DNA of 64,000 nucleotides from the NCBI RefSeq assembly GCF_008727875.1, contig NZ_VTWS01000005.1, positions 310,001 through 374,000 on the forward strand. Reading direction: 5' to 3'. The notes below the pieces were generated by a model. That model saw nothing but the letters and a program-made list of their open reading frames with translations, was not told the DNA's origin and ran no database searches. Position numbers and translations under genes: made by a program. Within the stretch, counting starts at the first letter, position 1; each line of letters opens with the position of its first letter. Below are positions 1 through 64,000 of the stretch, piece by piece. Source of the DNA: Larkinella humicola (lineage in GTDB: Bacteria; Bacteroidota; Bacteroidia; Cytophagales; Spirosomataceae).

Positions 1-735
1 CATGCCAAAACCGCCCCCCATGAACTCGGTGTGTACGTGAATGTTCTTGGGGTCCAGTTTAAACGCCTGCGCCATAGCGTTTTGCGTAGCGTTTACGCCC
101 TGCGTTTTGGCGTAAATCATCAACGTGTCCGGCCCCGTCCAATGGGCCAGAATACCGTGCAATTCCATCGGATTGTGTACTTCAATGGGAATGGTATACT
201 GGGCCTCCAGTGTCACCGGGGCCGTCTGATGGGCGTCGGCTTTTCCCCGTGAATAATCGCCTGAGCCGCCGGGCGCAATGCCCTCAGCGACGTGTTTCGA
301 CAGATCAGTACGAGCGGCCTGTTTGGCATACGTCGCTTTGACCAGCGAAGCCGCGTAAGTCGCCCGCTCGTAGGTGTCGGCCACTACAATCGCAATGGGT
401 TGTCCGTCGAACAGGATTTTGGGACTGCTCAGAATGCGATAGGTTTCTTCCGTCTTTGGTTTGGGCGGTGGGCCATCCGCCGGTCCTCCCACGGTTGCGT
501 CCCAGCCCGGAATGGGCGGCCTGTTCTGGTGAGTAAACACGCCCAGCACACCGGGTGCGCCCTGCGCTTTTTTCGTATCCAGGCTGGTGATGGTGCCACG
601 GGCAATCTCACTGCCGACAATGACACAGTAGGCCATATTGGGCAACTCAAAATCAGCGAAGTAGTTGGCCCCGCCGGTCACCTTCATCCGTCCATCGACC
701 CGATCAATGGGCGGGTTTTTTGTGTCTTTCGTCAT
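1..735 (-). CDS. Molybdopterin-binding subunit of a xanthine/aldehyde dehydrogenase-type enzyme (3'-truncated)
   Basis: This is the N-terminal 245 residues of the large catalytic subunit of a molybdenum hydroxylase; the rest lies beyond the left edge. It begins MTKDTKNPPIDRVDGRMKVT, two bases after the stop of the FAD subunit, and reads in frame to base 1, where it ends on the GGGFGM segment typical of the molybdopterin-binding domain. The preceding text (ARGTITSLDT, APGVLGVFTH, PIEVHNPMELHG) matches the hammerhead and first Mo-binding domains. It should form a heterotrimer with the next two upstream genes and oxidise aldehydes or N-heterocycles, passing electrons to FeS and FAD. The three-gene order FeS-FAD-Mo matches PaoABC (YagTSR). 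The exact substrate cannot be read from the sequence. Confidence 0.9.
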   Translation of the reverse strand, partial: MTKDTKNPPIDRVDGRMKVTGGANYFADFELPNMAYCVIVGSEIARGTITSLDTKKAQGAPGVLGVFTHQNRPPIPGWDATVGGPADGPPPKPKTEETYRILSSPKILFDGQPIAIVVADTYERATYAASLVKATYAKQAARTDLSKHVAEGIAPGGSGDYSRGKADAHQTAPVTLEAQYTIPIEVHNPMELHGILAHWTGPDTLMIYAKTQGVNATQNAMAQAFKLDPKNIHVHTEFMGGGFGM

Positions 736-737
736 GA

Positions 738-1772
738 TCAGGCGGTTTTTGTGGCGGTTTTCAGGGCGTCGATAATTGAGTTGGGAGCCAGCGTCAGCTT
801 GAAATCATTCTCGCCGTAGCTTTTAGCGCCTTTCATGGCCAGCGTGGCCGCCTGTTTAAAGTTGGCTTCGGTGGCTTCTTTGCCTTTCAAGAACTGTTCG
901 GCTTCGAAGAGCCGCCACGGTTTGTGGGCTACGCCACCCATCGCCAGCCGAACGTCCTGAATCGTATGCACCGACCCGTCGGACCGTTTCATCTCCAGAC
1001 CAACCCCCACCGACACCAGCGCGAAAGCATACGAGGCCCGGTCGCGGATTTTCAGATAATGGGAATGATCGGCAAAGCGATTCGTGGGCAGATCGACCGA
1101 CATGATCAATTCGCCGGGCAACAACGTGTTGTCTTTCTGCGGCAGTTCGCCGGGCAGGCGGTGGAACTCGCTGAACGGAATCCGGCGGTCGCCTTTTGGC
1201 CCCGACACGTTCACGGTGGCATCCAGGGCCGCCAGCGCAATGCACATGTCGCTGGGATGAACGGCAATACACTTGCTCGACGCGCCAAATATGGCGTGCA
1301 TCCGGTTAAAACCGCCGATGGCCCCGCAACCCGCTGGCCCATTGGGCTTTCCCTTGTCGGGACCGGCCTGCACCGGGCCGCGCTTGTTGCAGGGCATCGA
1401 ATGATCGTAGAAATACGAGCAACGGGTCCGCTGCATCAGGTTGCCACCGACCGTCGCCATGTTCCGAAGCTGCGCCGAAGCGCCCGCGTTGAGCGCCATC
1501 GACAGGAGCGGGAAATGCGTTTTCACCAGCTCATGGTCAGCCACGGCGGAGTTCTTCGCCATCGCACCGATGCGTAAACCGGTCACGTTTTTTTCAATCG
1601 TTGTCAGCGGCAGTTTGTTGATGTCGATGAGCCGTTCGGGAAGGATCACCTCCCGTTTCATCAGGTCGATGAGGTTGGTGCCACCGGCCAGAAAGTAGGT
1701 TCCGCTTTCTTTCGTGCTTGCCGAAATGGCGGCTTGGGGGGTTGTTACCCGCGTAAACTGAAACGGATTCAT
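738..1772 (-). CDS. FAD-binding subunit of xanthine/aldehyde dehydrogenase-type enzyme (PaoB/YagS-like)
   Basis: A 344-residue medium subunit of a molybdenum hydroxylase. The N-terminus carries the FAD-binding pattern AGGTNLIDLMKREVILPERL (residues about 30-50), followed by AGASAQLRNMATVGGNLMQR, which binds the flavin. A cysteine-containing insert (RTRCSYFYDHSMPCNKR, about 116-132, and a later PAGCGAI) resembles the extra 4Fe-4S-binding loop of PaoB-type subunits. The C-terminal CO-dehydrogenase flavoprotein domain (RLAMGGVAHKPWRL) follows. The start overlaps the stop of the FeS gene by 4 bp, and the stop lies 2 bp before the Mo subunit, so the three are co-transcribed and probably translationally coupled. 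Confidence 0.93.
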   Translation of the reverse strand: MNPFQFTRVTTPQAAISASTKESGTYFLAGGTNLIDLMKREVILPERLIDINKLPLTTIEKNVTGLRIGAMAKNSAVADHELVKTHFPLLSMALNAGASAQLRNMATVGGNLMQRTRCSYFYDHSMPCNKRGPVQAGPDKGKPNGPAGCGAIGGFNRMHAIFGASSKCIAVHPSDMCIALAALDATVNVSGPKGDRRIPFSEFHRLPGELPQKDNTLLPGELIMSVDLPTNRFADHSHYLKIRDRASYAFALVSVGVGLEMKRSDGSVHTIQDVRLAMGGVAHKPWRLFEAEQFLKGKEATEANFKQAATLAMKGAKSYGENDFKLTLAPNSIIDALKTATKTA

Positions 1773-2404
1773 ACCTTTTTTCCTCCCTGTTTAACGTCCA
1801 TGATTGCCTCCACAATGTTGGCGTAGGCCCCGCAGCGGCAGAGGTTGCCGCTCATGTACTCGCGAACCTCCTCCGGCGAACTGGCGTGGCCTTCCCGAAT
1901 GCAGGCCACCGCCGACATGATCTGGCCGGGCGTACAATAACCGCACTGAAAACCGTCGTGTTTGATAAACGCTTCCTGCATCGGGTGGAGCTGGTTATCC
2001 TGAGCCAGCCCCTCGATCGTCGTTACGGTGCTGCCTTCGGTGGTCATCGCCAGCGTCAGGCAGGCATTGACCCGCTGCCCGTCCACATGAACCGTACAGG
2101 CTCCGCATTGGCCGTGGTCACAGCCTTTTTTGGTGCCGGTCAGGTGGAGTTGTTCGCGCAGCAGATCGAGCAGGGTGACGCGGGGTTCAATCGACAAGTT
2201 TTGCATCGTCCCATTGATCGTAACCTGGAGTGGCAACGGGTCGAAGGCCGTGGCTATTTTTTGATCCCATCCGGTATCGATGGCTTTCACGGCAACGGGT
2301 GGAGCCAGGGCCAGGGCAGCCAGAGCGGAGGATTGTTTTAAGAAGTTCCGGCGGGATGCGTCAGGAGTTTCCAACGCGTCACCGGGGTGTTCGTTCTGGG
2401 CCAT
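1769..2404 (-). CDS. 2Fe-2S subunit of xanthine/aldehyde dehydrogenase-type enzyme, Tat-exported (PaoA/YagT-like)
   Basis: A 211-residue small subunit with two [2Fe-2S] clusters. The plant-type ferredoxin ligands are Cys95, Cys100, Cys103 and Cys115 (CDHGQCGAC...C). The alpha-helical cluster uses Cys154, Cys157, Cys189 and Cys191 (CGYC and CRC). The N-terminus has a twin-arginine signal (SRRNFLKQSSALAALALAPP, residues 18-37), so the assembled trimer is expected in the periplasm, as for E. coli PaoABC, where only this subunit carries the signal and the others travel with it. It is the first gene of the operon. A dedicated XdhC/PaoD-like maturation chaperone would be expected nearby but is not in this window. 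Confidence 0.94.
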   Translation of the reverse strand: MAQNEHPGDALETPDASRRNFLKQSSALAALALAPPVAVKAIDTGWDQKIATAFDPLPLQVTINGTMQNLSIEPRVTLLDLLREQLHLTGTKKGCDHGQCGACTVHVDGQRVNACLTLAMTTEGSTVTTIEGLAQDNQLHPMQEAFIKHDGFQCGYCTPGQIMSAVACIREGHASSPEEVREYMSGNLCRCGAYANIVEAIMDVKQGGKKV

Positions 2405-2458
2405 ACAGCAAAAATTCGTGAGGGGTTGAAAGATTAGGACCGAACCCGGCTGGCAGTA

Positions 2459-2962
2459 TCAACTGCTCTGCTCTAACTCAAACGTAACGGTTATGTTTCC
2501 GGAACCAACGGCCGCAGCCAGGCCCGACGGATGATCGATTTGCCCCAGCTTCGTGTAGCTGTAATTCGTCGAAAACGATTTATAAAACAGTACGAGCGTA
2601 GTAGAACCGTACAGCATCAAATCGCCCGTCTGGATCGTTCCGGGATTGGCGGAGTTGGTTGGCAGGTTTTGCGGGAAATTGTACAGTTTCTCATTGCCGT
2701 TTAACTCGCTCATTAAAACTGTCAGCGGCAATCGGGCTTTGAATGCCTTTGCCGTTGGATTATTGAGCAGGGTTGCCTGGAATGTAGTGGACCCGACCCT
2801 GATCCTCAGCCGGTTGCCGGTCGTATCAGGGCTGTTGTTGCCATTGTTATCGACACCGGTAGCAGGGGAAATGATTTCGCCATCCGTATGGCAAGCCATG
2901 CTACCGATTAAAAGAACAAGGAGTGGGAGTAAGCTGATCGGTGATCTTTTCATTTTATTCAC
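2459..2962 (-). CDS. Hypothetical lipoprotein
   Basis: A 167-residue protein that I do not recognise. It begins with a short basic segment and hydrophobic stretch ending in a lipobox (VLLIGSMAC, Cys24), so it is predicted to be lipid-anchored. The region after the anchor (residues 25-50) is rich in Asn, Asp, Gly and Thr, a usual linker. The rest is a small beta-rich domain (IRVGSTTFQATLLNNPTAKA, NITVTFELEQSS) that resembles cyclophilin-like fold domains seen in Bacteroidota next to cupin genes, but this is a weak guess. It overlaps the upstream cupin lipoprotein gene by 8 bp, so the two form an operon. Confidence 0.8.
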   Translation of the reverse strand: MNKMKRSPISLLPLLVLLIGSMACHTDGEIISPATGVDNNGNNSPDTTGNRLRIRVGSTTFQATLLNNPTAKAFKARLPLTVLMSELNGNEKLYNFPQNLPTNSANPGTIQTGDLMLYGSTTLVLFYKSFSTNYSYTKLGQIDHPSGLAAAVGSGNITVTFELEQSS

Positions 2963-3458
2963 CCGGATTGGGGGTATTATATTCTTCGTCTGACACCGGA
3001 TGCAGCCACTTTACGATGCCTTTCTCGGTGTTGGGTAGTATGTACATTTGGTGTAAACCACTGTCGGGCGTGGCTCCATGCCAATGCATGACATTGGGTG
3101 GGCATTGGACAACATCTCCCTTTTTGATCGTTTGACGGGGTTGACCCTTTAACTGATGGTAACCCACCCCGGCCGTTATAATCAGGATTTGACCAGCCGG
3201 GTGGATGTGCCAGTTACTTCGGGCTCCCGGTTCGAAATACACATTGCCCACAACGGTTTGATACGTGGAGTCATTGTTGACCAGACCCAAAGCCCAGGCC
3301 TTACCGGTAAAATTTTGCGCAGGGCCTGGTTCGCCTTTGGGAAAAATAGCTTGCTGCTCATCGTCTTTTTCTGAATCCTGATTCTGACAACCCATCAGGA
3401 ACAGGATCGCAAATACGCTGGCGGTTAGGAGTCCTAATGTTGAGTGATTTGTTTTCAT
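2955..3458 (-). CDS. Cupin-domain lipoprotein
   Basis: I place the start at 3458 because the protein then opens with a good lipoprotein signal (MKTNHSTLGLLTASVFAILF, then LMGC with the lipobox Cys at residue 23). An in-frame ATG at 3578 would put 40 residues of no particular character in front. The mature part is a single cupin barrel: the first motif is GARSNWHIHPAGQILIITAG (metal ligands His-x-His and a later Gln/Glu position), and the second is GDVVQCPPNVMHWHGATPDS. Small cupins of this type resemble carboxymuconolactone-linked or dioxygenase-like proteins; no reaction can be assigned. The gene has a good Bacteroidota promoter upstream (about 3608-3636). Confidence 0.85.
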   Translation of the reverse strand: MKTNHSTLGLLTASVFAILFLMGCQNQDSEKDDEQQAIFPKGEPGPAQNFTGKAWALGLVNNDSTYQTVVGNVYFEPGARSNWHIHPAGQILIITAGVGYHQLKGQPRQTIKKGDVVQCPPNVMHWHGATPDSGLHQMYILPNTEKGIVKWLHPVSDEEYNTPNPGE

Positions 3459-3607
3459 GTTATTGCTTAGGATGCGGATGAGGTAAGTGGCTACAGCGTC
3501 GCCATGCCGATGACAAACCGGTAGCGCACGTCTCTTTTGAGCACTCGCACGCAGGCGCATGAAGGTCCCTGGGGTCAATTAGTTTCGCTTCTGACGACAT
3601 GTAGAAG

Positions 3608-3635
3608 CAAAGTTACGGGTATGAAAGGGTAGCAA
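3608..3635 (-). promoter_or_regulatory. Predicted promoter of the cupin/lipoprotein operon
   Basis: Read on the minus strand, the -7 element TAACTTTG (3608-3615) matches the Bacteroidota consensus TAnnTTTG exactly. A TTG at 3633-3635 lies 17 bp upstream, at the -33 position. Transcription would start near 3601, leaving a leader of about 140 bases before the chosen start codon at 3458. Confidence 0.55.
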
Positions 3636-3667
3636 GGTAAAAGTATTCAAACCGATACTTATACATT

Positions 3668-4546
3668 TCAAACTTCCGTCTTGCGAAAGTTGCGCGGATT
3701 AGTGCCGGTGAATTTTTTGAAGAAGTTGTTGAAATAGGAAGGGTATTCGAAGCCCAGGGCATACGCAACATCTGAAATGTTCCAATCGGTATGCAGCAGT
3801 AGAGCCCTGGCTTCGCTGATGACCCGTTCCGCAATATGGGTTGTCGTCGATTTGCCGGTTATCTCATTGACGGCCCGGTTTAAGTAGTTGACGTGGACAT
3901 GGAGGCTTCGGGCGTAGTCCTGCGCGGTGGTCAGTTGCAACGGGCGGTCGATGGTTTCGATCGGAAATTGCCGCTCCAGCAGTTCGAGAAAAACGGAGGT
4001 AATGCGGGAAGCCGCAGTCGTATGGTGGTCAAAGTTTTGGGACGGTTCCAGTTTCAGGGCTTCATGAATGATCAGGTGGATGTAGTTGCGGATCAGATCG
4101 TCCTTGTACGAATACGTCGTCTGTTGCTCCTCGATCATTTTCTGGAAGATCGTATTCAGGAATTCTCGTTGCGGTGGGCTGATCGTTAAGATGGGCGTGC
4201 CGCTGAGCTTGAAAAAGGGGGAGTTTTGCAGGCTCTCCGATCGGTCCGATAACGTCAGGAAATCCTCCGAAAAAAGGCAGGTATACCCCACATACGTGGT
4301 CGAAATCGTTTCCCAGGAATACGGAATGTGCGGGTTGCCAAAAAACAAAACCGTATCGTTCGCTTCATAGCTCCGGTCCGCATAATGGATGATGCTTTTG
4401 CCGGTGGTCAGGCAAATTTTGTAGAAATCTTTCCGACTGTAAATGCGGGTGGCGTTACCGTCACTTTCGATCGGGAAGACATTGAAGCCTTTTAGCTTGA
4501 GGTCCGTATTGAACTCCGAAACCGAATGTGTCCGTTGATTGGCCAT
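3668..4546 (-). CDS. AraC-family transcriptional regulator
   Basis: A 292-residue regulator when started at MANQRTHSVSEFN; an in-frame ATG at 4648 would add 34 residues and overlap the GH3 gene by 11 bp. Residues about 20-150 form a cupin-like sensor (ICLTTGKSIIHYADRSYEA, VLFFGNPHIPYSWE), followed by a linker. The C-terminal double helix-turn-helix contains DYARSLHVHVNYLNRAVNEI and the AraC signature ISDVAYALGFEYPSYFNNFF plus KKFTGTNPRNFRK. Family knowledge says such sensors bind small aromatic or sugar ligands. The target may be the neighbouring cupin operon downstream or the GH3 gene upstream. A TAACTTTG box on the minus strand (4550-4557) ends 3 bases before the chosen ATG, which would make the mRNA nearly leaderless if it is used. 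Confidence 0.9.
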   Translation of the reverse strand: MANQRTHSVSEFNTDLKLKGFNVFPIESDGNATRIYSRKDFYKICLTTGKSIIHYADRSYEANDTVLFFGNPHIPYSWETISTTYVGYTCLFSEDFLTLSDRSESLQNSPFFKLSGTPILTISPPQREFLNTIFQKMIEEQQTTYSYKDDLIRNYIHLIIHEALKLEPSQNFDHHTTAASRITSVFLELLERQFPIETIDRPLQLTTAQDYARSLHVHVNYLNRAVNEITGKSTTTHIAERVISEARALLLHTDWNISDVAYALGFEYPSYFNNFFKKFTGTNPRNFRKTEV

Positions 4547-4637
4547 ACTCAAAGTTAAGAAATTCAAATTAACTTTCGTTTCGATAAGCGTTGCTATTTT
4601 TAGGTATGCTGCGGTTTGCCACTGGGCTTTCGCAGGT

Positions 4638-6698
4638 TTATCGATCAACCGAATCGTAACTCAGCCCATCGCCAAACTTGAACAGCGCGTAACCATCAGG
4701 CTCCCGCCCGCCCGGCACATCCGACTTGTTTTCCACCACGGCGCGTTGGGATACCGGGATCGTAAACGGCAGTTTGCCCGTCGGCTTATAGGAGCCGCTG
4801 ACGATATCGAGTAAGGCATTGGAAGTGGTACCAAAAGTGGCGAGGATGGTTTTTGCCTGACCACTGTCAAGTTCATCCAGCACCCAGGGGCTCGAAAAAT
4901 TGATTGCCAGAATGGTCGGCTTGCTTTTGATTAGGTCATTGACGTGCCCCACATCAATTTTATTCTTCGACAAGCTCAGGTCAATGGGCTTTCCGGCCGA
5001 AGCAAATAAACCGCCTGCACTGGGAATCAGCCATACCAACACCACATCCGCTTCTTCTTTGCTCGACACAAACTCCAGGGCGTTCGCAAACCCGGTCGGT
5101 TTGTGAACCGTGATGGGACTGGCGCTCCGGCCGTTGTCATAGTAGGTTTCAAAATAAACTTTCGTTTTGGGCCGTAAGGGCAGCACCTTCGCCGAGTTGC
5201 GCAACAACACAATGGACTTCCGCTGGGCCAGATCGGCTTTTTGCTGAAATTGAGTATTCCCAACCAGTTGCTGCGCCTTCCGGGCATCCACATACGGGTT
5301 TTCGAACAGCCCCAATTTAAACTTTTCGCTCAACAGACGTTCGACCGACTCATTGATGCGCGCTTCCGTGACCAGTCCCTGCTGAACCGTTGCCAGTAAA
5401 ACGGTCGGATCGGCGGTTCCGGAAAAAAGGTCTACGCCAGCCGCCAGGGCTTTCTGGTAGCGTTGGGGAATGGTGAGGTTTTCGACGCCCCAGGGCATCA
5501 TTTCAATCGGTCCGGTATCGGAGTTGATGATGCCTTTGAAGCCTAACTGCTTCCGCAGCAGATCCTGAATAATCGCTTGGTTGTAGGAAAACCCAACCTC
5601 CTCAAATTCCTTCCCTTTCGGGCTGGAATAGTAGGGCATGATGGCGGAGGTGCCCGCTTCAATGGCCGCTTTGAAGGGCTTCAGATGATATTCGAACATA
5701 CCGCCGGGATAATGTGCATATTTTCCCCAATCGAAATGGGAATCCAGGCCATTCTCCTGCGGGCCACCGCCGGGAAAATGTTTGGTTGTCATGGCCACGG
5801 AGTTGGTACCCAGTTGCGTACCTTGAAAGCCCAGGATGAGCTCACGAATCATACCGGAAGCCAAATCGGCATCCTCCCCGAACGTGCCTTCGATCCGTTG
5901 CCAGCGGGGTTCGGTTGCCAGGTCGGCCATGTACATATACCCCTTGCGCAACCCAACCGCCGTCCACTCCTGACGGGCAATGTCCGCAAATTCACGGGTG
6001 AGTTTCAAATCGCGCATGGCGGCCAGCCCCAGTTCGCCGGGCCATTTGGAAAACGCCGTCGTGCCCACACTTAACCCGACGGCGGCATCGATGGTAATAT
6101 GGTTTCGGGGATTGGAAGCGACGATGGCCGGTATACCCAATCGGGACGATTCGCAAAGTGCCTGAAGATTATTGGCCCAGTCGGCGATGGTCTGGGCGGA
6201 TGGATTGGCCCGCAGAATAAAGTGGCGCAGGTGAAACTGGGTCACCGCTTTGGTGGTCCCGGCCGCTGACATGATCGGCACCGGAAGCGGTTTGCGGGTG
6301 AATATATTGTTGGGCTGTACTAAATCCTCTTCGTTAAAGGCACTGGTAATTTCGGTCGGGCCGCGTCCGGCTGCAGGAGCATTTTGTTGAAAGGCATTAT
6401 CGCCACCCATTCGGGTGGTGCTGATGAGCATAAAACCCACTTTTTCCTCCAGGGTCATTTGACCGATCAGGTCTTTCACCCGCGTTTCAACGGGCAATCG
6501 CCAGTCTTCGTAGCGATCGAGTGTACCGTTTTTATTGAGATCTTTAAAGGTCAACCCCTTCTGCGTCAAAATCTTGACCGAACGGGAGGCCAGGGCCGGT
6601 TGTTGCGGTTTTTGAGCCGCGACCGCGGCCATGATCAACAACGCTCCGGCTAGAAAAACACTTGTTCTGAACCGGTATTTTGCCAAATGTGTCATCAT
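4638..6698 (-). CDS. Glycoside hydrolase family 3 beta-glucosidase-like protein
   Basis: A 686-residue exported enzyme. An N-terminal signal (FRTSVFLAGALLIMAAVAAQ) precedes an EF-hand-like segment (FKDLNKNGTLDRYEDW) that is common in this GH3 subgroup. The (alpha/beta)8 domain has the substrate-binding KHFPGGG motif and the nucleophile Asp394 in GIINSDTGPIEMM. The C-terminal alpha/beta sandwich starts near residue 490 (KSIVLLRNSAKVLPLRPKTK). The general acid is less easy to place by eye. It probably releases beta-linked glucose or xylose from oligosaccharides in the periplasm. The FnIII domain seen at the end of many longer GH3 enzymes appears to be absent. Confidence 0.92.
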   Translation of the reverse strand: MMTHLAKYRFRTSVFLAGALLIMAAVAAQKPQQPALASRSVKILTQKGLTFKDLNKNGTLDRYEDWRLPVETRVKDLIGQMTLEEKVGFMLISTTRMGGDNAFQQNAPAAGRGPTEITSAFNEEDLVQPNNIFTRKPLPVPIMSAAGTTKAVTQFHLRHFILRANPSAQTIADWANNLQALCESSRLGIPAIVASNPRNHITIDAAVGLSVGTTAFSKWPGELGLAAMRDLKLTREFADIARQEWTAVGLRKGYMYMADLATEPRWQRIEGTFGEDADLASGMIRELILGFQGTQLGTNSVAMTTKHFPGGGPQENGLDSHFDWGKYAHYPGGMFEYHLKPFKAAIEAGTSAIMPYYSSPKGKEFEEVGFSYNQAIIQDLLRKQLGFKGIINSDTGPIEMMPWGVENLTIPQRYQKALAAGVDLFSGTADPTVLLATVQQGLVTEARINESVERLLSEKFKLGLFENPYVDARKAQQLVGNTQFQQKADLAQRKSIVLLRNSAKVLPLRPKTKVYFETYYDNGRSASPITVHKPTGFANALEFVSSKEEADVVLVWLIPSAGGLFASAGKPIDLSLSKNKIDVGHVNDLIKSKPTILAINFSSPWVLDELDSGQAKTILATFGTTSNALLDIVSGSYKPTGKLPFTIPVSQRAVVENKSDVPGGREPDGYALFKFGDGLSYDSVDR

Positions 6699-6834
6699 AG
6701 TAAAAAGTCAAGTTGGTTCAGAAAGCTGACGCAGAGCCGATTATACTGAATCCATCGTTCGCTTTACGACCGGGTGGATGCGGCTGCCTGGTCGCAAAGC
6801 CAATCATTACTGTCGTGGGCTGTTCCTGCTCGCA

Positions 6835-7743
6835 TCACCGCCGGTTCAATAAACCGCTCAGCGCCTGAACGAGCGGTTTGGCGTGTTCCGCTTTGTGAAT
6901 GAGTACGTGCCGAATGACGACCTGTTTAAACGCACTGCCGTCGGCATTGATGAGGGGCATCGCCAGCAAATCAGGCTCCTGGCGTAAATCCAGCGAGGCC
7001 GGAATGAAGGCAATTCCTTTTCCGAGCCGGACCATGCTTTTCAGGAGATCGAACGAGGGGACGTACTGCACGATGTTGTTTTGGCGGATAAAGCCCGCCT
7101 GCCGACAGGCCTCCTCAAGCTGGCCAAAATAGAGGCCGGCCACCGGGCCGTGGTCGATCCACCGTTCGGTTTGTAACTGCGTAAGCCGGATGGCCGTTTG
7201 GGTCGCCAGTGGATGTTTTTTATCCAGCAGAACGGCGTAATCGGCTTCGGCATAAGGCGTAGCCACCAGGCCTTCCCGCTCCAGGGGAAGCACCGTCATG
7301 CCCAGATCAACCTGGTCGTTCGCCACCGAATCCTGCACCAGAACCGGGTTGGGTTGCTCCACCAGCCGGATATCGAGGGAGGGAAAATGGGTCGTAAAAA
7401 GCTCGAGCATCCCCATGATCCGCTCCGGAAGGATCAATTTGAAGACGCCCAGGGTAATGACCAGTTGGTTGGCTCCGGCCTGTCGCACGTTTCGGACGGC
7501 GTTTTCACTGAGCTGCAAAATTCGTTTGGCTTCGGCCAGAAAGTAACTTCCGGCTTCCGTTAACGCCACTTTGTGGTGTCGGTTTCGCTGGCTGGTCACG
7601 AACAGCTCGACCCCCAACTCGCCTTCCAATAACTTAATCTGCTGGCTCAGGGCCGGTTGCGACACAAAAAGGAGCTTTGCCGCCCGGCCAAAATGCAAGG
7701 CATCTGCCACCCCCACAAAATATCTTAACTGGCGTAATTCCAT
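6835..7743 (-). CDS. LysR-family transcriptional regulator
   Basis: A 302-residue LysR protein. I chose the start MELRQLRYFVGVADALHFGR because it begins exactly where the family normally does; the frame is open 46 codons further upstream without homology. The winged helix-turn-helix spans residues 1-60 (AAKLLFVSQPALSQQIKLLE), and the effector-binding domain spans about 90-295. The gene is divergent from the carboxylesterase at 7897, the usual arrangement for a LysR protein and its target. The 153-bp gap holds a perfect 7-bp palindrome (7781-7799) that is a good operator candidate. Target and ligand are inferred from position only. Confidence 0.93.
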   Translation of the reverse strand: MELRQLRYFVGVADALHFGRAAKLLFVSQPALSQQIKLLEGELGVELFVTSQRNRHHKVALTEAGSYFLAEAKRILQLSENAVRNVRQAGANQLVITLGVFKLILPERIMGMLELFTTHFPSLDIRLVEQPNPVLVQDSVANDQVDLGMTVLPLEREGLVATPYAEADYAVLLDKKHPLATQTAIRLTQLQTERWIDHGPVAGLYFGQLEEACRQAGFIRQNNIVQYVPSFDLLKSMVRLGKGIAFIPASLDLRQEPDLLAMPLINADGSAFKQVVIRHVLIHKAEHAKPLVQALSGLLNRR

Positions 7744-7780
7744 ATCGTATACGAATCGACCCTGGATCAGAAATCGGGTT

Positions 7781-7799
7781 TGATAAGAAAAACTTATCA
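7781..7799. promoter_or_regulatory. Palindromic operator candidate between lysR and esterase
   Basis: TGATAAG, five A residues, CTTATCA: a perfect 7-bp dyad 38 bp upstream of the LysR start codon and about 100 bp upstream of the esterase start. It has the size and A/T-rich spacer of LysR (T-N11-A type) binding sites and lies in a divergent control region. Binding is inferred. Confidence 0.5.
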
Positions 7800-7896
7800 C
7801 AAGGTAAGAAAGTATGATTAGACATTTCGGTGACTTTTCTGTCTTTTTGTATGATTTTTTAGCGCAGGGCTTTAGAAACACCCCCTTTACAGAAAG

Positions 7897-9558
7897 ATGA
7901 CCCCAATCGGCAGACGGGATTTTTTAGCGCAACTAGCGCTGGCCACCGCAGCGGTTTCTGTTTCTCACGCTGCTTTTTCTACAGCAAGCCGAGCCGATGA
8001 ATCCATCGAAACGGAAACTGCCTATGGCCGTATCCGTGGGATTCGGAAAGACGGCGTCAATCTGTTTAAAGGAATTCCGTACGCCGGACGTACCTCCGGT
8101 GATCGCCGGTTTCGCCGGGCTGCCCCACTCGAGCCCTGGACCGGGGTTCGGGATGCGTTGCAGGTGGGTCCACCGGCCATTCAAGCACCCCGTCGCAACG
8201 AGCCTGCTCCGTCGGAAGACTGTCTTTTTCTGAACGTCTGGACCCCGGCCAATGATAATCGCAAGCGTCCGGTGATGTTTTACAGCCACGGGGGCGGTTT
8301 TGTGATTGGTTCGGGAGCCTCGGCCAGTCAGGATGGCTCCAATCTGGCCCGGAATTTTGATGTGGTCGTCGTCGAAACCAACCACCGGCTGGGGCTGCTG
8401 GGTTTTCTGTACCTGGACGAACTGGGTGGGTCGGAGTATGCCGGGTCGGGCAACATGGGCATGCTCGACATCACGACGGGCCTGAAATGGGTGCATGACA
8501 ACATTGCCCGGTTTGGGGGTGACCCCGACAACGTCATGATCTGGGGCGAATCGGGCGGGGGCGCCAAGACCTCCTGCTTGTATGCCATGCCCGAAGCGGC
8601 TCCGTATTTCAACAAAGCCTCGATCGAAAGCGGTCCGGGGGTGCGGATGACGCCCAAAGAGGTTGCGGCCGAAACGACGGCTATGTTGCTGAAAGAGCTA
8701 AATATTGCACCCAAGGACTGGCGGAAACTCCTGGACGTGCCAGCCGCCGATTTGCTGACCATTCAGGGAAAACTGCCGTTTGTGCCGCCTTTTCAGGAAA
8801 AAAACCGGAATCAGGGCATGATGCGTCGCAATTACGGGGGCTTTGGCCCGGTGGTCGACGGCGTTGTGTTACCCCATCACCCCTTTGATCCGACCGCCCC
8901 GGCCATTTCGCGTAACAAACCGCTGCTAGTGGGCTGGAACGAGGATGAATACACTTTCTTTGCCTGGGAGCGCAAAGACACCGAGTTTGCCAAACTGGAT
9001 TTTGAAGGACTACAGAAAAAACTGGAACTGCCATACGGGGCCGATGCCGGGAAAATTGTCGCTGCGTACCGCAAAGCCAATCCCAATGCTTCGGCTCCGG
9101 ATCTTTACGTGGCGGTTTCGTCCATTACGATGATGGGTTTGGGGTCGGTCGATATTGCCGAGAAAAAAGTGAAGCAGGGCGGGGCACCGGTGTATCTCTA
9201 TAATTTCGGCTATAAGTCCGAAAAGAAAATCCCCGGCACGGACTACGCGATGGGAACACCTCACGCGATGGATATTTCGTTCAAATTCAACAATGAAATA
9301 CCGCCCCGCGACGGTTCCGAGCCGAAAGAAAGCTTTTTTGGTGGCAACCGGCCCGAACGGTTTACGGCGTCCCGGCACTTCGCCGAATTGTGGACCACCT
9401 TCGCCCGAACCGGCAAACCGGCGGCAAAAGAAGTGCCGACCTGGCCCGCCTATACCCTGAAAACCCGCCCAACCATGCGAATTGATGCCCAATGCGAGGT
9501 CATCAACAACCGGTTTAGCGAAGAACTCGCCCTCTGGCGATCCGTCGGAAAGCTGTAG
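7897..9558 (+). CDS. Type-B carboxylesterase/lipase family protein
   Basis: A 553-residue exported alpha/beta hydrolase. The N-terminus has a twin-arginine-like signal (GRRDFLAQLALATAAVSVSH) ending near residue 30. Hallmarks of the family are FKGIPYAG, SEDCLFLNVWTP, the oxyanion hole SHGGGF, and the nucleophile elbow WGESGGG with Ser219. The catalytic His is most likely His456 in GTPHAMD, and the acid is probably in NEDEYTFFAW (about 348-357). Relatives include para-nitrobenzyl esterases. The gene is divergent from a LysR gene, and a short reading frame plus terminator lie downstream. Natural substrates are unknown; plant cell-wall or xenobiotic esters would fit the neighbourhood. Confidence 0.93.
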   Translation: MTPIGRRDFLAQLALATAAVSVSHAAFSTASRADESIETETAYGRIRGIRKDGVNLFKGIPYAGRTSGDRRFRRAAPLEPWTGVRDALQVGPPAIQAPRRNEPAPSEDCLFLNVWTPANDNRKRPVMFYSHGGGFVIGSGASASQDGSNLARNFDVVVVETNHRLGLLGFLYLDELGGSEYAGSGNMGMLDITTGLKWVHDNIARFGGDPDNVMIWGESGGGAKTSCLYAMPEAAPYFNKASIESGPGVRMTPKEVAAETTAMLLKELNIAPKDWRKLLDVPAADLLTIQGKLPFVPPFQEKNRNQGMMRRNYGGFGPVVDGVVLPHHPFDPTAPAISRNKPLLVGWNEDEYTFFAWERKDTEFAKLDFEGLQKKLELPYGADAGKIVAAYRKANPNASAPDLYVAVSSITMMGLGSVDIAEKKVKQGGAPVYLYNFGYKSEKKIPGTDYAMGTPHAMDISFKFNNEIPPRDGSEPKESFFGGNRPERFTASRHFAELWTTFARTGKPAAKEVPTWPAYTLKTRPTMRIDAQCEVINNRFSEELALWRSVGKL

Positions 9559-9591
9559 GGAAAGGCAGCATTTCGCTAAATTCACCCCGTC

Positions 9592-9644
9592 ACTACCATC
9601 TCTATTTTCATCCCTCGAGTGCCGTTTTACTACCATCTCTATTT
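9592..9644 (+). repeat. Two direct copies of a 16-bp word ACTACCATCTCTATTT
   Basis: ACTACCATCTCTATTT occurs at 9592-9607 and again at 9629-9644, a period of 37 bp. Thirteen bases of the same word (TACCATCTCTATT) recur at 39056-39068, also just before an intrinsic terminator. I found no other copy in the window. Confidence 0.75.
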
Positions 9645-9648
9645 CTGA
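9619..9648 (+). CDS. Possible 9-residue small ORF ending YYHLYF
   Basis: GTG CCG TTT TAC TAC CAT CTC TAT TTC TGA would encode MPFYYHLYF. The frame is closed upstream by a TAA near 9577, so a longer product is not possible without an unusual start codon. It stands 8 bases before a terminator stem and shares its last residues with the small ORF at 39032. There is no obvious ribosome binding site. It could equally be a non-coding sequence motif. Confidence 0.25.
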   Translation: MPFYYHLYF

Positions 9649-9656
9649 TTCATTCC

Positions 9657-9690
9657 AAACCAGGGCGTTTCCAACCGCCCTGGTTTATTC
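9657..9690 (+). terminator. Intrinsic terminator after the esterase
   Basis: A perfect 11-bp stem (AAACCAGGGCG at 9657-9667 with CGCCCTGGTTT at 9676-9686) with an 8-base loop, followed by a weak U-run. It lies between the convergent esterase and PIG-L genes and could serve both strands. Confidence 0.8.
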
Positions 9691-9770
9691 AACTTTTCGC
9701 TGACCGGCTGTCGCCAGCCGGAAAAAGCTGATGCCGGTCAAACCCGTATAAAGCTCCTCCAGGCATACCG

Positions 9771-10676
9771 TCAGCGTGGCAGCATGGGAAAAAGGCGCTT
9801 GATTTCCTCCGGGTTAGGCTGTCTGCCGTACTCGCAAATTTCGAAGACTTCAACCGATTTGATCTTGGCCGCCTTTTCCGGGCCATACCATTTTTCGACG
9901 GAAGCCTTAATTTCCGGCGTCAGGGAAGAACGTTTTTCCATGGCGGCCAGCAACCATTTTTTGCGCTCCACGGGGTCTTTGGGTACATTCGCCAGATCCT
10001 GTCTGGTCCAGGGCAGCCACTCATAGAATTGGGACGTGTGCGCATCAAGACCCTCCACTTTCTTCGCCAGTGTTTCGGTAATATCGACGGCAATATCGGG
10101 CCGGAACGGATTGGGGCGCTGAAAACCGTCGCGAAAATAGAGGAAAACCGGGTTTTTGGTCAGCGGGGGCACACTGCTCAGCACGTTGGGAACGATGACC
10201 AGGTAGGCCGCATCCTGCACGATAACACCCGTGTTTCGGTGATCCGGGTGATAATCATTGGTTCGGGGAGCAATCACCAGATCCGCCTTCCATTCCCGGA
10301 TTTTGCGAATAACCGCCAGCCGGTTTTCCAGGGTGGGCATCAGCTCTCCGTCATGGTTGTCGAGCACGTCATAGGTAATGCCCAGCCGTTTGGCCACTTC
10401 CTGGGTTTCCCGGTACCTTCTTTGGGCCAGTTCGCCACCACCCATGTCCTGATGCCCGGCGTCGCCGTTGGTCATCGACACAAATTTGACCTGGTGGCCC
10501 ATGGAGGAATAGATGGAGGCAATTCCACCCGCTCCCAGGTCGCAATCGTCCGGATGCGCGCCAATGACGATGACGCGCAAAGGCGTGTTCGGCAGTTGGG
10601 CAAACGCACCGGTAGCACCCAGGCAGAGGGCCAGCAGCAGGGTAAATCGCATCGTCAGACTCATCCGGTTTTGCAT
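9771..10676 (-). CDS. PIG-L family (GlcNAc-type) deacetylase, exported
   Basis: A 301-residue protein with a signal peptide (MRFTLLLALCLGATGAFAQ). The zinc-binding motif is VIGAHPDDCDLGAGG (about residues 34-48), and the distal zinc ligand is in APRTNDYHPDHRNTG (about 136-150). The family removes N-acetyl groups from GlcNAc-containing lipids or sugars (PIG-L, MshB, BshB). The signal peptide puts this one in the periplasm, so it is not the cytoplasmic bacillithiol enzyme. It faces the esterase convergently and is divergent from GH28. Its sugar substrate is unknown. Confidence 0.9.
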   Translation of the reverse strand: MQNRMSLTMRFTLLLALCLGATGAFAQLPNTPLRVIVIGAHPDDCDLGAGGIASIYSSMGHQVKFVSMTNGDAGHQDMGGGELAQRRYRETQEVAKRLGITYDVLDNHDGELMPTLENRLAVIRKIREWKADLVIAPRTNDYHPDHRNTGVIVQDAAYLVIVPNVLSSVPPLTKNPVFLYFRDGFQRPNPFRPDIAVDITETLAKKVEGLDAHTSQFYEWLPWTRQDLANVPKDPVERKKWLLAAMEKRSSLTPEIKASVEKWYGPEKAAKIKSVEVFEICEYGRQPNPEEIKRLFPMLPR

Positions 10677-10806
10677 GGTATCAACAGGTTAAACGATTGG
10701 GCTAAAGACTTTCGCTAAAATAGGGGAAAGGGAAGAAAGATCAATCAGTAGAAGTGAGCATCTTGTTTGCTTACCAGACAAATTCGGTGAGCAAAACGGA
10801 GTCCGT

Positions 10807-12135
10807 ATGAAAACAAGGATCGTTGCCCTGGTGTATTGGGTCGCATTAAGCGCACCCCTTTTGGCGCAAAACGCAGTAAAAGCGTCTTTCCCGGATGGAA
10901 GTCCGATCAGTCCCTGGTTTACGGCGACCCGGAAAGTGACTCTGGCCCAGCTCGGAAAAACGTATGTAATCACGGACTTTGGCGTAAAAACAGACAGCAC
11001 CCTCGTCCAAACCGAGGCCATTCAGCAGGTCATTGATGCCGCTGCCCGGAAAGGCGGGGGCGTTGTCGTCATCCCGAAAGGAACCTTTAAGAGTGGGGCT
11101 TTATTTTTCAAGCCCAAAACCCATTTACACGTAATGGAGGGAGCCATCCTGAAAGGCTCTGATACCATCGCCGATTACCCGAAATTGCCGTCGCGCATGG
11201 AAGGACTGAGTCTGGATTACTTTGCAGCACTGGTCAATGCCTATCAGGTCGACGGTTTTACAATTTCGGGCAAAGGGACGATTGATGGCAATGGCCTGCG
11301 CTTCTGGGAGGCCTTCTGGGCCCGACGGAAAGAAAATCCGAATTGCACGAATCTGGAGGTTTCCCGGCCCCGCTTAGTCTTTATCTGGAAATGCAACGAC
11401 GTACAGGTTCAGGATGTAAAGCTGCATAATGCGGGTTTCTGGACCAGTCACTATTACCAGTGCCGGAACGTGAAAGTGCTGAATGCGCACATTTATTCGC
11501 CCTACCAACCCGTGAAAGCTCCCAGTACGGATGCGATTGACATCGACGCCTGCACCAACGTATTGATCAAAGGGTGCTATCTATCGGTCAATGACGACGC
11601 AATTGCCCTCAAAGGCGGCAAGGGGCCCTGGGCCGACCGGGTGCCCAGCAATGGCGCCAACACCAATATCCTCATCGAAGAATGTGAATTTGGCTTTTGC
11701 CATTCGGCGCTGACCTGCGGCAGTGAAGCCATTCATAACCGGAACATTCTGATGCGCAACTGCCATGTCAGCGAGGCCAGCCGGGTGTTGTGGCTGAAGA
11801 TGCGGCCGGATACACCCCAACTATACGAATACATTACCGTCGAAAACATCAAAGGCCAGGCCCACAGCCTGCTGTATGCCAAACCCTGGACCCAGTTTTA
11901 TGACTTACAGGGCCGCAAGGACCAGCCGCTTTCATTCGCGAATCACGTGACGCTGAAAAACATTGAACTGGTGTGTGATACGTTCTTTGACGTAGCGGTT
12001 TCAGAACGCGACAAACTGGCCAATTTCACCTTTGAGAACTTCCTCGTGGAAAGCAAAAATGCGGCAATGGATAAAACCGCAGTCGAGGGATTTGTACTCA
12101 AAAACGTACGGGTAAATTCGAAACTGGTCCCGTAA
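10807..12135 (+). CDS. Glycoside hydrolase family 28 protein (polygalacturonase-like)
   Basis: A 442-residue right-handed beta-helix enzyme with a signal peptide (IVALVYWVALSAPLLAQ). GH28 landmarks in order: DFGVKTDSTLVQTEAIQQVI at the N-terminus, STDAIDIDACTNV (the NTD motif with Ser for Asn), VNDDAIALKGG (the paired Asp residues), CHSALTCGSE (the His region) and LWLKMRP (the RIK region). The pattern is closer to exo-acting or rhamnogalacturonan-type members than to endo-polygalacturonases. It probably cuts terminal galacturonic acid or a related uronate from pectic fragments in the periplasm. No pectin SusC/D pair is adjacent, so it may act with a locus elsewhere. Confidence 0.9.
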   Translation: MKTRIVALVYWVALSAPLLAQNAVKASFPDGSPISPWFTATRKVTLAQLGKTYVITDFGVKTDSTLVQTEAIQQVIDAAARKGGGVVVIPKGTFKSGALFFKPKTHLHVMEGAILKGSDTIADYPKLPSRMEGLSLDYFAALVNAYQVDGFTISGKGTIDGNGLRFWEAFWARRKENPNCTNLEVSRPRLVFIWKCNDVQVQDVKLHNAGFWTSHYYQCRNVKVLNAHIYSPYQPVKAPSTDAIDIDACTNVLIKGCYLSVNDDAIALKGGKGPWADRVPSNGANTNILIEECEFGFCHSALTCGSEAIHNRNILMRNCHVSEASRVLWLKMRPDTPQLYEYITVENIKGQAHSLLYAKPWTQFYDLQGRKDQPLSFANHVTLKNIELVCDTFFDVAVSERDKLANFTFENFLVESKNAAMDKTAVEGFVLKNVRVNSKLVP

Positions 12136-12262
12136 AACAGGATCAGTCTTAAAATCCGGTTTATTACAGTTGGAAGACGCAACAGATAGTCGTTTATTAA
12201 CTTCTAAAATTCCTTAACGGTCATTTTAAACTAATCGATTTACCAGTTAAACAACCACGAAA

Positions 12263-13087
12263 ATGCAAAAATCCTGGATAGACCGCATACCTTTTTTTAC
12301 TTTAGGAATATGCCTGACAACCCTTTCCCTGTTAACGAGTTCTGCTGCCGACGCGCAAACCACGCCCGCTCCCACTTCAGCCGCCAGACCTGCTAGCGGG
12401 GGTGGAGCAGGCCGATTATTTCCCGCAACGGTAAAGGATGACAGCCTGGGATTCGTGCCTATTTTTGATGGAAAAACCTTAAATGGGTGGGATGGAGATG
12501 CTACGTTTTGGCGCGCCGAAAATGGTGTACTCATCGGAGAAACAACGCCCGACAAAGTCGTTAAGGTTAACAATTTTCTCATCTGGCGCGGAGGAAAAGT
12601 AAAAGATTTTGAAATCAAATTTGATTTTAAAATCAACGGAACCAACAGCGGGATGCAGTATCGAAGTACAGAGCTGCCGGAAGTTGGAAAGTGGATTCTG
12701 AAAGGGTATCAGGCTGATCTGGATTTCACCAATCTATTTACCGGCAATGTGCATGAGGAACGAGGAAGAACCGGGCATGTGGTCTTGGCAAAACGCGGTG
12801 AAGTAACGCGGGTGGCTGACGGCCCCACCTTTAAATCCGTGGCAAAGATTGCAGACCCGGTTCTGTTGCGGGGGGTGGTCAATACGAATGGCTGGAACTC
12901 CTACCACATCATCGCCCGCGGACCCATCATGATCCACATCATCAATAATCAGGTTATGAGTATCTCGATCGATGAAGATTCTAAAAACTTTGTTCCAGAG
13001 GGGTTATTAGGATTTCAAATGCATGCTGGACCTCCCTTCATCGTCCAATACAAAAATATTCTGTACAAGAAAATAGAGTCAAAATAG
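12263..13087 (+). CDS. DUF1080 (3-keto-disaccharide hydrolase) domain protein
   Basis: A 274-residue exported protein. The signal sequence (LGICLTTLSLLTSSAADAQ) is followed by a low-complexity Pro/Ala/Gly linker (residues about 33-52). The DUF1080 jelly-roll begins at FVPIFDGKTLNGWDGDATFW and includes FEIKFDFKINGTNSGMQYRS and the end GLLGFQMHAGPPFIVQYKNI. Some members of this family hydrolyse 3-keto-glycosides made by Gfo/Idh/MocA oxidoreductases; others are only glucanase-like folds. It follows GH28 in the same direction with a 127-bp gap, so co-regulation is possible but not shown. Confidence 0.9.
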   Translation: MQKSWIDRIPFFTLGICLTTLSLLTSSAADAQTTPAPTSAARPASGGGAGRLFPATVKDDSLGFVPIFDGKTLNGWDGDATFWRAENGVLIGETTPDKVVKVNNFLIWRGGKVKDFEIKFDFKINGTNSGMQYRSTELPEVGKWILKGYQADLDFTNLFTGNVHEERGRTGHVVLAKRGEVTRVADGPTFKSVAKIADPVLLRGVVNTNGWNSYHIIARGPIMIHIINNQVMSISIDEDSKNFVPEGLLGFQMHAGPPFIVQYKNILYKKIESK

Positions 13088-13231
13088 AAGCCAAACCGTT
13101 GTGCTTCCGAATCGGCAACCTGCCGGACAATGACACGTCCGTCGGTCCACTGGATATAAATTATGTTACCATTATAAACAAAACAGTAACTTTCCGGCTT
13201 TCAAACGACTCGATCTCTGCATCCCGGACGT

Positions 13232-14515
13232 ATGATTGGCCGAATTCCGTTTTCCCAGCAGCAGTATGCCCGTCTGTGGTTGGTCGTGTTGCTGTTCACT
13301 GCCGTGGGTATGAGCCTGAAAACCATCTGGATTCCCCTCACGAACGACCAATTGGGCTATACCCTGGCGGAAACCCTGATGAACTACCGCTTCGGCTTTA
13401 ACCGGCGGGCGCTGGTGGGTAACTTTTTCGTTCTTTTTCAAAACCGGAGCCTTCTTCTGGCGCTCATCACACTGGCCTACAGTCTGTGTCTGTTGTCGCC
13501 CCTGGTTTTGATGTGTTCCCTTCAATCCGGAAAAGAAGCGGTCTGGAGCCTGATCGGTGCTTATCTGGTTTTCTTCTGTCCGTTCGGCATCGCCCTCTAC
13601 CTGAAAGACCCGCTGGCGGTTCGCAAAGAACTGTTTTTCTACCTGTTCTTTCTCGGGCTGGTGATCTATGACGTCAGAAGCTGGCCCGGCAATGTCGCGT
13701 TTATCATAACCGGTGCCCTGGTTCACGACAGCTTCTTTTTCCTCTTTCTGCCGTTTTTGCTGGGTTACCACTGGTTGAACCAAACCGCTACCCGATACCA
13801 GTTGGGACTGTATTTTGCAGTGGGTACGGTCATTACCCTCCTGCTGTCGACCCTAAATGGTAACTCCAAAACCATTACCGAACAGTTTGTCGAGCAGTAC
13901 GTTGCTCTGGGTTTCAACCGACACCAGTTCGATGGGTTTGCCTATTTTCAGAAATTACCTTTCTGGGCCAACATCAACAACGCCCGCGTGCATCTGACCG
14001 GTTTGAATCCCTTTCTGTATTTGTTCCTGTATGTTGCGCAATTCGGTGCATTATACGGGCTGTTTCGCCTGTTCAACATCACCCTGACGTTTCAAAACCC
14101 CGGGCGGCTCCTGCTCGCCATCGGCGGAATGGGGTTGATGGCAGTATTGCTGTCTTTGATTGCCATGGACTATGGGCGTTGGCTGGCGATGGCTTTTGGA
14201 TGCTCCCTGCTGTTGATTTTCAGCCAGATCCAGTCCGTTGCCATACCGGCCCACCGCAAACTGATGCGGGTTCGGTTTGCGGTGGGCTTTCTGTCGGTCC
14301 TGCTCCTTTTGGTCCTTCGCATTCCTCATTTTACCGACGTTGCGTTCAACCCGACGGAGTGGTTTACCGTTCAAAAAGCCTTCATCCTGGCGGGTCTGTT
14401 CCTGGCCGCGCTGCTGCTTGCCCTCCCCCCCGACCGGGTTGGGGCAACGTCCGAAAAGGGTGGCTCTACCAGTGGGCCAATGCGTTCGTCGAACGCCGGA
14501 AACCGGACCGCATAA
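13232..14515 (+). CDS. Multi-pass membrane protein of unknown function
   Basis: A 427-residue protein with about ten predicted membrane segments, for example LWLVVLLFTAVGMSLKTIW (about 15-33), LLLALITLAYSLCLLSPLVL, LGLVIYDV, and the C-terminal LMAVLLSLIAMD and ILAGLFLAALLLALP. Periplasmic or cytoplasmic loops are short and contain NYRFGFNRRALVGN and KDPLAVRKELFFY, which are reminiscent of EpsG/Wzy-like polysaccharide membrane proteins. I do not recognise a defined family and assign no function. The C-terminus after residue 395 is polar and low-complexity. It is transcribed toward the GH13/treZ operon with a 110-bp gap. Confidence 0.8.
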   Translation: MIGRIPFSQQQYARLWLVVLLFTAVGMSLKTIWIPLTNDQLGYTLAETLMNYRFGFNRRALVGNFFVLFQNRSLLLALITLAYSLCLLSPLVLMCSLQSGKEAVWSLIGAYLVFFCPFGIALYLKDPLAVRKELFFYLFFLGLVIYDVRSWPGNVAFIITGALVHDSFFFLFLPFLLGYHWLNQTATRYQLGLYFAVGTVITLLLSTLNGNSKTITEQFVEQYVALGFNRHQFDGFAYFQKLPFWANINNARVHLTGLNPFLYLFLYVAQFGALYGLFRLFNITLTFQNPGRLLLAIGGMGLMAVLLSLIAMDYGRWLAMAFGCSLLLIFSQIQSVAIPAHRKLMRVRFAVGFLSVLLLLVLRIPHFTDVAFNPTEWFTVQKAFILAGLFLAALLLALPPDRVGATSEKGGSTSGPMRSSNAGNRTA

Positions 14516-14625
14516 TCGTTTTTGGCCTTTTTTTCCATCTTTGAACCCCCATCGGGGTTATTTAAGCAGCGAACCGCCTTTCCGAAACGACCGGAACGCT
14601 GAATCATCCCGTACCCCGAAAACGC

Positions 14626-16233
14626 ATGGAAGAACACCCGACAAAACCCCTGTGGTGGCAGGAAGGCGTCATTTATCAAATTTACCCCCGCTCCTTTCAG
14701 GACAGCAACGGCGATGGCATCGGCGACCTGCCGGGCATTCTCAAACGCCTGGACTACCTGAAAGAACTGGGCATTACCGCCGTCTGGCTTTCCCCGATTT
14801 ATCCGTCACCGATGGCCGACTTCGGCTACGACATTGCTGATTATCAGAGCATCGACCCCATGTTTGGCACCCTGGCCGACTTCGACACGCTGCTGACGGA
14901 AGTACACCAGCGGGACCTGAAGCTGATTCTGGATCTGGTTCCCAACCACACCTCCGACCAGCACCCCTGGTTTCTGGAGTCCCGGTCGTCGCGCACCAGT
15001 CCGAAGCGGGACTGGTACCTCTGGCGGGATGCGCTCCCGGACGGCTCCGTTCCCAACAACTGGCTCAGTGTGTTCGGCGGGAGTGGCTGGGAGTGGGATG
15101 AAACCACACGGCAGTATTATTACCACGCGTTTCTGAAAGAACAACCCGATCTGAACTGGCGGAATCCGGCGGTGCAGCAAGCGATGGTCGACGTCATGCG
15201 GTTCTGGCTCGAAAAAGGCGTTGACGGGTTCCGGGTGGATGTGATGTGGCATATGATCAAGGACGATCAGTTCCGCGATAATCCGCCCAATCCGGACTAT
15301 CAGCCGCACCTGGCAACCTATGAGCAGCTTTTACCGGTTTACTCCACCGACCAGCCCGATGTGCATACGCTGGTGTCGAAAATGCGGGAAGTCCTCGATC
15401 GGTATTCCGAGCGCATGATGATCGGCGAGATTTACCTCCCCATTCACCGACTGATGACGTACTACGGCATCGACGGCAAGGGCGCGCACCTCCCCTTCAA
15501 TTTCCAGTTGCTGCAACTCCCCTGGGACGCCCGCCAGATGGCCACGGCGATTGATCAATACGAAGGGCTGCTACCGGCAGATGGCTGGCCCAACTGGGTG
15601 CTGGGCAACCACGACCAGCCCCGGATTGCGAGCCGGGTTGGCCGCGATCAGGCGCGGGTGGCGGCTCTGTTGCTGCTGACCCTGCGCGGTACTCCGACAC
15701 TTTATTACGGCGACGAAATTGGCATGCGCGACGTTCCCATTCCGTTTGAGGAGGTGCAGGACCCGCAGGGACTGAACATGCCGGACAAAAACCTGAGCCG
15801 CGATCCGGCCCGAACGCCCATGCAGTGGGATCAGCAGCCCAATGCCGGTTTTACCACCGGAAAGCCCTGGCTCCGACTGGCCGGAAACCACGCCCGCGAA
15901 AACGTGCAGGTGCAAAACGAAGATCCCGACTCGATGCTTTCGCTGCACAAACGCCTGCTGGTGTTGCGACAACGGGAGCCTTCGCTCCAGGTAGGCGATT
16001 ACGTGCCGGTGTATGCCGATACCAGTCTGATGGCCTACATTCGGCAGGCAAACGGGCATTCTCGGTTTTTGATGGTACTGAACCTGAGCCACCGACCGGC
16101 TTATTTTAAACCGAAAGACGCGTCGCTGCAAGGCGTCATTGCCCTGGCCACTTCCCGTGAACGGGAAGGAAATACCGTAAGCAAAACCATCACGATGGGT
16201 GGTGACGAAGGCATAATCATCCGACTTGACTAA
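14626..16233 (+). CDS. GH13 alpha-glucosidase (oligo-1,6-/alpha-1,4-glucosidase type)
   Basis: A 535-residue cytoplasmic enzyme without signal peptide. The N-terminus WWQEGVIYQIYPRSFQDSNG and the QPDLNWRNPAV motif are typical of the oligo-1,6-glucosidase subfamily group. The catalytic triad is visible: nucleophile Asp205 in GFRVDVMWHM, acid/base Glu268 in MIGEIY, and Asp330 in VLGNHDQPR. The C-terminal beta domain runs from about 455. It should release glucose from the non-reducing ends of malto- or isomalto-oligosaccharides, or cleave sucrose/trehalose-like substrates. Only 6 bp separate it from treZ, so both sit in one operon dealing with alpha-glucan and trehalose metabolism. Confidence 0.93.
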   Translation: MEEHPTKPLWWQEGVIYQIYPRSFQDSNGDGIGDLPGILKRLDYLKELGITAVWLSPIYPSPMADFGYDIADYQSIDPMFGTLADFDTLLTEVHQRDLKLILDLVPNHTSDQHPWFLESRSSRTSPKRDWYLWRDALPDGSVPNNWLSVFGGSGWEWDETTRQYYYHAFLKEQPDLNWRNPAVQQAMVDVMRFWLEKGVDGFRVDVMWHMIKDDQFRDNPPNPDYQPHLATYEQLLPVYSTDQPDVHTLVSKMREVLDRYSERMMIGEIYLPIHRLMTYYGIDGKGAHLPFNFQLLQLPWDARQMATAIDQYEGLLPADGWPNWVLGNHDQPRIASRVGRDQARVAALLLLTLRGTPTLYYGDEIGMRDVPIPFEEVQDPQGLNMPDKNLSRDPARTPMQWDQQPNAGFTTGKPWLRLAGNHARENVQVQNEDPDSMLSLHKRLLVLRQREPSLQVGDYVPVYADTSLMAYIRQANGHSRFLMVLNLSHRPAYFKPKDASLQGVIALATSREREGNTVSKTITMGGDEGIIIRLD

Positions 16234-16239
16234 ACGATC

Positions 16240-18102
16240 ATGAAAACCATTGGTGCAAACTATACCGGTAACGGTTCCTGTGTTTTTACGGTTTGGGCGC
16301 CGGAGAAAGAATCCATGATACTCCAGCTTCTCGACCCTGCCGAACGCCAAATTCCCATGCAGCGCGTGGAATGGGGTTATTTTTGCGCAGAAGTGACGGA
16401 CGTTCAGCCGGATACGCGGTATTTTTTCAAACCGGACGGTGGGAAGGCCTACTCCGATCCGGCCTCTCATTTCCAGCCCGAAGGCGTTCACGGCCCCTCG
16501 GCGGTGGTCGACCACTCCGCCCATGCCTGGCAGGATCAGAACTGGCGGGGCCTGCCCTTCCGCGATCTGATTCTGTATGAGCTGCACGTCGGCACGTTTA
16601 CGCCCGAAGGCACGTTCGAAGCCATCATTCCCCGGCTCGATGCGTTGATGGAAACCGGGATCAACGCCCTTGAGATCCTGCCTGTCGCCCAGTTTCCCGG
16701 CACCCGAAACTGGGGCTACGACGGCGTCTACCTGTATTCGGTTCAAAATTCCTACGGTGGTCCGGCCGGGCTGAAAAAGCTGGTAGATGCCTGCCACGCC
16801 CGCGGTATGGCGGTTTTTCTGGACGTAGTCTACAACCACATGGGCCCCGAAGGCAACTATTTCAGCCAGTTTGGGCCTTATTTCAACCCTAAATACCACA
16901 CGCCCTGGGGCGACGCCATCAATTTCGACGACGAATGGTCGGATGGTGTACGGGATTATTTCTCCAACAATCCACTGCACTGGTTTGAGCATTACCACAT
17001 CGACGGGCTTCGGTTCGATGCCATTCATGCCGTGTTCGATATGGGTGCATTCCACATTTGGGAGCTGGTTCACCAGGAAGTCAAACTGTTGGAAAAACGG
17101 GTGGGGCGTTCGCTGCATTTGGTGGCCGAATCAGATCTGAACGACCCGCGCATCATCAAAACGCCCGAGATGGGTGGCTTCGGTTTCGATGCCCAGTGGC
17201 TCGATGATTTTCACCACGCGCTGTACGTTCTGATCCATAAAGAAGGCAAAGACCGCTACGGCGATTTCGGCCAGATGGAGCAACTGGCCAAAGCCTACAC
17301 CGACGGTTTTGTGGTCAGCGGAGAATATGCTTCTTTCCGAAAACGGAAGTTCGGGGCTTCGTCGGCGGGCCTGCCGGGCGATCAGTTTGTGGTTTTTAAC
17401 CTCAACCACGATCAGGTCGGCAACCGCGTCGGGGGCGAACGGCTGTCGGTGCTGGTTGATTTCGAGCGGCAAAAAGTGGCCGCAGCCGCCGTCTTGCTGT
17501 CGCCGTATGTACCGTTGCTGTTCATGGGGGAAGAATACGCCGAAGAGGCCCCCTTCTATTATTTTGTCGATCACTCCGAAGAAGCGCTGATCCGGGCGGT
17601 GCAGGAAGGCCGCCGGGATGAATTTGCCGCTTTTGGCTGGACCGACGACCCGAAAGATCCCTTTGACAAAGCGACGTTTGCCGACTCCATCCTGCAATGG
17701 GAAAAGCGCACGGAAGGCAAACACCGAATTATGCTCGACTGGCACCGGACACTGATCGCCCTGCGCCGAACCGAGCCGGTGTTGCAGAACGTCGCTAAAA
17801 ACGACCTGCGCGTCACGGTTCTGGAGCAATCCGGTTTTGTCCTGGATCGCCAAACGGCTGACGGACAATCGCATATCCTCAGTCTGTTCAATCTGTCCGA
17901 CGAAGCGGTTTCGTACGCACTGCCCACCTGGGCATCGTCCTGGGACAAAATCCTGGATTCGAAAGAACCCAACTGGCAGGAGGTTGTCGCGTCAGAAACC
18001 GCCCTGCTGCCCGCACAGGCCGAACCCGGCCAGCCCATCAGTCTGCCGCCCTGCAGTGTCACTCTGTACCGCACCCACGGCCCGGCAGCGAGCCCTTTTT
18101 AG
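16240..18102 (+). CDS. treZ: Malto-oligosyltrehalose trehalohydrolase
   Basis: A 620-residue GH13 enzyme that releases trehalose from maltooligosyl-trehalose, the second step of the TreY/TreZ pathway. An N-terminal CBM48-like beta domain (NGSCVFTVWAPEKESMILQL) precedes the barrel. Family hallmarks are LYELHVGTFTPEGTF, NWGYDGVYLYSVQNSYGGP, and catalytic Asp260 (DGLRFDAIHA) and Glu297 (HLVAESDLND), with a later Asp in FNLNHDQVGNR. Its partner TreY is encoded convergently at 19013-23248 as part of a fusion protein. The Arg/Lys-poor C-terminal domain is of normal size. No TreX debranching enzyme is visible in the window; the GH13 glucosidase sits upstream in the same operon. Confidence 0.95.
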   Translation: MKTIGANYTGNGSCVFTVWAPEKESMILQLLDPAERQIPMQRVEWGYFCAEVTDVQPDTRYFFKPDGGKAYSDPASHFQPEGVHGPSAVVDHSAHAWQDQNWRGLPFRDLILYELHVGTFTPEGTFEAIIPRLDALMETGINALEILPVAQFPGTRNWGYDGVYLYSVQNSYGGPAGLKKLVDACHARGMAVFLDVVYNHMGPEGNYFSQFGPYFNPKYHTPWGDAINFDDEWSDGVRDYFSNNPLHWFEHYHIDGLRFDAIHAVFDMGAFHIWELVHQEVKLLEKRVGRSLHLVAESDLNDPRIIKTPEMGGFGFDAQWLDDFHHALYVLIHKEGKDRYGDFGQMEQLAKAYTDGFVVSGEYASFRKRKFGASSAGLPGDQFVVFNLNHDQVGNRVGGERLSVLVDFERQKVAAAAVLLSPYVPLLFMGEEYAEEAPFYYFVDHSEEALIRAVQEGRRDEFAAFGWTDDPKDPFDKATFADSILQWEKRTEGKHRIMLDWHRTLIALRRTEPVLQNVAKNDLRVTVLEQSGFVLDRQTADGQSHILSLFNLSDEAVSYALPTWASSWDKILDSKEPNWQEVVASETALLPAQAEPGQPISLPPCSVTLYRTHGPAASPF

Positions 18103-18354
18103 TCCGCCAGCGTCATACGGATGAGACCCTGGAATCGCATGGACGGAACTGGCTTTTAGGAAATCCCCGTTCTTTGGCATTCGATCGGCCATCCCTCCGA
18201 GATGATTCAGCTTGTAGCGGTGGATTTTAACCCAACCAATCATGTGAAAACCGAATCCAAAAAATCCCATAGGGATGATTCATTTTGTAACGGGCGAACA
18301 ATTAATCAATCACTGATTTTTATTAGGACTTACGTCTGATAATTCAATCACACG

Positions 18355-18458
18355 TTCGCTTTCTGCCCCTAAAGGACGGTCGGCCGCTGCCGGACTTTTA
18401 ACATCCAGATTAAGCCGCGTCCAAGTCCCCTTTAGGGGATTTAGGGGCAGAAAGCGAA
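18355..18458. repeat. Inverted-repeat element, family 1 copy A
   Basis: Perfect 19-bp arms (TTCGCTTTCTGCCCCTAAA at 18355-18373 and its complement at 18440-18458) enclose a core with GGACGGTCGGCCGCTGCCGG and a later CGCGTCCAAGTCC. The same core occurs in reverse orientation at 39434-39547 (copy B). The left arm here lacks one of the two CCCCTAAA units present in copy B. The outer bases TTCGCTTTCTG are specific to this copy. Confidence 0.88.
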
Positions 18459-18644
18459 AGTCCTATTTATAATGAAGTTGTTTAAGATTGCGTAGGAACA
18501 GAATACTAAATGTAAAATTAATACTGTGCGAAGGATTGATTTTGCCGAATAGCCTTTGGGGTTTAAGCAAAGTATGCTTTTAAAATGACCTTTTTATCTA
18601 TTGGTTTTTGACCCCCATTTCGCCACCATAAAGCAACCCCGGGC

Positions 18645-18760
18645 AGACTGGGCCGCGTAGCGGACGAATGTTTGTAGCAAGACGCAGGTATGCTCGCAGT
18701 CCAGCGTGCTGTCAGGCACACGCCTTGCTACAAGCATCTGTCCGCTACGCGGCCCAGTCT
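18645..18760. repeat. Inverted-repeat element, 21-bp arms
   Basis: Arms of 21 bp (AGACTGGGCCGCGTAGCGGA plus C at 18645-18665, complement at 18740-18760) are perfect. Inside them, after a partly unpaired stretch, a second perfect 10-bp stem follows (TTGTAGCAAG at 18672-18681 with CTTGCTACAA at 18724-18733). The central loop is about 42 bases. There is no reading frame or U-run. Confidence 0.88.
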
Positions 18761-18851
18761 CTTACCGTTCGCTTCAATGCATACGATACAGAAAATTTTA
18801 CGCCAACATCCCAACCTTGAAGCACGGAGAAAAATCCTGCGTACAGTACTG

Positions 18852-18929
18852 ATGTAAAATGATGAATGCTAAATGTAAAAAGAGTTCTCAATCCAGCATC
18901 CCTTACATTTAGCATTCATCATTTTACAT
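18852..18929. repeat. Inverted-repeat element, 27-bp A/T-rich arms
   Basis: Perfect 27-bp arms lie at 18852-18878 (starting ATGTAAAATGATGAATGC) and 18903-18929, with a 24-base loop. The right arm leads directly into tandem direct repeats of the same sequence. Confidence 0.85.
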
Positions 18930-18961
18930 TTAGTATTCATCATTTTACATTTAGTATTTCC
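18908..18961. repeat. Tandem 21-bp direct repeats
   Basis: The unit TTTAG(C/T)ATTCATCATTTTACA occurs at 18908-18928 and 18929-18949, followed by a partial third unit (TTTAGTATTTCC) from 18950. The repeats extend the right arm of the adjacent inverted repeat, as if that arm had been duplicated by slippage. With two and a half units and no spacers, it is not a CRISPR. Confidence 0.8.
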
Positions 18962-19012
18962 TTTCTTTTTATTCTGTTTTGAAGAAAAAGAAAATCCTAA
19001 ACAGATTCTATG

Positions 19013-22000
19013 TTACCAGCGGTTATAGAGCGTTGCCCACGCCCGAAGCCGATTCTCGGCTTCGTCGGTCAATTGCCCCGGCAGCAGCCGCCAGAGCCAG
19101 TTGTTGGCGGTGGCCGCCGGGGTATTGATCCGGGCGGTTTCGTCCAGCCCCAGCACATCCTGCACCGGCAGAATCACCGTTCTGGCCACCGAGGCATACA
19201 CCAGTTGCCCCAACGCCAGATGCACGGTTTTCTCGGAAACCGGTTTACCGACGTATTCCGCTACGGTTTTCTGTTCGGTTGGGCTCAGGCTTTGCCGGTA
19301 CCAGCCCCGGGTTGTGTTGTTGTCGTGCGTACCGGTATAGGCAATGAAATTCGGCGTGTACTGGTGGGGAATGTGCGGAGAGAGTGGCAACACCTCCTGA
19401 AAAGCAAACTGAACAACCTTCATGCCCGGCAACTGAAACGCGTCGCGTAGCTGATAAACCGCTTCGCTGATGTCGCCCAAATCCTCCGCCACTAAGGGCA
19501 GAGTGCCCAGTTCCTGGTGCAGAACCCGGAAAAAATCGCCCCCCGGCCCCGGTTTCCACTCGCCCCGGATGGCGGTTTTCTCCCCGGCCGGAATTTCCCA
19601 GTATTCCGACAGCGCGCGAAAGTGGTCGATGCGCACCAGATCGAACAACTCCGCATTTTTCCGGATGCGCCGAATCCACCAGTCGTAGCCGCGCTCTTTG
19701 AGCCGATCCCAGCGAAAAACCGGCATCCCCCAAAGCTGACCGTCGGCGTTAAAATAATCCGGTGGCACCCCGGCGACCGTGATCAGTTTCCCCGATTCAT
19801 CCAGGCTGAACAGTTCCGGGTGCGACCACACATCCGCCGAATCATAGCTCACGTAAAACGGCAAATCGCCCAGCAGGTGAATGCCCCGCTGATTACAATA
19901 GGCTTTGAGGCTCTGCCACTGCCGGTCGAAACTGAACTGCAACCAGCGTACCTTCTCCAGTTCGGCCTGATGAGCTTCCGCAAACGCCCGCAACGCTTCC
20001 GGCTGGCGCAGCCGGTATTCTTCCGGCCACTCATACCACGGCTGCCCCTGAAATTTCTGTTTCAGGCCCATATACAGCACAAAGTCGGTGAGCCAGTGGG
20101 CTTCGCGCTGGCAAAACGCCCGAAACCGGCTTTGCAACGGGCTGGCTTTCAGTTGGGAGAAATTCCGGTAGGCTTTCTCCAGAAGAACATTCCGAACCCG
20201 CTCGGCTCCGGCATAATCCACCTGCCCGGTGGTCGGAAGCTGGTGCGTGCGCAGCAGCTCCCAATCCAGCAAACCGTCCTGCGCCAGGGCTTCCGGACTC
20301 AGCAGCAGGGTGTTGCCGGCCATGCTGGAATAGGTGCTGTAGGGCGAATGTCCCGCGCCCGCTTCCGTGGGATTGAGCGGCAGAATTTGCCAGTAATGCT
20401 GGCGGCTGCGGCTCAGAAAATCGGCAAAAGTGCGCGCTTCCGGCCCCAAATCGCCGATGCCAAAAGCCGAAGGGAGAGACGTAACGGGCAACAGCAGGCC
20501 CGCGCTCCGGTCGGTAAAAGCCGGTTGTAGTTTCAAAACCGCCAGCGGCAGTGTTTTGAAAACATCTTTCACCGCAATGCCATCCGTCGTGTTTCCGCTG
20601 GTCGGCAGCAGCACGTGCTTCCATTCGTCCGGTGCATCCGGTGGCAAAACAATCCGGGTATCTTTCCAGTCCAGAGCCGGAACGCTTTTGTTTTGCTGGC
20701 GGCTCATCACGGCCAGGTGCAGCGGAATGGCGACCACCAGCCAGGTTTGCCGGTGTCGGCGTGCAAACGCCAGCACATGCTCCCGGTAACGCCCTTCCAC
20801 CGCCAGCGGAATGTAGTCACCTTCGGCAAAGAGTTCGGTCGACTCCTGGTTTCGGGCGGTGAGCAAGGCATGGGTCAACCAGAGCTTGATTCGGGCGTCA
20901 AACCGGTTTTCCCACAGATGGCTTAACAGCGCATCCGACGGTGCCGAATCGGGATTGGTCAGTTCATCCAGCCATTGCCGGCGCTGGTCATAATCGACGG
21001 GTCGGCGGTTGTCGGGATCGACCAGACTCAGGTCCCACAACTCACACCCCTGATACACGTCGGGAACACCGGGGCAAGTGGCTTTGAGAACAACCTGCGC
21101 CAGGGAGTTGACAATTCCAAAATCAGCCAGTTGCCGGTGAAATTTCTGAAAGCTTTTCCAGAACGGTCGTTTCCGGTCGAGCAACTGCGCAACAAAATTC
21201 CGGGTAGCTTTCTCATACGCAGCGTCGGGCTCGTTCCAGCTCGAATGCCGTTTGGCCTCCCGCAAGGCTTTTTCCAGGTAGTTCTGAATCCGGTTTTCAA
21301 AATCGTCGTCGTCCTGGTCCGGCATGGGGTATGCCCCCACCAGCGTTTGGTAGATAAAGTATTCATCGTTGGCATCCGGCGCGCCCTTGTGTTTCAAACC
21401 GGCGTTTAGCTGCTGCCATTCCTGTACGGTTTTCAGCCATTCGTCGGGCAAATCCGTCAGCACGTTCAGCCGCGCCCGGACGTCTTCTCCGCGCTTGGTA
21501 TCGTGCGTCGAGGTGGCATTGAGGGCCAGCGGCCACTGCTGCCGGCGTTCCTGCATGGCCCGGTGAAAATCGGTCGGCGACAACCCGAAGGTTTCCGGCG
21601 AATCGCCCACTTCGTTGTGTGCGATCAGCCGGTTGTAGGTATACATCAGCGTGTCTTCCACCCCTTTGGCCATCAGCGGACCCGTAAATTGCATGCACCG
21701 CCGATACAAATGAGAAACCCGCTGGTTGTAGGCATCGTCGCCATCGGCCGGTTTTTGCAGCAGAATTTCTTCCAGCACATCGACCGCCGTGGCCAGTTCC
21801 GGTTTCTGGTTTTTTATTTCGGTCAGGATCGTCTGCACGGCTGCAGCCTCCCGCTCCTCCAACGGAAACGAGCTGCCGTAATACCGGTAAACCGGGCAAT
21901 ACACCAGAAACGCGCCGAGGGCCGCCTGCAGGCTGTCGGGGGGTAGAATAGTCAGGGCATTCTCATCCACCAGATTCAACTCCAGGAAAAACCGGTACAG

Positions 22001-23248
22001 GTTATTCAACTCGCCCTTCATGTGCTGCGCCAGAATGAACGCTTTTTTGTTCAGAATCTGCTGGTGAATGGGCGTGGCATCCGCAACGAGTTGCTGGTAG
22101 AAGTGCGTCAGAACCGGCTCGCTGGCCGGTTGCGTAAACAGGTTATTGACCTGAGCCAGAAACTCGTAGCCCGTGGTTCCCTGAATGGGCCAGGCGGGTT
22201 CCAGCGGTTCGCCGGGTTCCAGAATTTTTTCGACGATCAGGTACGTTTCTTCCCCGGCCAGTTCGCGGAGTCGTTCCAGATACGGGCCGGGGTCATACAG
22301 GCCGTCGATGTGATCGACGCGCAACCCGGTAAACACGCCCTCGACCACCAGGTCCTTGATGCCCTGATGAACGTAGGAAAACACCGCGTCATTTTGCACA
22401 TTCAGGCCAATCAGGCTGCTTACCGTAAAAAACCGCCGGAAATTGATCCGGCGATCGGTTTCCTGGTGGTGGCTCAACTGATACACCTGCTCGTCAGCCA
22501 GTTGGCGGAGTCGCTGCGGGTCGCGGTTGAGGGCGCTCAGACACGACTTGATGTAGGCCTTGACGACCGGGCTTTTCTGCAAGGACGTGAGCTGCTGCCG
22601 GAATTCGTTCATGCCCAGCGCATAGGCTTCGGGTTCTTCCACCAGTTGAAGGGGGCGGATCTGGTCGAGCAGTTGCTGAATCGATTCCAGCACCGGCTGA
22701 TCATCCAGAGGCTGCAAAACCGTTGGGTACGACCGCAGGCGCAACGGATAGGCCGTATCGAAATACCGCAGAACCAACCGTCCGTCCTGGTAAGCGACCT
22801 TAAGTTCCCGGTTTTTAATGACCTCATCGAGGGGTGCGCCCAGAAACGGAACCGCCAGCCGTCCGTGAAAAAGCTGGCTCGTCCAGACGGTATCGAAAAA
22901 AGGCATAAACCGCGACAACGGACCTTTTTCCAGCACGTCCATCAGCCACGGGTTGTTGGGATGAAACGCCATGTGGTTGGGAACGATGTCCTGCAACCAG
23001 CCGATGCCCTCCTTCCGGAGTTTTTTGCTGAGCGTTTTCAGTTGCTTTTCGGTGCCGATTTCCGGGTCGATGCGGTGCGGATTGACCCCGTCGTAGCCGT
23101 GCTGGCTGCCCGGTACGGATTCAAAAACGGGCGAGGCATAGAGCGTACCGACCCCCAGTTTCTTCAAATAAGGCCGTATTTTATCAAAATCACTGAACGT
23201 AAATCCACTATGAAATTGGATGCGATAGGTAGTAACCGGATTATTCAT
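19013..23248 (-). CDS. treY-malQ: Fusion of malto-oligosyltrehalose synthase (TreY) and 4-alpha-glucanotransferase (MalQ)
   Basis: A single uninterrupted 1411-residue frame. Residues 1 to about 895 are TreY (GH13): TYRIQFHSGFTFSDFDKIRP, LYASPVFESVPGSQHGYDG, nucleophile region GLRVDHIDGLYDPG, acid/base in YLIVEKILEPGE and the late LNATSTHDTKRGEDVRARL. From about residue 903 to the end is a complete GH77 MalQ: DRSAGLLLPVTSLPSAFGIG, YWQILPLNPT, the nucleophile region DLVRIDHFRALSEYWEIP, VAEDLGDISEAV and TGTHDNNTTRGWYR. TreY turns the reducing end of a maltodextrin into a trehalosyl unit. MalQ disproportionates maltodextrins and could supply chains long enough for TreY. TreZ (16240-18102) would finish the pathway. 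There is no frameshift or internal stop at the junction. Confidence 0.95.
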   Translation of the reverse strand: MNNPVTTYRIQFHSGFTFSDFDKIRPYLKKLGVGTLYASPVFESVPGSQHGYDGVNPHRIDPEIGTEKQLKTLSKKLRKEGIGWLQDIVPNHMAFHPNNPWLMDVLEKGPLSRFMPFFDTVWTSQLFHGRLAVPFLGAPLDEVIKNRELKVAYQDGRLVLRYFDTAYPLRLRSYPTVLQPLDDQPVLESIQQLLDQIRPLQLVEEPEAYALGMNEFRQQLTSLQKSPVVKAYIKSCLSALNRDPQRLRQLADEQVYQLSHHQETDRRINFRRFFTVSSLIGLNVQNDAVFSYVHQGIKDLVVEGVFTGLRVDHIDGLYDPGPYLERLRELAGEETYLIVEKILEPGEPLEPAWPIQGTTGYEFLAQVNNLFTQPASEPVLTHFYQQLVADATPIHQQILNKKAFILAQHMKGELNNLYRFFLELNLVDENALTILPPDSLQAALGAFLVYCPVYRYYGSSFPLEEREAAAVQTILTEIKNQKPELATAVDVLEEILLQKPADGDDAYNQRVSHLYRRCMQFTGPLMAKGVEDTLMYTYNRLIAHNEVGDSPETFGLSPTDFHRAMQERRQQWPLALNATSTHDTKRGEDVRARLNVLTDLPDEWLKTVQEWQQLNAGLKHKGAPDANDEYFIYQTLVGAYPMPDQDDDDFENRIQNYLEKALREAKRHSSWNEPDAAYEKATRNFVAQLLDRKRPFWKSFQKFHRQLADFGIVNSLAQVVLKATCPGVPDVYQGCELWDLSLVDPDNRRPVDYDQRRQWLDELTNPDSAPSDALLSHLWENRFDARIKLWLTHALLTARNQESTELFAEGDYIPLAVEGRYREHVLAFARRHRQTWLVVAIPLHLAVMSRQQNKSVPALDWKDTRIVLPPDAPDEWKHVLLPTSGNTTDGIAVKDVFKTLPLAVLKLQPAFTDRSAGLLLPVTSLPSAFGIGDLGPEARTFADFLSRSRQHYWQILPLNPTEAGAGHSPYSTYSSMAGNTLLLSPEALAQDGLLDWELLRTHQLPTTGQVDYAGAERVRNVLLEKAYRNFSQLKASPLQSRFRAFCQREAHWLTDFVLYMGLKQKFQGQPWYEWPEEYRLRQPEALRAFAEAHQAELEKVRWLQFSFDRQWQSLKAYCNQRGIHLLGDLPFYVSYDSADVWSHPELFSLDESGKLITVAGVPPDYFNADGQLWGMPVFRWDRLKERGYDWWIRRIRKNAELFDLVRIDHFRALSEYWEIPAGEKTAIRGEWKPGPGGDFFRVLHQELGTLPLVAEDLGDISEAVYQLRDAFQLPGMKVVQFAFQEVLPLSPHIPHQYTPNFIAYTGTHDNNTTRGWYRQSLSPTEQKTVAEYVGKPVSEKTVHLALGQLVYASVARTVILPVQDVLGLDETARINTPAATANNWLWRLLPGQLTDEAENRLRAWATLYNRW

Positions 23249-23545
23249 GAGTATCGGGTAAAGCCTGCGGATAAAGTCTGTTTCAAGAACCGTTGGTCAA
23301 CCGACAGGCTGGTTGGCAAACGGACGTGCCGGGATGAGCAGCTATGTATTAAGCAATGACCGGAATAGAATGTTTCGATCTTCAAACCGGAGTCCGTAAA
23401 AATTCCGGCAACCGGTGTAGAACGTGAAATTCTGAAGAACCAGTCCCCCCCTACCTCGTCAGTCCATTGCCTCTTTTTTTTACTCGACACCCGGTTCTCC
23501 CGATCTTCCTCTTTACATTTACCGGTACACCAGCCGTTCAATTGC

Positions 23546-24793
23546 ATGAACGTTTCCCCTGTTCCGTCCGATTTTTTACCCGTCCATTCACGCAGCAACC
23601 CTTTTCAGTCGTTCTGGATGGGGGGGTATGAATGCACCGATCAGCTCAATGCCTGGGGAAACCGGGTCGATTTTCTCCACATTACGGGTCATCTGCCACG
23701 CATTGACGATGATTATCGGAATCTGGCCCCGTTCGGCATCCAAACCGTCCGGGAAGGCATTCGCTGGAGCCAGGTCGAAAAGCGCCCGTATCAGTATGAC
23801 TGGCAAACGCTGGCGTTCATGATGGAACGGGGCCGGATGGCCGGGATTCAGCAGGTCTGGGATCTTTGCCATTTTGGATTTCCCGACGATCTGACGCCCC
23901 TGCATCCGCTGTTTGCGCGCCGGTTTGCTGCTCTGTGCCGGAGTTTCGTAGCGTTTTACCGCTCGGTGGACCCCTACAGTACCCTAATTGTAACCCCGAT
24001 CAACGAAGTCAGCTTTTTGTCGTGGCTGGGGGGCGATGCCCGCGGTACGTCGCCCTACTGTGTGGGGCAGGGCTGGGAAGTGAAATACGGTTTGATGCGC
24101 GCTTACATCGAGGGGGTGGCCGCCCTGCGGGAAGCCGACCCCAGCATCCGCATCCTGACCACCGAGCCCCTGGTCAATGTGGTACCACAACTGGATGCCA
24201 CGCCCGAACAGCTTGGGTTTGCGGCCCTGGCACACGAAAACCAGTTTCAGGCTACGGATATGCTCAGTGGCCGGCTGTGCCCGGAACTGGGCGGACAGCC
24301 CGACTACCTGGATGTGGTAGGCTTGAATTACTATTACAACAACCAGTGGATTGCCGGTTCCGGAGCGTTTTTGCCGTGGGCCAACGACGGATTCGATCCG
24401 CGCTGGCGGCCCCTGCGCGACCTGTTCCGGGAAGTGTATCGACGCTACCAGCGCCCCATCGTTCTTTCGGAAACGAGCCACCCCGGCGAAGATCGCCCCC
24501 AGTGGATTCAGTTTGTGGCCCGTGAAAGTGCGGCCGTCTTGAGCGGGGGCCTGCCACTCTGGGGAATTTGCCTGTACCCGATCATCGACCGGCCGGATTG
24601 GGATCACCTGACGCCCTGGCACCAGGCGGGGCTGTGGGACGCGGAGGGAACCAGCGACGGAACCGTTGCCCAACAACCGCCACACCAGGTGCTGAACCAG
24701 CCGTATGCCGACGCATTACGGGAAGTTCAGTCGGTTTTAGCCCGGGTTCAAAACCGTCTGATTTCGCAAGCCGGGCCGCTTCCTAACTTCTGA
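23546..24793 (+). CDS. GH1-like (clan GH-A) glycosidase family protein
   Basis: A 415-residue protein without a signal peptide. It has the fold signature of beta-glucosidase/6-phospho-beta-glucosidase-like TIM barrels: FQSFWMGGYECTDQLNAWG at the N-terminus, acid/base Glu154 in VTPINEVSF (the T-x-N-E motif) and nucleophile Glu309 in PIVLSETSHPGE. It is shorter than standard GH1 enzymes (about 450-480) and departs from them in sequence. The next gene, 105 bp downstream, is a glycosyltransferase; such pairs are also known near UDP-galactopyranose-mutase-like genes in other bacteria, which suggests a role in making or trimming a surface glycan rather than in nutrition. It is divergent from treY-malQ. 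Confidence 0.85.
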   Translation: MNVSPVPSDFLPVHSRSNPFQSFWMGGYECTDQLNAWGNRVDFLHITGHLPRIDDDYRNLAPFGIQTVREGIRWSQVEKRPYQYDWQTLAFMMERGRMAGIQQVWDLCHFGFPDDLTPLHPLFARRFAALCRSFVAFYRSVDPYSTLIVTPINEVSFLSWLGGDARGTSPYCVGQGWEVKYGLMRAYIEGVAALREADPSIRILTTEPLVNVVPQLDATPEQLGFAALAHENQFQATDMLSGRLCPELGGQPDYLDVVGLNYYYNNQWIAGSGAFLPWANDGFDPRWRPLRDLFREVYRRYQRPIVLSETSHPGEDRPQWIQFVARESAAVLSGGLPLWGICLYPIIDRPDWDHLTPWHQAGLWDAEGTSDGTVAQQPPHQVLNQPYADALREVQSVLARVQNRLISQAGPLPNF

Positions 24794-24898
24794 GCGCCCG
24801 ACCTTCCCCTTTCCGTCCGAATGGAGTTGAATAAATGATAATGGCTTCCTGTAAATACGGTTTGCCGGCGCAATGAATCATCTATAAACCATCAACAA

Positions 24899-26128
24899 AT
24901 GTCACATTCTCCATCAATAGCCGGAAGTCAGTCAGGACATCAGGAATCCAGCCAATTCGTCCTGTCGGCTCAGGCCCTTTCAACAATTTCAGCGCGCGAT
25001 GTCACCGATTTACTCTGTTTCTCGCATTTACGCTGGAACTTTGTGTATCAGCGCCCTCAGCATCTTATGAGTCGGGCCAGTCAGCAATACCGGGTCTGGT
25101 TTTGGGAGGAGCCCGTTTGCGACGACCATGCCTGGCTGGAAGTTCGGGCGGTCAATTCTCATCTGCATGTTCTGGTTCCTCACTTGCCTCCCGGACTGGC
25201 GGGCGAAGCGGGCCATGAACTGCAACGCCAGTGGCTCAACAATCTGCGGGTTCAACACCGGATTATCGATTTTATTTCCTGGTATTATACGCCGATGGCG
25301 CTGGCCTTCACCGACCAGTTGCGGCCCCGGCTGACGCTTTACGATTGCATGGATGAGCTGTCGGCCTTTCACGGAGCCCCGCCCGAGTTGCGGGAACGGG
25401 AGGAAGAACTGATGCACCGGGCCGGGCTGGTCTTCACCGGCGGTTACAGCCTGTTCGAAGCGAAACAGCAACGACACCGGTCTGTCCATGCGTTTCCCAG
25501 CAGCATCGACAACCCCCATTTTGCCCAGGCTCGTCGGGGGTTGGCCGATCCTGCCGACCACGCAAACATTGCCTACCCGCGCGTTGGCTACAGTGGCGTC
25601 ATCGACGAACGGCTGGACCTGACGCTTCTGCGAGAACTGGCCAGCCGCCAGCCCGACTGGCAGTTTGTTCTGCTGGGGCCGGTCGTTAAAATTGACCCGG
25701 CCACGTTGCCGCAAGGGCCGAATCTGCATTATCTGGGCATGAAATTGTACGAGGTACTACCGGCTTATTTCAGCAATTGGCAAGTGGCGCTGTTGCCTTT
25801 TGCACGCAATGATGCTACCCGGTTTATCAGTCCGACCAAAACGCCGGAATACCTGGCCGCCGGGCTTCCGGTGGTTTCAACGCCGATTCGGGATGTGGTC
25901 ACTACCTACGGCAGCTACGCGCCCGTCCGGATTGCCGCTACGGTTTTGGAGTTTGAACAGGCGATGGCAGAAGCCCTCCACGAACAAGCCGAATTCGACT
26001 GGGCGCCGATCGACGCGCACTTGCAGCAACAATCCTGGGACCTGACCTGGGCGGGCATGAATGGCCTGATCAAGGAGCACCTGAAAACGTCGGAAAACGT
26101 CCGGGCTCATGCCCTCATTCCGGAGTAA
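24899..26128 (+). CDS. Glycosyltransferase (GT4-like, TuaH-like)
   Basis: A 409-residue soluble GT-B enzyme. The N-terminal domain has DLLCFSHLRWNFVYQRPQHL, a motif typical of transferases encoded beside UDP-galactopyranose-mutase-like proteins, and later LTLYDCMDELSAF. The C-terminal nucleotide-sugar domain contains GYSGVIDERLDLTLLRELAS, FVLLGPVVKID, YLGMKLYEVLPAYFSNWQVA and FISPTKTPEYLAAGLPVVST. The last of these has the E-Y-L-A-A-G-x-P-V pattern equivalent to the GT4 E-x7-E region. It probably adds a sugar to an extracellular polysaccharide or glycolipid; donor and acceptor are unknown. It likely forms an operon with the GH1-like gene. Confidence 0.88.
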   Translation: MSHSPSIAGSQSGHQESSQFVLSAQALSTISARDVTDLLCFSHLRWNFVYQRPQHLMSRASQQYRVWFWEEPVCDDHAWLEVRAVNSHLHVLVPHLPPGLAGEAGHELQRQWLNNLRVQHRIIDFISWYYTPMALAFTDQLRPRLTLYDCMDELSAFHGAPPELREREEELMHRAGLVFTGGYSLFEAKQQRHRSVHAFPSSIDNPHFAQARRGLADPADHANIAYPRVGYSGVIDERLDLTLLRELASRQPDWQFVLLGPVVKIDPATLPQGPNLHYLGMKLYEVLPAYFSNWQVALLPFARNDATRFISPTKTPEYLAAGLPVVSTPIRDVVTTYGSYAPVRIAATVLEFEQAMAEALHEQAEFDWAPIDAHLQQQSWDLTWAGMNGLIKEHLKTSENVRAHALIPE

Positions 26129-26504
26129 AAAGAAGTCGGGGTCGACAAAACCGGTGCGGTTTGTCGATCCCAATCCTTCAGGCAATGCGCCACCACTTCC
26201 GTGGAATCGGAGCGCCAGCGGCCAACGTTGTCATTCACGAAAATGACCAGAATCTGTAAAGCCTGGGCGCGTTTTTTCAAACCCGCAATCGGCTACGCGG
26301 CTTTCAAAGACGGTTTTAAAAACCGCTGTCTTTCCAGAAATCCCAAATTATTGATCACATCGATCAACCGCAAAGCTACCGGAAAGCGATCCGGCACATT
26401 GCCGTGTAAGTCTCCATTCGTCGTCTTTCCCACCGAGGTTCGTTGGCCCAAGCGCCGTTTGGAATCAGATCACAACCAACTCCAATTCATTGCGTAACCT
26501 GCAA
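26129..26504. other. Gene-free convergent region
   Basis: This is the gap between the glycosyltransferase and the DUF892 gene on the opposite strand. A 98-codon open frame runs from 26201 but has no recognisable domain and an erratic composition, so I do not call it. I see no promoter. It ends in the hairpin at 26505-26547. Confidence 0.6.
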
Positions 26505-26547
26505 ACGGGTCTTACGCCACGGTATGATGCCCCGGCGTAAGACCCGT
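26505..26547. repeat. Perfect 14-bp inverted repeat, probable bidirectional terminator
   Basis: ACGGGTCTTACGCC (26505-26518) pairs perfectly with GGCGTAAGACCCGT (26534-26547) across a 15-base loop. It sits between convergent genes, 20 bp from the DUF892 stop codon. There is no U-run, but its place fits transcript-end protection or termination. Confidence 0.75.
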
Positions 26548-26567
26548 CCATACCCATTTTCCATCAA

Positions 26568-27083
26568 CTACTCAGCTTTCGCGGATTCATTGATGGAGCC
26601 TTCGGCAATTTCCGTCAGCAGTGAATCGGTTTTCTTTTCTTCAGCCAGGGTTGCTTCCAGCAGTTGAGCCGCTTTCGGATAGCCCAGTACCCCGGCCAGG
26701 GTTTTCAGCGTTCCGTAAGAAGCAATTTCGTAATGCTCCACTTTTTGTGCCGCCGAAATTAGGGCCACATCCCGGGTTAGCGTTCCCTCTTTGGTGTCTT
26801 CGATCAACCCTTCCGCTTCCTCGATCAACCCTGCCATTGCATCACACTTTTTGGCCGACGCTTTTTCACCCACAACCTCAAAGACCTGCTCCAGCCGGGC
26901 CACATGGTTTTCGGTTTCGGTCAGGTGTTTTTCGAAAGCGGTTTGCAATTCGTCCGACGTGGCTGATTTTGCCATTTTGGTCAGTGCTTTGGTCAAATGT
27001 TTTTCCGCCCAGTAGATGTCTTTTAACTCATCGACAAACAATTCCTTCAATTCGCTTTCTCCGTTTCCCTTTGACGTTGCCAT
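26568..27083 (-). CDS. DUF892 ferritin-like protein (YciE/YciF family)
   Basis: A 171-residue protein when started at MATSKGNGESELKELFVDEL, which is where the family begins; the open frame extends 43 codons further without similarity. The four-helix bundle carries carboxylate/His iron-ligand patterns: DELKDIYWAEKHLTKALTKM, HLTETENHVARLEQVFEVVG, and DVALISAAQKVEHYEIASYG followed by LAEEKKTDSLLTEIAE. YciE/YciF-type proteins are stress-induced (osmotic, oxidative or stationary phase) di-iron or ferritin-like proteins of unclear activity. It is divergent from the histidine kinase gene, and both may belong to a general stress response. Confidence 0.93.
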   Translation of the reverse strand: MATSKGNGESELKELFVDELKDIYWAEKHLTKALTKMAKSATSDELQTAFEKHLTETENHVARLEQVFEVVGEKASAKKCDAMAGLIEEAEGLIEDTKEGTLTRDVALISAAQKVEHYEIASYGTLKTLAGVLGYPKAAQLLEATLAEEKKTDSLLTEIAEGSINESAKAE

Positions 27084-27304
27084 GTTTTCAAACGTTGTTT
27101 TGATGAAAATTTCCCGATTGCCGGCGTTTGAGAGAGCCTCCATACCCCGACAACGTAGCTTATCAACAGACGAGGATTGGAGTTGTTTATAAAAAGTTAG
27201 CGAGGTTTCCACCTATCCTAAAACGCTGAATCAACCTGCATTTTTAACCATTCTTTCCCGAACGGGTTATTCAGGCAACGGACTTTTCACCTGACCCACT
27301 CTTT

Positions 27305-28564
27305 ATGAATACCCCGATCGATCCTTCGCTGGCCGCACTGGCAACTTACCTGGCCGCCCGGCGGGAAGCCATTCTGAACACCTGGCGAACAGCCTGTCAA
27401 AATGATCCGGCCTGCAACACCATCGCCAGTTTAAGCCGGGAAGAGTTCAACAACAAGGTTCCTTTTATTCTCAACGTTTTCGATCAGCGGCTGCGGCAAC
27501 TCGCTCTGAATGCGGATATTGAGCTGCTGTCGGAGGAGCATGGTCTGCACCGCTGGCAGAAAGGGTATACGTTGCAGGAACTGCTGACTGAAATCCATCA
27601 CCTGAATCAGGTGCTGCTGGATGAACTGCGGCACTACTGGCAACGCCATCCGGCACCTGAAATCGATTGGGTCGCCGAATCGTATGAATACTTATCCTGG
27701 TTCAAAACACTCAGCATCAGCGGTAGTGTCGGGCAATATACGGAACTACAGCGCCTGGACGCCAGCAACCGGGTTCAGCTCCTGCAGCAGGCCCTCGACG
27801 ATCTGAACGACCTGACACGTCAACGGGGTGACCTGCTGCGAACAGCCTCCCACGACCTGCGCGGCAGCTTCGGCATCATCGAGGGAGCCGCTTCGTATTT
27901 GAATCTGGTGGAAGCGGATGAACCGGAACGGAAACAGATGCTCGAAATGCTCAACCGCAACCTGACAACGGTGCGGGATATGGTCATCCAGCTAATGGAT
28001 CTGGCCCGACTGGAAGCCGGTCAGGAATCCCTCAGTATTCAGTCTTTTAACGCGGGCCAGTTGCTGCATAAACTGGTTGAAAGCTACCAGCCCATGGCCG
28101 AAGAAGCGGGTTTGATGCTGAAAGCCGACGGCCCGGCGGAGCTGCTGGTTGAAAGTGACCCCCTCCAGTTGCAGCGAATCGTACAGAATCTGGTCTTAAA
28201 CGCCCTGAAACATACCCAATCCGGCTGGGTGTCGGTGTCGTGGGTTCGCGAAAGCGATTACCGCTGGCTCATCGGCATACAGGATTCCGGCCCGGGGCTT
28301 CCCAATCAGGAAGCCGGTTCGTATTCGCAGGCGCTGGCCCCTATCCCAGAGTCCAGTGCCGCTTTTGGCGTGCCAACTCCAGAAGCCGACGCCCGGGAAA
28401 AAGCCGTCATTCAGGCACCCAAAACCGCCAAAGGCGAAGGCATCGGCCTGTCGATTGTCAAACGATTGTGCGAACTCCTGCGGGCCAGCCTGGAAATTGA
28501 GACCAAAACGGGCGAAGGCACCCTGTTCCGCATTCGCCTGGGTCTTCACTGGAAAACCCAGTAA
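27305..28564 (+). CDS. Soluble sensor histidine kinase with RsbRD-like N-terminal domain
   Basis: A 419-residue kinase with no membrane segment. Residues about 10-145 form an all-helical domain (LAARREAILNTWRTACQNDP, DELRHYWQ) resembling the RsbR/RsbRD N-terminal sensor domain of stressosome proteins. The HisKA helix has the phospho-acceptor His183 in LLRTASHDLRGSFG. The HATPase domain shows the N box IVQNLVLNALKHT, the G1 box IQDSGPGLP and the G2 box GEGIGLSIVKRLCELL. Between G1 and G2 there is an unusually long, Pro/Ala-rich lid (about residues 342-376). No response regulator is adjacent. A cytoplasmic stress signal is a fair guess. Confidence 0.9.
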   Translation: MNTPIDPSLAALATYLAARREAILNTWRTACQNDPACNTIASLSREEFNNKVPFILNVFDQRLRQLALNADIELLSEEHGLHRWQKGYTLQELLTEIHHLNQVLLDELRHYWQRHPAPEIDWVAESYEYLSWFKTLSISGSVGQYTELQRLDASNRVQLLQQALDDLNDLTRQRGDLLRTASHDLRGSFGIIEGAASYLNLVEADEPERKQMLEMLNRNLTTVRDMVIQLMDLARLEAGQESLSIQSFNAGQLLHKLVESYQPMAEEAGLMLKADGPAELLVESDPLQLQRIVQNLVLNALKHTQSGWVSVSWVRESDYRWLIGIQDSGPGLPNQEAGSYSQALAPIPESSAAFGVPTPEADAREKAVIQAPKTAKGEGIGLSIVKRLCELLRASLEIETKTGEGTLFRIRLGLHWKTQ

Positions 28565-28583
28565 AGATCCGGGCGACGCGTAT

Positions 28584-29984
28584 TCATTGAACGGTTTCTT
28601 TCAAAACCTGATAGCGGTTTCGCAATTCGTCCAGTTTCTTTCGGAAAGCCGGGGCCGTCGCCAAGTTTTTCGTCTCGTGCGGATCGGCTTTGATCGTATA
28701 CAACTCTTCATACCCGTGCTCGATGAATTTCATGTATTTGAAATCCGGCGTGACCACCCCTTCCACTTTCGGCAACCGCGGACTGCCCATAAACGTGTGT
28801 TCGTAGAAAAAATCCGTTCGGGCGGGCGCGTTCGGCTTCATCAAGTCCGTTCCCTGCATGGTTTTCGGAATCGGAACCCCGGCAAAAGACAGAAGGGTGG
28901 GTGCGATGTCGATGTTGAGCGCAATCCGGGCCGGTTTGGTTCCTTTCCGGCTGGCGGATAAAGCCGGGTTATAAATAATCAGCGGCACCCGGATGGACTC
29001 TTCGTGGCCAAACCACTTGCCTTCCATACCATGTTCGCCGAGGTAAAAACCGTTGTCGCCCATAAAAACGATGATCGTGTTCTGGTCCAGTTTCAGTTGC
29101 TTCAACTGCGCCCTCAGCTTGCCCACTACCTCATCGACCCCCGTAATCAGCCGGTAGTAATCCCTGACGGTTTTCTGGTGCAGTTCGGGAGTGGAAAACA
29201 GCGGTTTCCAGCGTTCGCGTCCAATGTTTTGGTCGGTTCGGAAGAAGTCGGGGAAGCTGGCCCAGTATTTCGGGTCGGCGGTTTCCGGCACCGGCATTTT
29301 GATGTTTTCGTACAACGCCTTAAACCGTTCCTGCACCGGATACGTCGGCGGGTTGCCGTCCAGTTCGTGCGGGGCCTTGAAGCTCACCGACAAACAAAAC
29401 GGGCCTTTGCCGGCAAAATCGTTCAAAAAGTTCTGCACGCCATGCGCCACGCTGTCGGTATGGTGAATTTTCTTCCCGCTCTGGTTGGTGTATTCATACG
29501 GCGGCTGGCCTTTGCGGTTACAGGCCCAGAAGTCATACTGGTTTTCGGGCGGGTTATCACCCACCCCGTACTTGCCGACAAAACCGATTTTATACCCGGC
29601 TTTTTTGAGCAGCAGCGGATACGTATTGGCAACGGCTTCCGGCGAAAAATCCGTCACAAAATCATTGATTTTATGGCGCGATTCATACTGTCCGCTCAGA
29701 ATGCTGGCCCGGCTGACGCAGCAGATCGCCGTGGTGACGTAGGCGTTGGGAAACAGCACACCGCCCTTGGCCAGCGCATCCAGGTTCGGCGTCCGGATGA
29801 TCGGATTGCCCATCACGCCCAGCGCATCCCAGCGGTGGTCGTCCGTCAGCAGGAAAATGATGTTGGGTTTTTCGGGCGGTTTTTCCATCTCCTTTCGGGA
29901 CGGCCCAGCGATAAACGAAACACAGAGAACAGTCAGTGCTGCCATTCCAAGCATACCGACAATGATTGAAACCGTTTTATTCAT
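28584..29984 (-). CDS. Sulfatase (family S1 arylsulfatase type)
   Basis: A 466-residue exported sulfatase with an N-terminal hydrophobic signal (VSIIVGMLGMAALTVLCVSF). Metal ligands are in PNIIFLLTDDHRWDALG (Asp48, Asp49). The formylglycine site is Cys88 in CCVSRASILSG, which has Val where the textbook C-x-P-S-R motif has Pro. Other conserved stretches are GKYGVGDNPP, FKAPHELDG and IVFMGDNGFYLGEHGMEGKW. The C-terminal part is normal. The family hydrolyses sulfate esters of carbohydrates. It lies last in a run with a second sulfatase, SusD and SusC, so its substrate is probably the sulfated glycan imported by that pair. A maturase is not in the window. Confidence 0.93.
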   Translation of the reverse strand: MNKTVSIIVGMLGMAALTVLCVSFIAGPSRKEMEKPPEKPNIIFLLTDDHRWDALGVMGNPIIRTPNLDALAKGGVLFPNAYVTTAICCVSRASILSGQYESRHKINDFVTDFSPEAVANTYPLLLKKAGYKIGFVGKYGVGDNPPENQYDFWACNRKGQPPYEYTNQSGKKIHHTDSVAHGVQNFLNDFAGKGPFCLSVSFKAPHELDGNPPTYPVQERFKALYENIKMPVPETADPKYWASFPDFFRTDQNIGRERWKPLFSTPELHQKTVRDYYRLITGVDEVVGKLRAQLKQLKLDQNTIIVFMGDNGFYLGEHGMEGKWFGHEESIRVPLIIYNPALSASRKGTKPARIALNIDIAPTLLSFAGVPIPKTMQGTDLMKPNAPARTDFFYEHTFMGSPRLPKVEGVVTPDFKYMKFIEHGYEELYTIKADPHETKNLATAPAFRKKLDELRNRYQVLKETVQ

Positions 29985-30035
29985 CGAAATTTCAATTTAA
30001 TTAACTTTACTTGACTGGCCCCAACCCCGTTTGGA

Positions 30036-30160
30036 GTTGACTGTTGATAACCCCGGATGCAATCCGGGGCCACCGGATCAGTCTGTCTCCTGATGCAGAT
30101 AGTATCTTGCTCATCTCCCACATCTGCCCCGGATTGCATCCGGGGTTATCAACAGTCAAC
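30036..30160. repeat. Inverted-repeat element, family 2 copy 1 (35-bp arms)
   Basis: Perfect 35-bp arms (30036-30070 and 30126-30160) surround a 55-base centre. The inner part GATAACCCCGGATGCAATCC is shared with the element at 45051-45140; the outer part GTTGACTGTT is specific to this copy. It lies between the two sulfatase genes, 43 bp downstream of the second sulfatase's stop codon. Confidence 0.9.
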
Positions 30161-30202
30161 CCCGTTGGGTTGGAGCGTGAGAAGACTCGACACTACCCGG
30201 TT

Positions 30203-31675
30203 CTACTTGGGACGAATTTCCGCATAATACGACGGCGGCCGCAAACTATCCTTGTTATCATAGGTGTAGTTATAGCGCTTCATATACTCGTCGGCCGGCA
30301 AAAATTTATCGTTGGTTTCCTTCAGTTTTTGGTCCAGAACCGCATTCAGTTGCTTTTGCAGCGCAGCGTATTCGGCTTTGTTGACCAGATTATTTAACTG
30401 ATACGGATCGGTCTGGTTGTCATACAACAGCCAGGGACCGGCCAGCCGCCGGGCGTAGGTATACCGCTCGGTGCGAACGGCCCGGTATTCACGGCCCCCG
30501 TTCTGGAAATTGTATTCGTGAAACGGAACCGGCAACAACACCAGCGCGGCATCGATGGGGTAAACCGCCGGGTTGAGAATGCCCTTCGAAACGTCTTTGC
30601 CGTCGATGGTCGCCGGAATTGTCAACCCCGCCATGCCCAGCAGCGTCGGCAGAATATCCGGCGTGTTGATCGGTTTGGTAATCTCGATGCTTTTCTTCCC
30701 GAATTTAGCCGGATACCGCACCAGCATCGGCACCCGGATGGATTCGTCCCAGGGGCGTTGTTTCCGCAAAACGCCCTGGGTCAGCAGCATGTCGCCGTGG
30801 TCGGAGGTCCATACCAGAATCGTGTTGTCGGCAATGCCCTGCTCGTCCAGGGTTTTGAGCAGCTTGCCGAGCGCATCATCCAGAGCGGTGCAGTGGGCGT
30901 AGTAGTCCGCGTAAATCCGCCGGGCGCTGTCCTGCATGGCTTTCGGCACATTGGGCCGGATCGTCAGCGTCTTCGGATCATACATCGCCCGGTATTTTTC
31001 GGGAGCCGTGTGGTACGGATTGTGGGGCGGTCCCCACGACAACACCAGCAGAAACGGTTTCTCTTTGGCTTGCTTGATAAACCCGATGGCACTGTCCGTC
31101 TGTGGAAACGCGTCGTAGCCCGGCCACTGGTGTTTCCGATCGTTCTCATCAAAATAAAACGAGTCGTTGTAATCGTGCGACACTTCCCGGACTTTCCAGT
31201 AATCGAAACCCTGCCGCCGGTCGCGGGTGATCGGCTTGTCGCGGGCACTGAACGGGTGTTCGCCGTTCTTATGACCGTTGATGTGCCATTTGCCGATGTA
31301 GCCGGTCTGGTAGCCATTGTCTTTGAAGATTTCGGCCATCGTCAGGGCTTCGTTTGGCAGCGGTTTGTCGTTGTAAAAAACGCCGTGCTTGAGCGGATAC
31401 TGTCCCGTCAACAGCGTCGCCCGGTAGGGCGTACAAACGGGCATGGTGGCAATGGCGGTTTTGAAGTTGACGCTTTCCTTCGCCAGTTGGTCGGCGTAGG
31501 GCGTTTTTACATCCGGATTGCCCGCGTAGCCCACGGCATCGGCCCGCCACTGGTCCGAGAAGATAAAGATCACATTGGGTTTTTCGGTTTTCACCGCGGT
31601 TTTCGGCCGGGTCGTGCAATAAAGCAGACTCACGCCAATCAGAAGGAAACCAAGGAGTTGCAGGGCTCTTTTCAT
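30203..31675 (-). CDS. Sulfatase (family S1), lipoprotein
   Basis: A 490-residue sulfatase with a lipobox-like signal (FLLIGVSLLYC, Cys20), so probably lipid-anchored. Metal ligands are in PNVIFIFSDQWRADAVGY, and the formylglycine Cys81 lies in the canonical CTPYRATLLTG. Other landmarks are GYIGKWHING, LVLSWGPPHNPY and ILVWTSDHGDMLLTQG. It differs clearly from the other sulfatase in the locus and probably removes a different sulfate. It starts 26 bp after the SusD stop, so it belongs to the SusC/SusD transcript. Confidence 0.94.
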   Translation of the reverse strand: MKRALQLLGFLLIGVSLLYCTTRPKTAVKTEKPNVIFIFSDQWRADAVGYAGNPDVKTPYADQLAKESVNFKTAIATMPVCTPYRATLLTGQYPLKHGVFYNDKPLPNEALTMAEIFKDNGYQTGYIGKWHINGHKNGEHPFSARDKPITRDRRQGFDYWKVREVSHDYNDSFYFDENDRKHQWPGYDAFPQTDSAIGFIKQAKEKPFLLVLSWGPPHNPYHTAPEKYRAMYDPKTLTIRPNVPKAMQDSARRIYADYYAHCTALDDALGKLLKTLDEQGIADNTILVWTSDHGDMLLTQGVLRKQRPWDESIRVPMLVRYPAKFGKKSIEITKPINTPDILPTLLGMAGLTIPATIDGKDVSKGILNPAVYPIDAALVLLPVPFHEYNFQNGGREYRAVRTERYTYARRLAGPWLLYDNQTDPYQLNNLVNKAEYAALQKQLNAVLDQKLKETNDKFLPADEYMKRYNYTYDNKDSLRPPSYYAEIRPK

Positions 31676-31700
31676 TCTATTGTCAGGTTTTTTGACGTGT

Positions 31701-33179
31701 TTAATACCCCGGATTCTGGTTAATTTTATTGACCAGGACCTGTTCTTCCGGAATCGGAGCGAGCAGTTTGGTGGGCGTCACTTCGTAGGCGGTATTGTAA
31801 AGAAACGATTTTTTCGCTTTCTCGCGCTGGCCGTGTGCCGTCATGACTTCCACTGCCTTGCCGGTCCGTTTCAAATCGTACCAGCGCTGGTTTTCGAAGC
31901 AGAACTCGACCTGGCGTTCTTTGGCAATCAGCGTTTCCAATGCGGTTTTACCAGTACCCGCCAGCGACTGCGTCAACCCGGCCCGGTTGCGAACCTGCTG
32001 TACATACGGAATCGCTTCGGCGGTGTTGCCCTGCTGATTGAGCGCTTCGGCATACAGCAGCAACACGTCCGAATACCGCAACACCGGCATGTTGTCGCTG
32101 CTCCGGTCGACGGGCGACGAAAGCGGGGCCTTGTACTTGGCGCAATACGGAATGGGCCGCACGACGCCGTCCCAGTCCGCGCCATTCCAGAATTTGATCG
32201 ATACCTCCTTGCGTTTGTCGCCCGCTTCGAACGCATTGATCAGATCGTCAGTGGGTTGGTTCCAGCCCCCGCCGACCAGGCTGATGCTGGGTCGCCCGGT
32301 GATGGCTCCTGCCGAGGTCCAGGGCGCAAACCAGAAGAGAAACCGGTTGGACAATGCCGCGCTGTTTTCGGAATACTGCACCGCAAAAATCGTCTCCTTA
32401 AAATCTTTGCTCGATGGATTGAAGACATCCGCGTAATTGGGCAACAAACTGTATTTGCCCGATTCGATCACGGTTTTCAGAGCCGCTGCCGCTTCGGCAT
32501 ACTTGCGCTGCGTCAGATACACTTTTCCCAGCAACGCCAGGGCCGCTCCTTCGTTGGCGCGTCCGTTTTCCTTGACGTCGGTGGCTCCGTTGAAATTCTC
32601 GACGGCGGCTTTCAGATCACTGATGATGTTCTCGTACACCTGCTCTTCTGTCGACCGTTTGATGCCGACAGCTTCCCGCGATTCGATGGGGGTCAGCACC
32701 AGCGGAACACCCCCGAACTGCCGCACCAGGTTGAAATAATACAAAGCGCGCAGAAATTGGGCTTCACCAGCACACCGCTTTTTAAAGGACTCCTTCGACC
32801 AGGTTACGCCCGTCCGGTCGATTTCGGCCAGCAGTTTGTTGCAACGCGTGATGCCGTTGTACGAAAAATTCCAAAAGTTGGCGTAGGCGACGTTGTTGGA
32901 AGCCAGAATGAACTGGTCGATCACGCCCTTCGACGCTTCGCCGGTTACGGTGCTGTACTGAAAGCTGCCGTTGTCAGAAATGAGTTCGGCCATCACCCAG
33001 TGTTCCACTTTTTCGTACGTCTGCATCGGTACGTAACAGCCGTTGGCCAGCAGAATGTATTCGGTTTCCGATTTGTAAAAAGTCCCTTCGCTGAGGGCGG
33101 TTTCCGGATAAATCTCCAGAAAATCGTTGGAGCAGGCCGACAGGAAAAACAGGCCCAGCACATACACTATCTTTTTCAT
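31701..33179 (-). CDS. SusD/RagB-like nutrient-binding outer membrane lipoprotein
   Basis: A 492-residue surface lipoprotein; I chose the start MKKIVYVLGLFFLSAC because it gives a signal with lipobox Cys16 (LSAC). SusD hallmarks follow: SNDFLEIYPETALSEGTFYK, a long helical TPR region (ARFLRALYYFNLVRQFGGVP, EGAALALLGKVYLTQRKYAE) and the C-terminal NMPVLRYSDVLLLYAEALNQ with RQVEFCFENQRWYDLKRTGK. It caps the SusC transporter and binds the glycan at the cell surface. It lies 152 bp after SusC and just before the sulfatases. The frame is open upstream, but that stretch is not coding. Confidence 0.95.
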   Translation of the reverse strand: MKKIVYVLGLFFLSACSNDFLEIYPETALSEGTFYKSETEYILLANGCYVPMQTYEKVEHWVMAELISDNGSFQYSTVTGEASKGVIDQFILASNNVAYANFWNFSYNGITRCNKLLAEIDRTGVTWSKESFKKRCAGEAQFLRALYYFNLVRQFGGVPLVLTPIESREAVGIKRSTEEQVYENIISDLKAAVENFNGATDVKENGRANEGAALALLGKVYLTQRKYAEAAAALKTVIESGKYSLLPNYADVFNPSSKDFKETIFAVQYSENSAALSNRFLFWFAPWTSAGAITGRPSISLVGGGWNQPTDDLINAFEAGDKRKEVSIKFWNGADWDGVVRPIPYCAKYKAPLSSPVDRSSDNMPVLRYSDVLLLYAEALNQQGNTAEAIPYVQQVRNRAGLTQSLAGTGKTALETLIAKERQVEFCFENQRWYDLKRTGKAVEVMTAHGQREKAKKSFLYNTAYEVTPTKLLAPIPEEQVLVNKINQNPGY

Positions 33180-33210
33180 ACCATTTTGTGAATTAGTGGG
33201 TTTAGCGTCT

Positions 33211-33326
33211 ACGGTTTTCTGTATTCGGTTTACGGTTAGCCACCACATTTTTAGACTGTGGAAGAAGGAAAGTATGCGGTCAACCCACCGTAGCGACGGC
33301 CCATCGAAAACCGAAAACCGTAAACT
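33211..33326. repeat. Imperfect inverted repeat between SusC and SusD (family 3)
   Basis: ACGGTTTTCTGTATTCGGTT continuing to TACGG (from 33211) is mirrored loosely by GAAAACCGAAAACCGTAAAC (33306-33325). The words GGTTTTC and GTTTACGG are shared with the repeat at 59101-59235. Pairing is interrupted. It lies in the gap between the susC stop and the susD start, where a hairpin could tune the SusC:SusD ratio. Confidence 0.5.
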
Positions 33327-33331
33327 GGTTT

Positions 33332-36300
33332 TTAGAATGTCAGGTTGATGCCGATGGACGTTGTGCGGGACAGCGGATACGATGACATGTCGAAGCCGGG
33401 GGCCAGCGTGTTGTTGACCGTCACCGACTGCCCTTCGGGATTGGCTCCTTTGTAGCGGGTGAACGTCGCCAGATTCTGGCTGGTCAGGTAAAACCGGCAG
33501 TTGTTGACAAACCCGGTTTTTTTCACCCAGCTTTCGGGCAGCGAATACCCCAGCGTCAGGTTGCCGATCCGGAGGTAGCTCGCGTCTTCGACCCACAAAC
33601 TCGAAACCCGGTGGCCCAGGCTGGGCGTCAGAATGGGAATGCCATAGTGTTGGCCGTCGCCCGGTGTATCGGCGTTCCGCCAGCGGGCCGTCCACTCTTT
33701 GCTGACGTTGAAAAAGCCCTGGAGGTTGTCGACGGTCTGCCGCAAGCCGTTCATGACCTGCCCGCCATACTGTCCGCTCACGATGACGTTCAGATCGAAG
33801 CGGTTGTAGGAAAACCGGTTTGTAACGCCAAAGATGAACTTGGGGTGCGGGCTGCCGATCATCGTATAATCCAGCAGGTCGGTAATCACGCCATCGCCGT
33901 TCACATCCTTGTACTTGACATTGCCCTCATACACCTGCGGGGTTTTGATGATGGCCGGATTGGCAACATCCGCGGCCGTGTAGAGCCCGTCGAAAATGTA
34001 CCCAAAGAATTGACTGATGGGCTTGCCCACCACCGAAACGTGTGTGGGATTGTTGTCGTTGCTACCCGCCAGAATTCGGTCGCCGTTGTCGTTGAGCGAG
34101 AGCACTTTGTTGCGGTTAAAGGCCATGTTCAGGTTGACATCCCAGGTGAAGGCGCCCGAAACCGGGGTGCCGCCCAGCGCAATTTCGATCCCGGTATTCC
34201 GCACATTTCCCTTGTTGACCGTTTGGGCGTTGTAGCCGGTGATGGCCGGAATCACGTCGTTGAGCAGCATGTTCGTGCTTTTCCGGTAGTAATAATCCAG
34301 CGAGAGCGACAGGCGGTTTTGCAGGAATTCAAAATCCGCGCCGACGTCCACCTGATTCGAGACTTCCCAGCTTAGGTACGGGTTGGACAAACCCACGCTG
34401 GAAGCCGTCACCTGCGTGGTTCCGAAGACGTACGATTCGGCGTTGATCGACGCCAGGTGGGAATAATTACCGATGTTGTTATTACCGCTTCGCCCGTAGC
34501 TTGCCCGCAGTTTCAGGTCATTGATGATGCGGTTGCCTTTCAGGAAATCTTCTTCCGAAACCCGCCAGGCGGCCGCGACCGACGGAAACAGGGCGTAGCG
34601 ATTCCGGCTCCCAAACCGCGACGAACCGTCGGAGCGGAACGTGGTCGTCAGCAAATACCGGTCTTTGAAGGCGTAGTTGATACGGCCCAGGTACGAAATC
34701 ATGGCCCACTGATTAACGGTTTCGCCCCAGGCGCTGATGGTCTGCGCGGCATTAATGGTCTGAATCAGATCGTTTGTATACGGATTGGCCGTGAGGTTAA
34801 CGCCCGTTGACGTGCTTTTCTGGGTCGTATAGCCCAACAGCGCATCGAACCGGTGGTTGCCAATCGTTTTATCGTACGTCAGCGTGTTCTCGATCAGCCA
34901 GTCGAACCGCTCGCTGCGGGTGTTGTTCGACCGACCGGTGCCGACCGTCGGGGGCGTGTTGGACGCGCCGACCGTGGCGGGAATATACTGCTGGTATTTG
35001 GCCGTTGACCAGATGGTGTTCAGCGACGTTTTCGCCTTCAGACCCGGAATGATTTCCCACTCCACAAAAGCCGAACCGAGGTTCTGAAAGTCCTTCTCGG
35101 TCTGGATGGTTTCCCGCAACGTAAACAGCGGATTGGCAAAACTCCAGGCCGAATGGTATTTGCTTTGCGGGGACACGATGTACGGAATCAGGTTGCCGTT
35201 CTGGTCATACGGAGTCCGCAGCGGATTAGCCCACAGGCTGACGCCCAGAATATCCTCCCGGCTGGAATTGGTGTTGGTTCGTTTCTGGGTAATAAACGTG
35301 GGCTGGAGAATGGCGCTGACCTTGACGCGTTTGCCGAGGTTGGACTCAATACCCAGTTTGCTGCTATACCGCTCCACGCCCGTGTGCTTCAGAACGCCAT
35401 CCTGTTTGAAATACCCCATGCTGAAACTCAGCCGGGATTCTTTGGAACCTTTCTGAATGCTGACGTTGTGGTCTTCGATGGCGGCTGGCCGAAGCAGCAA
35501 ACCGTACCAGTCGGTGCCGTCACCGGTTAAGTTGTCGAGGTTGCGGTATTCCTGCGGATAGTCGTCGATCGTAGCTGCCCGTTTTTCGCGTTGCCGAACC
35601 ACAATGCCGATTTTATCCCGCTGCAATTCCGCAAATTCGCGTTCGTTCAGCATTTCGGGGCGTCCTCTCTGCGGAACCTGCTGCACCCCGCGCATGGACG
35701 ACACACTGACCTCGGTTCGGTCGAATTTTCCTTTTTTGGTTGTAATCATGATCACCCCGTTGGCTCCGCGCGAACCGTAAATGGCGGTCGACGACGCATC
35801 TTTCAGAATACTGACCGATTCAATGTCGTTCGGATTGATGAACAGCAACGGGTTGAGTGTCTGGTTCATGCCCGCCGAATACGGCATTCCGTCCACCACA
35901 TACAAAGGCTCGTTGCCCGCACCCAGCGAACCGCTGCCCCGGATTTTGATGGACGTTCCGCCCCCCGGTGCACCCGACGGCTGCTGAATCTGCACCCCGG
36001 CCACCTGCCCGATCATCTTCTGATCGATGGTCGAAACCGGCAGGCTACGAATGGCTTTCTGGTCGACCACCGCCACCGAACCCGTCAAATCCTGCGACCG
36101 TTGCGAACCGTAGCCGACTACGACGACTTCCTGCAACGCCTTGGTGTCGGCTTCCAGTGTAATAGTAAAAGTCGTTTGCTGCCCCAGCGCGACTTCCTGG
36201 CTCAGAAATCCGATCGACGAAACGACCAGACTCCCCCGAACTTCCAGCAGATTCAGACTGAACTGGCCCTCGGCATTGGTAGACGTGCCTAGGTTCGGAT

Positions 36301-36883
36301 TCTCCTTGTAGAGCACGGTGGCACCCGGAATGGCCTGGCCGTTCTGGTCGATTACCCGGCCGGTTACCGGCACCAGCGCAGCCGCGATTTTTTGACTGAT
36401 CGGGGCGAAAAAACCGCTGCCCCCCAGTTGAGAAGCCTCGCCGGAACGATCGTTGCCGTTGATCGGGCTGGAAGCCGGAGCCGGGTTTTGGGGTTTCTCC
36501 TTCTTCTCGGTCGACAGGGGCGCAATCAGGTAAAAACCGTCGTTCACTTTTTCGTAGCGCAACGGTTGCCCTTCCAGCACTTTTTTCAACGCCTTTTCGG
36601 CACTCGAAAACCGCTCGGTTTTGAGATCAACGGTGCGGTTATCCAGCAAATCCGACCGATAGGCAATGGAAATCTGAAACCGGTTTTCGATGTCTTTCAG
36701 CACGGAGGTCAGCAGGCGCCGTTGCACCTGGCTGGCTGGTTTTTCCGGCAGTTGCCGGTTGGGATTCCACGCCAGCACCTGACCGCTGACCGGTTGCCGG
36801 ATGGATAGCCCGATTACAACCAAACAAAATAGAGTTGTTCTATCCATAAAATAGAGTTTAGGCGTAGTGCGTCTTAGGTTCAT
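33332..36883 (-). CDS. SusC/RagA TonB-linked outer membrane transporter with STN signalling domain
   Basis: An 1183-residue TonB-dependent receptor. The signal peptide is best read from the second ATG (36847, MDRTTLFCLVVIGLSIRQPV); 36883 is the first. Domains in order: STN (about 55-125, LLTSVLKDIENRFQISIAYR), a carboxypeptidase-regulatory-like repeat (about 172-255, GRVIDQNGQAIPGATVLYKE), the TonB box and SusC signature (LQEVVVVGYGSQ), the plug (ASSTAIYGSRGANGVIMITT) and the barrel, ending GINLTF. The STN domain is the partner of FecR-type anti-sigma factors, and such a gene lies 17 bp upstream. It imports an oligosaccharide together with SusD and also reports its presence to the sigma factor. 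Confidence 0.96.
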   Translation of the reverse strand: MNLRRTTPKLYFMDRTTLFCLVVIGLSIRQPVSGQVLAWNPNRQLPEKPASQVQRRLLTSVLKDIENRFQISIAYRSDLLDNRTVDLKTERFSSAEKALKKVLEGQPLRYEKVNDGFYLIAPLSTEKKEKPQNPAPASSPINGNDRSGEASQLGGSGFFAPISQKIAAALVPVTGRVIDQNGQAIPGATVLYKENPNLGTSTNAEGQFSLNLLEVRGSLVVSSIGFLSQEVALGQQTTFTITLEADTKALQEVVVVGYGSQRSQDLTGSVAVVDQKAIRSLPVSTIDQKMIGQVAGVQIQQPSGAPGGGTSIKIRGSGSLGAGNEPLYVVDGMPYSAGMNQTLNPLLFINPNDIESVSILKDASSTAIYGSRGANGVIMITTKKGKFDRTEVSVSSMRGVQQVPQRGRPEMLNEREFAELQRDKIGIVVRQREKRAATIDDYPQEYRNLDNLTGDGTDWYGLLLRPAAIEDHNVSIQKGSKESRLSFSMGYFKQDGVLKHTGVERYSSKLGIESNLGKRVKVSAILQPTFITQKRTNTNSSREDILGVSLWANPLRTPYDQNGNLIPYIVSPQSKYHSAWSFANPLFTLRETIQTEKDFQNLGSAFVEWEIIPGLKAKTSLNTIWSTAKYQQYIPATVGASNTPPTVGTGRSNNTRSERFDWLIENTLTYDKTIGNHRFDALLGYTTQKSTSTGVNLTANPYTNDLIQTINAAQTISAWGETVNQWAMISYLGRINYAFKDRYLLTTTFRSDGSSRFGSRNRYALFPSVAAAWRVSEEDFLKGNRIINDLKLRASYGRSGNNNIGNYSHLASINAESYVFGTTQVTASSVGLSNPYLSWEVSNQVDVGADFEFLQNRLSLSLDYYYRKSTNMLLNDVIPAITGYNAQTVNKGNVRNTGIEIALGGTPVSGAFTWDVNLNMAFNRNKVLSLNDNGDRILAGSNDNNPTHVSVVGKPISQFFGYIFDGLYTAADVANPAIIKTPQVYEGNVKYKDVNGDGVITDLLDYTMIGSPHPKFIFGVTNRFSYNRFDLNVIVSGQYGGQVMNGLRQTVDNLQGFFNVSKEWTARWRNADTPGDGQHYGIPILTPSLGHRVSSLWVEDASYLRIGNLTLGYSLPESWVKKTGFVNNCRFYLTSQNLATFTRYKGANPEGQSVTVNNTLAPGFDMSSYPLSRTTSIGINLTF

Positions 36884-36900
36884 ACGATAAGGGTTAGGAA

Positions 36901-37893
36901 TTAGAGCTTATGGAGGGTGACGGTGGTTCCGGAACGTTTGATAGTCAGCGAGAAAAGTCTTTCGATCTGGATGAGCACATCGTCGGCGTCGGTGAGCGGC
37001 ATCGATCCCGACGCCCGCAGCCGCAGTAGCTCTTCCTGTGGTACCTGAACAGTCAGCCCGTAGTTATCCTGCAGGATTTCGATCAGATCGGCCAGGGTGG
37101 TTTGATCCAGCACCAGTCGTTTTTCTTTCCAGGCCGAAAACGGTTCCGGCCGGATGGTTCGCCACTGCTGGGTACCGTCGGCTTTTACTTCAAAAAACTG
37201 CCCTGGTTTCATCGTAATGCCCTGATCCGGCGCTTTATCGGGTTGGCTGAGTTTCACACTTCCCGACTCCAGCACCACCTTGACGGCTTTGGGGCGGGTA
37301 AAAACGTTGAACTCCGTTCCCAGCACCTGCACATCGAGCTGGCGGGCGTGAACAACAAATTTCTGGTGGTTTCGCTGGTGGGTCACGGAGAAAAAAGCCT
37401 CCCCTTCCAGCCAGACTTCGCGCGCGGCATCCGGTTTCCAGTTTCGGGCGAGTCGCAGGCTGGAGTTGGCGTTGAGCGTCACCCGGCTTCCGTCGTGTAA
37501 CGTAAGCTGCCGGGTTTCGCCGTATGCCGTCTGGTAGGTTTCGGGCGTGTTCTGGTACAGCCACCAGGCCAGTCCAGACAACAGAATTACACCTACGGAA
37601 GCCGCCACTGAAAGCCACGAACGGGACCACAACGGGCGCACAACCGGTTCTGACAGGCGGTTTTGCAACGACTGCCACGAGCGGTCGAGTTGTTCAGCAG
37701 GCACGGCGGGCGGCTGTTGGCTATACAGTATGAGAATCCGGGCGTGGGCAATGGCTTCCCGCTGGGCCGGATTGGCAGCGATGTACTGCTGCCAGAACCG
37801 GTCTTCCATGGCCGATGGATGCAACACCCAGCGCCGGAAGGCGGTATCAAAAATCCAGTCATCGGGCGTGAACAATTCGTATTCCGTTGCCAA
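36901..37893 (-). CDS. FecR-family anti-sigma factor
   Basis: A 330-residue single-pass membrane protein. The cytoplasmic N-terminus (about 1-88) includes HPSAMEDRFWQQYIAANPAQ, the sigma-binding part. One membrane helix follows (WLSVAASVGVILLSGLAWWL, about 94-113). The periplasmic FecR domain begins YQTAYGETRQLTLHDGSRVT and includes REVWLEGEAFFSVTHQ and FVVHARQLDVQVLGTEFNVF. The C-terminal STN-like DUF4974 domain has LADLIEILQDNYGLTVQVPQ. It lies between the ECF sigma gene (48 bp upstream) and susC (17 bp downstream), the normal order in glycan-sensing loci of Bacteroidota. Confidence 0.95.
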   Translation of the reverse strand: MATEYELFTPDDWIFDTAFRRWVLHPSAMEDRFWQQYIAANPAQREAIAHARILILYSQQPPAVPAEQLDRSWQSLQNRLSEPVVRPLWSRSWLSVAASVGVILLSGLAWWLYQNTPETYQTAYGETRQLTLHDGSRVTLNANSSLRLARNWKPDAAREVWLEGEAFFSVTHQRNHQKFVVHARQLDVQVLGTEFNVFTRPKAVKVVLESGSVKLSQPDKAPDQGITMKPGQFFEVKADGTQQWRTIRPEPFSAWKEKRLVLDQTTLADLIEILQDNYGLTVQVPQEELLRLRASGSMPLTDADDVLIQIERLFSLTIKRSGTTVTLHKL

Positions 37894-37941
37894 AGCGTTC
37901 CTGCTTTTTTGGAATACAGTCTGGCTCAGGCAAAAAGTACC

Positions 37942-38574
37942 CTATCGTTTAGAAGATTTTTTGAAAAAATACGGCAAAATCGGAATGAGACTTCCATAGA
38001 GAATCCGGGAGATGCGAACAGCCGGGCCAATGCGTTGGCGCAAAGCCTGCAACCCCTTCTGGATGAAGTTTTTAGCCGACTGGTGATTCACGCCCATCAC
38101 CTGCGCAATCTGCTCGAAAGAAAGACCGGAATAAAATTTGAGAACAATGGCTTCGCGCTGGCGTTCGGGAAGCTGCTCCAGGGCCTGGTTGAGTTGCTGC
38201 AATTGTTGATCCGATAGTTGCCGGATAATCAGGGCATCTTCCACCGATAGTTCGACCTGCGCCCCGGTTTCTGGCAAGGGATAGGAATCCTGCAGCCGGT
38301 TCAATAGGGTCAACTGGCGGAATAGCGTATTCCGCAATGACCCCAGCAAATAAAAAGCAACCCCGTCGGGAATCGGTTTCAGGTTACTGCCATACCGGTG
38401 CAGGTTCAGAAACAAATCCTGAATGCAATCTTCGACCAGCTTATCGTCATGGGTGAATGTCCGTCCATACCGAAACAAAACCGCATAGAACCGCCGGTAT
38501 AAGCGTTCGAAGGCGTCCGGACTCCCCGCACGAAACAATTCCCAGACTTCAGCATCGGTATGTTCCATCGCCAA
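37942..38574 (-). CDS. ECF-type RNA polymerase sigma factor
   Basis: A 210-residue sigma-70 family protein of the FecI-like type. Region 2 is FERLYRRFYAVLFRYGRTFT with DDKLVEDCIQDLFLNLHRYG. Region 4 is LEQLPERQREAIVLKFYSGL with SFEQIAQVMGVNHQSAKNFI and QKGLQALRQRIG as the DNA-binding helix-turn-helix. The C-terminus ends in a basic, hydrophobic tail (LYGSLIPILPYFFKKSSKR), which is common in Bacteroidota. It is expected to be held by FecR and to activate the susC-susD-sulfatase genes when the glycan arrives. Confidence 0.94.
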   Translation of the reverse strand: MAMEHTDAEVWELFRAGSPDAFERLYRRFYAVLFRYGRTFTHDDKLVEDCIQDLFLNLHRYGSNLKPIPDGVAFYLLGSLRNTLFRQLTLLNRLQDSYPLPETGAQVELSVEDALIIRQLSDQQLQQLNQALEQLPERQREAIVLKFYSGLSFEQIAQVMGVNHQSAKNFIQKGLQALRQRIGPAVRISRILYGSLIPILPYFFKKSSKR

Positions 38575-39031
38575 TCGGTTAATCTTCTTTTAATGCAATT
38601 TGAAAGATAAATGTGAATAAAAAAAGCAGTTCAGTAAACTCTTCTTTATAGCTAGTAATTCTATATAATAAATAGATTTATTCAGCAAAAACAGAGCCAG
38701 TGTGGCTACGCTGGCTTCTAACTGCAAACTTGGGATAAATCGTCGAATTCGCCAACACGACCGCCAGCAGAACCAACAAATACCCGAAATATCTAATCTA
38801 TCACACAGATTGTCCTATCGGCAACCGGAACGAGCTGCCCTATACCGGGCGACTCCTACATCGCCACCTACTTCCGGCAGACTATGCCCATTCGATCCGT
38901 GCGTTTTTCACCTGTCTCTTCCCACCTGATTCAACACTTTACCGGTTTTTTATTTCGGGTCAGTAGGAAATGGTCCTTCGTCTCTTTATGTGCTGCGGGT
39001 TCTGTGCAGAGTATAACGTATTTTATGCACC
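38575..39031. other. Gene-free region upstream of the sigma factor
   Basis: Nearly 460 bp without a credible gene. A 75-codon open frame (38702-38929) has no recognisable features. The A/T-rich part 38590-38700 is probably the promoter region of the ECF sigma gene on the minus strand (TTTATCTTTC read on that strand is close to, but not equal to, TAnnTTTG). The right end carries the small ORF and terminator described separately. Confidence 0.5.
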
Positions 39032-39070
39032 ATGCCTGAACAAACCAGTTCCATTTACCATCTCTATTAA
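39032..39070 (+). CDS. Possible 12-residue small ORF ending IYHLY
   Basis: ATG CCT GAA CAA ACC AGT TCC ATT TAC CAT CTC TAT TAA encodes MPEQTSSIYHLY. It stops 5 bases before a strong intrinsic terminator (39076-39102). Its end TACCATCTCTATT matches the small ORF at 9619, which is also followed by a terminator. Both ORFs are isolated from longer plus-strand genes downstream, so a standard attenuator leader peptide is not evident. It may be a tiny independent transcript. Coding status is unproven. Confidence 0.35.
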   Translation: MPEQTSSIYHLY

Positions 39071-39075
39071 CGACC

Positions 39076-39102
39076 GCCCGGACGATCCGTCCGGGCTTTT
39101 TT
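39076..39102 (+). terminator. Strong intrinsic terminator
   Basis: GCCCGGA (39076-39082) and TCCGGGC (39090-39096) pair with extra pairing inside the CGATCCG loop, followed by six T residues. It closes a plus-strand transcript that contains no gene except the 12-codon ORF at 39032, so something short is transcribed here. Confidence 0.88.
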
Positions 39103-39131
39103 CGTTTTGAAGCACAAGGATGGAGCCGAAA

Positions 39132-39419
39132 TTAAACCAGATAGTCGATTTCCAGGAACTCCGCGACGTTGTTCAGCCAGAATTGTTGCACAAAGCGGAC
39201 GTGATCGGGGTGGTGGTTGTACGCGTCGTACTGCTCCTGGCTGGCAAATTCCATCGACAGTCCAAAGTCATACGGGTTTTTCGGGCTAATTTGTTTCAGG
39301 CACTCGAACTGTTGCACCCCGGGAATCGCGACCAGCTTCCGGGCTTCGTTCAAAAAATTCTGTTCCTCCTGCGAACCAGCCGGATGTTTGAGTTTAAAGA
39401 CAACGGTATGACGGATCAT
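39132..39419 (-). CDS. Dabb-family (stress-responsive A/B barrel) protein
   Basis: A 95-residue protein when started at MIRHTVVFKLKHPAGSQEEQ, the family's usual beginning; the frame runs on upstream through the inverted repeat. The Dabb ferredoxin-like fold is seen in LNEARKLVAIPGVQQFECLK and YDFGLSMEFASQEQYDAYNH, ending HPDHVRFVQQFWLNNVAEFL. Family members act as dimers; some bind polyketides or modified sugars, and most have no known function. The gene follows the isomerase-like gene with only the hairpin in between. The start codon lies 15 bp downstream of the hairpin arm, so the hairpin may affect its translation. Confidence 0.9.
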   Translation of the reverse strand: MIRHTVVFKLKHPAGSQEEQNFLNEARKLVAIPGVQQFECLKQISPKNPYDFGLSMEFASQEQYDAYNHHPDHVRFVQQFWLNNVAEFLEIDYLV

Positions 39420-39433
39420 CGAACGACTGTTTG

Positions 39434-39547
39434 CATTGAAAATCGCCCCTAAATCCCCTAAAGTGGACTTGGACGCGGTTAATCCAGATTTAAAAAGTCC
39501 GGCAGCGGCCGACCGTCCTTTAGGGGATTTAGGGGCGATTTTCAATG
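39434..39547. repeat. Inverted-repeat element, family 1 copy B (30-bp arms)
   Basis: Perfect 30-bp arms (39434-39463 and 39518-39547) surround a 54-base centre. The inner arm GCCCCTAAATCCCCTAAAG and the core are shared with copy A at 18355-18458, in the opposite orientation. The outer arm bases CATTGAAAATC are unique to this copy yet pair perfectly. The element abuts the stop codon of the isomerase-like gene (39548-39550) and ends 15 bp before the Dabb start. Confidence 0.92.
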
Positions 39548-40417
39548 TCAACCCCAGCTTGCTTTCTGAATGTTGTCGATGCTGATTTTGATGCTTTCCA
39601 GCGGAGGGCGTTTACAGATGTCCTGCTCCACAAAATAATGCTTCATCCCAGCTTCCCCCGCTTTTTCAAAAATGGCCGCAAAGTCGATGGAACCGGTGCC
39701 TACTTCCGCGAATTCCTGCTCCGGTGTTTTTGCCATATCCTTCACGTGCCAGAGGGGAAAACGACCGGGGTATTTGGCGAAATAATCGGCGGGTTTCTGA
39801 CCGGTTTTCGAAATCCAGTACAAATCCATTTCCATCTGCACCGTCGTATTTTTCAGAATCAACTCATACGGCATCTGTCCGTCCACGCGCTCCGTAAACT
39901 CAAAATCGTGGTTGTGGTAGCCCAGCGTCAGCCCGGCTTTTTTCGCCGTTTCCTGACCCGCCGACAGCAGATCGACCAGTTGTTTGTAGTCCTCCGTTTT
40001 GCGCTCGTCGGCGGCCAGATACGCAATGATGATGTATTCCTGACCCACAGCGGCCGCATCGTCCACCACCTGCTGCCAGTTTTTAGTCAAGCCGTCCATC
40101 GGGCCCATTTGGGTTGAACGGGCCGTCAGAGTGTGTCCGCTAGGAGCCGACAAGCCATTGTCTTTCAGTATTTTAAGGTACTCAGTAGGGGTTTTTCCGA
40201 AGAATTTTCCACCGCCATACCCGAAGTTTTCCACTTCTTTATACCCCAGTTTGGCTACCTCCGCCAGGACGGTTTCGATCCCCTGTTTCTGAATGTCATC
40301 CCGGAGCGTATACAATTGCAAGCCTATGGTTTTGGCTTTTGCCGAACAGGCGTTCAGGCCAAGCATCGAGAGCGCACCAAGTCCTAAAGAGGTTCCAAGA
40401 AAGTTTCTGCGATTCAT
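39548..40417 (-). CDS. Sugar phosphate isomerase/epimerase-like TIM-barrel protein, exported lipoprotein
   Basis: A 289-residue protein. The N-terminus combines a twin-arginine-like start (MNRRNFLGTSLGLGALSMLG) with a lipobox (LNAC, Cys25), so it is probably exported and anchored. The body is an AP-endonuclease-2/xylose-isomerase-like barrel: KTIGLQLYTLRDDIQKQG, EVAKLGYKEVENFGYGGGKF, GYHNHDFEF with the metal-binding His, QMEMDLYWISKTG (Glu/Asp), and HVKDM plus VGTGSIDF near the end. Many such exported family members act on 3-keto-sugars or inositol derivatives together with DUF1080 proteins. The precise reaction is unknown. It heads a two-gene unit with the Dabb gene. Confidence 0.92.
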   Translation of the reverse strand: MNRRNFLGTSLGLGALSMLGLNACSAKAKTIGLQLYTLRDDIQKQGIETVLAEVAKLGYKEVENFGYGGGKFFGKTPTEYLKILKDNGLSAPSGHTLTARSTQMGPMDGLTKNWQQVVDDAAAVGQEYIIIAYLAADERKTEDYKQLVDLLSAGQETAKKAGLTLGYHNHDFEFTERVDGQMPYELILKNTTVQMEMDLYWISKTGQKPADYFAKYPGRFPLWHVKDMAKTPEQEFAEVGTGSIDFAAIFEKAGEAGMKHYFVEQDICKRPPLESIKISIDNIQKASWG

Positions 40418-40561
40418 GTTGATTCCGGTAAAATAGACGATTGGGTGAAGTATCTGGCGTAATCTTAATGTGTATTTTCAACACAATGATACCGCGTTTT
40501 GGCTTTGTGTCTATCTTACCCCTATAAATAATTTAATTTTTTCAGTCTGGAGTCCAGATTG

Positions 40562-40630
40562 ATAGGAACGCGGATGGAACAGATCGAACGGATTTGCACG
40601 GATTAAAATCCGTTCCATCCGCGTTCCTAT
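40562..40630. repeat. Inverted-repeat element, 19-bp arms
   Basis: Perfect arms ATAGGAACGCGGATGGAAC (40562-40580) and complement (40612-40630). The 31-base centre holds GAACGGATTT, which can also pair with AAATCCGTTC of the right side, giving an alternative stem. It lies 11 bp downstream of the DUF1501 stop codon (minus strand). Confidence 0.85.
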
Positions 40631-40641
40631 ACCCTAAGTGA

Positions 40642-42141
40642 TTACGCCAGAACCGATTTGACCACCTTCCCGGCCACATCCGTCAGCCGGAAGGGACGCC
40701 CCTGAAACTGGTACGTCAGCTTGGAATGGTCGAAGCCGAGCAGGTGTAGAATCGTAGCCTGCAGGTCGTGGACGTGAACTTTATCTTTCACGGCATAATA
40801 GCCAATCGGGTCGGTTTCGCCATAACTGAAACCGCGTTTGACCCCACCCCCTGCCATCCAGACGGTGAACGCATCGAGGTGATGGTCGCGGCCCATGAAC
40901 GGCAACGTCTGGCCGTCGCGGTTTTCCTGCATGGGCGTCCGGCCAAATTCTCCGCCCCAGACCACCAGCGTTTCGTCGAGCAAACCGCGTTGTTTCAGGT
41001 CGTTCAGCAAGGCCGTCACTGCCTGATCCGAGGTCGTGCATTTGTCCCGCAAACCGGTTTCAATCGAACCGTCCTTGCTGGTTCCGTGCGTGTCCCAACC
41101 CCAGTCGAAAAGCTGGACAAACCGCACACCGCGCTCAATTAGTCGTCTTGACAACAGACAGTTCCGGGCAAACGAACCCTTATTCGGGTCAACACCGTAG
41201 GCATTCAGAATGTATTCCGGTTCGCTCTTGATGTCCATCGCATCCGGCACCGACATCTGCATCTTGAACGCCATTTCGTATTGCGAAATCCGGGTCAGAA
41301 TTTCCGGATCTTTCACGTCGTCGTACTGCTGCTGGTTGATGTCGTTGATCGCTTCGATGGTTTGTTTCCGAATGTCGCGGTTCATGCCCTTCGGATCGGA
41401 AACGTACAAAACCGGGTCCCCGTCGGTGCGGCACTGAACGCCCTGGTACACCGTCGGCAGAAAACCGCTGCCCCAGACCGACTTGCCCGCATCCGGTTGT
41501 TTCCCGCCCGACGCCAGCACGATGAATCCCGGCAAATTATCATTTTCGGACCCCAGCCCGTAGGTCACCCACGAGCCAATGCTTGGCCGCCCCAGCCGGG
41601 CCGCGCCGGTGTGCATCAGCAACTGCGCCGGGGCGTGGTTGAACTGGTCGGTATGCATAGACTTGATGAACGTGATCTCATCAGCCACGGTTTGCAAATG
41701 CGGCAGATAATCGGAAATCCAGGCACCCGACTGGCCGTGTTGCGCAAACTTGCCCTGCGGCCCGAGCATCTTGGGAACGCCCCGGATAAAGGCGAATTTC
41801 TTGCCTTCCAGCAATTCCTGCGGACAGTCTTTGCCGTGGTATTTCACCAGTTCCGGTTTGTAATCGAACAACTCCAGTTGCGAGGGCGAGCCCGCCATGT
41901 GGATGTAAATCACCCGCTTGGCTTTCGGCGAAAACTGCGAGGGGCGTGGCGTCATTGGCTCACCCGAAGCAGATGACGCGCTGAGTGCCGTTTTCTCTTC
42001 CTTGCCACCGAAAAAACCGCAACTGGTCAGGGTCGACCCCAGGGCCATCGCGCCCAGACCGGTGGTGCAGGTGTGCAGAAAATGCCGCCGGGTTTCGCGT
42101 TGCAAAGCCGCTTCCTGGAGTTCTTTGAGGAGTTTGTTCAT
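40642..42141 (-). CDS. DUF1501 domain-containing protein (sulfatase-fold)
   Basis: A 499-residue protein. It has a Tat-like signal (RRHFLHTCTTGLGAMALGST) with a possible lipobox (LTSC). The DUF1501 domain shares the alkaline-phosphatase/sulfatase fold: RVIYIHMAGSPSQLELFDYK, LMHTGAARLGRPSIGSWVTY, RGVRFVQLFDWGWDTHG, TLVVWGGEFGRTPMQENRDG and GRDHHLDAFTVWMAGGGVKR. The formylglycine Cys of true sulfatases is not visible. The gene follows the DUF1549/DUF1553 cytochrome gene with a 6-bp gap. This two-gene pair is very common in Planctomycetes and occurs in some Bacteroidota; its biochemical role is unknown. Confidence 0.95.
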   Translation of the reverse strand: MNKLLKELQEAALQRETRRHFLHTCTTGLGAMALGSTLTSCGFFGGKEEKTALSASSASGEPMTPRPSQFSPKAKRVIYIHMAGSPSQLELFDYKPELVKYHGKDCPQELLEGKKFAFIRGVPKMLGPQGKFAQHGQSGAWISDYLPHLQTVADEITFIKSMHTDQFNHAPAQLLMHTGAARLGRPSIGSWVTYGLGSENDNLPGFIVLASGGKQPDAGKSVWGSGFLPTVYQGVQCRTDGDPVLYVSDPKGMNRDIRKQTIEAINDINQQQYDDVKDPEILTRISQYEMAFKMQMSVPDAMDIKSEPEYILNAYGVDPNKGSFARNCLLSRRLIERGVRFVQLFDWGWDTHGTSKDGSIETGLRDKCTTSDQAVTALLNDLKQRGLLDETLVVWGGEFGRTPMQENRDGQTLPFMGRDHHLDAFTVWMAGGGVKRGFSYGETDPIGYYAVKDKVHVHDLQATILHLLGFDHSKLTYQFQGRPFRLTDVAGKVVKSVLA

Positions 42142-42147
42142 CGGATT

Positions 42148-44892
42148 TTATTCTTTCGTAATCACTTCATCCAAATTCAGCATCGTATTGGCCGTCACGG
42201 TCAGAGCCGCCAGTTGGGGCGTCGCTTCCTCGCAGGACAAGAGTTGGTGGGCATCTTCCGGATGCTGGCGATAATAGGTTTCGGTATTTCGGTACAATCG
42301 GGTCAAAACCGCCAGTTTTTTCGGCGTCAGATCCCGCAGCATCACCAGTCGAAATCCAGCCTGAATCTGCTGTTCGGGTGTTTTTCCGCGCAGTTTCATC
42401 GTCTCGGCCAACCGCTGGGCGGCTTCCACATACACCGGGTCGTTGAGCGTCACCAGTGCCTGCAATGGCGTGTTGGTGCGCAACCGGCGCAACTGGCAAA
42501 ACTCCCGGCTGGGGCTGTCGAAGGTAATCATCGACGGATAGGGCGCGGTTCGTTTCCAGTAGGTATACAACGCCCGGCGATAGCGGTCTTCGCCTTCGCT
42601 CAGCTTCCAGGATTCGCCACTGTAGGGCGATTGCCAGATGCCGTCGGGCTGGGGCGGCATCACACTGGGACCGTATAACTTGCTGCTTAACAGGCCCGTA
42701 ACCGCCAGCGCCTGATCCCGAACCTGCTCGGCGGCTAGCCGGACGCGGGGCCCACGCGCCAGCAATTTGTTGTAGGGATCTTTCGCCAGCAGCTCCGGCG
42801 CTACTTCGGAATGTTGGCGATAGGTAGCCGAAACCACGATTTTCTTCAGTAATTTCTTGACACTCCAGTGATCGGTTTCCATGAAATCAACGGCCATCCA
42901 ATCCAGCAATTCGCGGTGCGTTGGCTGAATACCCTGGGTTCCGACGTCCTCGACGGTTTCGACAATGCCGGTTCCGAACAACTGTTCCCAAAACCGGTTG
43001 ACGGCCACCCGCGCCGTCAGCGGATGTTCGCGGCTCACCATCCATTTGGCCAGGCCTAAGCGGTTTTTAGGCAATTCTTTTGCCATTGGCGGAAGCGATT
43101 TCGGCACGTCGGGTTTCACTTCCTTGCCCTTCACCAGCCAGTTGCCCCGCTCGAAAACGTGGGTTTTTCGGGCCAGATCACCGGTTCCGTCCTGCATGAT
43201 GGGCGTCGATTCGGGCCTGGTATTCAAAATTTCCGCCAGTTTCAGATCCATCTCGCCTAATTCCGTTGCGGGTTGATGGGGCAGTGCGGGTTGAAACGAT
43301 ACCCATCTGATCTGGACCCAATCTTTCGGCGTTTCCGGGCTGGTCAGCGTCAGATAAAGATCATGGCGGCCCGAAACCGGCGGAAGCGCAAAAATCATGG
43401 TGGTGTCGCGGCCGGTAGGCGTCGGCGAGCTCATCAAAACCGGGCCGGTCGGGCTATCCTGGTGCAGGGTCAGAACGGCGTTTTTGGCCTTTGTTCCCCA
43501 TTGCATAATCAGGCGGTTTCTGCCCGTCAGGTCGATGTTTTTAATCCGCCCCGAACCGCCATCCTGCACCCCGAAAAATTTGGCATCAATCAGCGACGCG
43601 TTGACGTACTGATCGAAATCGTGCGAGTTGATTTTGGGTTCGGTAATCCGGACGAATTTCATTACGTCCTGCGCCTGCCGGGGCTGCTTCACATGCCCTT
43701 TCAGCCAGCTATTCAAGGCCTGAACTTTTAGCGAATCTTCCTTTTTGTAAAACCGTAGGGTCGGGGTTTCGGTCGTCACATCCTCGTCGCGGGCGTTGTT
43801 GAAAAACGCCAGGTACTTGTAATATTCTTCGTGGACAAATGGATCGTAGGGGTGGGTGTGGCACTGCACACAGCCAAAGGTGGTTCCCTGCCAGACGTCC
43901 CAGGTCGTATTGACGCGGTCCATTACGGCAGCCACGCGAAACTCTTCGTCCTGCGTTCCACCTTCGTCGTTGGTCATCGTGTTGCGGTGAAAACCGGTCG
44001 CAATCAATTGGTCGTCCGTCGGGTTGGGCAATAAATCACCGGCCAGTTGTTCGACGGTAAACTGATCGAACGGTTTGTCCTGATTGAAGGCTTTGATGAG
44101 CCAGTCGCGGTACCGCCAGATGGTTCGTCCCGGATCGCGTTCATACCCTTTCGTGTCGGCGTAGCGGGCCAGATCGAGCCACATGCCCGTCCAGCGTTCG
44201 CCGTAGGCCGGAGAAGCCAGCAGCCGGTCGACCACCTTTTCGTAGGCATTCGGGGAAGTATCGGCGACAAAATCAGCGACCTCTTTTTCAGTCGGCGGCA
44301 AACCGGTCAGGTCGAGCGACACCCGGCGGATCAGCGTGGCTTTGTCGGCTTCGGGCGATGGTTTCAGCCCTTCCGGTTTCAGTTTATCCAGCACAAAATG
44401 GTCGATTTCATTTTTCGCCCAGTTCAGTTCGTCATTTTCAACGATGCCGAGTCGCGACCAGAATGTGCCGATGTTCGGAACGTCCGGTTTTTCAACGGTT
44501 TGGTACGCCCAGTGATCGCCCCATTCGGCGCCTTGGTCAATCCATTTCCGCAGCAGGTCGATTTCTTCCGGTTTGAGAGGAGGGGCTTCCAGCGGCATCC
44601 GTTCATCGTGGTCGGTGAGCGTCAACCGGCGGATCAGTTCGCTGGCATCGGCATCGCCCGGCACAATGGCCAGTTTCCCGGATTTGGCCGGTGCGAGGGC
44701 TTCGTGTTTGAAGAGTAAACTATAGTTCGATGCCTTTTTGACGCCCCCGTGGCAGGCAATGCAGTTTTTGTTAAGCAGCGGTTTGATCTGGGTATTAAAA
44801 TCCACCTTATCCTCGAAGATTCCGAGGAACGAAGAAAGCGTAAGCGCAACCACCACGGCCAACCCGCCAACCACCAGGAGTTGAGGTTTCAT
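42148..44892 (-). CDS. Cytochrome c (PSCyt1), DUF1549 and DUF1553 multidomain protein
   Basis: A 914-residue exported protein with an N-terminal hydrophobic anchor (LLVVGGLAVVVALTLSSFLG). Next comes a PSCyt1 haem-c site (NCIACHGGVKKASNY, about residues 42-56), then DUF1549 (HFVLDKLKPEGLKPSPEADK, VSLDLTGLPPT, YGERWTGMWLDLARYADTKG). A second CxxCH (GCVQCHTHPYDP) lies near residue 344. A central beta-sandwich/CBM-like region (about 440-545) is followed by DUF1553 (AVNRFWEQLFGTGIVETVED, ELLDWMAVDF, RRLRTNTPLQALVTLNDPVY). Two CxxCH motifs imply covalent haem and redox activity in the periplasm. It pairs with the DUF1501 protein. No substrate is known. Confidence 0.94.
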   Translation of the reverse strand: MKPQLLVVGGLAVVVALTLSSFLGIFEDKVDFNTQIKPLLNKNCIACHGGVKKASNYSLLFKHEALAPAKSGKLAIVPGDADASELIRRLTLTDHDERMPLEAPPLKPEEIDLLRKWIDQGAEWGDHWAYQTVEKPDVPNIGTFWSRLGIVENDELNWAKNEIDHFVLDKLKPEGLKPSPEADKATLIRRVSLDLTGLPPTEKEVADFVADTSPNAYEKVVDRLLASPAYGERWTGMWLDLARYADTKGYERDPGRTIWRYRDWLIKAFNQDKPFDQFTVEQLAGDLLPNPTDDQLIATGFHRNTMTNDEGGTQDEEFRVAAVMDRVNTTWDVWQGTTFGCVQCHTHPYDPFVHEEYYKYLAFFNNARDEDVTTETPTLRFYKKEDSLKVQALNSWLKGHVKQPRQAQDVMKFVRITEPKINSHDFDQYVNASLIDAKFFGVQDGGSGRIKNIDLTGRNRLIMQWGTKAKNAVLTLHQDSPTGPVLMSSPTPTGRDTTMIFALPPVSGRHDLYLTLTSPETPKDWVQIRWVSFQPALPHQPATELGEMDLKLAEILNTRPESTPIMQDGTGDLARKTHVFERGNWLVKGKEVKPDVPKSLPPMAKELPKNRLGLAKWMVSREHPLTARVAVNRFWEQLFGTGIVETVEDVGTQGIQPTHRELLDWMAVDFMETDHWSVKKLLKKIVVSATYRQHSEVAPELLAKDPYNKLLARGPRVRLAAEQVRDQALAVTGLLSSKLYGPSVMPPQPDGIWQSPYSGESWKLSEGEDRYRRALYTYWKRTAPYPSMITFDSPSREFCQLRRLRTNTPLQALVTLNDPVYVEAAQRLAETMKLRGKTPEQQIQAGFRLVMLRDLTPKKLAVLTRLYRNTETYYRQHPEDAHQLLSCEEATPQLAALTVTANTMLNLDEVITKE

Positions 44893-45050
44893 AAGTAAAA
44901 GTTCAGGTTTCTGGGTTTCGACTCCTTATAAAGAGTCGAAAAAGGAAATGTATTGAAATCTACTACAAAAATTAGAAAATTTCCGGACTTTTCCGCGTTA
45001 AAACTGGATCATTGTTACCTTCCAGCCTATTTAAGCCCGAAGGGTGCTCT

Positions 45051-45140
45051 ATGGATAACCCCGGATGCAATCCGGGGCTGCGGGCTGCGACGGCTGATGG
45101 TCGATCACCTGAGCCCCGGATAGCATCCGGGGTTATCCAT
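45051..45140. repeat. Inverted-repeat element, family 2 copy 2 (29-bp arms)
   Basis: Arms at 45051-45079 and 45112-45140 pair over 29 bp with one mismatch. The inner sequence GATAACCCCGGATGCAATCC is the same as in the copy at 30036-30160, but here the flank is ATG instead of GTTGACTGTT, and its complement CAT is on the other side. The 32-base centre also differs from copy 1. It lies 20 bp downstream of the permease stop codon (minus strand). Confidence 0.88.
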
Positions 45141-45160
45141 ACTTATAATTTGTCCGGTTT

Positions 45161-47548
45161 TTACTCGCTGCGTAAACTTTCCACCGGGTTGGTCAGGGCG
45201 GCTTTCACACTTTGGAAACACACGGTCAGGAAGGCAATGATCAGAGAAACCATGCCCGCCAGCGCAAATACCCACCAGACCGGGTCCAGCTTGTATTCAA
45301 AATTCTGCAGCCACTGGCTCATCGCGTACCACGCAATGGGTGAAGCAATTACGATGGCGATGAATACCAGTTTTAAAAAGTCTTTCGACAACAACAGCAC
45401 GATGCTGGCCACCGATGCGCCCAGCACTTTGCGAACGCCAATTTCTTTGGTGCGTTGCTCGGCCGCAAAGGCCGTCAGACCAAACAGCCCCAGACAGGCA
45501 ATCAACACCGCCAGAATCGTGAAGGTCAGCAGGATTTGGCCCTGTTTCTGTTCCGCTTTGTACTGCTGTGAAAAGTTTTCATCCAGAAAATGAAAGTCAA
45601 GCGTATTGGCCGGATCGAAGGTTTGGTAGACCGACCGGATGTAGGCCAGGGCTTCGGTTACTTTCGTGGGTTGAATCCGAACATAGACATTGTCTTTCTC
45701 AAAAGGAGCGGGCATCTGCAGCACCAGCGGCTCGATTTTATGCTGAAGCGAATAGGTATGAAAATCCTTGACAACGCCCACCACCCGGGCTTCGGCCGTG
45801 TGCTTTTCCTGATCGATGTAGTATTTCACCCGCTTGCCGACGGGTTCTTTCCAGCCGAGTTGCTTCACCAGCGTTTCGTTGACCAAAACGGCACCGAACA
45901 GGTCGCTTTTGAACGATTCAGAAAAGTTTCGTCCGTTCAGCAGTTTAATTTCCAGGGTCTTGAGGTAGTCCGAATCGACCGAAAATTTCTGGACAACCTG
46001 CGTACTGGCTGCAATCGCCCCGTTTTGCTCAAAAAACATCCCGTTACCACCGATGTTATTGTTACCAATCGGATTGCTGGCGGCCGACGCACTCTGTATC
46101 AACGGGTTTCGCAGCAGGGCCTCTTTGAGTGCCTCGACGCGCTGGCGGGTTTCGTCACTGCTGATGTGAAAGGTGAGCACCTGTTCTTTGTTGAACCCCA
46201 AATCCTTGTGCATCACAAACTCCATTTGCCGGTACACAATGCCGGAGCAGGCAATCAGCGCAATCGTGGCCACAAACTGAAACACGACCAGCGATTGCTT
46301 AAAAAAGTTGCTGCCCGATTGGGACCCAACCTGCCCCCGCAGAGCCGCTGTAGGCCGAAAACCCGACAGCATCAACGCCGGATAGAGACCGCTCAACGCA
46401 CCCAGAGCCAGCGAAAGGCCACCAACCACCAGGACCGTAGTCGGTCCATCGGGAATCGACAGCGACTTATCGGCCAATTGATTGAAAAAAGGTAAGGCGA
46501 TCATCACCACGCCCGTACTAACCAAACCTGCCAGGAACGTCATGAGCATCGACTCGGTCAGAAATTGCCCGATGAGCTGCTGCCGATACGATCCGATGGC
46601 TTTCCGAACGCCGACCTCACGGGTCCGTTTCAGGGAGCGGGCGGTGTATAAATTCACGTAGTTGATGCAGGCAATCAGCAGAATCAGGGCCGCCACGACC
46701 GCAAATATGGACACCGTCCGCGCGTTACCGTTCGGGCTGATTTCATAGTCGAGCTGCGAGTGGAGGTGAATCGACCTGAGCGGCTGGAGTTCCATGCGGT
46801 AATTCACCCCTTCCCCCAGTTCTTTTTTCAGGTATTTCTGGTAAAAACCGGGTAGCTTGGCTTCCAGCGTTTTGGAGTTGCTTCCTTCGGTCAACAGCAG
46901 GTAGGTATAGAGTTCGAAACTCTGCCAGCCGCTGGTATAATTGGTTGGCAGCGAGCGCAAGGCCTTGAACTGCAAGTGCGAATTGGCCGGTATATCGTCA
47001 ATCACCCCCGTAACGGTATTGGGAAAATGGTTGCTGAACTCAACGACTTTTCCAACCGCTTTTTGGGCATCGCCGAACAGATTTTCGGCAACGCTCTTCG
47101 TCAGGACGATGCTTTGCGGTTTACTCAGCGCCGAAGCCGGATCGCCATACAGAAACGGAAATGTAAACACCTCAAATACCGACGGGTCGGTGAAAAAGAT
47201 GTTGCCGACCTCAATTTTTTTGTCGTTGAACGTAATCTGTCCACCACCTTCGGTGCTGAACCGAACAGCCTTTTCAACTTCCGGGTATTCGTTTTTCAAG
47301 GCGGGGCCATACGGCGCGGAAGTCGGGGCGAGTTTGAGGTTTCCACCGGGCCACTGGGCATAATGAACCACCCGGACGATGCGGTCCGCTTTGGTATGAA
47401 AACGATCGTAGCTCCATTCATCCAGGACGTACAGCGCCATCAACCCTACCGCAGCCATCCCAATTCCCAGTCCGACGACGTTGAGACCGCTGAACAGCTT
47501 GTTTTTCCAGAAGGTCCGAATCGTGATTTTGATATAATTGCGTAGCAT
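45161..47548 (-). CDS. MacB/FtsX-type ABC transporter permease
   Basis: A 795-residue permease with two FtsX halves, the architecture common in Cytophagales. The N-terminus is MLRNYIKITIRTFWKNKLFS with the first membrane helix. A large MacB periplasmic core domain (about 50-240) follows, then three helices (ALILLIACINYVNLYTARSL), the mid-protein loop with FRPTAALRGQV, a second periplasmic domain and the last three helices (ILAVLIACLGLFGLTAFAAE, EIGVRKVLGASVASIVLLLS, FALAGMVSLIIAFLTVCFQS). It would use a separate ATPase, not encoded next to it. Such proteins move lipoproteins, peptides or drugs, or transmit mechanical signals. Substrate unknown. Confidence 0.94.
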   Translation of the reverse strand: MLRNYIKITIRTFWKNKLFSGLNVVGLGIGMAAVGLMALYVLDEWSYDRFHTKADRIVRVVHYAQWPGGNLKLAPTSAPYGPALKNEYPEVEKAVRFSTEGGGQITFNDKKIEVGNIFFTDPSVFEVFTFPFLYGDPASALSKPQSIVLTKSVAENLFGDAQKAVGKVVEFSNHFPNTVTGVIDDIPANSHLQFKALRSLPTNYTSGWQSFELYTYLLLTEGSNSKTLEAKLPGFYQKYLKKELGEGVNYRMELQPLRSIHLHSQLDYEISPNGNARTVSIFAVVAALILLIACINYVNLYTARSLKRTREVGVRKAIGSYRQQLIGQFLTESMLMTFLAGLVSTGVVMIALPFFNQLADKSLSIPDGPTTVLVVGGLSLALGALSGLYPALMLSGFRPTAALRGQVGSQSGSNFFKQSLVVFQFVATIALIACSGIVYRQMEFVMHKDLGFNKEQVLTFHISSDETRQRVEALKEALLRNPLIQSASAASNPIGNNNIGGNGMFFEQNGAIAASTQVVQKFSVDSDYLKTLEIKLLNGRNFSESFKSDLFGAVLVNETLVKQLGWKEPVGKRVKYYIDQEKHTAEARVVGVVKDFHTYSLQHKIEPLVLQMPAPFEKDNVYVRIQPTKVTEALAYIRSVYQTFDPANTLDFHFLDENFSQQYKAEQKQGQILLTFTILAVLIACLGLFGLTAFAAEQRTKEIGVRKVLGASVASIVLLLSKDFLKLVFIAIVIASPIAWYAMSQWLQNFEYKLDPVWWVFALAGMVSLIIAFLTVCFQSVKAALTNPVESLRSE

Positions 47549-47743
47549 AATCGGTAACGGGTTGAAGGTTTAAGACGGAAGCTTATTAGAATCGAAGCCC
47601 GGGTCAGGCTGTATTATAGGCCATTCCAAAAGCCGTACCAAATAAATAATGCGTTCATTATCAATAAATACAAGCCCTTTCTTTGCTACGTTGTCCGCAA
47701 ATGGACGGTTGGATTGACCGCTGGCGGACAGGCACTCAAACCA

Positions 47744-48766
47744 TTACCGCACCGCCGGTTCCAGCAACCGGATCGTTCCGGCGTTGGCGTCCATTTCGGC
47801 TTCGATGCCCAGCGGGACGGTGAATTTGTGCGTAATGTGGCCGATCATGGCGCCCGAATACGCCGGTTTTTTCAGCGGAATAATGTGATCCCGAAAAACG
47901 TCTTCCAGCGTCAGCGAACCGTAGCCTTTGCCGGGCTCGCAGTCGGTGCATTTCCCGAAAACAAAACCGCTGATCTGATCGAGAACGCCCGCCAATTTGA
48001 GTTGCGTAATCATCCGGTCCATCCGGTAGACATCTTCCCCAATGTCTTCCAGAAACAGAAGGCTGTCTTTCCAGTCCGGCAGGTATTTTGATCCCATCAT
48101 GTGGCTCAAAACCGTCAGGTTACCGCCCACCAGCCGCCCGCGTGCTTTGCCGGGGTTCAACGTGTCAATCCGGTCTTTGACCTGCGTCAGCAAATCGCCC
48201 TTGTCGTGCGGATTGTCCATCAAAACCGCCTGGCCATCCATCAGCGTTTGCCGGAAATAGTTCACCGTGAACGGATTGAACGTCGCCGAACCCACCGGGC
48301 CGTGCATCGTCACCAAACCGGTTTGGGCGTAAATGCCCAGTAACAAGGCGGTTATGTCGCTATATCCGACCAGAATTTTCGGATTCCGCCGGATCAGGTT
48401 GTAATCGAGCAATGGCAACAGCCGGGCGCATCCCCAACCGCCGTGCATGGCCATGATGGCATTGACACTGGAATCAGCAAACATCGCGTTGAGGTCGGCG
48501 GCCCGGTCGGCGTCGGTCCCGGCGAGGTAGCCGTAGCGGTCGAAAACGTGTTTGGCAATGACGGTTTTGAACCCCAGTGCCTGCAACGATTCCACTGCGA
48601 CCTGCACCGTTTCGTGTGTGAAAGCCGGAGCCGCCGGGCCTACCAGCGCCACCGTATCGCCCGGTTTAAGCCGCGGGGGTTTGATCACGGAAAGCGGTGG
48701 GCGAAAAGCCGGGACGGCCGCAGCAGCGGTGAGCATTTGCAAAAAGTTTCGGCGGGAAAACGACAT
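47744..48766 (-). CDS. LD-carboxypeptidase (peptidase family S66), exported
   Basis: A 340-residue murein tetrapeptidase-type protein with a Tat-like leader (SRRNFLQMLTAAAAVPAF). Family S66 landmarks are PGDTVALVGPAAP, AIMAMHGGWGCARLLPLLDY, the nucleophile Ser in ILVGYSDITALLLGIYAQTG, TVHGP-like MHGPVGSATF, the acidic residue in FLEDIGEDVYRMDRMI, and the His in IGHITHKFTVPLGIEAEMDA. It removes the terminal D-Ala from L,D-linked muropeptides for cell-wall recycling. The classic enzyme is cytoplasmic; the leader here points to the periplasm, a pattern also seen in related Bacteroidota proteins. Confidence 0.93.
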   Translation of the reverse strand: MSFSRRNFLQMLTAAAAVPAFRPPLSVIKPPRLKPGDTVALVGPAAPAFTHETVQVAVESLQALGFKTVIAKHVFDRYGYLAGTDADRAADLNAMFADSSVNAIMAMHGGWGCARLLPLLDYNLIRRNPKILVGYSDITALLLGIYAQTGLVTMHGPVGSATFNPFTVNYFRQTLMDGQAVLMDNPHDKGDLLTQVKDRIDTLNPGKARGRLVGGNLTVLSHMMGSKYLPDWKDSLLFLEDIGEDVYRMDRMITQLKLAGVLDQISGFVFGKCTDCEPGKGYGSLTLEDVFRDHIIPLKKPAYSGAMIGHITHKFTVPLGIEAEMDANAGTIRLLEPAVR

Positions 48767-48949
48767 GGGACGGAAACGAGTAGTAGGAATTGCGGTAAAA
48801 AGAGTACCAAGATAAACCAGAATACAACGCGATTCCTTAATTTAGATCGCATTCGGTATTTTTAAAAAATTTTAAAATATTTTTATTGGTGTTACGAATA
48901 AGTATACCGAATTTTGCCGCACCGCACGAACCACAATCTACCATTCGTT

Positions 48950-50908
48950 ATGATTTCTGAACCTTCCATTGTCGAAAATGCGTCGGGTCGTAAACCGGGT
49001 GAGCCGGTGCAATCGGCCATCACGTACGAAAAAATTCCGACGCACATCTACGCCGATGCGAAAGATGCGTCCCGCGCCGTCGCCCACGAAATTGCGGATC
49101 TGATCCGCGCCAAACAGCAACAGGGCAAATTGTGTGTGCTGGGTCTGGCAACCGGCTCATCACCCAAGACGGTGTATGCCGAGCTGATCCGGCAACACCG
49201 CGAAGAAGGCCTGAGTTTCCATAACGTGGTGACATTCAACCTGGACGAATATTATCCGATGGAACCCGATTCGCTGCAAAGCTACGTGCGGTTCATGAAG
49301 GAGCAGTTGTTCGACCACGTCGATATTCCGGAAGGCAATTATCACATTCCCGACGGAACCGTTCCGGTCAACAAAGTGGCCGAGTTCAGCCGGTCGTACG
49401 AAGAAAAAATTCAATCGTACGGGGGGCTGGATTTTCAACTGCTCGGCATCGGGGGCAATGGTCACATCGGTTTTAACGAACCGGGTTCGCTGATCAATTC
49501 ACACACCCGCCTGATGATGCTCGATCACTCGACGCGGGCGGCTGCGGCCATGGATTTTGGGAGTCTGGTAAGAACCCCGAAAAAAGCCATTACGATGGGC
49601 GTTGCCGCCATTCTAAGCGCCCGGCGGGTGGTTCTGCTGGCCTGGGGTGAACGCAAAGCGCCGGTGATCCGGGCCGCTTTGGAAGGCACCGTTACCGAAT
49701 CCATTCCGGCTTCGTACCTCCAAACCCACCCCAACGCCTTGTTTGTGATCGATCAGGCGGCCGCGTCGGACCTGACCCGGATGCAAACGCCCTGGCTCGT
49801 CGATACCGTTGAGTGGGACAACAGCATGGTTAAAAAAGCCGTGACCTACCTTTCGCGCTCGCTGAAAAAACCGGTTCTGAAATTGACCAACAAAGATTAC
49901 AACGACAACGGAATGAGCGACTTGCTGGCTCAGGTGGGCCAGGCATACGATCTGAACATCGACGTTTTCAATCAACTGCAACATACGATTACGGGCTGGC
50001 CGGGTGGCAAGCCCAATGCCGACGATACGAAGCGCCCCGAACGCGCCCTGCCCGCCAGCAAACGCTGCCTGATTTTCAGCCCGCACCCCGACGATGACAT
50101 CATTTCGATGGGGGGAACCTTCCAGCGCCTGGTCGACCAGGGCCACGAGGTTCACGTGGGGTACCAGACTTCTGGCAACATTGCCGTGGCCGATGACGAA
50201 GCCCTGCGGTTCGCGGATTATGTGGTGGACTTTAACGAGAAATTCGGAATCGACAGCCCCGAAGCAACCCAGATTTTCCGCGATGCGGCCGAGTTCCTGC
50301 GCGCCAAGAAAGACAGTGAAATGGATTCGACGGAAGTCCGGTATATCAAAGGACTGATTCGGAAAGGCGAAGCCAAATCGACCTGCCGCTTTGTCGGGAT
50401 TCCGGTTGAAAACGCCCATTTCCTGAACATGCCATTCTACGAAACCGGCAAAGTCGAGAAGAGTGCACTGAGCGAAGCCGACATCCAAGTAGTGATGGAC
50501 GTTATCAAACAGATAAAACCGCACCAGATTTATGCCGCCGGTGACCTCGCCGATCCGCACGGAACCCACAAAGTTTGCCTCGACGCCATCATGGAAGCCG
50601 TTCGCCGGTTGAAAAACGAAGACTTCATGCAGGATTGCTGGGTGTGGCTCTACCGGGGTGCCTGGGCTGAGTGGGACATTCACGAAATTGAAATGGCCGT
50701 ACCGATGTCGCCGGATCAGGTGATGCGCAAACGGCTCGGGATTTTCAAACACCAGTCGCAGAAAGACGGCGTGGTGTATCAGGGCTCCGACTCGCGCGAA
50801 TTCTGGCAACGCGCCGAAGAACGCAACCGGGCCACGGCGGGTTTGTATAACCAGCTCGGTCTGGCCGAATACGAAGCGATGGAAGCCTTTGTCCGCTGGA
50901 AATTTTAA
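48950..50908 (+). CDS. Glucosamine-6-phosphate deaminase fused to a PIG-L-type deacetylase domain
   Basis: A 652-residue protein started at MISEPSIVENASGRKPGEPV; a TTG 12 codons upstream is less likely. Residues about 25-275 are NagB: GLATGSSPKTVYAELIRQHR, the catalytic Asp region TFNLDEYYPM, and the catalytic His in IGGNGHIGFNEPGS. After a linker (KLTNKDYNDNGMSDLLAQVG), residues about 370-640 form a LmbE/PIG-L domain with the zinc motif CLIFSPHPDDDIISMGGT and DLADPHGTHKVC. NagB converts glucosamine-6-phosphate to fructose-6-phosphate and ammonia. The same fusion is known from Bacteroides (BT_0258-type). The second domain could remove the acetyl group first (NagA-like work), but this is inference. 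Confidence 0.94.
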   Translation: MISEPSIVENASGRKPGEPVQSAITYEKIPTHIYADAKDASRAVAHEIADLIRAKQQQGKLCVLGLATGSSPKTVYAELIRQHREEGLSFHNVVTFNLDEYYPMEPDSLQSYVRFMKEQLFDHVDIPEGNYHIPDGTVPVNKVAEFSRSYEEKIQSYGGLDFQLLGIGGNGHIGFNEPGSLINSHTRLMMLDHSTRAAAAMDFGSLVRTPKKAITMGVAAILSARRVVLLAWGERKAPVIRAALEGTVTESIPASYLQTHPNALFVIDQAAASDLTRMQTPWLVDTVEWDNSMVKKAVTYLSRSLKKPVLKLTNKDYNDNGMSDLLAQVGQAYDLNIDVFNQLQHTITGWPGGKPNADDTKRPERALPASKRCLIFSPHPDDDIISMGGTFQRLVDQGHEVHVGYQTSGNIAVADDEALRFADYVVDFNEKFGIDSPEATQIFRDAAEFLRAKKDSEMDSTEVRYIKGLIRKGEAKSTCRFVGIPVENAHFLNMPFYETGKVEKSALSEADIQVVMDVIKQIKPHQIYAAGDLADPHGTHKVCLDAIMEAVRRLKNEDFMQDCWVWLYRGAWAEWDIHEIEMAVPMSPDQVMRKRLGIFKHQSQKDGVVYQGSDSREFWQRAEERNRATAGLYNQLGLAEYEAMEAFVRWKF

Positions 50909-50931
50909 CGTAGCCACGAACTTCTTTTGAC

Positions 50932-50964
50932 AAGCCCCTGCCCTACCCGGCCGGGGCTTTTTTT
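50932..50964 (+). terminator. Intrinsic terminator after nagB-PIG-L
   Basis: AAGCCCC (50932-50938) pairs with GGGGCTT (50953-50959), with further G/C pairing inside, followed by a run of seven T residues. Confidence 0.88.
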
Positions 50965-51024
50965 GGCCCGGTCGGCGGTTGCATCGTTTTAAGGCCGATA
51001 AGCGCCGGGATTCGGGTGTGTGGC

Positions 51025-51055
51025 TTTGAATCTGTCGGACGGGTGTCTATTTTTG
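51025..51055 (+). promoter_or_regulatory. Predicted promoter of the methyltransferase/GT4 operon
   Basis: TTTG (51025-51028), then 19 bp, then TATTTTTG (51048-51055) match the Bacteroidota consensus (TTTG, 17-21 bp, TAnnTTTG) exactly. Transcription would begin near 51062, so a GTG at 51016 cannot be the start codon; the TTG at 51094 fits. Confidence 0.7.
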
Positions 51056-51093
51056 CAACACGCGGGGCTGTCACCCGCTCAATCCCTACCACC

Positions 51094-51834
51094 TTGACTT
51101 TAACCGACCGCGCCTTCTGGCTCAATTACTGGGAATCAAAAGAAGGGCTCATTTTCCAGATTCCGGACAAATACCCGTTTCTGCCCCTGATCCGGCAACT
51201 GGTGGCGGCTCACCCCATCCAGTCGGTGCTGGAACTGGGCGGTTTTCCGGGGTATTATTCGGTCTGGATGAAAAAACACCTGAACACCGACGCCACGCTG
51301 CTCGACTACGTTGTTCATCCGAAAATCCTGCATGAACTGGAAAAAGCGAACGGGTTGCCGGAACATTCCGTCGGGGTGATCGAAACCGATCTGTTTCAGT
51401 ATTCGCCCCAACGCGGTTTTGACATGGTGACCTCGAACGGACTCATCGAACACTTCGACGACACGGCGGTTATTCTCGAAAAACACGTCGAATCGCTGAA
51501 TTCCGGCGGTTTGTTGCTCGTTACCCTGCCCAACTTCCGGGGGTTGAACGGCTGGTTTCAGAAGACCTTCGATCCGGAAAACTACGCCAAACACAACATC
51601 CGGTCGATGGATTTGGAACTGCTCCGAACCACCAGCGAACGGCTGGGCCTGCAAAATATCAAGGTCTACTACGACGGGCGGTTTATGCTCTGGTTTGAGC
51701 GTGAATCCGAAAAACCGCTGCTGGGTCGCCTGCTCCGAAAGCTCCTGTGGCTTCCGCTGAAAGTGTTTTTCAAACTGGTTCCGGTTGAAACCAAAACGTT
51801 TTCGCCCTACATCGTTTTGACGGCTACCAAATGA
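51094..51834 (+). CDS. Class I SAM-dependent methyltransferase
   Basis: About 246 residues from a TTG start that lies just behind a consensus promoter; the frame is open up to a GTG at 51016, which precedes the predicted transcription start. The protein begins LTLTDRAFWLNYWESKEGLI. The Rossmann motif I is VLELGGFPGYYSVW, and motif IV is FDMVTSNGLIEHFDDTAVIL with LNSGGLLLVTLPNF. A C-terminal amphipathic segment (LLGRLLRKLLWLPLKVFFKL) may touch the membrane. Its stop overlaps the GT4 start by 4 bp (ATGA), so it most likely methylates a sugar or lipid intermediate of a surface glycan. Confidence 0.88.
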   Translation: MTLTDRAFWLNYWESKEGLIFQIPDKYPFLPLIRQLVAAHPIQSVLELGGFPGYYSVWMKKHLNTDATLLDYVVHPKILHELEKANGLPEHSVGVIETDLFQYSPQRGFDMVTSNGLIEHFDDTAVILEKHVESLNSGGLLLVTLPNFRGLNGWFQKTFDPENYAKHNIRSMDLELLRTTSERLGLQNIKVYYDGRFMLWFERESEKPLLGRLLRKLLWLPLKVFFKLVPVETKTFSPYIVLTATK

Positions 51835-53117
51835 AGGTTCTGCACCTGAGCACGTTTCATCAGTTTGGCGGGGCGGCCATTGCCGCCAACCGGATCAATC
51901 AGGCACTGAATCGGGCCGGTTTTTCGTCCGCTATGCTGGTGGCCGACACGTCGGTGGTCGAACCGTTTGTGACGTCCCTCGCCCAAACGCCCTGGCAAAA
52001 ACGCTGGCACACCGCCCGGTTTGCGCTCGACCGTCTGACCTTTATGCCCTTCGAACGCAGCCGCGACGTCCGGTTTGCCTTCTCGCCTGCGCTGATCGGT
52101 ACCGACATCAGTCAGCATCCGCTTATGCAACAGGCTGACATTCTGCATCTTCACTGGACTTCGTTTGGTTTCTTATCGACCCGATCGTTGAACAAGCTGT
52201 TTGCGTTGCAAAAACCGGTCGTCTGGACGATGCACGACATGTGGGCGTTTACGGGCGGCTGCCACCACAGCGGCACCTGCGAGGGCTACCAACACCACTG
52301 CGGCAACTGCCCGTTCCTCCGGACGGCTGCGCCCGACGACCTCTCACACAGCGGCTGGCTCCGCAAGCAGACCGCGTATCAAAACGCCCGGCTGACGCCG
52401 GTAGGATGCAGCCAGTGGCTGGCGAACCGGGCGCGGCAAAGCAGCCTGTTTGGTAAATTAGTGGTTCAATCAATCCCAAATCCACTGGATACCAGGGTGT
52501 TTGTTCCGGTTCCGAAAGCGGTTGCCCGCTGGGAATTGAAACTGCCGGATCACAAACGGTTTATTCTTTTTGCCGCTACGAAAGTGTCGGCGGTGGGCAA
52601 AGGCTTTTCGTATTTCCAGAAAGCCCTGGGGTTGTTGCGGCAGCAACTGGCGCAGCCCGACGATCTGGAACTGCTGATTTTCGGAGCGGGCGACGAAAGT
52701 TTGTTGCAGGCATTACCGTTCAACTACCACTTTCTCGGTTCCCTGAACAGTGTGCAGCAGATCGTCACGGCCTACAGTGCTGCCGATTTGTTCGTCATTC
52801 CGTCGCTGGAAGAAAACCTGCCCAACACCATCATGGAGTCGATGGCCTGCGGAACGCCCGTGGTCGGTTTTGAGGTGGGCGGTATCCCCGAAATGGTTCA
52901 GCATCAGCAGACGGGTTATCTGGTCAACTACCGCTCGGTCGAGGATCTGGCCAATGGCATTCAGTGGGTGCTGGAACAATCCGAAACCGCTTTTCAGCAA
53001 CTGTCGGCAAACGCCCGAAACCATGTGGTGATGCATTATGACGAAACCGTGGTGGCCCGGCAGTATATTCGCCTGTACAATGATGTTGTTACACAGGCGG
53101 GGCCGCCCGGCGGTTAA
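51831..53117 (+). CDS. Glycosyltransferase family 4 protein
   Basis: A 428-residue GT-B enzyme. The acceptor domain has FHQFGGAAIAANRINQALNR and a Cys/His-rich stretch WAFTGGCHHSGTCEGYQHHC that recurs in capsule and colanic-acid GT4 members. The donor domain shows FILFAATKVSAVGKGFSYFQ, LGSLNSVQQIVTAYSAADLF and the GT4 signature PSLEENLPNTIMESMACGTP, with the E-x7-E pair. The last codons (VVTQAGPPGG) lie inside the left arm of a 37-bp inverted repeat, so the C-terminal end of the protein was either taken from the repeat or copied into it. It is translationally coupled to the methyltransferase gene. Confidence 0.93.
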   Translation: MKVLHLSTFHQFGGAAIAANRINQALNRAGFSSAMLVADTSVVEPFVTSLAQTPWQKRWHTARFALDRLTFMPFERSRDVRFAFSPALIGTDISQHPLMQQADILHLHWTSFGFLSTRSLNKLFALQKPVVWTMHDMWAFTGGCHHSGTCEGYQHHCGNCPFLRTAAPDDLSHSGWLRKQTAYQNARLTPVGCSQWLANRARQSSLFGKLVVQSIPNPLDTRVFVPVPKAVARWELKLPDHKRFILFAATKVSAVGKGFSYFQKALGLLRQQLAQPDDLELLIFGAGDESLLQALPFNYHFLGSLNSVQQIVTAYSAADLFVIPSLEENLPNTIMESMACGTPVVGFEVGGIPEMVQHQQTGYLVNYRSVEDLANGIQWVLEQSETAFQQLSANARNHVVMHYDETVVARQYIRLYNDVVTQAGPPGG

Positions 53118-53206
53118 TCAGGGAACATCAGAGGTAATCAAAGTTTTCTCTGATGTTCCCTGATCACCTCTGATTAACCGCCGGGCGGCCCCGCCTGTGT
53201 AACAAC
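53085..53206. repeat. Inverted-repeat element whose left arm is the 3' end of the GT4 gene (37-bp arms)
   Basis: Perfect 37-bp arms (53085-53121 and 53170-53206). The left arm includes the last 11 codons and stop of the glycosyltransferase; the right arm is their exact reverse complement. Inside is a second perfect stem of 13 bp (GGGAACATCAGAG at 53121-53133 with its complement at 53148-53160). The right arm ends 5 bp before the stop codon of the convergent methyltransferase gene at 53212. Confidence 0.93.
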
Positions 53207-53211
53207 CTAAT

Positions 53212-53949
53212 TTAAAAAATAGTAAGATCGGTTTTCTTGCGACACAACACCGCAAATGCGCTCGGTTTGATTTTTCGCAGGGCCGGAACGGATTTCAGGA
53301 TTTGAGTTTTCAGCCAGATCGCCCAGAAAGCCAGCGTGTTGGGAGCCGAATGCCGAATGGCGGCCGTGTCGTAGAAAACGCTGTGTTCGGCCAGAATTTC
53401 GAACCCTTCGGATTTAAGCAGAAACTTGAACAGCGAGGGCGTGAAAATATTGATGTGACCGTACGACAGGAAGTGATCGGTTTTTCTGTCGACAAAAAAG
53501 CTGAAGTCAATCGGTACTTCAAAAAACTGGTACTCCGAAACCCGGGCAATTTCACGCAGCAAAAGCCGCGGATGTTCCACGTGTTCGATGACGTGTGAGC
53601 AGGTCGCCAACGGGAATTCTTTCGGGCCATACGGTATCTTGTAGCCGTCGAATAGCTGCACATTCTGCAACGACGACAGGCCCCGCTCGCGGATTCGGCT
53701 GGCGCCACTTTCCGAGATTTCGAGGGAATACATCGCCGGCGAAAACCGGTTCTGGTCGAGTTGCTGCAAAACCGCCCCGTCGCCGGAACCGACGTCGAGC
53801 ATTTTCGGAAAGTTGTAGGATTGACACAGGCGACGAATGGTTTCGGCCTTCATCCGGGCGCCCATATTCCGCCAGGTGCGGTCAGAATCAGCGTATTGCG
53901 ACCGGTATGCGTCCTGAAGTGCCGATGAGGTTGTTGAATTCGTTTCCAT
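53212..53949 (-). CDS. Class I SAM-dependent methyltransferase
   Basis: A 245-residue methyltransferase with motif I in FPKMLDVGSGDGAVLQQLDQ (about 49-68), the acidic loop after beta-2 (MYSLEISESGASRIRERGLS) and motif IV LATCSHVIEHVEHPRLLLRE. The segment KTDHFLSYGHINIFTPSLFK is typical of methyltransferases acting on sugars or lipids in O-antigen and capsule clusters. The C-terminus is basic (ILKSVPALRKIKPSAFAVLC). It is convergent with the GT4 gene and divergent from the GT2 gene 59 bp away, in a small surface-glycan group. Confidence 0.9.
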   Translation of the reverse strand: METNSTTSSALQDAYRSQYADSDRTWRNMGARMKAETIRRLCQSYNFPKMLDVGSGDGAVLQQLDQNRFSPAMYSLEISESGASRIRERGLSSLQNVQLFDGYKIPYGPKEFPLATCSHVIEHVEHPRLLLREIARVSEYQFFEVPIDFSFFVDRKTDHFLSYGHINIFTPSLFKFLLKSEGFEILAEHSVFYDTAAIRHSAPNTLAFWAIWLKTQILKSVPALRKIKPSAFAVLCRKKTDLTIF

Positions 53950-54008
53950 TCAGCCGTTGGTTAGCACGTAAAATTACCGTTTTTTTGTGAATTGCCCGCG
54001 CTCTTACT

Positions 54009-54758
54009 ATGCCCTTACTTTCCATCATCACCATCACCTACAACGCCGAACGCTTTCTGGAGCGCACCATTCAGAGCCTGTTGGCCAACCAACCGGGCGC
54101 CGAGGTGGAGTACCTGATCATCGATGGCAACTCCAAAGACGGGACACTGGACATCGTGCGGCAGTATGAAAAACACATCACCCACTGGATTTCGGAGCCG
54201 GATCGCGGGTTGTATGACGCCATGAACAAAGGCCAGCAACGGGCCACGGGCGACTACGTCTGGTTTATGAATGCCGGTGATGAGCTTCACGACGGAGCGG
54301 TTTTGTCGAAGCTTCTGAACCAGATCCGGAACAATCCCGCCGACGTCTATTACAGCGACGCACTGTTTGTGGACGATACGGGTAAAGCGCTGGGGTTACG
54401 CAGCCAAATTACGCCCCACACCCTGCCCCACCACCTGAGCTGGCGCGACATGAATCTGGGGATGAAAGTCTGTCACCAGGCGTTTATTGCCCGCCGAACG
54501 CTGGCCCCACCCTTTCGGATCGACAATCTCAGCGCGGATGTCGATTGGGAAATTCGCTGTCTGAAAACCGCTCAGAAAGTAGTTTGGCTCGATTTTGTCT
54601 TGTGTAAGTATCTGGTGGGCGGTTTGTCGGTTCAGCGCCACCGGCAGTCGCTCCGGGATCGGTTCACCGTGCTGGCCGATCATTTCGGCGTGGCAACGGC
54701 CTTGTGGAACCACGTCCGGATTGTGGCCCGGGCGGTGCGGTTTCGGTTTTTTAGCTGA
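54009..54758 (+). CDS. Glycosyltransferase family 2 protein
   Basis: A 249-residue GT-A enzyme of the WcaE/PGL type. The nucleotide-binding start is PLLSIITITYNAERFLERTI, followed by EVEYLIIDGNSKDGTLDIVR. The acidic metal motif region is ISEPDRGLYDAMNKGQQRAT, characteristic of this subfamily, with VWFMNAGDEL as the DxD equivalent. The C-terminal part (MKVCHQAFIARRTLAPPFRI, SADVDWEIRCLKTAQKV) matches acceptor-binding regions. It has no membrane segment. It probably transfers a hexose in exopolysaccharide synthesis; donor unknown. Confidence 0.92.
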   Translation: MPLLSIITITYNAERFLERTIQSLLANQPGAEVEYLIIDGNSKDGTLDIVRQYEKHITHWISEPDRGLYDAMNKGQQRATGDYVWFMNAGDELHDGAVLSKLLNQIRNNPADVYYSDALFVDDTGKALGLRSQITPHTLPHHLSWRDMNLGMKVCHQAFIARRTLAPPFRIDNLSADVDWEIRCLKTAQKVVWLDFVLCKYLVGGLSVQRHRQSLRDRFTVLADHFGVATALWNHVRIVARAVRFRFFS

Positions 54759-54803
54759 AAGCAGGAAGTCGTTGCAACGACTCGGGTTGGTGAGCTTCTG
54801 GCA

Positions 54804-54899
54804 TTTATTCCCACGGTTCAAACCGTGGGCTGGTTTTCATACCAACCACGTCATCAGAATAGCAATTCCACAGCCCACGGTTTGAACCGTGGGAATAAA
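54804..54899. repeat. Inverted-repeat element with doubly palindromic 29-bp arms
   Basis: Perfect 29-bp arms at 54804-54832 and 54871-54899, each of which contains its own palindrome (CCCACGGTT CAA ACCGTGGG). The 38-base centre has no other structure. The sequence can therefore form either one long stem or two short hairpins. It lies between the GT2 gene and the PAP2 gene; a partial relative (CAACGGTTCTAACCGTT) follows at 54924-54940. Confidence 0.9.
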
Positions 54900-54955
54900 A
54901 TGATTGAAATTTTTCGAATTGACCAACGGTTCTAACCGTTTTGTTTACTCATAAA

Positions 54956-55615
54956 ATGACGCAACGAATTCTATTTATTTGCTTTTTCTGGCTTACTTCT
55001 CTTCCGCTTTTTGCCCAAACGGCCGGTGATTCCATTCCCACCGAACGACGGTATCCCTTAACGTCTTTTATTGTTCCGGCCACGCTGACAGGGGGCGGAG
55101 CAGCTCTGATCGGACACCCCACCCGGGAGCCCTTTCGCTCGACGGGTCACGTCAGTTCGGCGGATGACTACCTGCGTTTCGGGCCGTATGGCCTGCGGGT
55201 CGCGCTGCAACTGGCGGGCGTGAAACCGGCGGTCAACCTGGGCGACGAAATTGCCGTGACGGTTTTGTCGAACGTGGCCATGGGGGGTGTCACGGAGGTC
55301 CTTAAACGCACGATTAACTCCACCCGCCCCGACGGTTCCGACCGCCGATCGTTCCCATCCGGCCATACGGCGGTAGCCTTTACGGGGGCGGAATTACTGC
55401 ACCAGGCGTATAAACACAAGAGTCCGTGGATCAGCATCGCGGGCTATGCCATGGCGAGTGCCACAGCGGTGCTTCGGGTGGCCAACGAAAAGCACCATTG
55501 GGCCGATGTTTTGACCGGAGCAGGCATTGGGATTGCGTCCGTAAAGATAACGTATGCGGTTTATCCCGTTATTAAACGCAAGTTACAACGCCACCGCAAG
55601 CAACCGGCAAGCTAA
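54956..55615 (+). CDS. PAP2-family phosphatase, membrane/periplasmic
   Basis: A 219-residue protein when started at the ATG MTQRILFICFFWLTSLPLFA, which gives a proper signal peptide. The three phosphatase motifs are present: KRTINSTRP (K-x6-RP), PSGHTAVAF with the catalytic His, and LRVANEKHHWADVLTG (R-x5-H-x3-D). Hydrophobic helices between them include PWISIAGYAMASATAVL. The family dephosphorylates undecaprenyl pyrophosphate, phosphatidate or similar lipids. It stands alone on the plus strand behind a hairpin. Confidence 0.92.
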   Translation: MTQRILFICFFWLTSLPLFAQTAGDSIPTERRYPLTSFIVPATLTGGGAALIGHPTREPFRSTGHVSSADDYLRFGPYGLRVALQLAGVKPAVNLGDEIAVTVLSNVAMGGVTEVLKRTINSTRPDGSDRRSFPSGHTAVAFTGAELLHQAYKHKSPWISIAGYAMASATAVLRVANEKHHWADVLTGAGIGIASVKITYAVYPVIKRKLQRHRKQPAS

Positions 55616-55728
55616 ATACAATCACCTGTTAATCAATTAATTGATTAAGTATTTTAAATGAGTAACCACCTGTCAATCACCGGTTTTCAGCATTACGTCC
55701 GTATTAAATTCGTTTTTCGTTGAACACA

Positions 55729-55762
55729 TTTGTCGGTTTGTCCAAAAATGAAAATAAATTTG
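55729..55762 (+). promoter_or_regulatory. Predicted pfkA promoter
   Basis: TAAATTTG (55755-55762) is an exact match to the -7 consensus, and TTTG at 55729-55732 lies 22 bp upstream (a second TTTG is at 55737). The leader would be about 60 bases. Confidence 0.6.
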
Positions 55763-55828
55763 CGGTTCGCGAGCAAAAGGCAGACGAATATTTTTTTGCA
55801 CACAGTAAATTTAAAATAGACTTTTAAT

Positions 55829-56803
55829 ATGAAGCGCTTAGCTGTTTTTACTTCCGGCGGTGACGCACCTGGCATGAATGCCTGTATTCGGGCGGTTGTC
55901 AGAGGAGCGGTTTACCACGGCGTCGAAGTTTTCGGCATCCGTCGGGGGTACAACGGAATGATCAACGGCGATATTTTTCCCATGACGTCCCACTCGGTGA
56001 GCAACATTGTTCAACGCGGTGGAACCATCCTGAAATCCGCTCGCAGCAAAGAGTTCATGACCCCCGAAGGCCGTCAGAAAGCGCACGATCAACTGATTAA
56101 ACACGGTATCGAAGGCCTGGTGGCCATTGGCGGAAACGGGACGTTTACCGGAGCTTTAAAGTTTTTTGAAGAATACCAGATTCCCACCGTTGGCGCGCCG
56201 GGCACCATCGACAACGATCTCTACGGCACCGATTATACCATCGGTTTCGACACCGCCGTCAACACCGCCCTCGAAGCCATCGACAAAATCCGCGATACCG
56301 CCGATTCACACGACCGGATTTTCTTCATCGAAGTGATGGGCCGCGACTCCGGCTACATTGCCATTCAGTCGGGGATTGCCGGAGGTGCCGAAATGGTGAT
56401 GGTGCCGGAAGTGCTGACCCCGATTTCGGAAGTTGTCGAGACGCTGAAACAGGGCTGGAGCCGTTCCAAATCGTCTTCCATCATCATTGTGGCCGAAGGC
56501 GACGAAGAAGGCAATGCCGCCGAAGTAGCTGAAAAAATCCGCTCGCAGGTGGGCGTCGATGTCGACATGCGCGTGACGACCCTGGGCCATATCCAGCGCG
56601 GAGGCATTCCAACGGCCTACGACCGCATTCTGGCCAGCCGCCTGGGTTTGGGAGCTCTGGAAGGCTTGTTAAACGGGGAAAAGAATGTGATGGCCGGCGT
56701 TGTCAATAACCAGCTTCTCTACACGCCCTTCATCGATACCATCAAGCTGCCCAAGCCGATCAACGAGGATTTGCTGCGGATGGTGCGGATTCTCAGCGTT
56801 TAG
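55829..56803 (+). CDS. pfkA: 6-phosphofructokinase
   Basis: A 324-residue PfkA-type kinase of the standard bacterial length. It has the ATP-site start FTSGGDAPGMNACIRAVVRG, the catalytic region GTIDNDLYGTDYTIGFDTAV with the base Asp in TIDND, VMGRDSGYIA for fructose-6-phosphate binding, and GHIQRGGIPTAYDRILASRL. The Gly following the GGN pair suggests ATP rather than pyrophosphate as donor. One point is unusual: the loop normally written GGDGS reads GGNGT here (about residue 103), so the Mg-ATP-contacting Asp is Asn. The gene has its own promoter, and its stop codon overlaps that of the convergent ydcF-like gene by 3 bp. Confidence 0.95.
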   Translation: MKRLAVFTSGGDAPGMNACIRAVVRGAVYHGVEVFGIRRGYNGMINGDIFPMTSHSVSNIVQRGGTILKSARSKEFMTPEGRQKAHDQLIKHGIEGLVAIGGNGTFTGALKFFEEYQIPTVGAPGTIDNDLYGTDYTIGFDTAVNTALEAIDKIRDTADSHDRIFFIEVMGRDSGYIAIQSGIAGGAEMVMVPEVLTPISEVVETLKQGWSRSKSSSIIIVAEGDEEGNAAEVAEKIRSQVGVDVDMRVTTLGHIQRGGIPTAYDRILASRLGLGALEGLLNGEKNVMAGVVNNQLLYTPFIDTIKLPKPINEDLLRMVRILSV

Positions 56804-57570
56804 AGATACCCTGCAACCCGGTACGCCGTGTAGCCTACCAGTTCGTGGATCAGCCAATAGGAACTAAACAGGGCTTTTTCGGAAGGCAGCAACAGGTGGT
56901 TGGGCGCAAACTCGCGTGGTCCGCCGAAAAAAGCCGCCGGGTAAGGGGTTACGGCCATGTGCTGTTTCTCGAAACACCCGATCGCCCGGCGCATGTGCCA
57001 GGCCGACGTGATCAGCACGTATTCATACCCATTGAACCGTTTTTGGAGTATTGGGGCTGAGAAAAGCGCGTTCTCGTGCGTGTTGCGGGACCGGTTTTCG
57101 AGCAGCACGTCCTGCGCCGGAACGCCCGCCAGCATCAAAAATTGCCGCGTTAATTGCCCTTCATTGGCAACGTCGCTCCGGAAAATCCCCCCAATGCCTC
57201 CGCTAATCAGGATTTTCTGAATCTGCCCGGCTTTATACAACAGCAACGCCTGTCCCATCCGGTCGGCCTGATCGCCCAGATAAATGCGGTTGCGTGGCTC
57301 CCCATCCACCTTCATCATCCCCCCCGTCAGCACCACCCCAATGCGGGGGCGCGTCGGTGCGGGCAGCGTAACCGGCGGAATTTCCCACCAGCGTGCCACC
57401 TCATTGGAAATAAATCCATTGCCGGTAATTAGCAGCAACACCACCGCCGAAAGCAGGGCTTTTCGTCGGCGGGCATGATTTTTGGTGAGGATCGCTACCA
57501 GCAACAGGATGGTCAACAGCCCCAGGGGCATGAGCAGAAAGGAGAATACTTTGGAAAGAAAGTAGAACAT
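56800..57570 (-). CDS. YdcF-family (DUF218) membrane protein
   Basis: A 256-residue protein started at MFYFLSKVFSFLLMPLGLLT, which begins the first membrane helix; the open frame upstream runs into the promoter of the divergent gene. Two N-terminal helices (about 8-26 and 35-55) are followed by the DUF218 domain: RPRIGVVLTGGMMKVDGEPR, ADRMGQALLLYKAGQIQKIL with ISGG, LLENRSRNTHENALFSAPIL and YVLITSAWHMRRAIGCFEKQ. Related proteins (SanA, ElyC) take part in envelope assembly or lipid-carrier metabolism. It overlaps pfkA tail to tail. Confidence 0.92.
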   Translation of the reverse strand: MFYFLSKVFSFLLMPLGLLTILLLVAILTKNHARRRKALLSAVVLLLITGNGFISNEVARWWEIPPVTLPAPTRPRIGVVLTGGMMKVDGEPRNRIYLGDQADRMGQALLLYKAGQIQKILISGGIGGIFRSDVANEGQLTRQFLMLAGVPAQDVLLENRSRNTHENALFSAPILQKRFNGYEYVLITSAWHMRRAIGCFEKQHMAVTPYPAAFFGGPREFAPNHLLLPSEKALFSSYWLIHELVGYTAYRVAGYL

Positions 57571-57609
57571 CGTGTATGCGAAGGCCAACGCCCCAATCGT
57601 TATAACTCG

Positions 57610-57617
57610 TATCTTTG
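57610..57617 (+). promoter_or_regulatory. Predicted -7 element of the thioredoxin-like gene
   Basis: TATCTTTG matches TAnnTTTG. No clear -33 element lies upstream. Transcription would start near 57624, which excludes the ATG at 57619 and supports the start at 57652. Confidence 0.45.
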
Positions 57618-57651
57618 TATGACAAACTCTGGTCAACCAACCACGCAATTC

Positions 57652-59088
57652 ATGAATCGACGGTTCTGTTTTACGGCGTTCCTGCTGCTCCTCTTCGCCC
57701 CGTGTCTACGGGCGCAATCGTCCGAAGGTCATCTGGTTACGGCCAAAATCAAAGGACTGGCCAACAAAACCGCTTATCTGGCGCATTTCTACGGCCAGAC
57801 ACAGTTTACGCCCCGCGACACCGCTACCGCCGACGCCGAAGGACGTCTGGTGTTCGACGGGCCGAAGGATCTTCCCGGCGGGTTGTATATGATCGTGGTG
57901 GATGCCAAACCGGTTCTCCAACTGGTGATTGGCGAACAGCGGTTTTCGATTGAGGCCGATACAGTGAACGTCATTGAATCCATGAAAGTGACCGGTTCCC
58001 GCGAAAATGAGCTTTTTTACGGGTACCAGAAATTCCTGAGCAAAAAGTACGGAGAAATCAGTGCTTTGCAAAAAAGCGGGGGATCGGCCAGCCAGATTGC
58101 CGCCGGTCAGAAAGAAGTAGAAGACTACCGCAAAGACTTCATGGCCAAAAATGCCAATACGTTGACGGTTAAGCTGTTCCGGGCGGCCGAAGAACCCGAA
58201 ATTCCGGAAGCACCGAAGCTGGCGAACGGACGCCCGGATTCCAATTTTGTTTTTAATTATTACCGGAATCACTTTCTCGACGGTTTCGATTTTTCGGACG
58301 AACGCCTGATGCGGACGCCTTTTCTTCAAAGCAAACTCGACCGTTATCTCAAAGAACTGACCGTGCAAACCGTCGATTCGCTGATTCCGGCGGCTGATTA
58401 CCTGGTGAAAAAAGCGAAAGCCAACAAAGACATTCTGCAATACACGATCTGGTACATTACGAACCAGTATGAAGAGCAAAAGAAAGTGCTGAACACCGAC
58501 GGTTTGTTCATTCACATGGCCGAGAAGTACTGGCTGACCGGGGTAATGCCCGTCAGCGATACTTCCACGCTCACCAGCATGCGCGACCGGGTCAGGATTC
58601 TGAAACCGCTGCTGGCCGGCAAAACCCTGCCCAACGTGAGTTTGAAGGATACGCTCGGGCGGTTTCAGGCCTTGCACAACGTCAAAGCGGAGTATACCAT
58701 TGCATTTTTCTACGATCCCGAATGCGGACACTGCCGGGAGTCGGCCCCCTCGCTGAAGAAATTCTACGATAAACACAAAGCCCAGGGCGTGCAGATTTAC
58801 GCGGTAGCCATTGGCAAAACCGAAGCGATCTGGAAGAAATTTATCCGGGAGTTTAAATTGCAGAGTCTGCTGAACGTCTACGGGCCGAGTGCGCCGGTCG
58901 ATTACAAAACCAAATACGACGTGTATTCCACCCCGACGGTGTATGTGCTCGATAAAGACAAGAAAATCCTGGCCCGCCGATTACCGGTTGAAGATCTGGA
59001 AGGTTACTTCAATTTCATCCAACAGCAGAAAATGACCAAAAAACCGGCCCCGATGAAGGATGCCAAGGCGAGTGTAAAGGGGAAATGA
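57652..59088 (+). CDS. Exported thioredoxin-like protein (TlpA/ResA type with DUF4369 and DUF5106)
   Basis: A 478-residue protein with a signal peptide (NRRFCFTAFLLLLFAPCLRA). Residues about 28-125 form a DUF4369-like beta domain (VTAKIKGLANKTAYLAHFYG, FSIEADTVNVIESMKVTGSR). The middle is helical (DUF5106-like, SQIAAGQKEVEDYRKDFMAK). The thioredoxin domain starts near residue 325 (AGKTLPNVSLKDTLGRFQAL) with the active site YDPECGHCRESAP (CxxC) and the cis-Pro in YSTPTVYVLDKD. It should work as a periplasmic disulfide reductase or oxidase; proteins of this design often sit in cytochrome or envelope maintenance. Confidence 0.92.
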   Translation: MNRRFCFTAFLLLLFAPCLRAQSSEGHLVTAKIKGLANKTAYLAHFYGQTQFTPRDTATADAEGRLVFDGPKDLPGGLYMIVVDAKPVLQLVIGEQRFSIEADTVNVIESMKVTGSRENELFYGYQKFLSKKYGEISALQKSGGSASQIAAGQKEVEDYRKDFMAKNANTLTVKLFRAAEEPEIPEAPKLANGRPDSNFVFNYYRNHFLDGFDFSDERLMRTPFLQSKLDRYLKELTVQTVDSLIPAADYLVKKAKANKDILQYTIWYITNQYEEQKKVLNTDGLFIHMAEKYWLTGVMPVSDTSTLTSMRDRVRILKPLLAGKTLPNVSLKDTLGRFQALHNVKAEYTIAFFYDPECGHCRESAPSLKKFYDKHKAQGVQIYAVAIGKTEAIWKKFIREFKLQSLLNVYGPSAPVDYKTKYDVYSTPTVYVLDKDKKILARRLPVEDLEGYFNFIQQQKMTKKPAPMKDAKASVKGK

Positions 59089-59100
59089 TTGACGGTTTAC

Positions 59101-59235
59101 GGTTTTCAGTTTACGGTAGCTGACGCATTGCTACTTCGTTATTCAATATTCGGTATTCATTATTCGATATTTTAAGAATGCATCAGCCATCGAAACCTTG
59201 GCCCGGCGAAAACCGTATACCGAAAACTGAAAACC
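59101..59235. repeat. Imperfect inverted repeat (family 3) between convergent genes
   Basis: GGTTTTCAGTTT (59101-59112) pairs with AAACTGAAAACC (59224-59235), with neighbouring ACGGT/ACCGT pairing. The centre has a second A/T-rich quasi-palindrome with repeated ATTCGGTATTC and ATTCGATATT words (59139-59172). It lies between the thioredoxin-like gene and the DUF58 gene, 1 bp from the latter's stop codon. Related words occur at 33211-33326. Confidence 0.7.
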
Positions 59236-59236
59236 A

Positions 59237-60148
59237 TTACTTCATCTTCGTCCGTTTCACTAAATAGCTCGTCAGGATCTGGTCGAATCCTTTGGCGATA
59301 TCGGCCTCGATGAAGTCGATCCGGTACTGACCGCAGCGGAGTTTGAGTTCGTGGTAAAAATTCTTGATGGCCGTTTGGTAGTTGTCGCGCACCTGATTAG
59401 GCTGCACTTTCACTTTTTCGCCGGTTTCCAGGTCGATGAATTCGTAGGGCCGCTCGTCAAAACTGAAATCTTCCTCGGTTTTCTTATCGATGACGTGAAA
59501 AATCAGCACTTCGTGGAGGTTGTGGCGCAGGTGTTGCAGGGCTGAAAACAGGTGGTCGACATCCGAAACATTCTCGAACATGTCGCTGAAAATCACCACC
59601 AGCGAACGTTTGTTGATTTTTTCGGCCAGTTGGTGAATCACTTCGGCCGCCGACGTTTTCCGCAGCGGGGGCGGTTGTTGCAGCAGCGTGTTGAGTTGCT
59701 GGAATATTTTATGAACGTGTGAAGGCGTCGATTTCGTTTGCGTCTGAATATCAATCCCTTCGGCAAAAGTGGTCAGGCTGACGGCGTCTTTCTGGCGCTG
59801 GAGCAGATAGGCAATGCAGGCAGCGGCCAGAATGCTGAAGGTAATTTTGCCATAGCCCGGTTCGGGGTAATACATCGTCGACGAGGTGTCGAGCAGCAGG
59901 TGGCAGCGCAGGTTGGTTTCTTCTTCAAACCGCTTGACAAACAGGCGTTCCGATTTGGCAAATACTTTCCAGTCGATGTAGCGGGTGCTTTCGCCGGTGT
60001 TGTAGAGCCGGTGTTCGGCAAACTCGACCGAAAAACCGTGGAAGGGCGATTTGTGCAAACCGGTAATGAATCCTTCCACCATTTGGCGGGCCAGAAACTC
60101 TACATTACCGTACTCCCGGACTTTCAGTAAATCTACTTGCGTTGCCAT
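59237..60148 (-). CDS. DUF58 domain-containing protein
   Basis: A 303-residue cytoplasmic protein. The DUF58 hallmark is RLYNTGESTRYIDWKVFAKS with ERLFVKRFEEETN, followed by a von Willebrand factor A-like fold: HLLLDTSSTMYY (a MIDAS-like D-x-S-x-S/T), LVVIFSDMFENVSD and VLIFHVIDKKTEEDF. In most genomes it stands beside a MoxR ATPase and batA/batB genes involved in envelope stress or protein assembly; none of these is adjacent here. Confidence 0.93.
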   Translation of the reverse strand: MATQVDLLKVREYGNVEFLARQMVEGFITGLHKSPFHGFSVEFAEHRLYNTGESTRYIDWKVFAKSERLFVKRFEEETNLRCHLLLDTSSTMYYPEPGYGKITFSILAAACIAYLLQRQKDAVSLTTFAEGIDIQTQTKSTPSHVHKIFQQLNTLLQQPPPLRKTSAAEVIHQLAEKINKRSLVVIFSDMFENVSDVDHLFSALQHLRHNLHEVLIFHVIDKKTEEDFSFDERPYEFIDLETGEKVKVQPNQVRDNYQTAIKNFYHELKLRCGQYRIDFIEADIAKGFDQILTSYLVKRTKMK

Positions 60149-60305
60149 AGTCGTAAAAATACAGATCGCGGCCGGATCATCAAAAGGATTCGAAGGGTAG
60201 TTTAGGCATCCGGCACATCAAATTTGCCTTGTGTCTGAAATGCGCCCGGCGCAAACTACGCTTTGATTCAGTGATCCAACCGCGATATGAAAACGTTCTC
60301 CGCGC

Positions 60306-60752
60306 TTAAATGGTATCGATGGGGGCAAGCAACGGTTCTAAACGGTTCGTAAGCGGAAACAACACGGCGGTGGCAGGCTCGGTTATTTTCCGGTTATGAC
60401 CGACAACCCGGATGGCCACATTGGCGATGCCGGTTTTAACGATTCCCAGGGTTTTCGCGGCTGCATAGGCCAGATCGATGATGCGGCCTTTGCCGTGCGG
60501 CCCCCGGTCGTTAATCCGAACGACAACGGATTGGTTATTGGATAAGTTGGTCACTTCGACCATGGTGTTCATGGGCAGAGAAATGTGTGCCGCCGTCAGT
60601 TTGTCGTTCTGATAACGTTCTCCGCAACTGGTTTTTTTCCCATGAAAGCGTTTTGAATAGAAAGAAGCCTTTCCTTTCTGTATGAGACCCGACTGGGCCT
60701 CCGTTGATTTCATGCCGCCGAAAAGCAGCATGATCGTGACGATTATACTCAT
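60306..60752 (-). CDS. RlpA-like double-psi beta-barrel protein
   Basis: A 148-residue exported protein started at MSIIVTIMLLFGGMKSTEAQ, a plain signal peptide. The RlpA domain is QKGKASFYSKRFHGKKTSCG with NDKLTAAHISLPMNTMVEVT and the catalytic-type Asp in VVVRINDRGPHGKGRIIDLA. RlpA proteins are septal lytic transglycosylases that cut peptidoglycan lacking stem peptides. There is no SPOR domain and no lipobox, so it is a minimal, soluble version, as is common in Bacteroidota. Confidence 0.92.
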   Translation of the reverse strand: MSIIVTIMLLFGGMKSTEAQSGLIQKGKASFYSKRFHGKKTSCGERYQNDKLTAAHISLPMNTMVEVTNLSNNQSVVVRINDRGPHGKGRIIDLAYAAAKTLGIVKTGIANVAIRVVGHNRKITEPATAVLFPLTNRLEPLLAPIDTI

Positions 60753-60952
60753 ACAGTTTGAGGTTTGGTGGAAAACAAAAAAAGGTTGAGCGCCAGACAC
60801 TTACGCCCCACCTTTAGCAGAAATTTAACAATTCCCTCATTACAAAGATAACAGCAACTGCTTAAGAAGCAAACTGTTTTCTTTCTTTATTCTAGTGTTC
60901 TCTTAAACCTGTCCAGTTTGGGCCGTACGCTATGAAAATTAATTTAAGGCAA

Positions 60953-60960
60953 TATTTTTG
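60953..60960 (+). promoter_or_regulatory. Predicted -7 element of the DUF3276 gene
   Basis: TATTTTTG matches TAnnTTTG; no TTTG stands at the -33 distance. It would give a leader of about 50 bases. Confidence 0.4.
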
Positions 60961-61017
60961 CTAGTTATACTAATCCGCTTATTTTAGCGTTTAAATCACC
61001 TCAAACCACCAGAGATT

Positions 61018-61341
61018 GTGGAAGAAAAAGAGAAAGAAAAAATCTTTTCCAAGCGCGTCAGAGCTGGAAAACGTACCTACTTCTTTGACGTCAAATCCAC
61101 CCGCGCCAACGACTATTATCTGACCATTACTGAAAGCCGCCGGCATCCGCAGGGCGACGGTTTTATTTACGAGAAACATAAAATGTTTCTCTACAAAGAA
61201 GATTTCGACAAGTTCTCTGATGCGTTGCACGATACCATTCAATATATTAAATCCGATTTGATGCCTGAATTCGACTTCTCCCAGTACGCCGTGAAAGATG
61301 AACTGGAAGATGTGGGCGGCAGCGAATTGAAGTGGGAATAA
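61018..61341 (+). CDS. DUF3276 family protein (PUR-alpha/BpuR-like nucleic acid-binding)
   Basis: A 107-residue protein with a GTG start; the text after it, EEKEKEKIFSKRVRAGKRTY, is the usual N-terminus of this Bacteroidota family. The single PUR repeat comprises YFFDVKSTRANDYYLTITES and GFIYEKHKMFLYKEDFDKFS. The C-terminal tail is acidic (KDELEDVGGSELKWE). PUR-domain proteins bind single-stranded DNA or RNA; Borrelia BpuR is a translational regulator. It is monocistronic, with its own terminator. Confidence 0.93.
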   Translation: MEEKEKEKIFSKRVRAGKRTYFFDVKSTRANDYYLTITESRRHPQGDGFIYEKHKMFLYKEDFDKFSDALHDTIQYIKSDLMPEFDFSQYAVKDELEDVGGSELKWE

Positions 61342-61367
61342 CCCCTCTATCTCTTCTTCCACAACTT

Positions 61368-61394
61368 AGCCTCTGATCCCCGGAGGCTTTTTTG
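61368..61394 (+). terminator. Intrinsic terminator of the DUF3276 gene
   Basis: AGCCTC (61368-61373) pairs with GAGGCT (61383-61388), followed by a run of T residues. Confidence 0.85.
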
Positions 61395-61438
61395 TTTTTC
61401 GCCCCTGAATGTCCGAACTTTGCGAGACAATTGTGAAT

Positions 61439-61510
61439 GAGTGAATGAGCGAATGAGTGAATAGCCTGCCGGATTCTTGTCAAACTATTTACTCATTCGC
61501 TCATTCACTC
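61439..61510. repeat. Inverted-repeat element upstream of ychF (26-bp arms)
   Basis: Arms at 61439-61464 and 61485-61510 (GAGTGAATGAGCGAATGAGT plus AATAG) pair over 26 bp with one mismatch. Each arm is itself built of short GAATGAGT/GAATGAGC direct repeats, and the right side runs on into CACTCACTCACTCATTC. It lies between the DUF3276 terminator and the ychF start codon at 61537, so it may fall in the ychF leader. Confidence 0.88.
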
Positions 61511-61536
61511 ACTCACTCATTCAAAATTAAAAATAC

Positions 61537-62640
61537 ATGAGTCTTCAATGCGGTATTGTCGGGCTGCCTAATGTTGGGAAGTCCACCTTGTTTAATGCCA
61601 TTTCGAGCGGAAAGGCCGAAGCTGCCAACTATCCGTTCTGTACCATAGATCCCAACGTCGGCGTCGTCACGGTGCCTGACGAACGGCTGGACACGCTGGA
61701 AAGCCTGGTGAAGCCCCAGAAAGTGGTGCCAACCATCATCGAATTTGTCGACATCGCCGGGCTGGTCAAAGGCGCCAGCCAGGGACAGGGCCTGGGCAAT
61801 AAGTTTCTGGCCAACATCCGGGAAGTCGATGCCATCGTCCACGTCATCCGGTGTTTTGAAGACGATAACATCGTCCACGTCGAAGGGCGCGTCAACCCGA
61901 TTTTTGACAAGGAAATCATTGACATCGAGCTTCAACTGAAAGACCTGGAGTCGATCGACCGGAAACTGCAACGCACCGAAAAAGCCGTTCGCGCCGGTAG
62001 CGACGCCAAAGCCAAAGCCGAACTGGAAATCCTGATCCGCTACAAAAAAGCCCTGGAAGCCGGACAAAACGCCCGGGCCGTGGATGTAACGCCCGAAGAA
62101 CAGTTTGCCGCCGTGGGCGAACTCCAGTTGCTGACCGTCAAACCGGTAATTTATGTCGCGAACGTCGACGAAAAATCGCTGCCGGGCGGCAACCAGTATT
62201 CCGATCAACTGAAAGAAATGGCGAAGGCCGAGGGCGCGGAAGTGGTCATCGTGTGTGCTGCCATTGAGGCCCAGATTGCCGAAATTGAAGAACCCGACGA
62301 ACGCCAGATGTTCCTGGAAGAATACGGTTTGCAGGAATCCGGTCTGGATCTGCTCATCAAAGCGTCGTACCGTTTGCTCAATTTAATTACTTATTTTACG
62401 GCGGGTGTCAAAGAGGTTCGCGCCTGGACGATTCAGCGCGGCTGGAAAGCCCCGCAGGCGGCTGGCGTGATTCACTCGGATTTTGAAAAACACTTCATCC
62501 GCGCGCAGGTCATCAAGATTCCGGATTTTGTTCAGTACAAATCACAGGCCGCCGTTCGGGAAGCGGGCAAGTTGTCGGTCGAAGGCAAGGAGTACGTCGT
62601 GGCCGACGGCGATGTGATGGAGTTTCTGCACAGCGCTTAA
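61537..62640 (+). CDS. ychF: Redox-regulated ATPase YchF (Obg family)
   Basis: A 367-residue protein of the family's normal length. The N-terminal G domain has the P-loop [14 protein letters not shown], the switch [22 protein letters not shown] and the fourth G motif NVDEKS in place of NKxD, which is why YchF prefers ATP to GTP. A helical insert spans about 130-200, and the C-terminal TGS domain contains [20 protein letters not shown] and ends [15 protein letters not shown]. YchF binds ribosomes and modulates the oxidative stress response and translation. A terminator follows at 62649. Confidence 0.96.
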
Positions 62641-62648
62641 TGAATGAC

Positions 62649-62677
62649 GATAGCGGGCTTCCGGCCCGCTATCTTTT
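62649..62677 (+). terminator. Intrinsic terminator of ychF
   Basis: GATAGCGGGC (62649-62658) pairs perfectly with GCCCGCTATC (62664-62673) over a 5-base loop, followed by four T residues. Confidence 0.85.
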
Positions 62678-62698
62678 GGTTTATACCCGTCTATATCC

Positions 62699-63526
62699 AT
62701 GGCAGAAGTCTCCGTCAAACCTGCCCAATCCCACCAGTTCCGCGACATTCCGCTGTTTCTGGTCCTGATTCCGATTATCAACGTCCTCAATTATTACCTG
62801 ACGTATACCCACATTCCGTCGGGCTGGCGGCTCCCGGTTACGTTCCTGATCGACACGGTTCAGGGGTATGCGGCCTGGTGGATGCTCCGGGCGATTATTC
62901 GGCGGTTAGACCACCGGTTTCCCTACGAACGAAATTTCGTCCGGCGAATCCTGCTGCAATGTGTGATTACGTCCGTGGTCAGTCTGCTGGTCATTGCCCT
63001 CTCGACGGAAGCGATCAATTTTCTGGCGACTGACAAACCGGTTCCGCGCCGTTTCTACACCCACGACATTTTCATTTTTTTCATCTGGATTTTAGCTATC
63101 AACGGTATTTACATCGGTGCTCATTTTTACGAGCAATTTCAACAGGCCAACCACACCAAACACGAAGCGCTCCGCGTTCGGCAGGAAGGGTTTATCGTTC
63201 GTTCGGGCAAACAGAGCATTGCCGTTCCGTTCGATGAAAGTATCGGATTTTACGTCGATGGCGAATACACGATGGTGTTAACCGATCAGCAGAAGCGATA
63301 CGTGGTCGACCAATCGCTGGACAAACTGGAAGATGAACTGCCGGGCGAGAGGTTTTTTCGACTCAACCGTCAGTACATCCTGCACCGCCAAACCCTCACC
63401 GCCTTCGACCGACTGGAAAACGGCAAGCTCAACGTACGGCTGAAAGATATACCCGGTTTTCCGGAAAGCATTCAGGTCAGCCGCACCAAAGCCCCGGCTT
63501 TCAAAAAATGGTTTTCTCCTGAATAA
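62699..63526 (+). CDS. Membrane-anchored LytTR transcriptional regulator
   Basis: A 275-residue protein with four hydrophobic helices in its N-terminal half (IPLFLVLIPIINVLNYYLTY, LPVTFLIDTVQGYAAWWMLR, LLQCVITSVVSLLVIALSTE, DIFIFFIWILAINGIYIGAH) and a C-terminal LytTR DNA-binding domain (about 172-272) including IAVPFDESIGFYVDGEYTMV and FFRLNRQYILHRQTLTAFDR. No receiver domain is present. It is thus a one-component regulator tethered to the membrane, which may sense a membrane-related signal directly. The downstream exported protein at 63640 could be a target. Confidence 0.93.
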   Translation: MAEVSVKPAQSHQFRDIPLFLVLIPIINVLNYYLTYTHIPSGWRLPVTFLIDTVQGYAAWWMLRAIIRRLDHRFPYERNFVRRILLQCVITSVVSLLVIALSTEAINFLATDKPVPRRFYTHDIFIFFIWILAINGIYIGAHFYEQFQQANHTKHEALRVRQEGFIVRSGKQSIAVPFDESIGFYVDGEYTMVLTDQQKRYVVDQSLDKLEDELPGERFFRLNRQYILHRQTLTAFDRLENGKLNVRLKDIPGFPESIQVSRTKAPAFKKWFSPE

Positions 63527-63639
63527 ATACAACTGCACTTCACAGATCATTTTGCTACACTTCACCGAAAAACCGGCTTATACGCCGTCAACAAATGCTT
63601 TTCCTGGCGGTACTTTGCCAACGCAAATACGAACACGCC

Positions 63640-64000
63640 ATGAAAAAATTATTTTTATTCAACATTCTTATCTGTGTCCTGACGGGTTTGATACCGGTTT
63701 CTGCGCAACACATACCGTCGCCGGAGTCTGTCAAGCGTGACTGGCCACTGATCGTCAGCTTACAATTCCATTCCATTTCGGTGCCTTTCAAATCTTTGAA
63801 AGGCACCTTTTCAAATGTCGGATTCAGTCTGGGTACGGAGGTGGCCTACAACCGCCGGGCCAATCTGCTCCAGCAGGTTCAGCTTGGTTTTTACCGGAAC
63901 CAAAACGGCGGAAACGGCTTATCGGTTTTCACCCAGACGGCTTACCAACCGCATTTTGGGCCGGTTTACACCGAAGTCAAAGCCGGGTTGGGCTACCATT
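63640..64000 (+). CDS. Exported protein of unknown function (3'-truncated)
   Basis: The frame opens MKKLFLFNILICVLTGLIPV with a clear signal peptide (cleavage near SAQ, residue 23) and continues to the right edge (120 codons). The mature part has the amphipathic strand pattern of a small outer membrane beta-barrel (VGFSLGTEVAYNRRANLLQQ, VQLGFYRNQ, LSVFTQTAYQPHFGPVYTEV). The start codon is preceded by GGTACTTTGCC, one base short of the -7 consensus. No family can be named from this part. Confidence 0.8.
   Translation, partial: MKKLFLFNILICVLTGLIPVSAQHIPSPESVKRDWPLIVSLQFHSISVPFKSLKGTFSNVGFSLGTEVAYNRRANLLQQVQLGFYRNQNGGNGLSVFTQTAYQPHFGPVYTEVKAGLGYH

Follow-up and report, generated by a model that had tools for sequence, protein, structure and literature searches.

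Arms and loops of a mobile hairpin family in Larkinella are probably rewritten by template switching

Hairpins of a mobile family in Larkinella (family 1) probably undergo rewriting by template switching: the core inserts, and its arms, its loop or the flanking DNA are then altered. We put the probability of this reading at roughly 0.6. Judged from its sequence, family 1 is a MITE-like Larkinella family whose inner part is a predicted hairpin. The core of the family is found inside the mobile unit, without the ends of the unit, or nested within other palindromes.

The window analysed is a stretch of 64,000 nucleotides from Larkinella humicola (contig NZ_VTWS01000005.1), whose genome (G000) measures 7.86 Mb. 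Two copies of family 1, A and B, lie in the window with the following features:

18319..18323, no strand: target duplication TTTAT to the left of copy A
18324..18465, plus strand: copy A, a complete MITE-like unit TAGGACTT...AAGTCCTA
18355..18458, plus strand: hairpin within copy A; its outer arms TTCGCTTTCTG/CAGAAAGCGAA are of the family type
18466..18470, no strand: target duplication TTTAT to the right of copy A
39132..39422, minus strand: Dabb gene (stress-responsive A/B barrel), on the opposite flank of copy B
39434..39445, no strand: left outer arm of copy B, CATTGAAAATCG, non-family
39446..39463, no strand: left inner arm of copy B, CCCCTAAATCCCCTAAAG, family type
39464..39517, minus strand: loop/core of copy B, including the GACGGTCGGCCGCTGCCGGAC module at 39497-39517 (minus strand)
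39518..39535, no strand: right inner arm of copy B, CTTTAGGGGATTTAGGGG
39536..39547, no strand: right outer arm of copy B, CGATTTTCAATG, directly adjoined by the neighbouring gene's stop codon (39548-39550)
39548..40417, minus strand: xylose isomerase-like TIM barrel gene (PF01261), whose end abuts the B hairpin

The original prediction that A and B share their core and inner arms, and that their outer arms are unrelated between the copies yet self-paired in each, was borne out. Copy B (39434-39547; locus L006 in our copy list) is a perfect palindrome in which a 12-bp outer arm pair (CATTGAAAATCG/CGATTTTCAATG) and an 18-bp inner arm pair (CCCCTAAATCCCCTAAAG/CTTTAGGGGATTTAGGGG), each fully complementary, enclose a 54-base core. 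Its predicted RNA fold is -64.8 kcal/mol (z -10.1). The outer arms of copy A (TTCGCTTTCTG and CAGAAAGCGAA) also pair together, its inner arms are asymmetric (CCCCTAAAG versus CTTTAGGGGATTTAGGGG), and its predicted fold is -55.3 (z -7.3). The terminal inverted repeats TAGGACTT...AAGTCCTA of A, similar in other canonical copies, are absent from B. Ordinary transposon ends were ruled out for B, with neither a terminal repeat nor a direct duplication seen beside it (flanks inspected by eye). The gene adjoining B has its top protein match among named genomes in Larkinella punicea (96% identical) and is also present in the genus genome G004. A search for known structured RNAs gave no Rfam match at the gathering score within the window.

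A DNA search of G000 returned 76 matching pieces, and the inner arm alone had 198 matches at three or fewer mismatches, compared with 35 for a reversed-pattern control. The copies analysed number at least 79 in G000, including copy A; they were drawn from search listings and are not every copy. Four of the 83 loci scanned (L026, L051, L059 and L186) had no arm pair and were dropped, and L001 was added by hand, for a total of 79. A family-like outer arm (ACTTTCGCTTTTG/CAAAAGCGAAAGT) is present on at least one side in 37 of the 79 copies and on both sides in 22, and the exact 11 outer-arm bases of A recur on at least one side in 9. The expectation that each copy carries its own outer arm therefore holds for B, which has a non-family arm, and fails for A, which has the family arm type and lies in a MITE-like unit. 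Many copies with identical outer arms, a pattern that would speak against palindromes grown into their own flanks, were found in part, as these counts for the arm of A indicate.

Bacterial MITEs are short non-coding units with terminal ends and target duplications that occur in many copies. Family 1 resembles them in its short non-coding units, TAGGACTT/AAGTCCTA ends, target duplications of 5-8 bp and high copy number. It differs from them in that many copies of its core lack the TAGGACTT/AAGTCCTA ends. The asymmetric end AGGACTTACGTCTGATAATTC occurs 26 times at three or fewer mismatches. Among 22 copies checked, 9 had a 5-8 bp target duplication together with an empty site, holding one copy of it, in a relative; the duplication is exact in L183, L002, L008, L017 and L190 and has one mismatch in L201, L003, L020 and L204. 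The duplication was longer, doubtful or absent in the remaining 13. The terminal ends, together with target duplications and single-copy empty sites, suggest that the canonical family 1 unit is MITE-like. G000 also contains units with little or no core (L275, L277, L279 and L280). Mixed GTT/TAAAT modules are present in 3 of 78 copies (L001 was left out), compared with 16.8 expected from shuffling, a control that ignores the common descent of the copies. No description of this repeat family was found among the titles and abstract openings searched.

REP, BIME and REPIN elements are intergenic palindromes present in many copies and linked to RAYT. Family 1 also consists of multi-copy intergenic palindromes, but its elements are longer. 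Membership in a RAYT/REP system was rejected: only one of seven Y1_Tnp (PF01797) loci has a core arm pair within 1.5 kb, and this pair lies some 1.3 kb from the Y1_Tnp gene. A further family of palindromes (GGTCGCGTAGCGACC...ATGTTTGTAG) is found at 18645-18760 of the window and at L061/L143 downstream of the isomerase gene. Copies of it lie about 0.1-0.4 kb from one of the seven Y1_Tnp genes (C11:1534510), and this proximity suggests that the GGTCGCGTAGCGACC...ATGTTTGTAG family may be RAYT-associated. The window also holds a second inverted-repeat family (CCCCGGATGCAATCCGGGG) with two copies (30033-30163 and 45050-45141) whose outer arms, as in family 1, differ between copies and are paired. 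A perfect 29-bp inverted repeat with CCCACGGTTCAAACCGTGGG inside is located at 54804-54899. Finally, a GGCAGGGCTGTTAAG...CTTAACAGCCCTGCC-type element in the family 1 core of L013 and of two G004 loci (L289, the ortholog of L019, and L329, the ortholog of L021) holds another palindrome.

We looked up 49 of the 79 copies in G004 and G007. In G004, the core was present in both genomes at 27 of these loci, the site was empty at 16 and a two-sided ortholog was lacking at 6. The loops had opposite orientations in 12 of 26 readable G000/G004 pairs and the same orientation in 14, with collinear flanks (the loop of L016 was unreadable). In a strict subset of 16 pairs, in which no other G000 loop matches the G004 loop as well as its own ortholog does, 5 loops are inverted (L185, L022, L168, L023 and L167) and 11 are not. 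The idea of near-saturated loop inversion (12/26) is weakened by this stricter count. None of the elements in the 79 copies is longer than about 112 bp, so collapse at the read length is an unlikely cause of the flips.

The outer arms provided 204 positions for comparison in 17 G000/G004 pairs. Four other pairs (L003, L022, L016 and L167) could be compared only with gaps and were excluded, and six pairs with fewer than five paired positions were left uncounted. Fourteen changes affected a single arm and four were coordinated between the arms. Two of the coordinated changes (L183 and L184) are clean, compared with 0.08 expected; the probability of two or more is about 0.003, a rough value that assumes independence. 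The change in L175 may be an alignment shift, and that in L177 is not clean, the compared G004 arm belonging to the first unit of a tandem array. At this G004 ortholog of L177 (L236 on G004:C4), several near-identical family 1 cores stand in tandem; G000 has a single core. L019 has one further double change, which left the arms unpaired, and L022 has an identical 1-base indel in both arms. Furthermore, a TAAAT/GTT inner module was swapped in both arms in 5 of 27 pairs (L171, L175, L163, L029 and L021) and in one arm only in none. Three of these copies (L171, L163 and L029) retained their own loop. L177 has a TAAAT/TAAT difference in one arm only. This one-arm difference and the excess of single-arm over clean coordinated changes (14 versus 2) suggest that correction is far from instant.

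Two features of template switching are present in these comparisons: joint changes in both arms (2 clean substitutions, 1 two-arm indel and 5 module swaps, alongside 14 single-arm changes) and spacer inversion (12/26; 5/16 in the strict subset). A polymerase mechanism may thus underlie the rewriting of arms and loops, as we infer from the sequence comparisons. During replication, the nascent strand would pair with the opposite arm, or with the arm of the other strand, copy it and then return. Such switched copying would make the arms identical or turn the loop round. Synthesis that continued on the switched template past the arm would add an inverted copy of the flank, and the palindrome would grow outward.

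Arm homogenisation and spacer inversion are described as results of template switching in parts of PMC8604942, the introduction of which credits the suggestion to Ripley (1982). The same source cites an earlier study by its own authors in which repeated switching was suggested to be common in proteobacteria, and its Table 2 lists ten yeast inversions with spacers of 2-5 bp. Quasipalindrome template switching (the Ripley model), as outlined in PMC8604942 and PMC8794818, homogenises the arms of short inverted repeats and inverts their spacers, and family 1 shares both features. It differs in that the process appears to act on a family of mobile hairpins, with loops of roughly 38 bp and with flank copied outward. 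Template switching is a known mechanism, and the homogenised arms, inverted loops and copied flanks all fit its action, which would here be on a mobile hairpin family.

We identified 42 copies among the 79 with no family-like outer arm, six of which pair at a score of at least 11: L005 (with one mismatch), L183, L165, L176, L006 (copy B) and L178. In 1000 shuffles of the right arms, the number of copies reaching even a score of 8 averaged 0.12, with a maximum of 2. This control indicates that the outer pairing exceeds chance. Many copies have no paired outer arms (among them L170, L181, L192 and L205), which suggests that extension is not automatic. Comparisons with the sequences of relatives point to three origins for the unusual arms: alteration of family-like arms on both sides, nesting in an older palindrome and outward copying of flank. 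L183 is of the first kind: a single swap, present in both arms, separates it from the G004 ortholog, and it sits in an exact 7-bp duplication. The arms of L178 look like family arms in which both sides have identical gaps (by inspection), and its duplication is longer and imperfect. L178 is therefore probably a copy whose family-like arms were altered on both sides.

L005 illustrates nesting. G007 has its outer palindrome but no core; there, GGCTGACGCATT...AATGCGTCAGCC flank a different 32-nt interior. G003 has an imperfect outer palindrome at this locus (GGTGGCTAGCGC...GCGTCAGCCACC) with another loop and no core, and G004 has neither the outer palindrome nor the core. The core-less outer arms in G007 and, imperfectly, in G003 indicate that the palindrome at L005 is older and that the core was nested within it. 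In this case, both outer arms already stand in relatives, a pattern that counts against growth at the locus. At L165 and L176, the gaps in G003, G005 or G008 (matched on both flanks) contain other sequence without the L165 or L176 arms, and the relative that would decide their origin was not found among the genus genomes compared. By eye, the gene ends at L165, L176 and L202 carry a different palindrome or repeat in some of G003, G005, G007 and G008. Differing palindromes at the same gene ends suggest that hairpins turn over there.

Outward copying of flank is best seen at L280. In the G004 ortholog, the core is full and the right flank reads CCTTAAG; in G000, the core is collapsed and the right flank reads TATAAAG, which complements the CTTTATA of the left side (+7 bp). 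The CTTTATAC sequence occupies the same position in other copies such as L002, suggesting that the left side of L280 was the template. Furthermore, the CCTTAAG of G004 is nearer to the family end AAAGTCCTA, so G000 probably holds the derived state. The case comprises three substitutions plus a loop deletion. At L167, G004 is longer by 11 bases, which repeat the left flank in inverted form and join at GGGGCAA; either G004 grew or, equally possibly, G000 lost the 11 bp by slippage between GGGGCAA repeats. Beside L025, G004 has a hairpin missing from G000 whose far arm is an inverted copy of the end of the adjacent unit, joined at AAAG. From these alignments, growth of a palindrome into its flank appears supported at L280 by the G004 ortholog and only possible at L167.

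The original prediction had each palindrome growing into its own flank, either from a hairpin end that primes copying by template switching or through a REP-type process that duplicates the flank in inverted form. Arm-templated copying is backed by the two-sided arm changes and the loop inversions, and growth is seen at L280, in the hairpin beside L025 in G004 and possibly at L167. Unusual arms have three sources, of which growth is one; L005 is a case of nesting. The pattern predicted by growth, one arm equal to the ancestral flank and the other its copy, was seen at L280 and not at L005, and at L167 the 11 bp fit either polarity. The predicted growth process thus appears to act in family 1, as one of several sources.

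The strongest rival to template switching, though one we hold tentatively, is that cores entered the centres of pre-existing palindromes and that the varied outer arms are those of varied hosts. L005 argues for it, as do the nearly core-less units in G000 (L275, L277, L279 and L280) and the GGCAGGGCTGTTAAG...CTTAACAGCCCTGCC-type element within the core of L013 and, in G004, of the L019 and L021 orthologs. However, L280 is no ancestral shell, since its G004 ortholog carries the full core, and none of the 9 genomes searched contains a CATTGAAAATCG palindrome whose gap is 3-33. Nesting also leaves the two-sided arm changes, the loop inversions and the L280 flank unexplained.

Two further explanations seem unlikely, and about equally so. 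Both arms and the loop could be swapped together by gene conversion from other family members. Eleven of the 27 G004 loops, including those of L184, L191 and L175, are nearer to another G000 copy than to their own ortholog, some through added modules, and the loops of L184 and L191 suggest that copying between family members may also occur. However, L171, L163 and L029 changed both arms and kept their own loop, and the inverted loops of L185, L022, L168, L023 and L167 best match their own orthologs. Alternatively, selection for a stable RNA hairpin, such as a terminator or mRNA end, could keep arms complementary through ordinary compensatory mutation. This would suit the fold of B (z -10.1), which starts directly after a stop codon, and the other palindromes seen by eye in the L165, L176 and L202 gaps of some relatives. 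Inverted loops are not a prediction of selection on pairing, however, and such selection sits poorly with two clean double changes where 0.08 were expected. A terminator scan, which is blind to loops over 8, found one short site, close to the shuffle mean of 0.9.

For copy B, none of the 8 other genus genomes searched has an informative site. We infer that the best interpretation of its locus-specific arms is rewriting around an inserted core: either the palindrome grew outward, or the core became nested in a palindrome that the same process kept perfect. A bolder extension of template switching, which we consider doubtful, is that inserted cores seed self-growing palindromes. Repeated switching would copy flank into the opposite arm and turn a short core into a long locus-specific hairpin. 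Copy B would be such a product, and the palindromes at gene ends of sister species would arise and turn over likewise.

Family 1 numbers at least 79 copies in one genome, and a sister species shares 27 of the 49 that were looked up. This makes it a natural experiment in template switching, with similar hairpins at many sites and three separate read-outs: the orientation of the loop, the identity of the arms and their length. The findings also caution that paired changes in bacterial stems need not imply selection on RNA structure. Furthermore, family 1 suggests a route by which mobile hairpins may become locus-specific hairpins.
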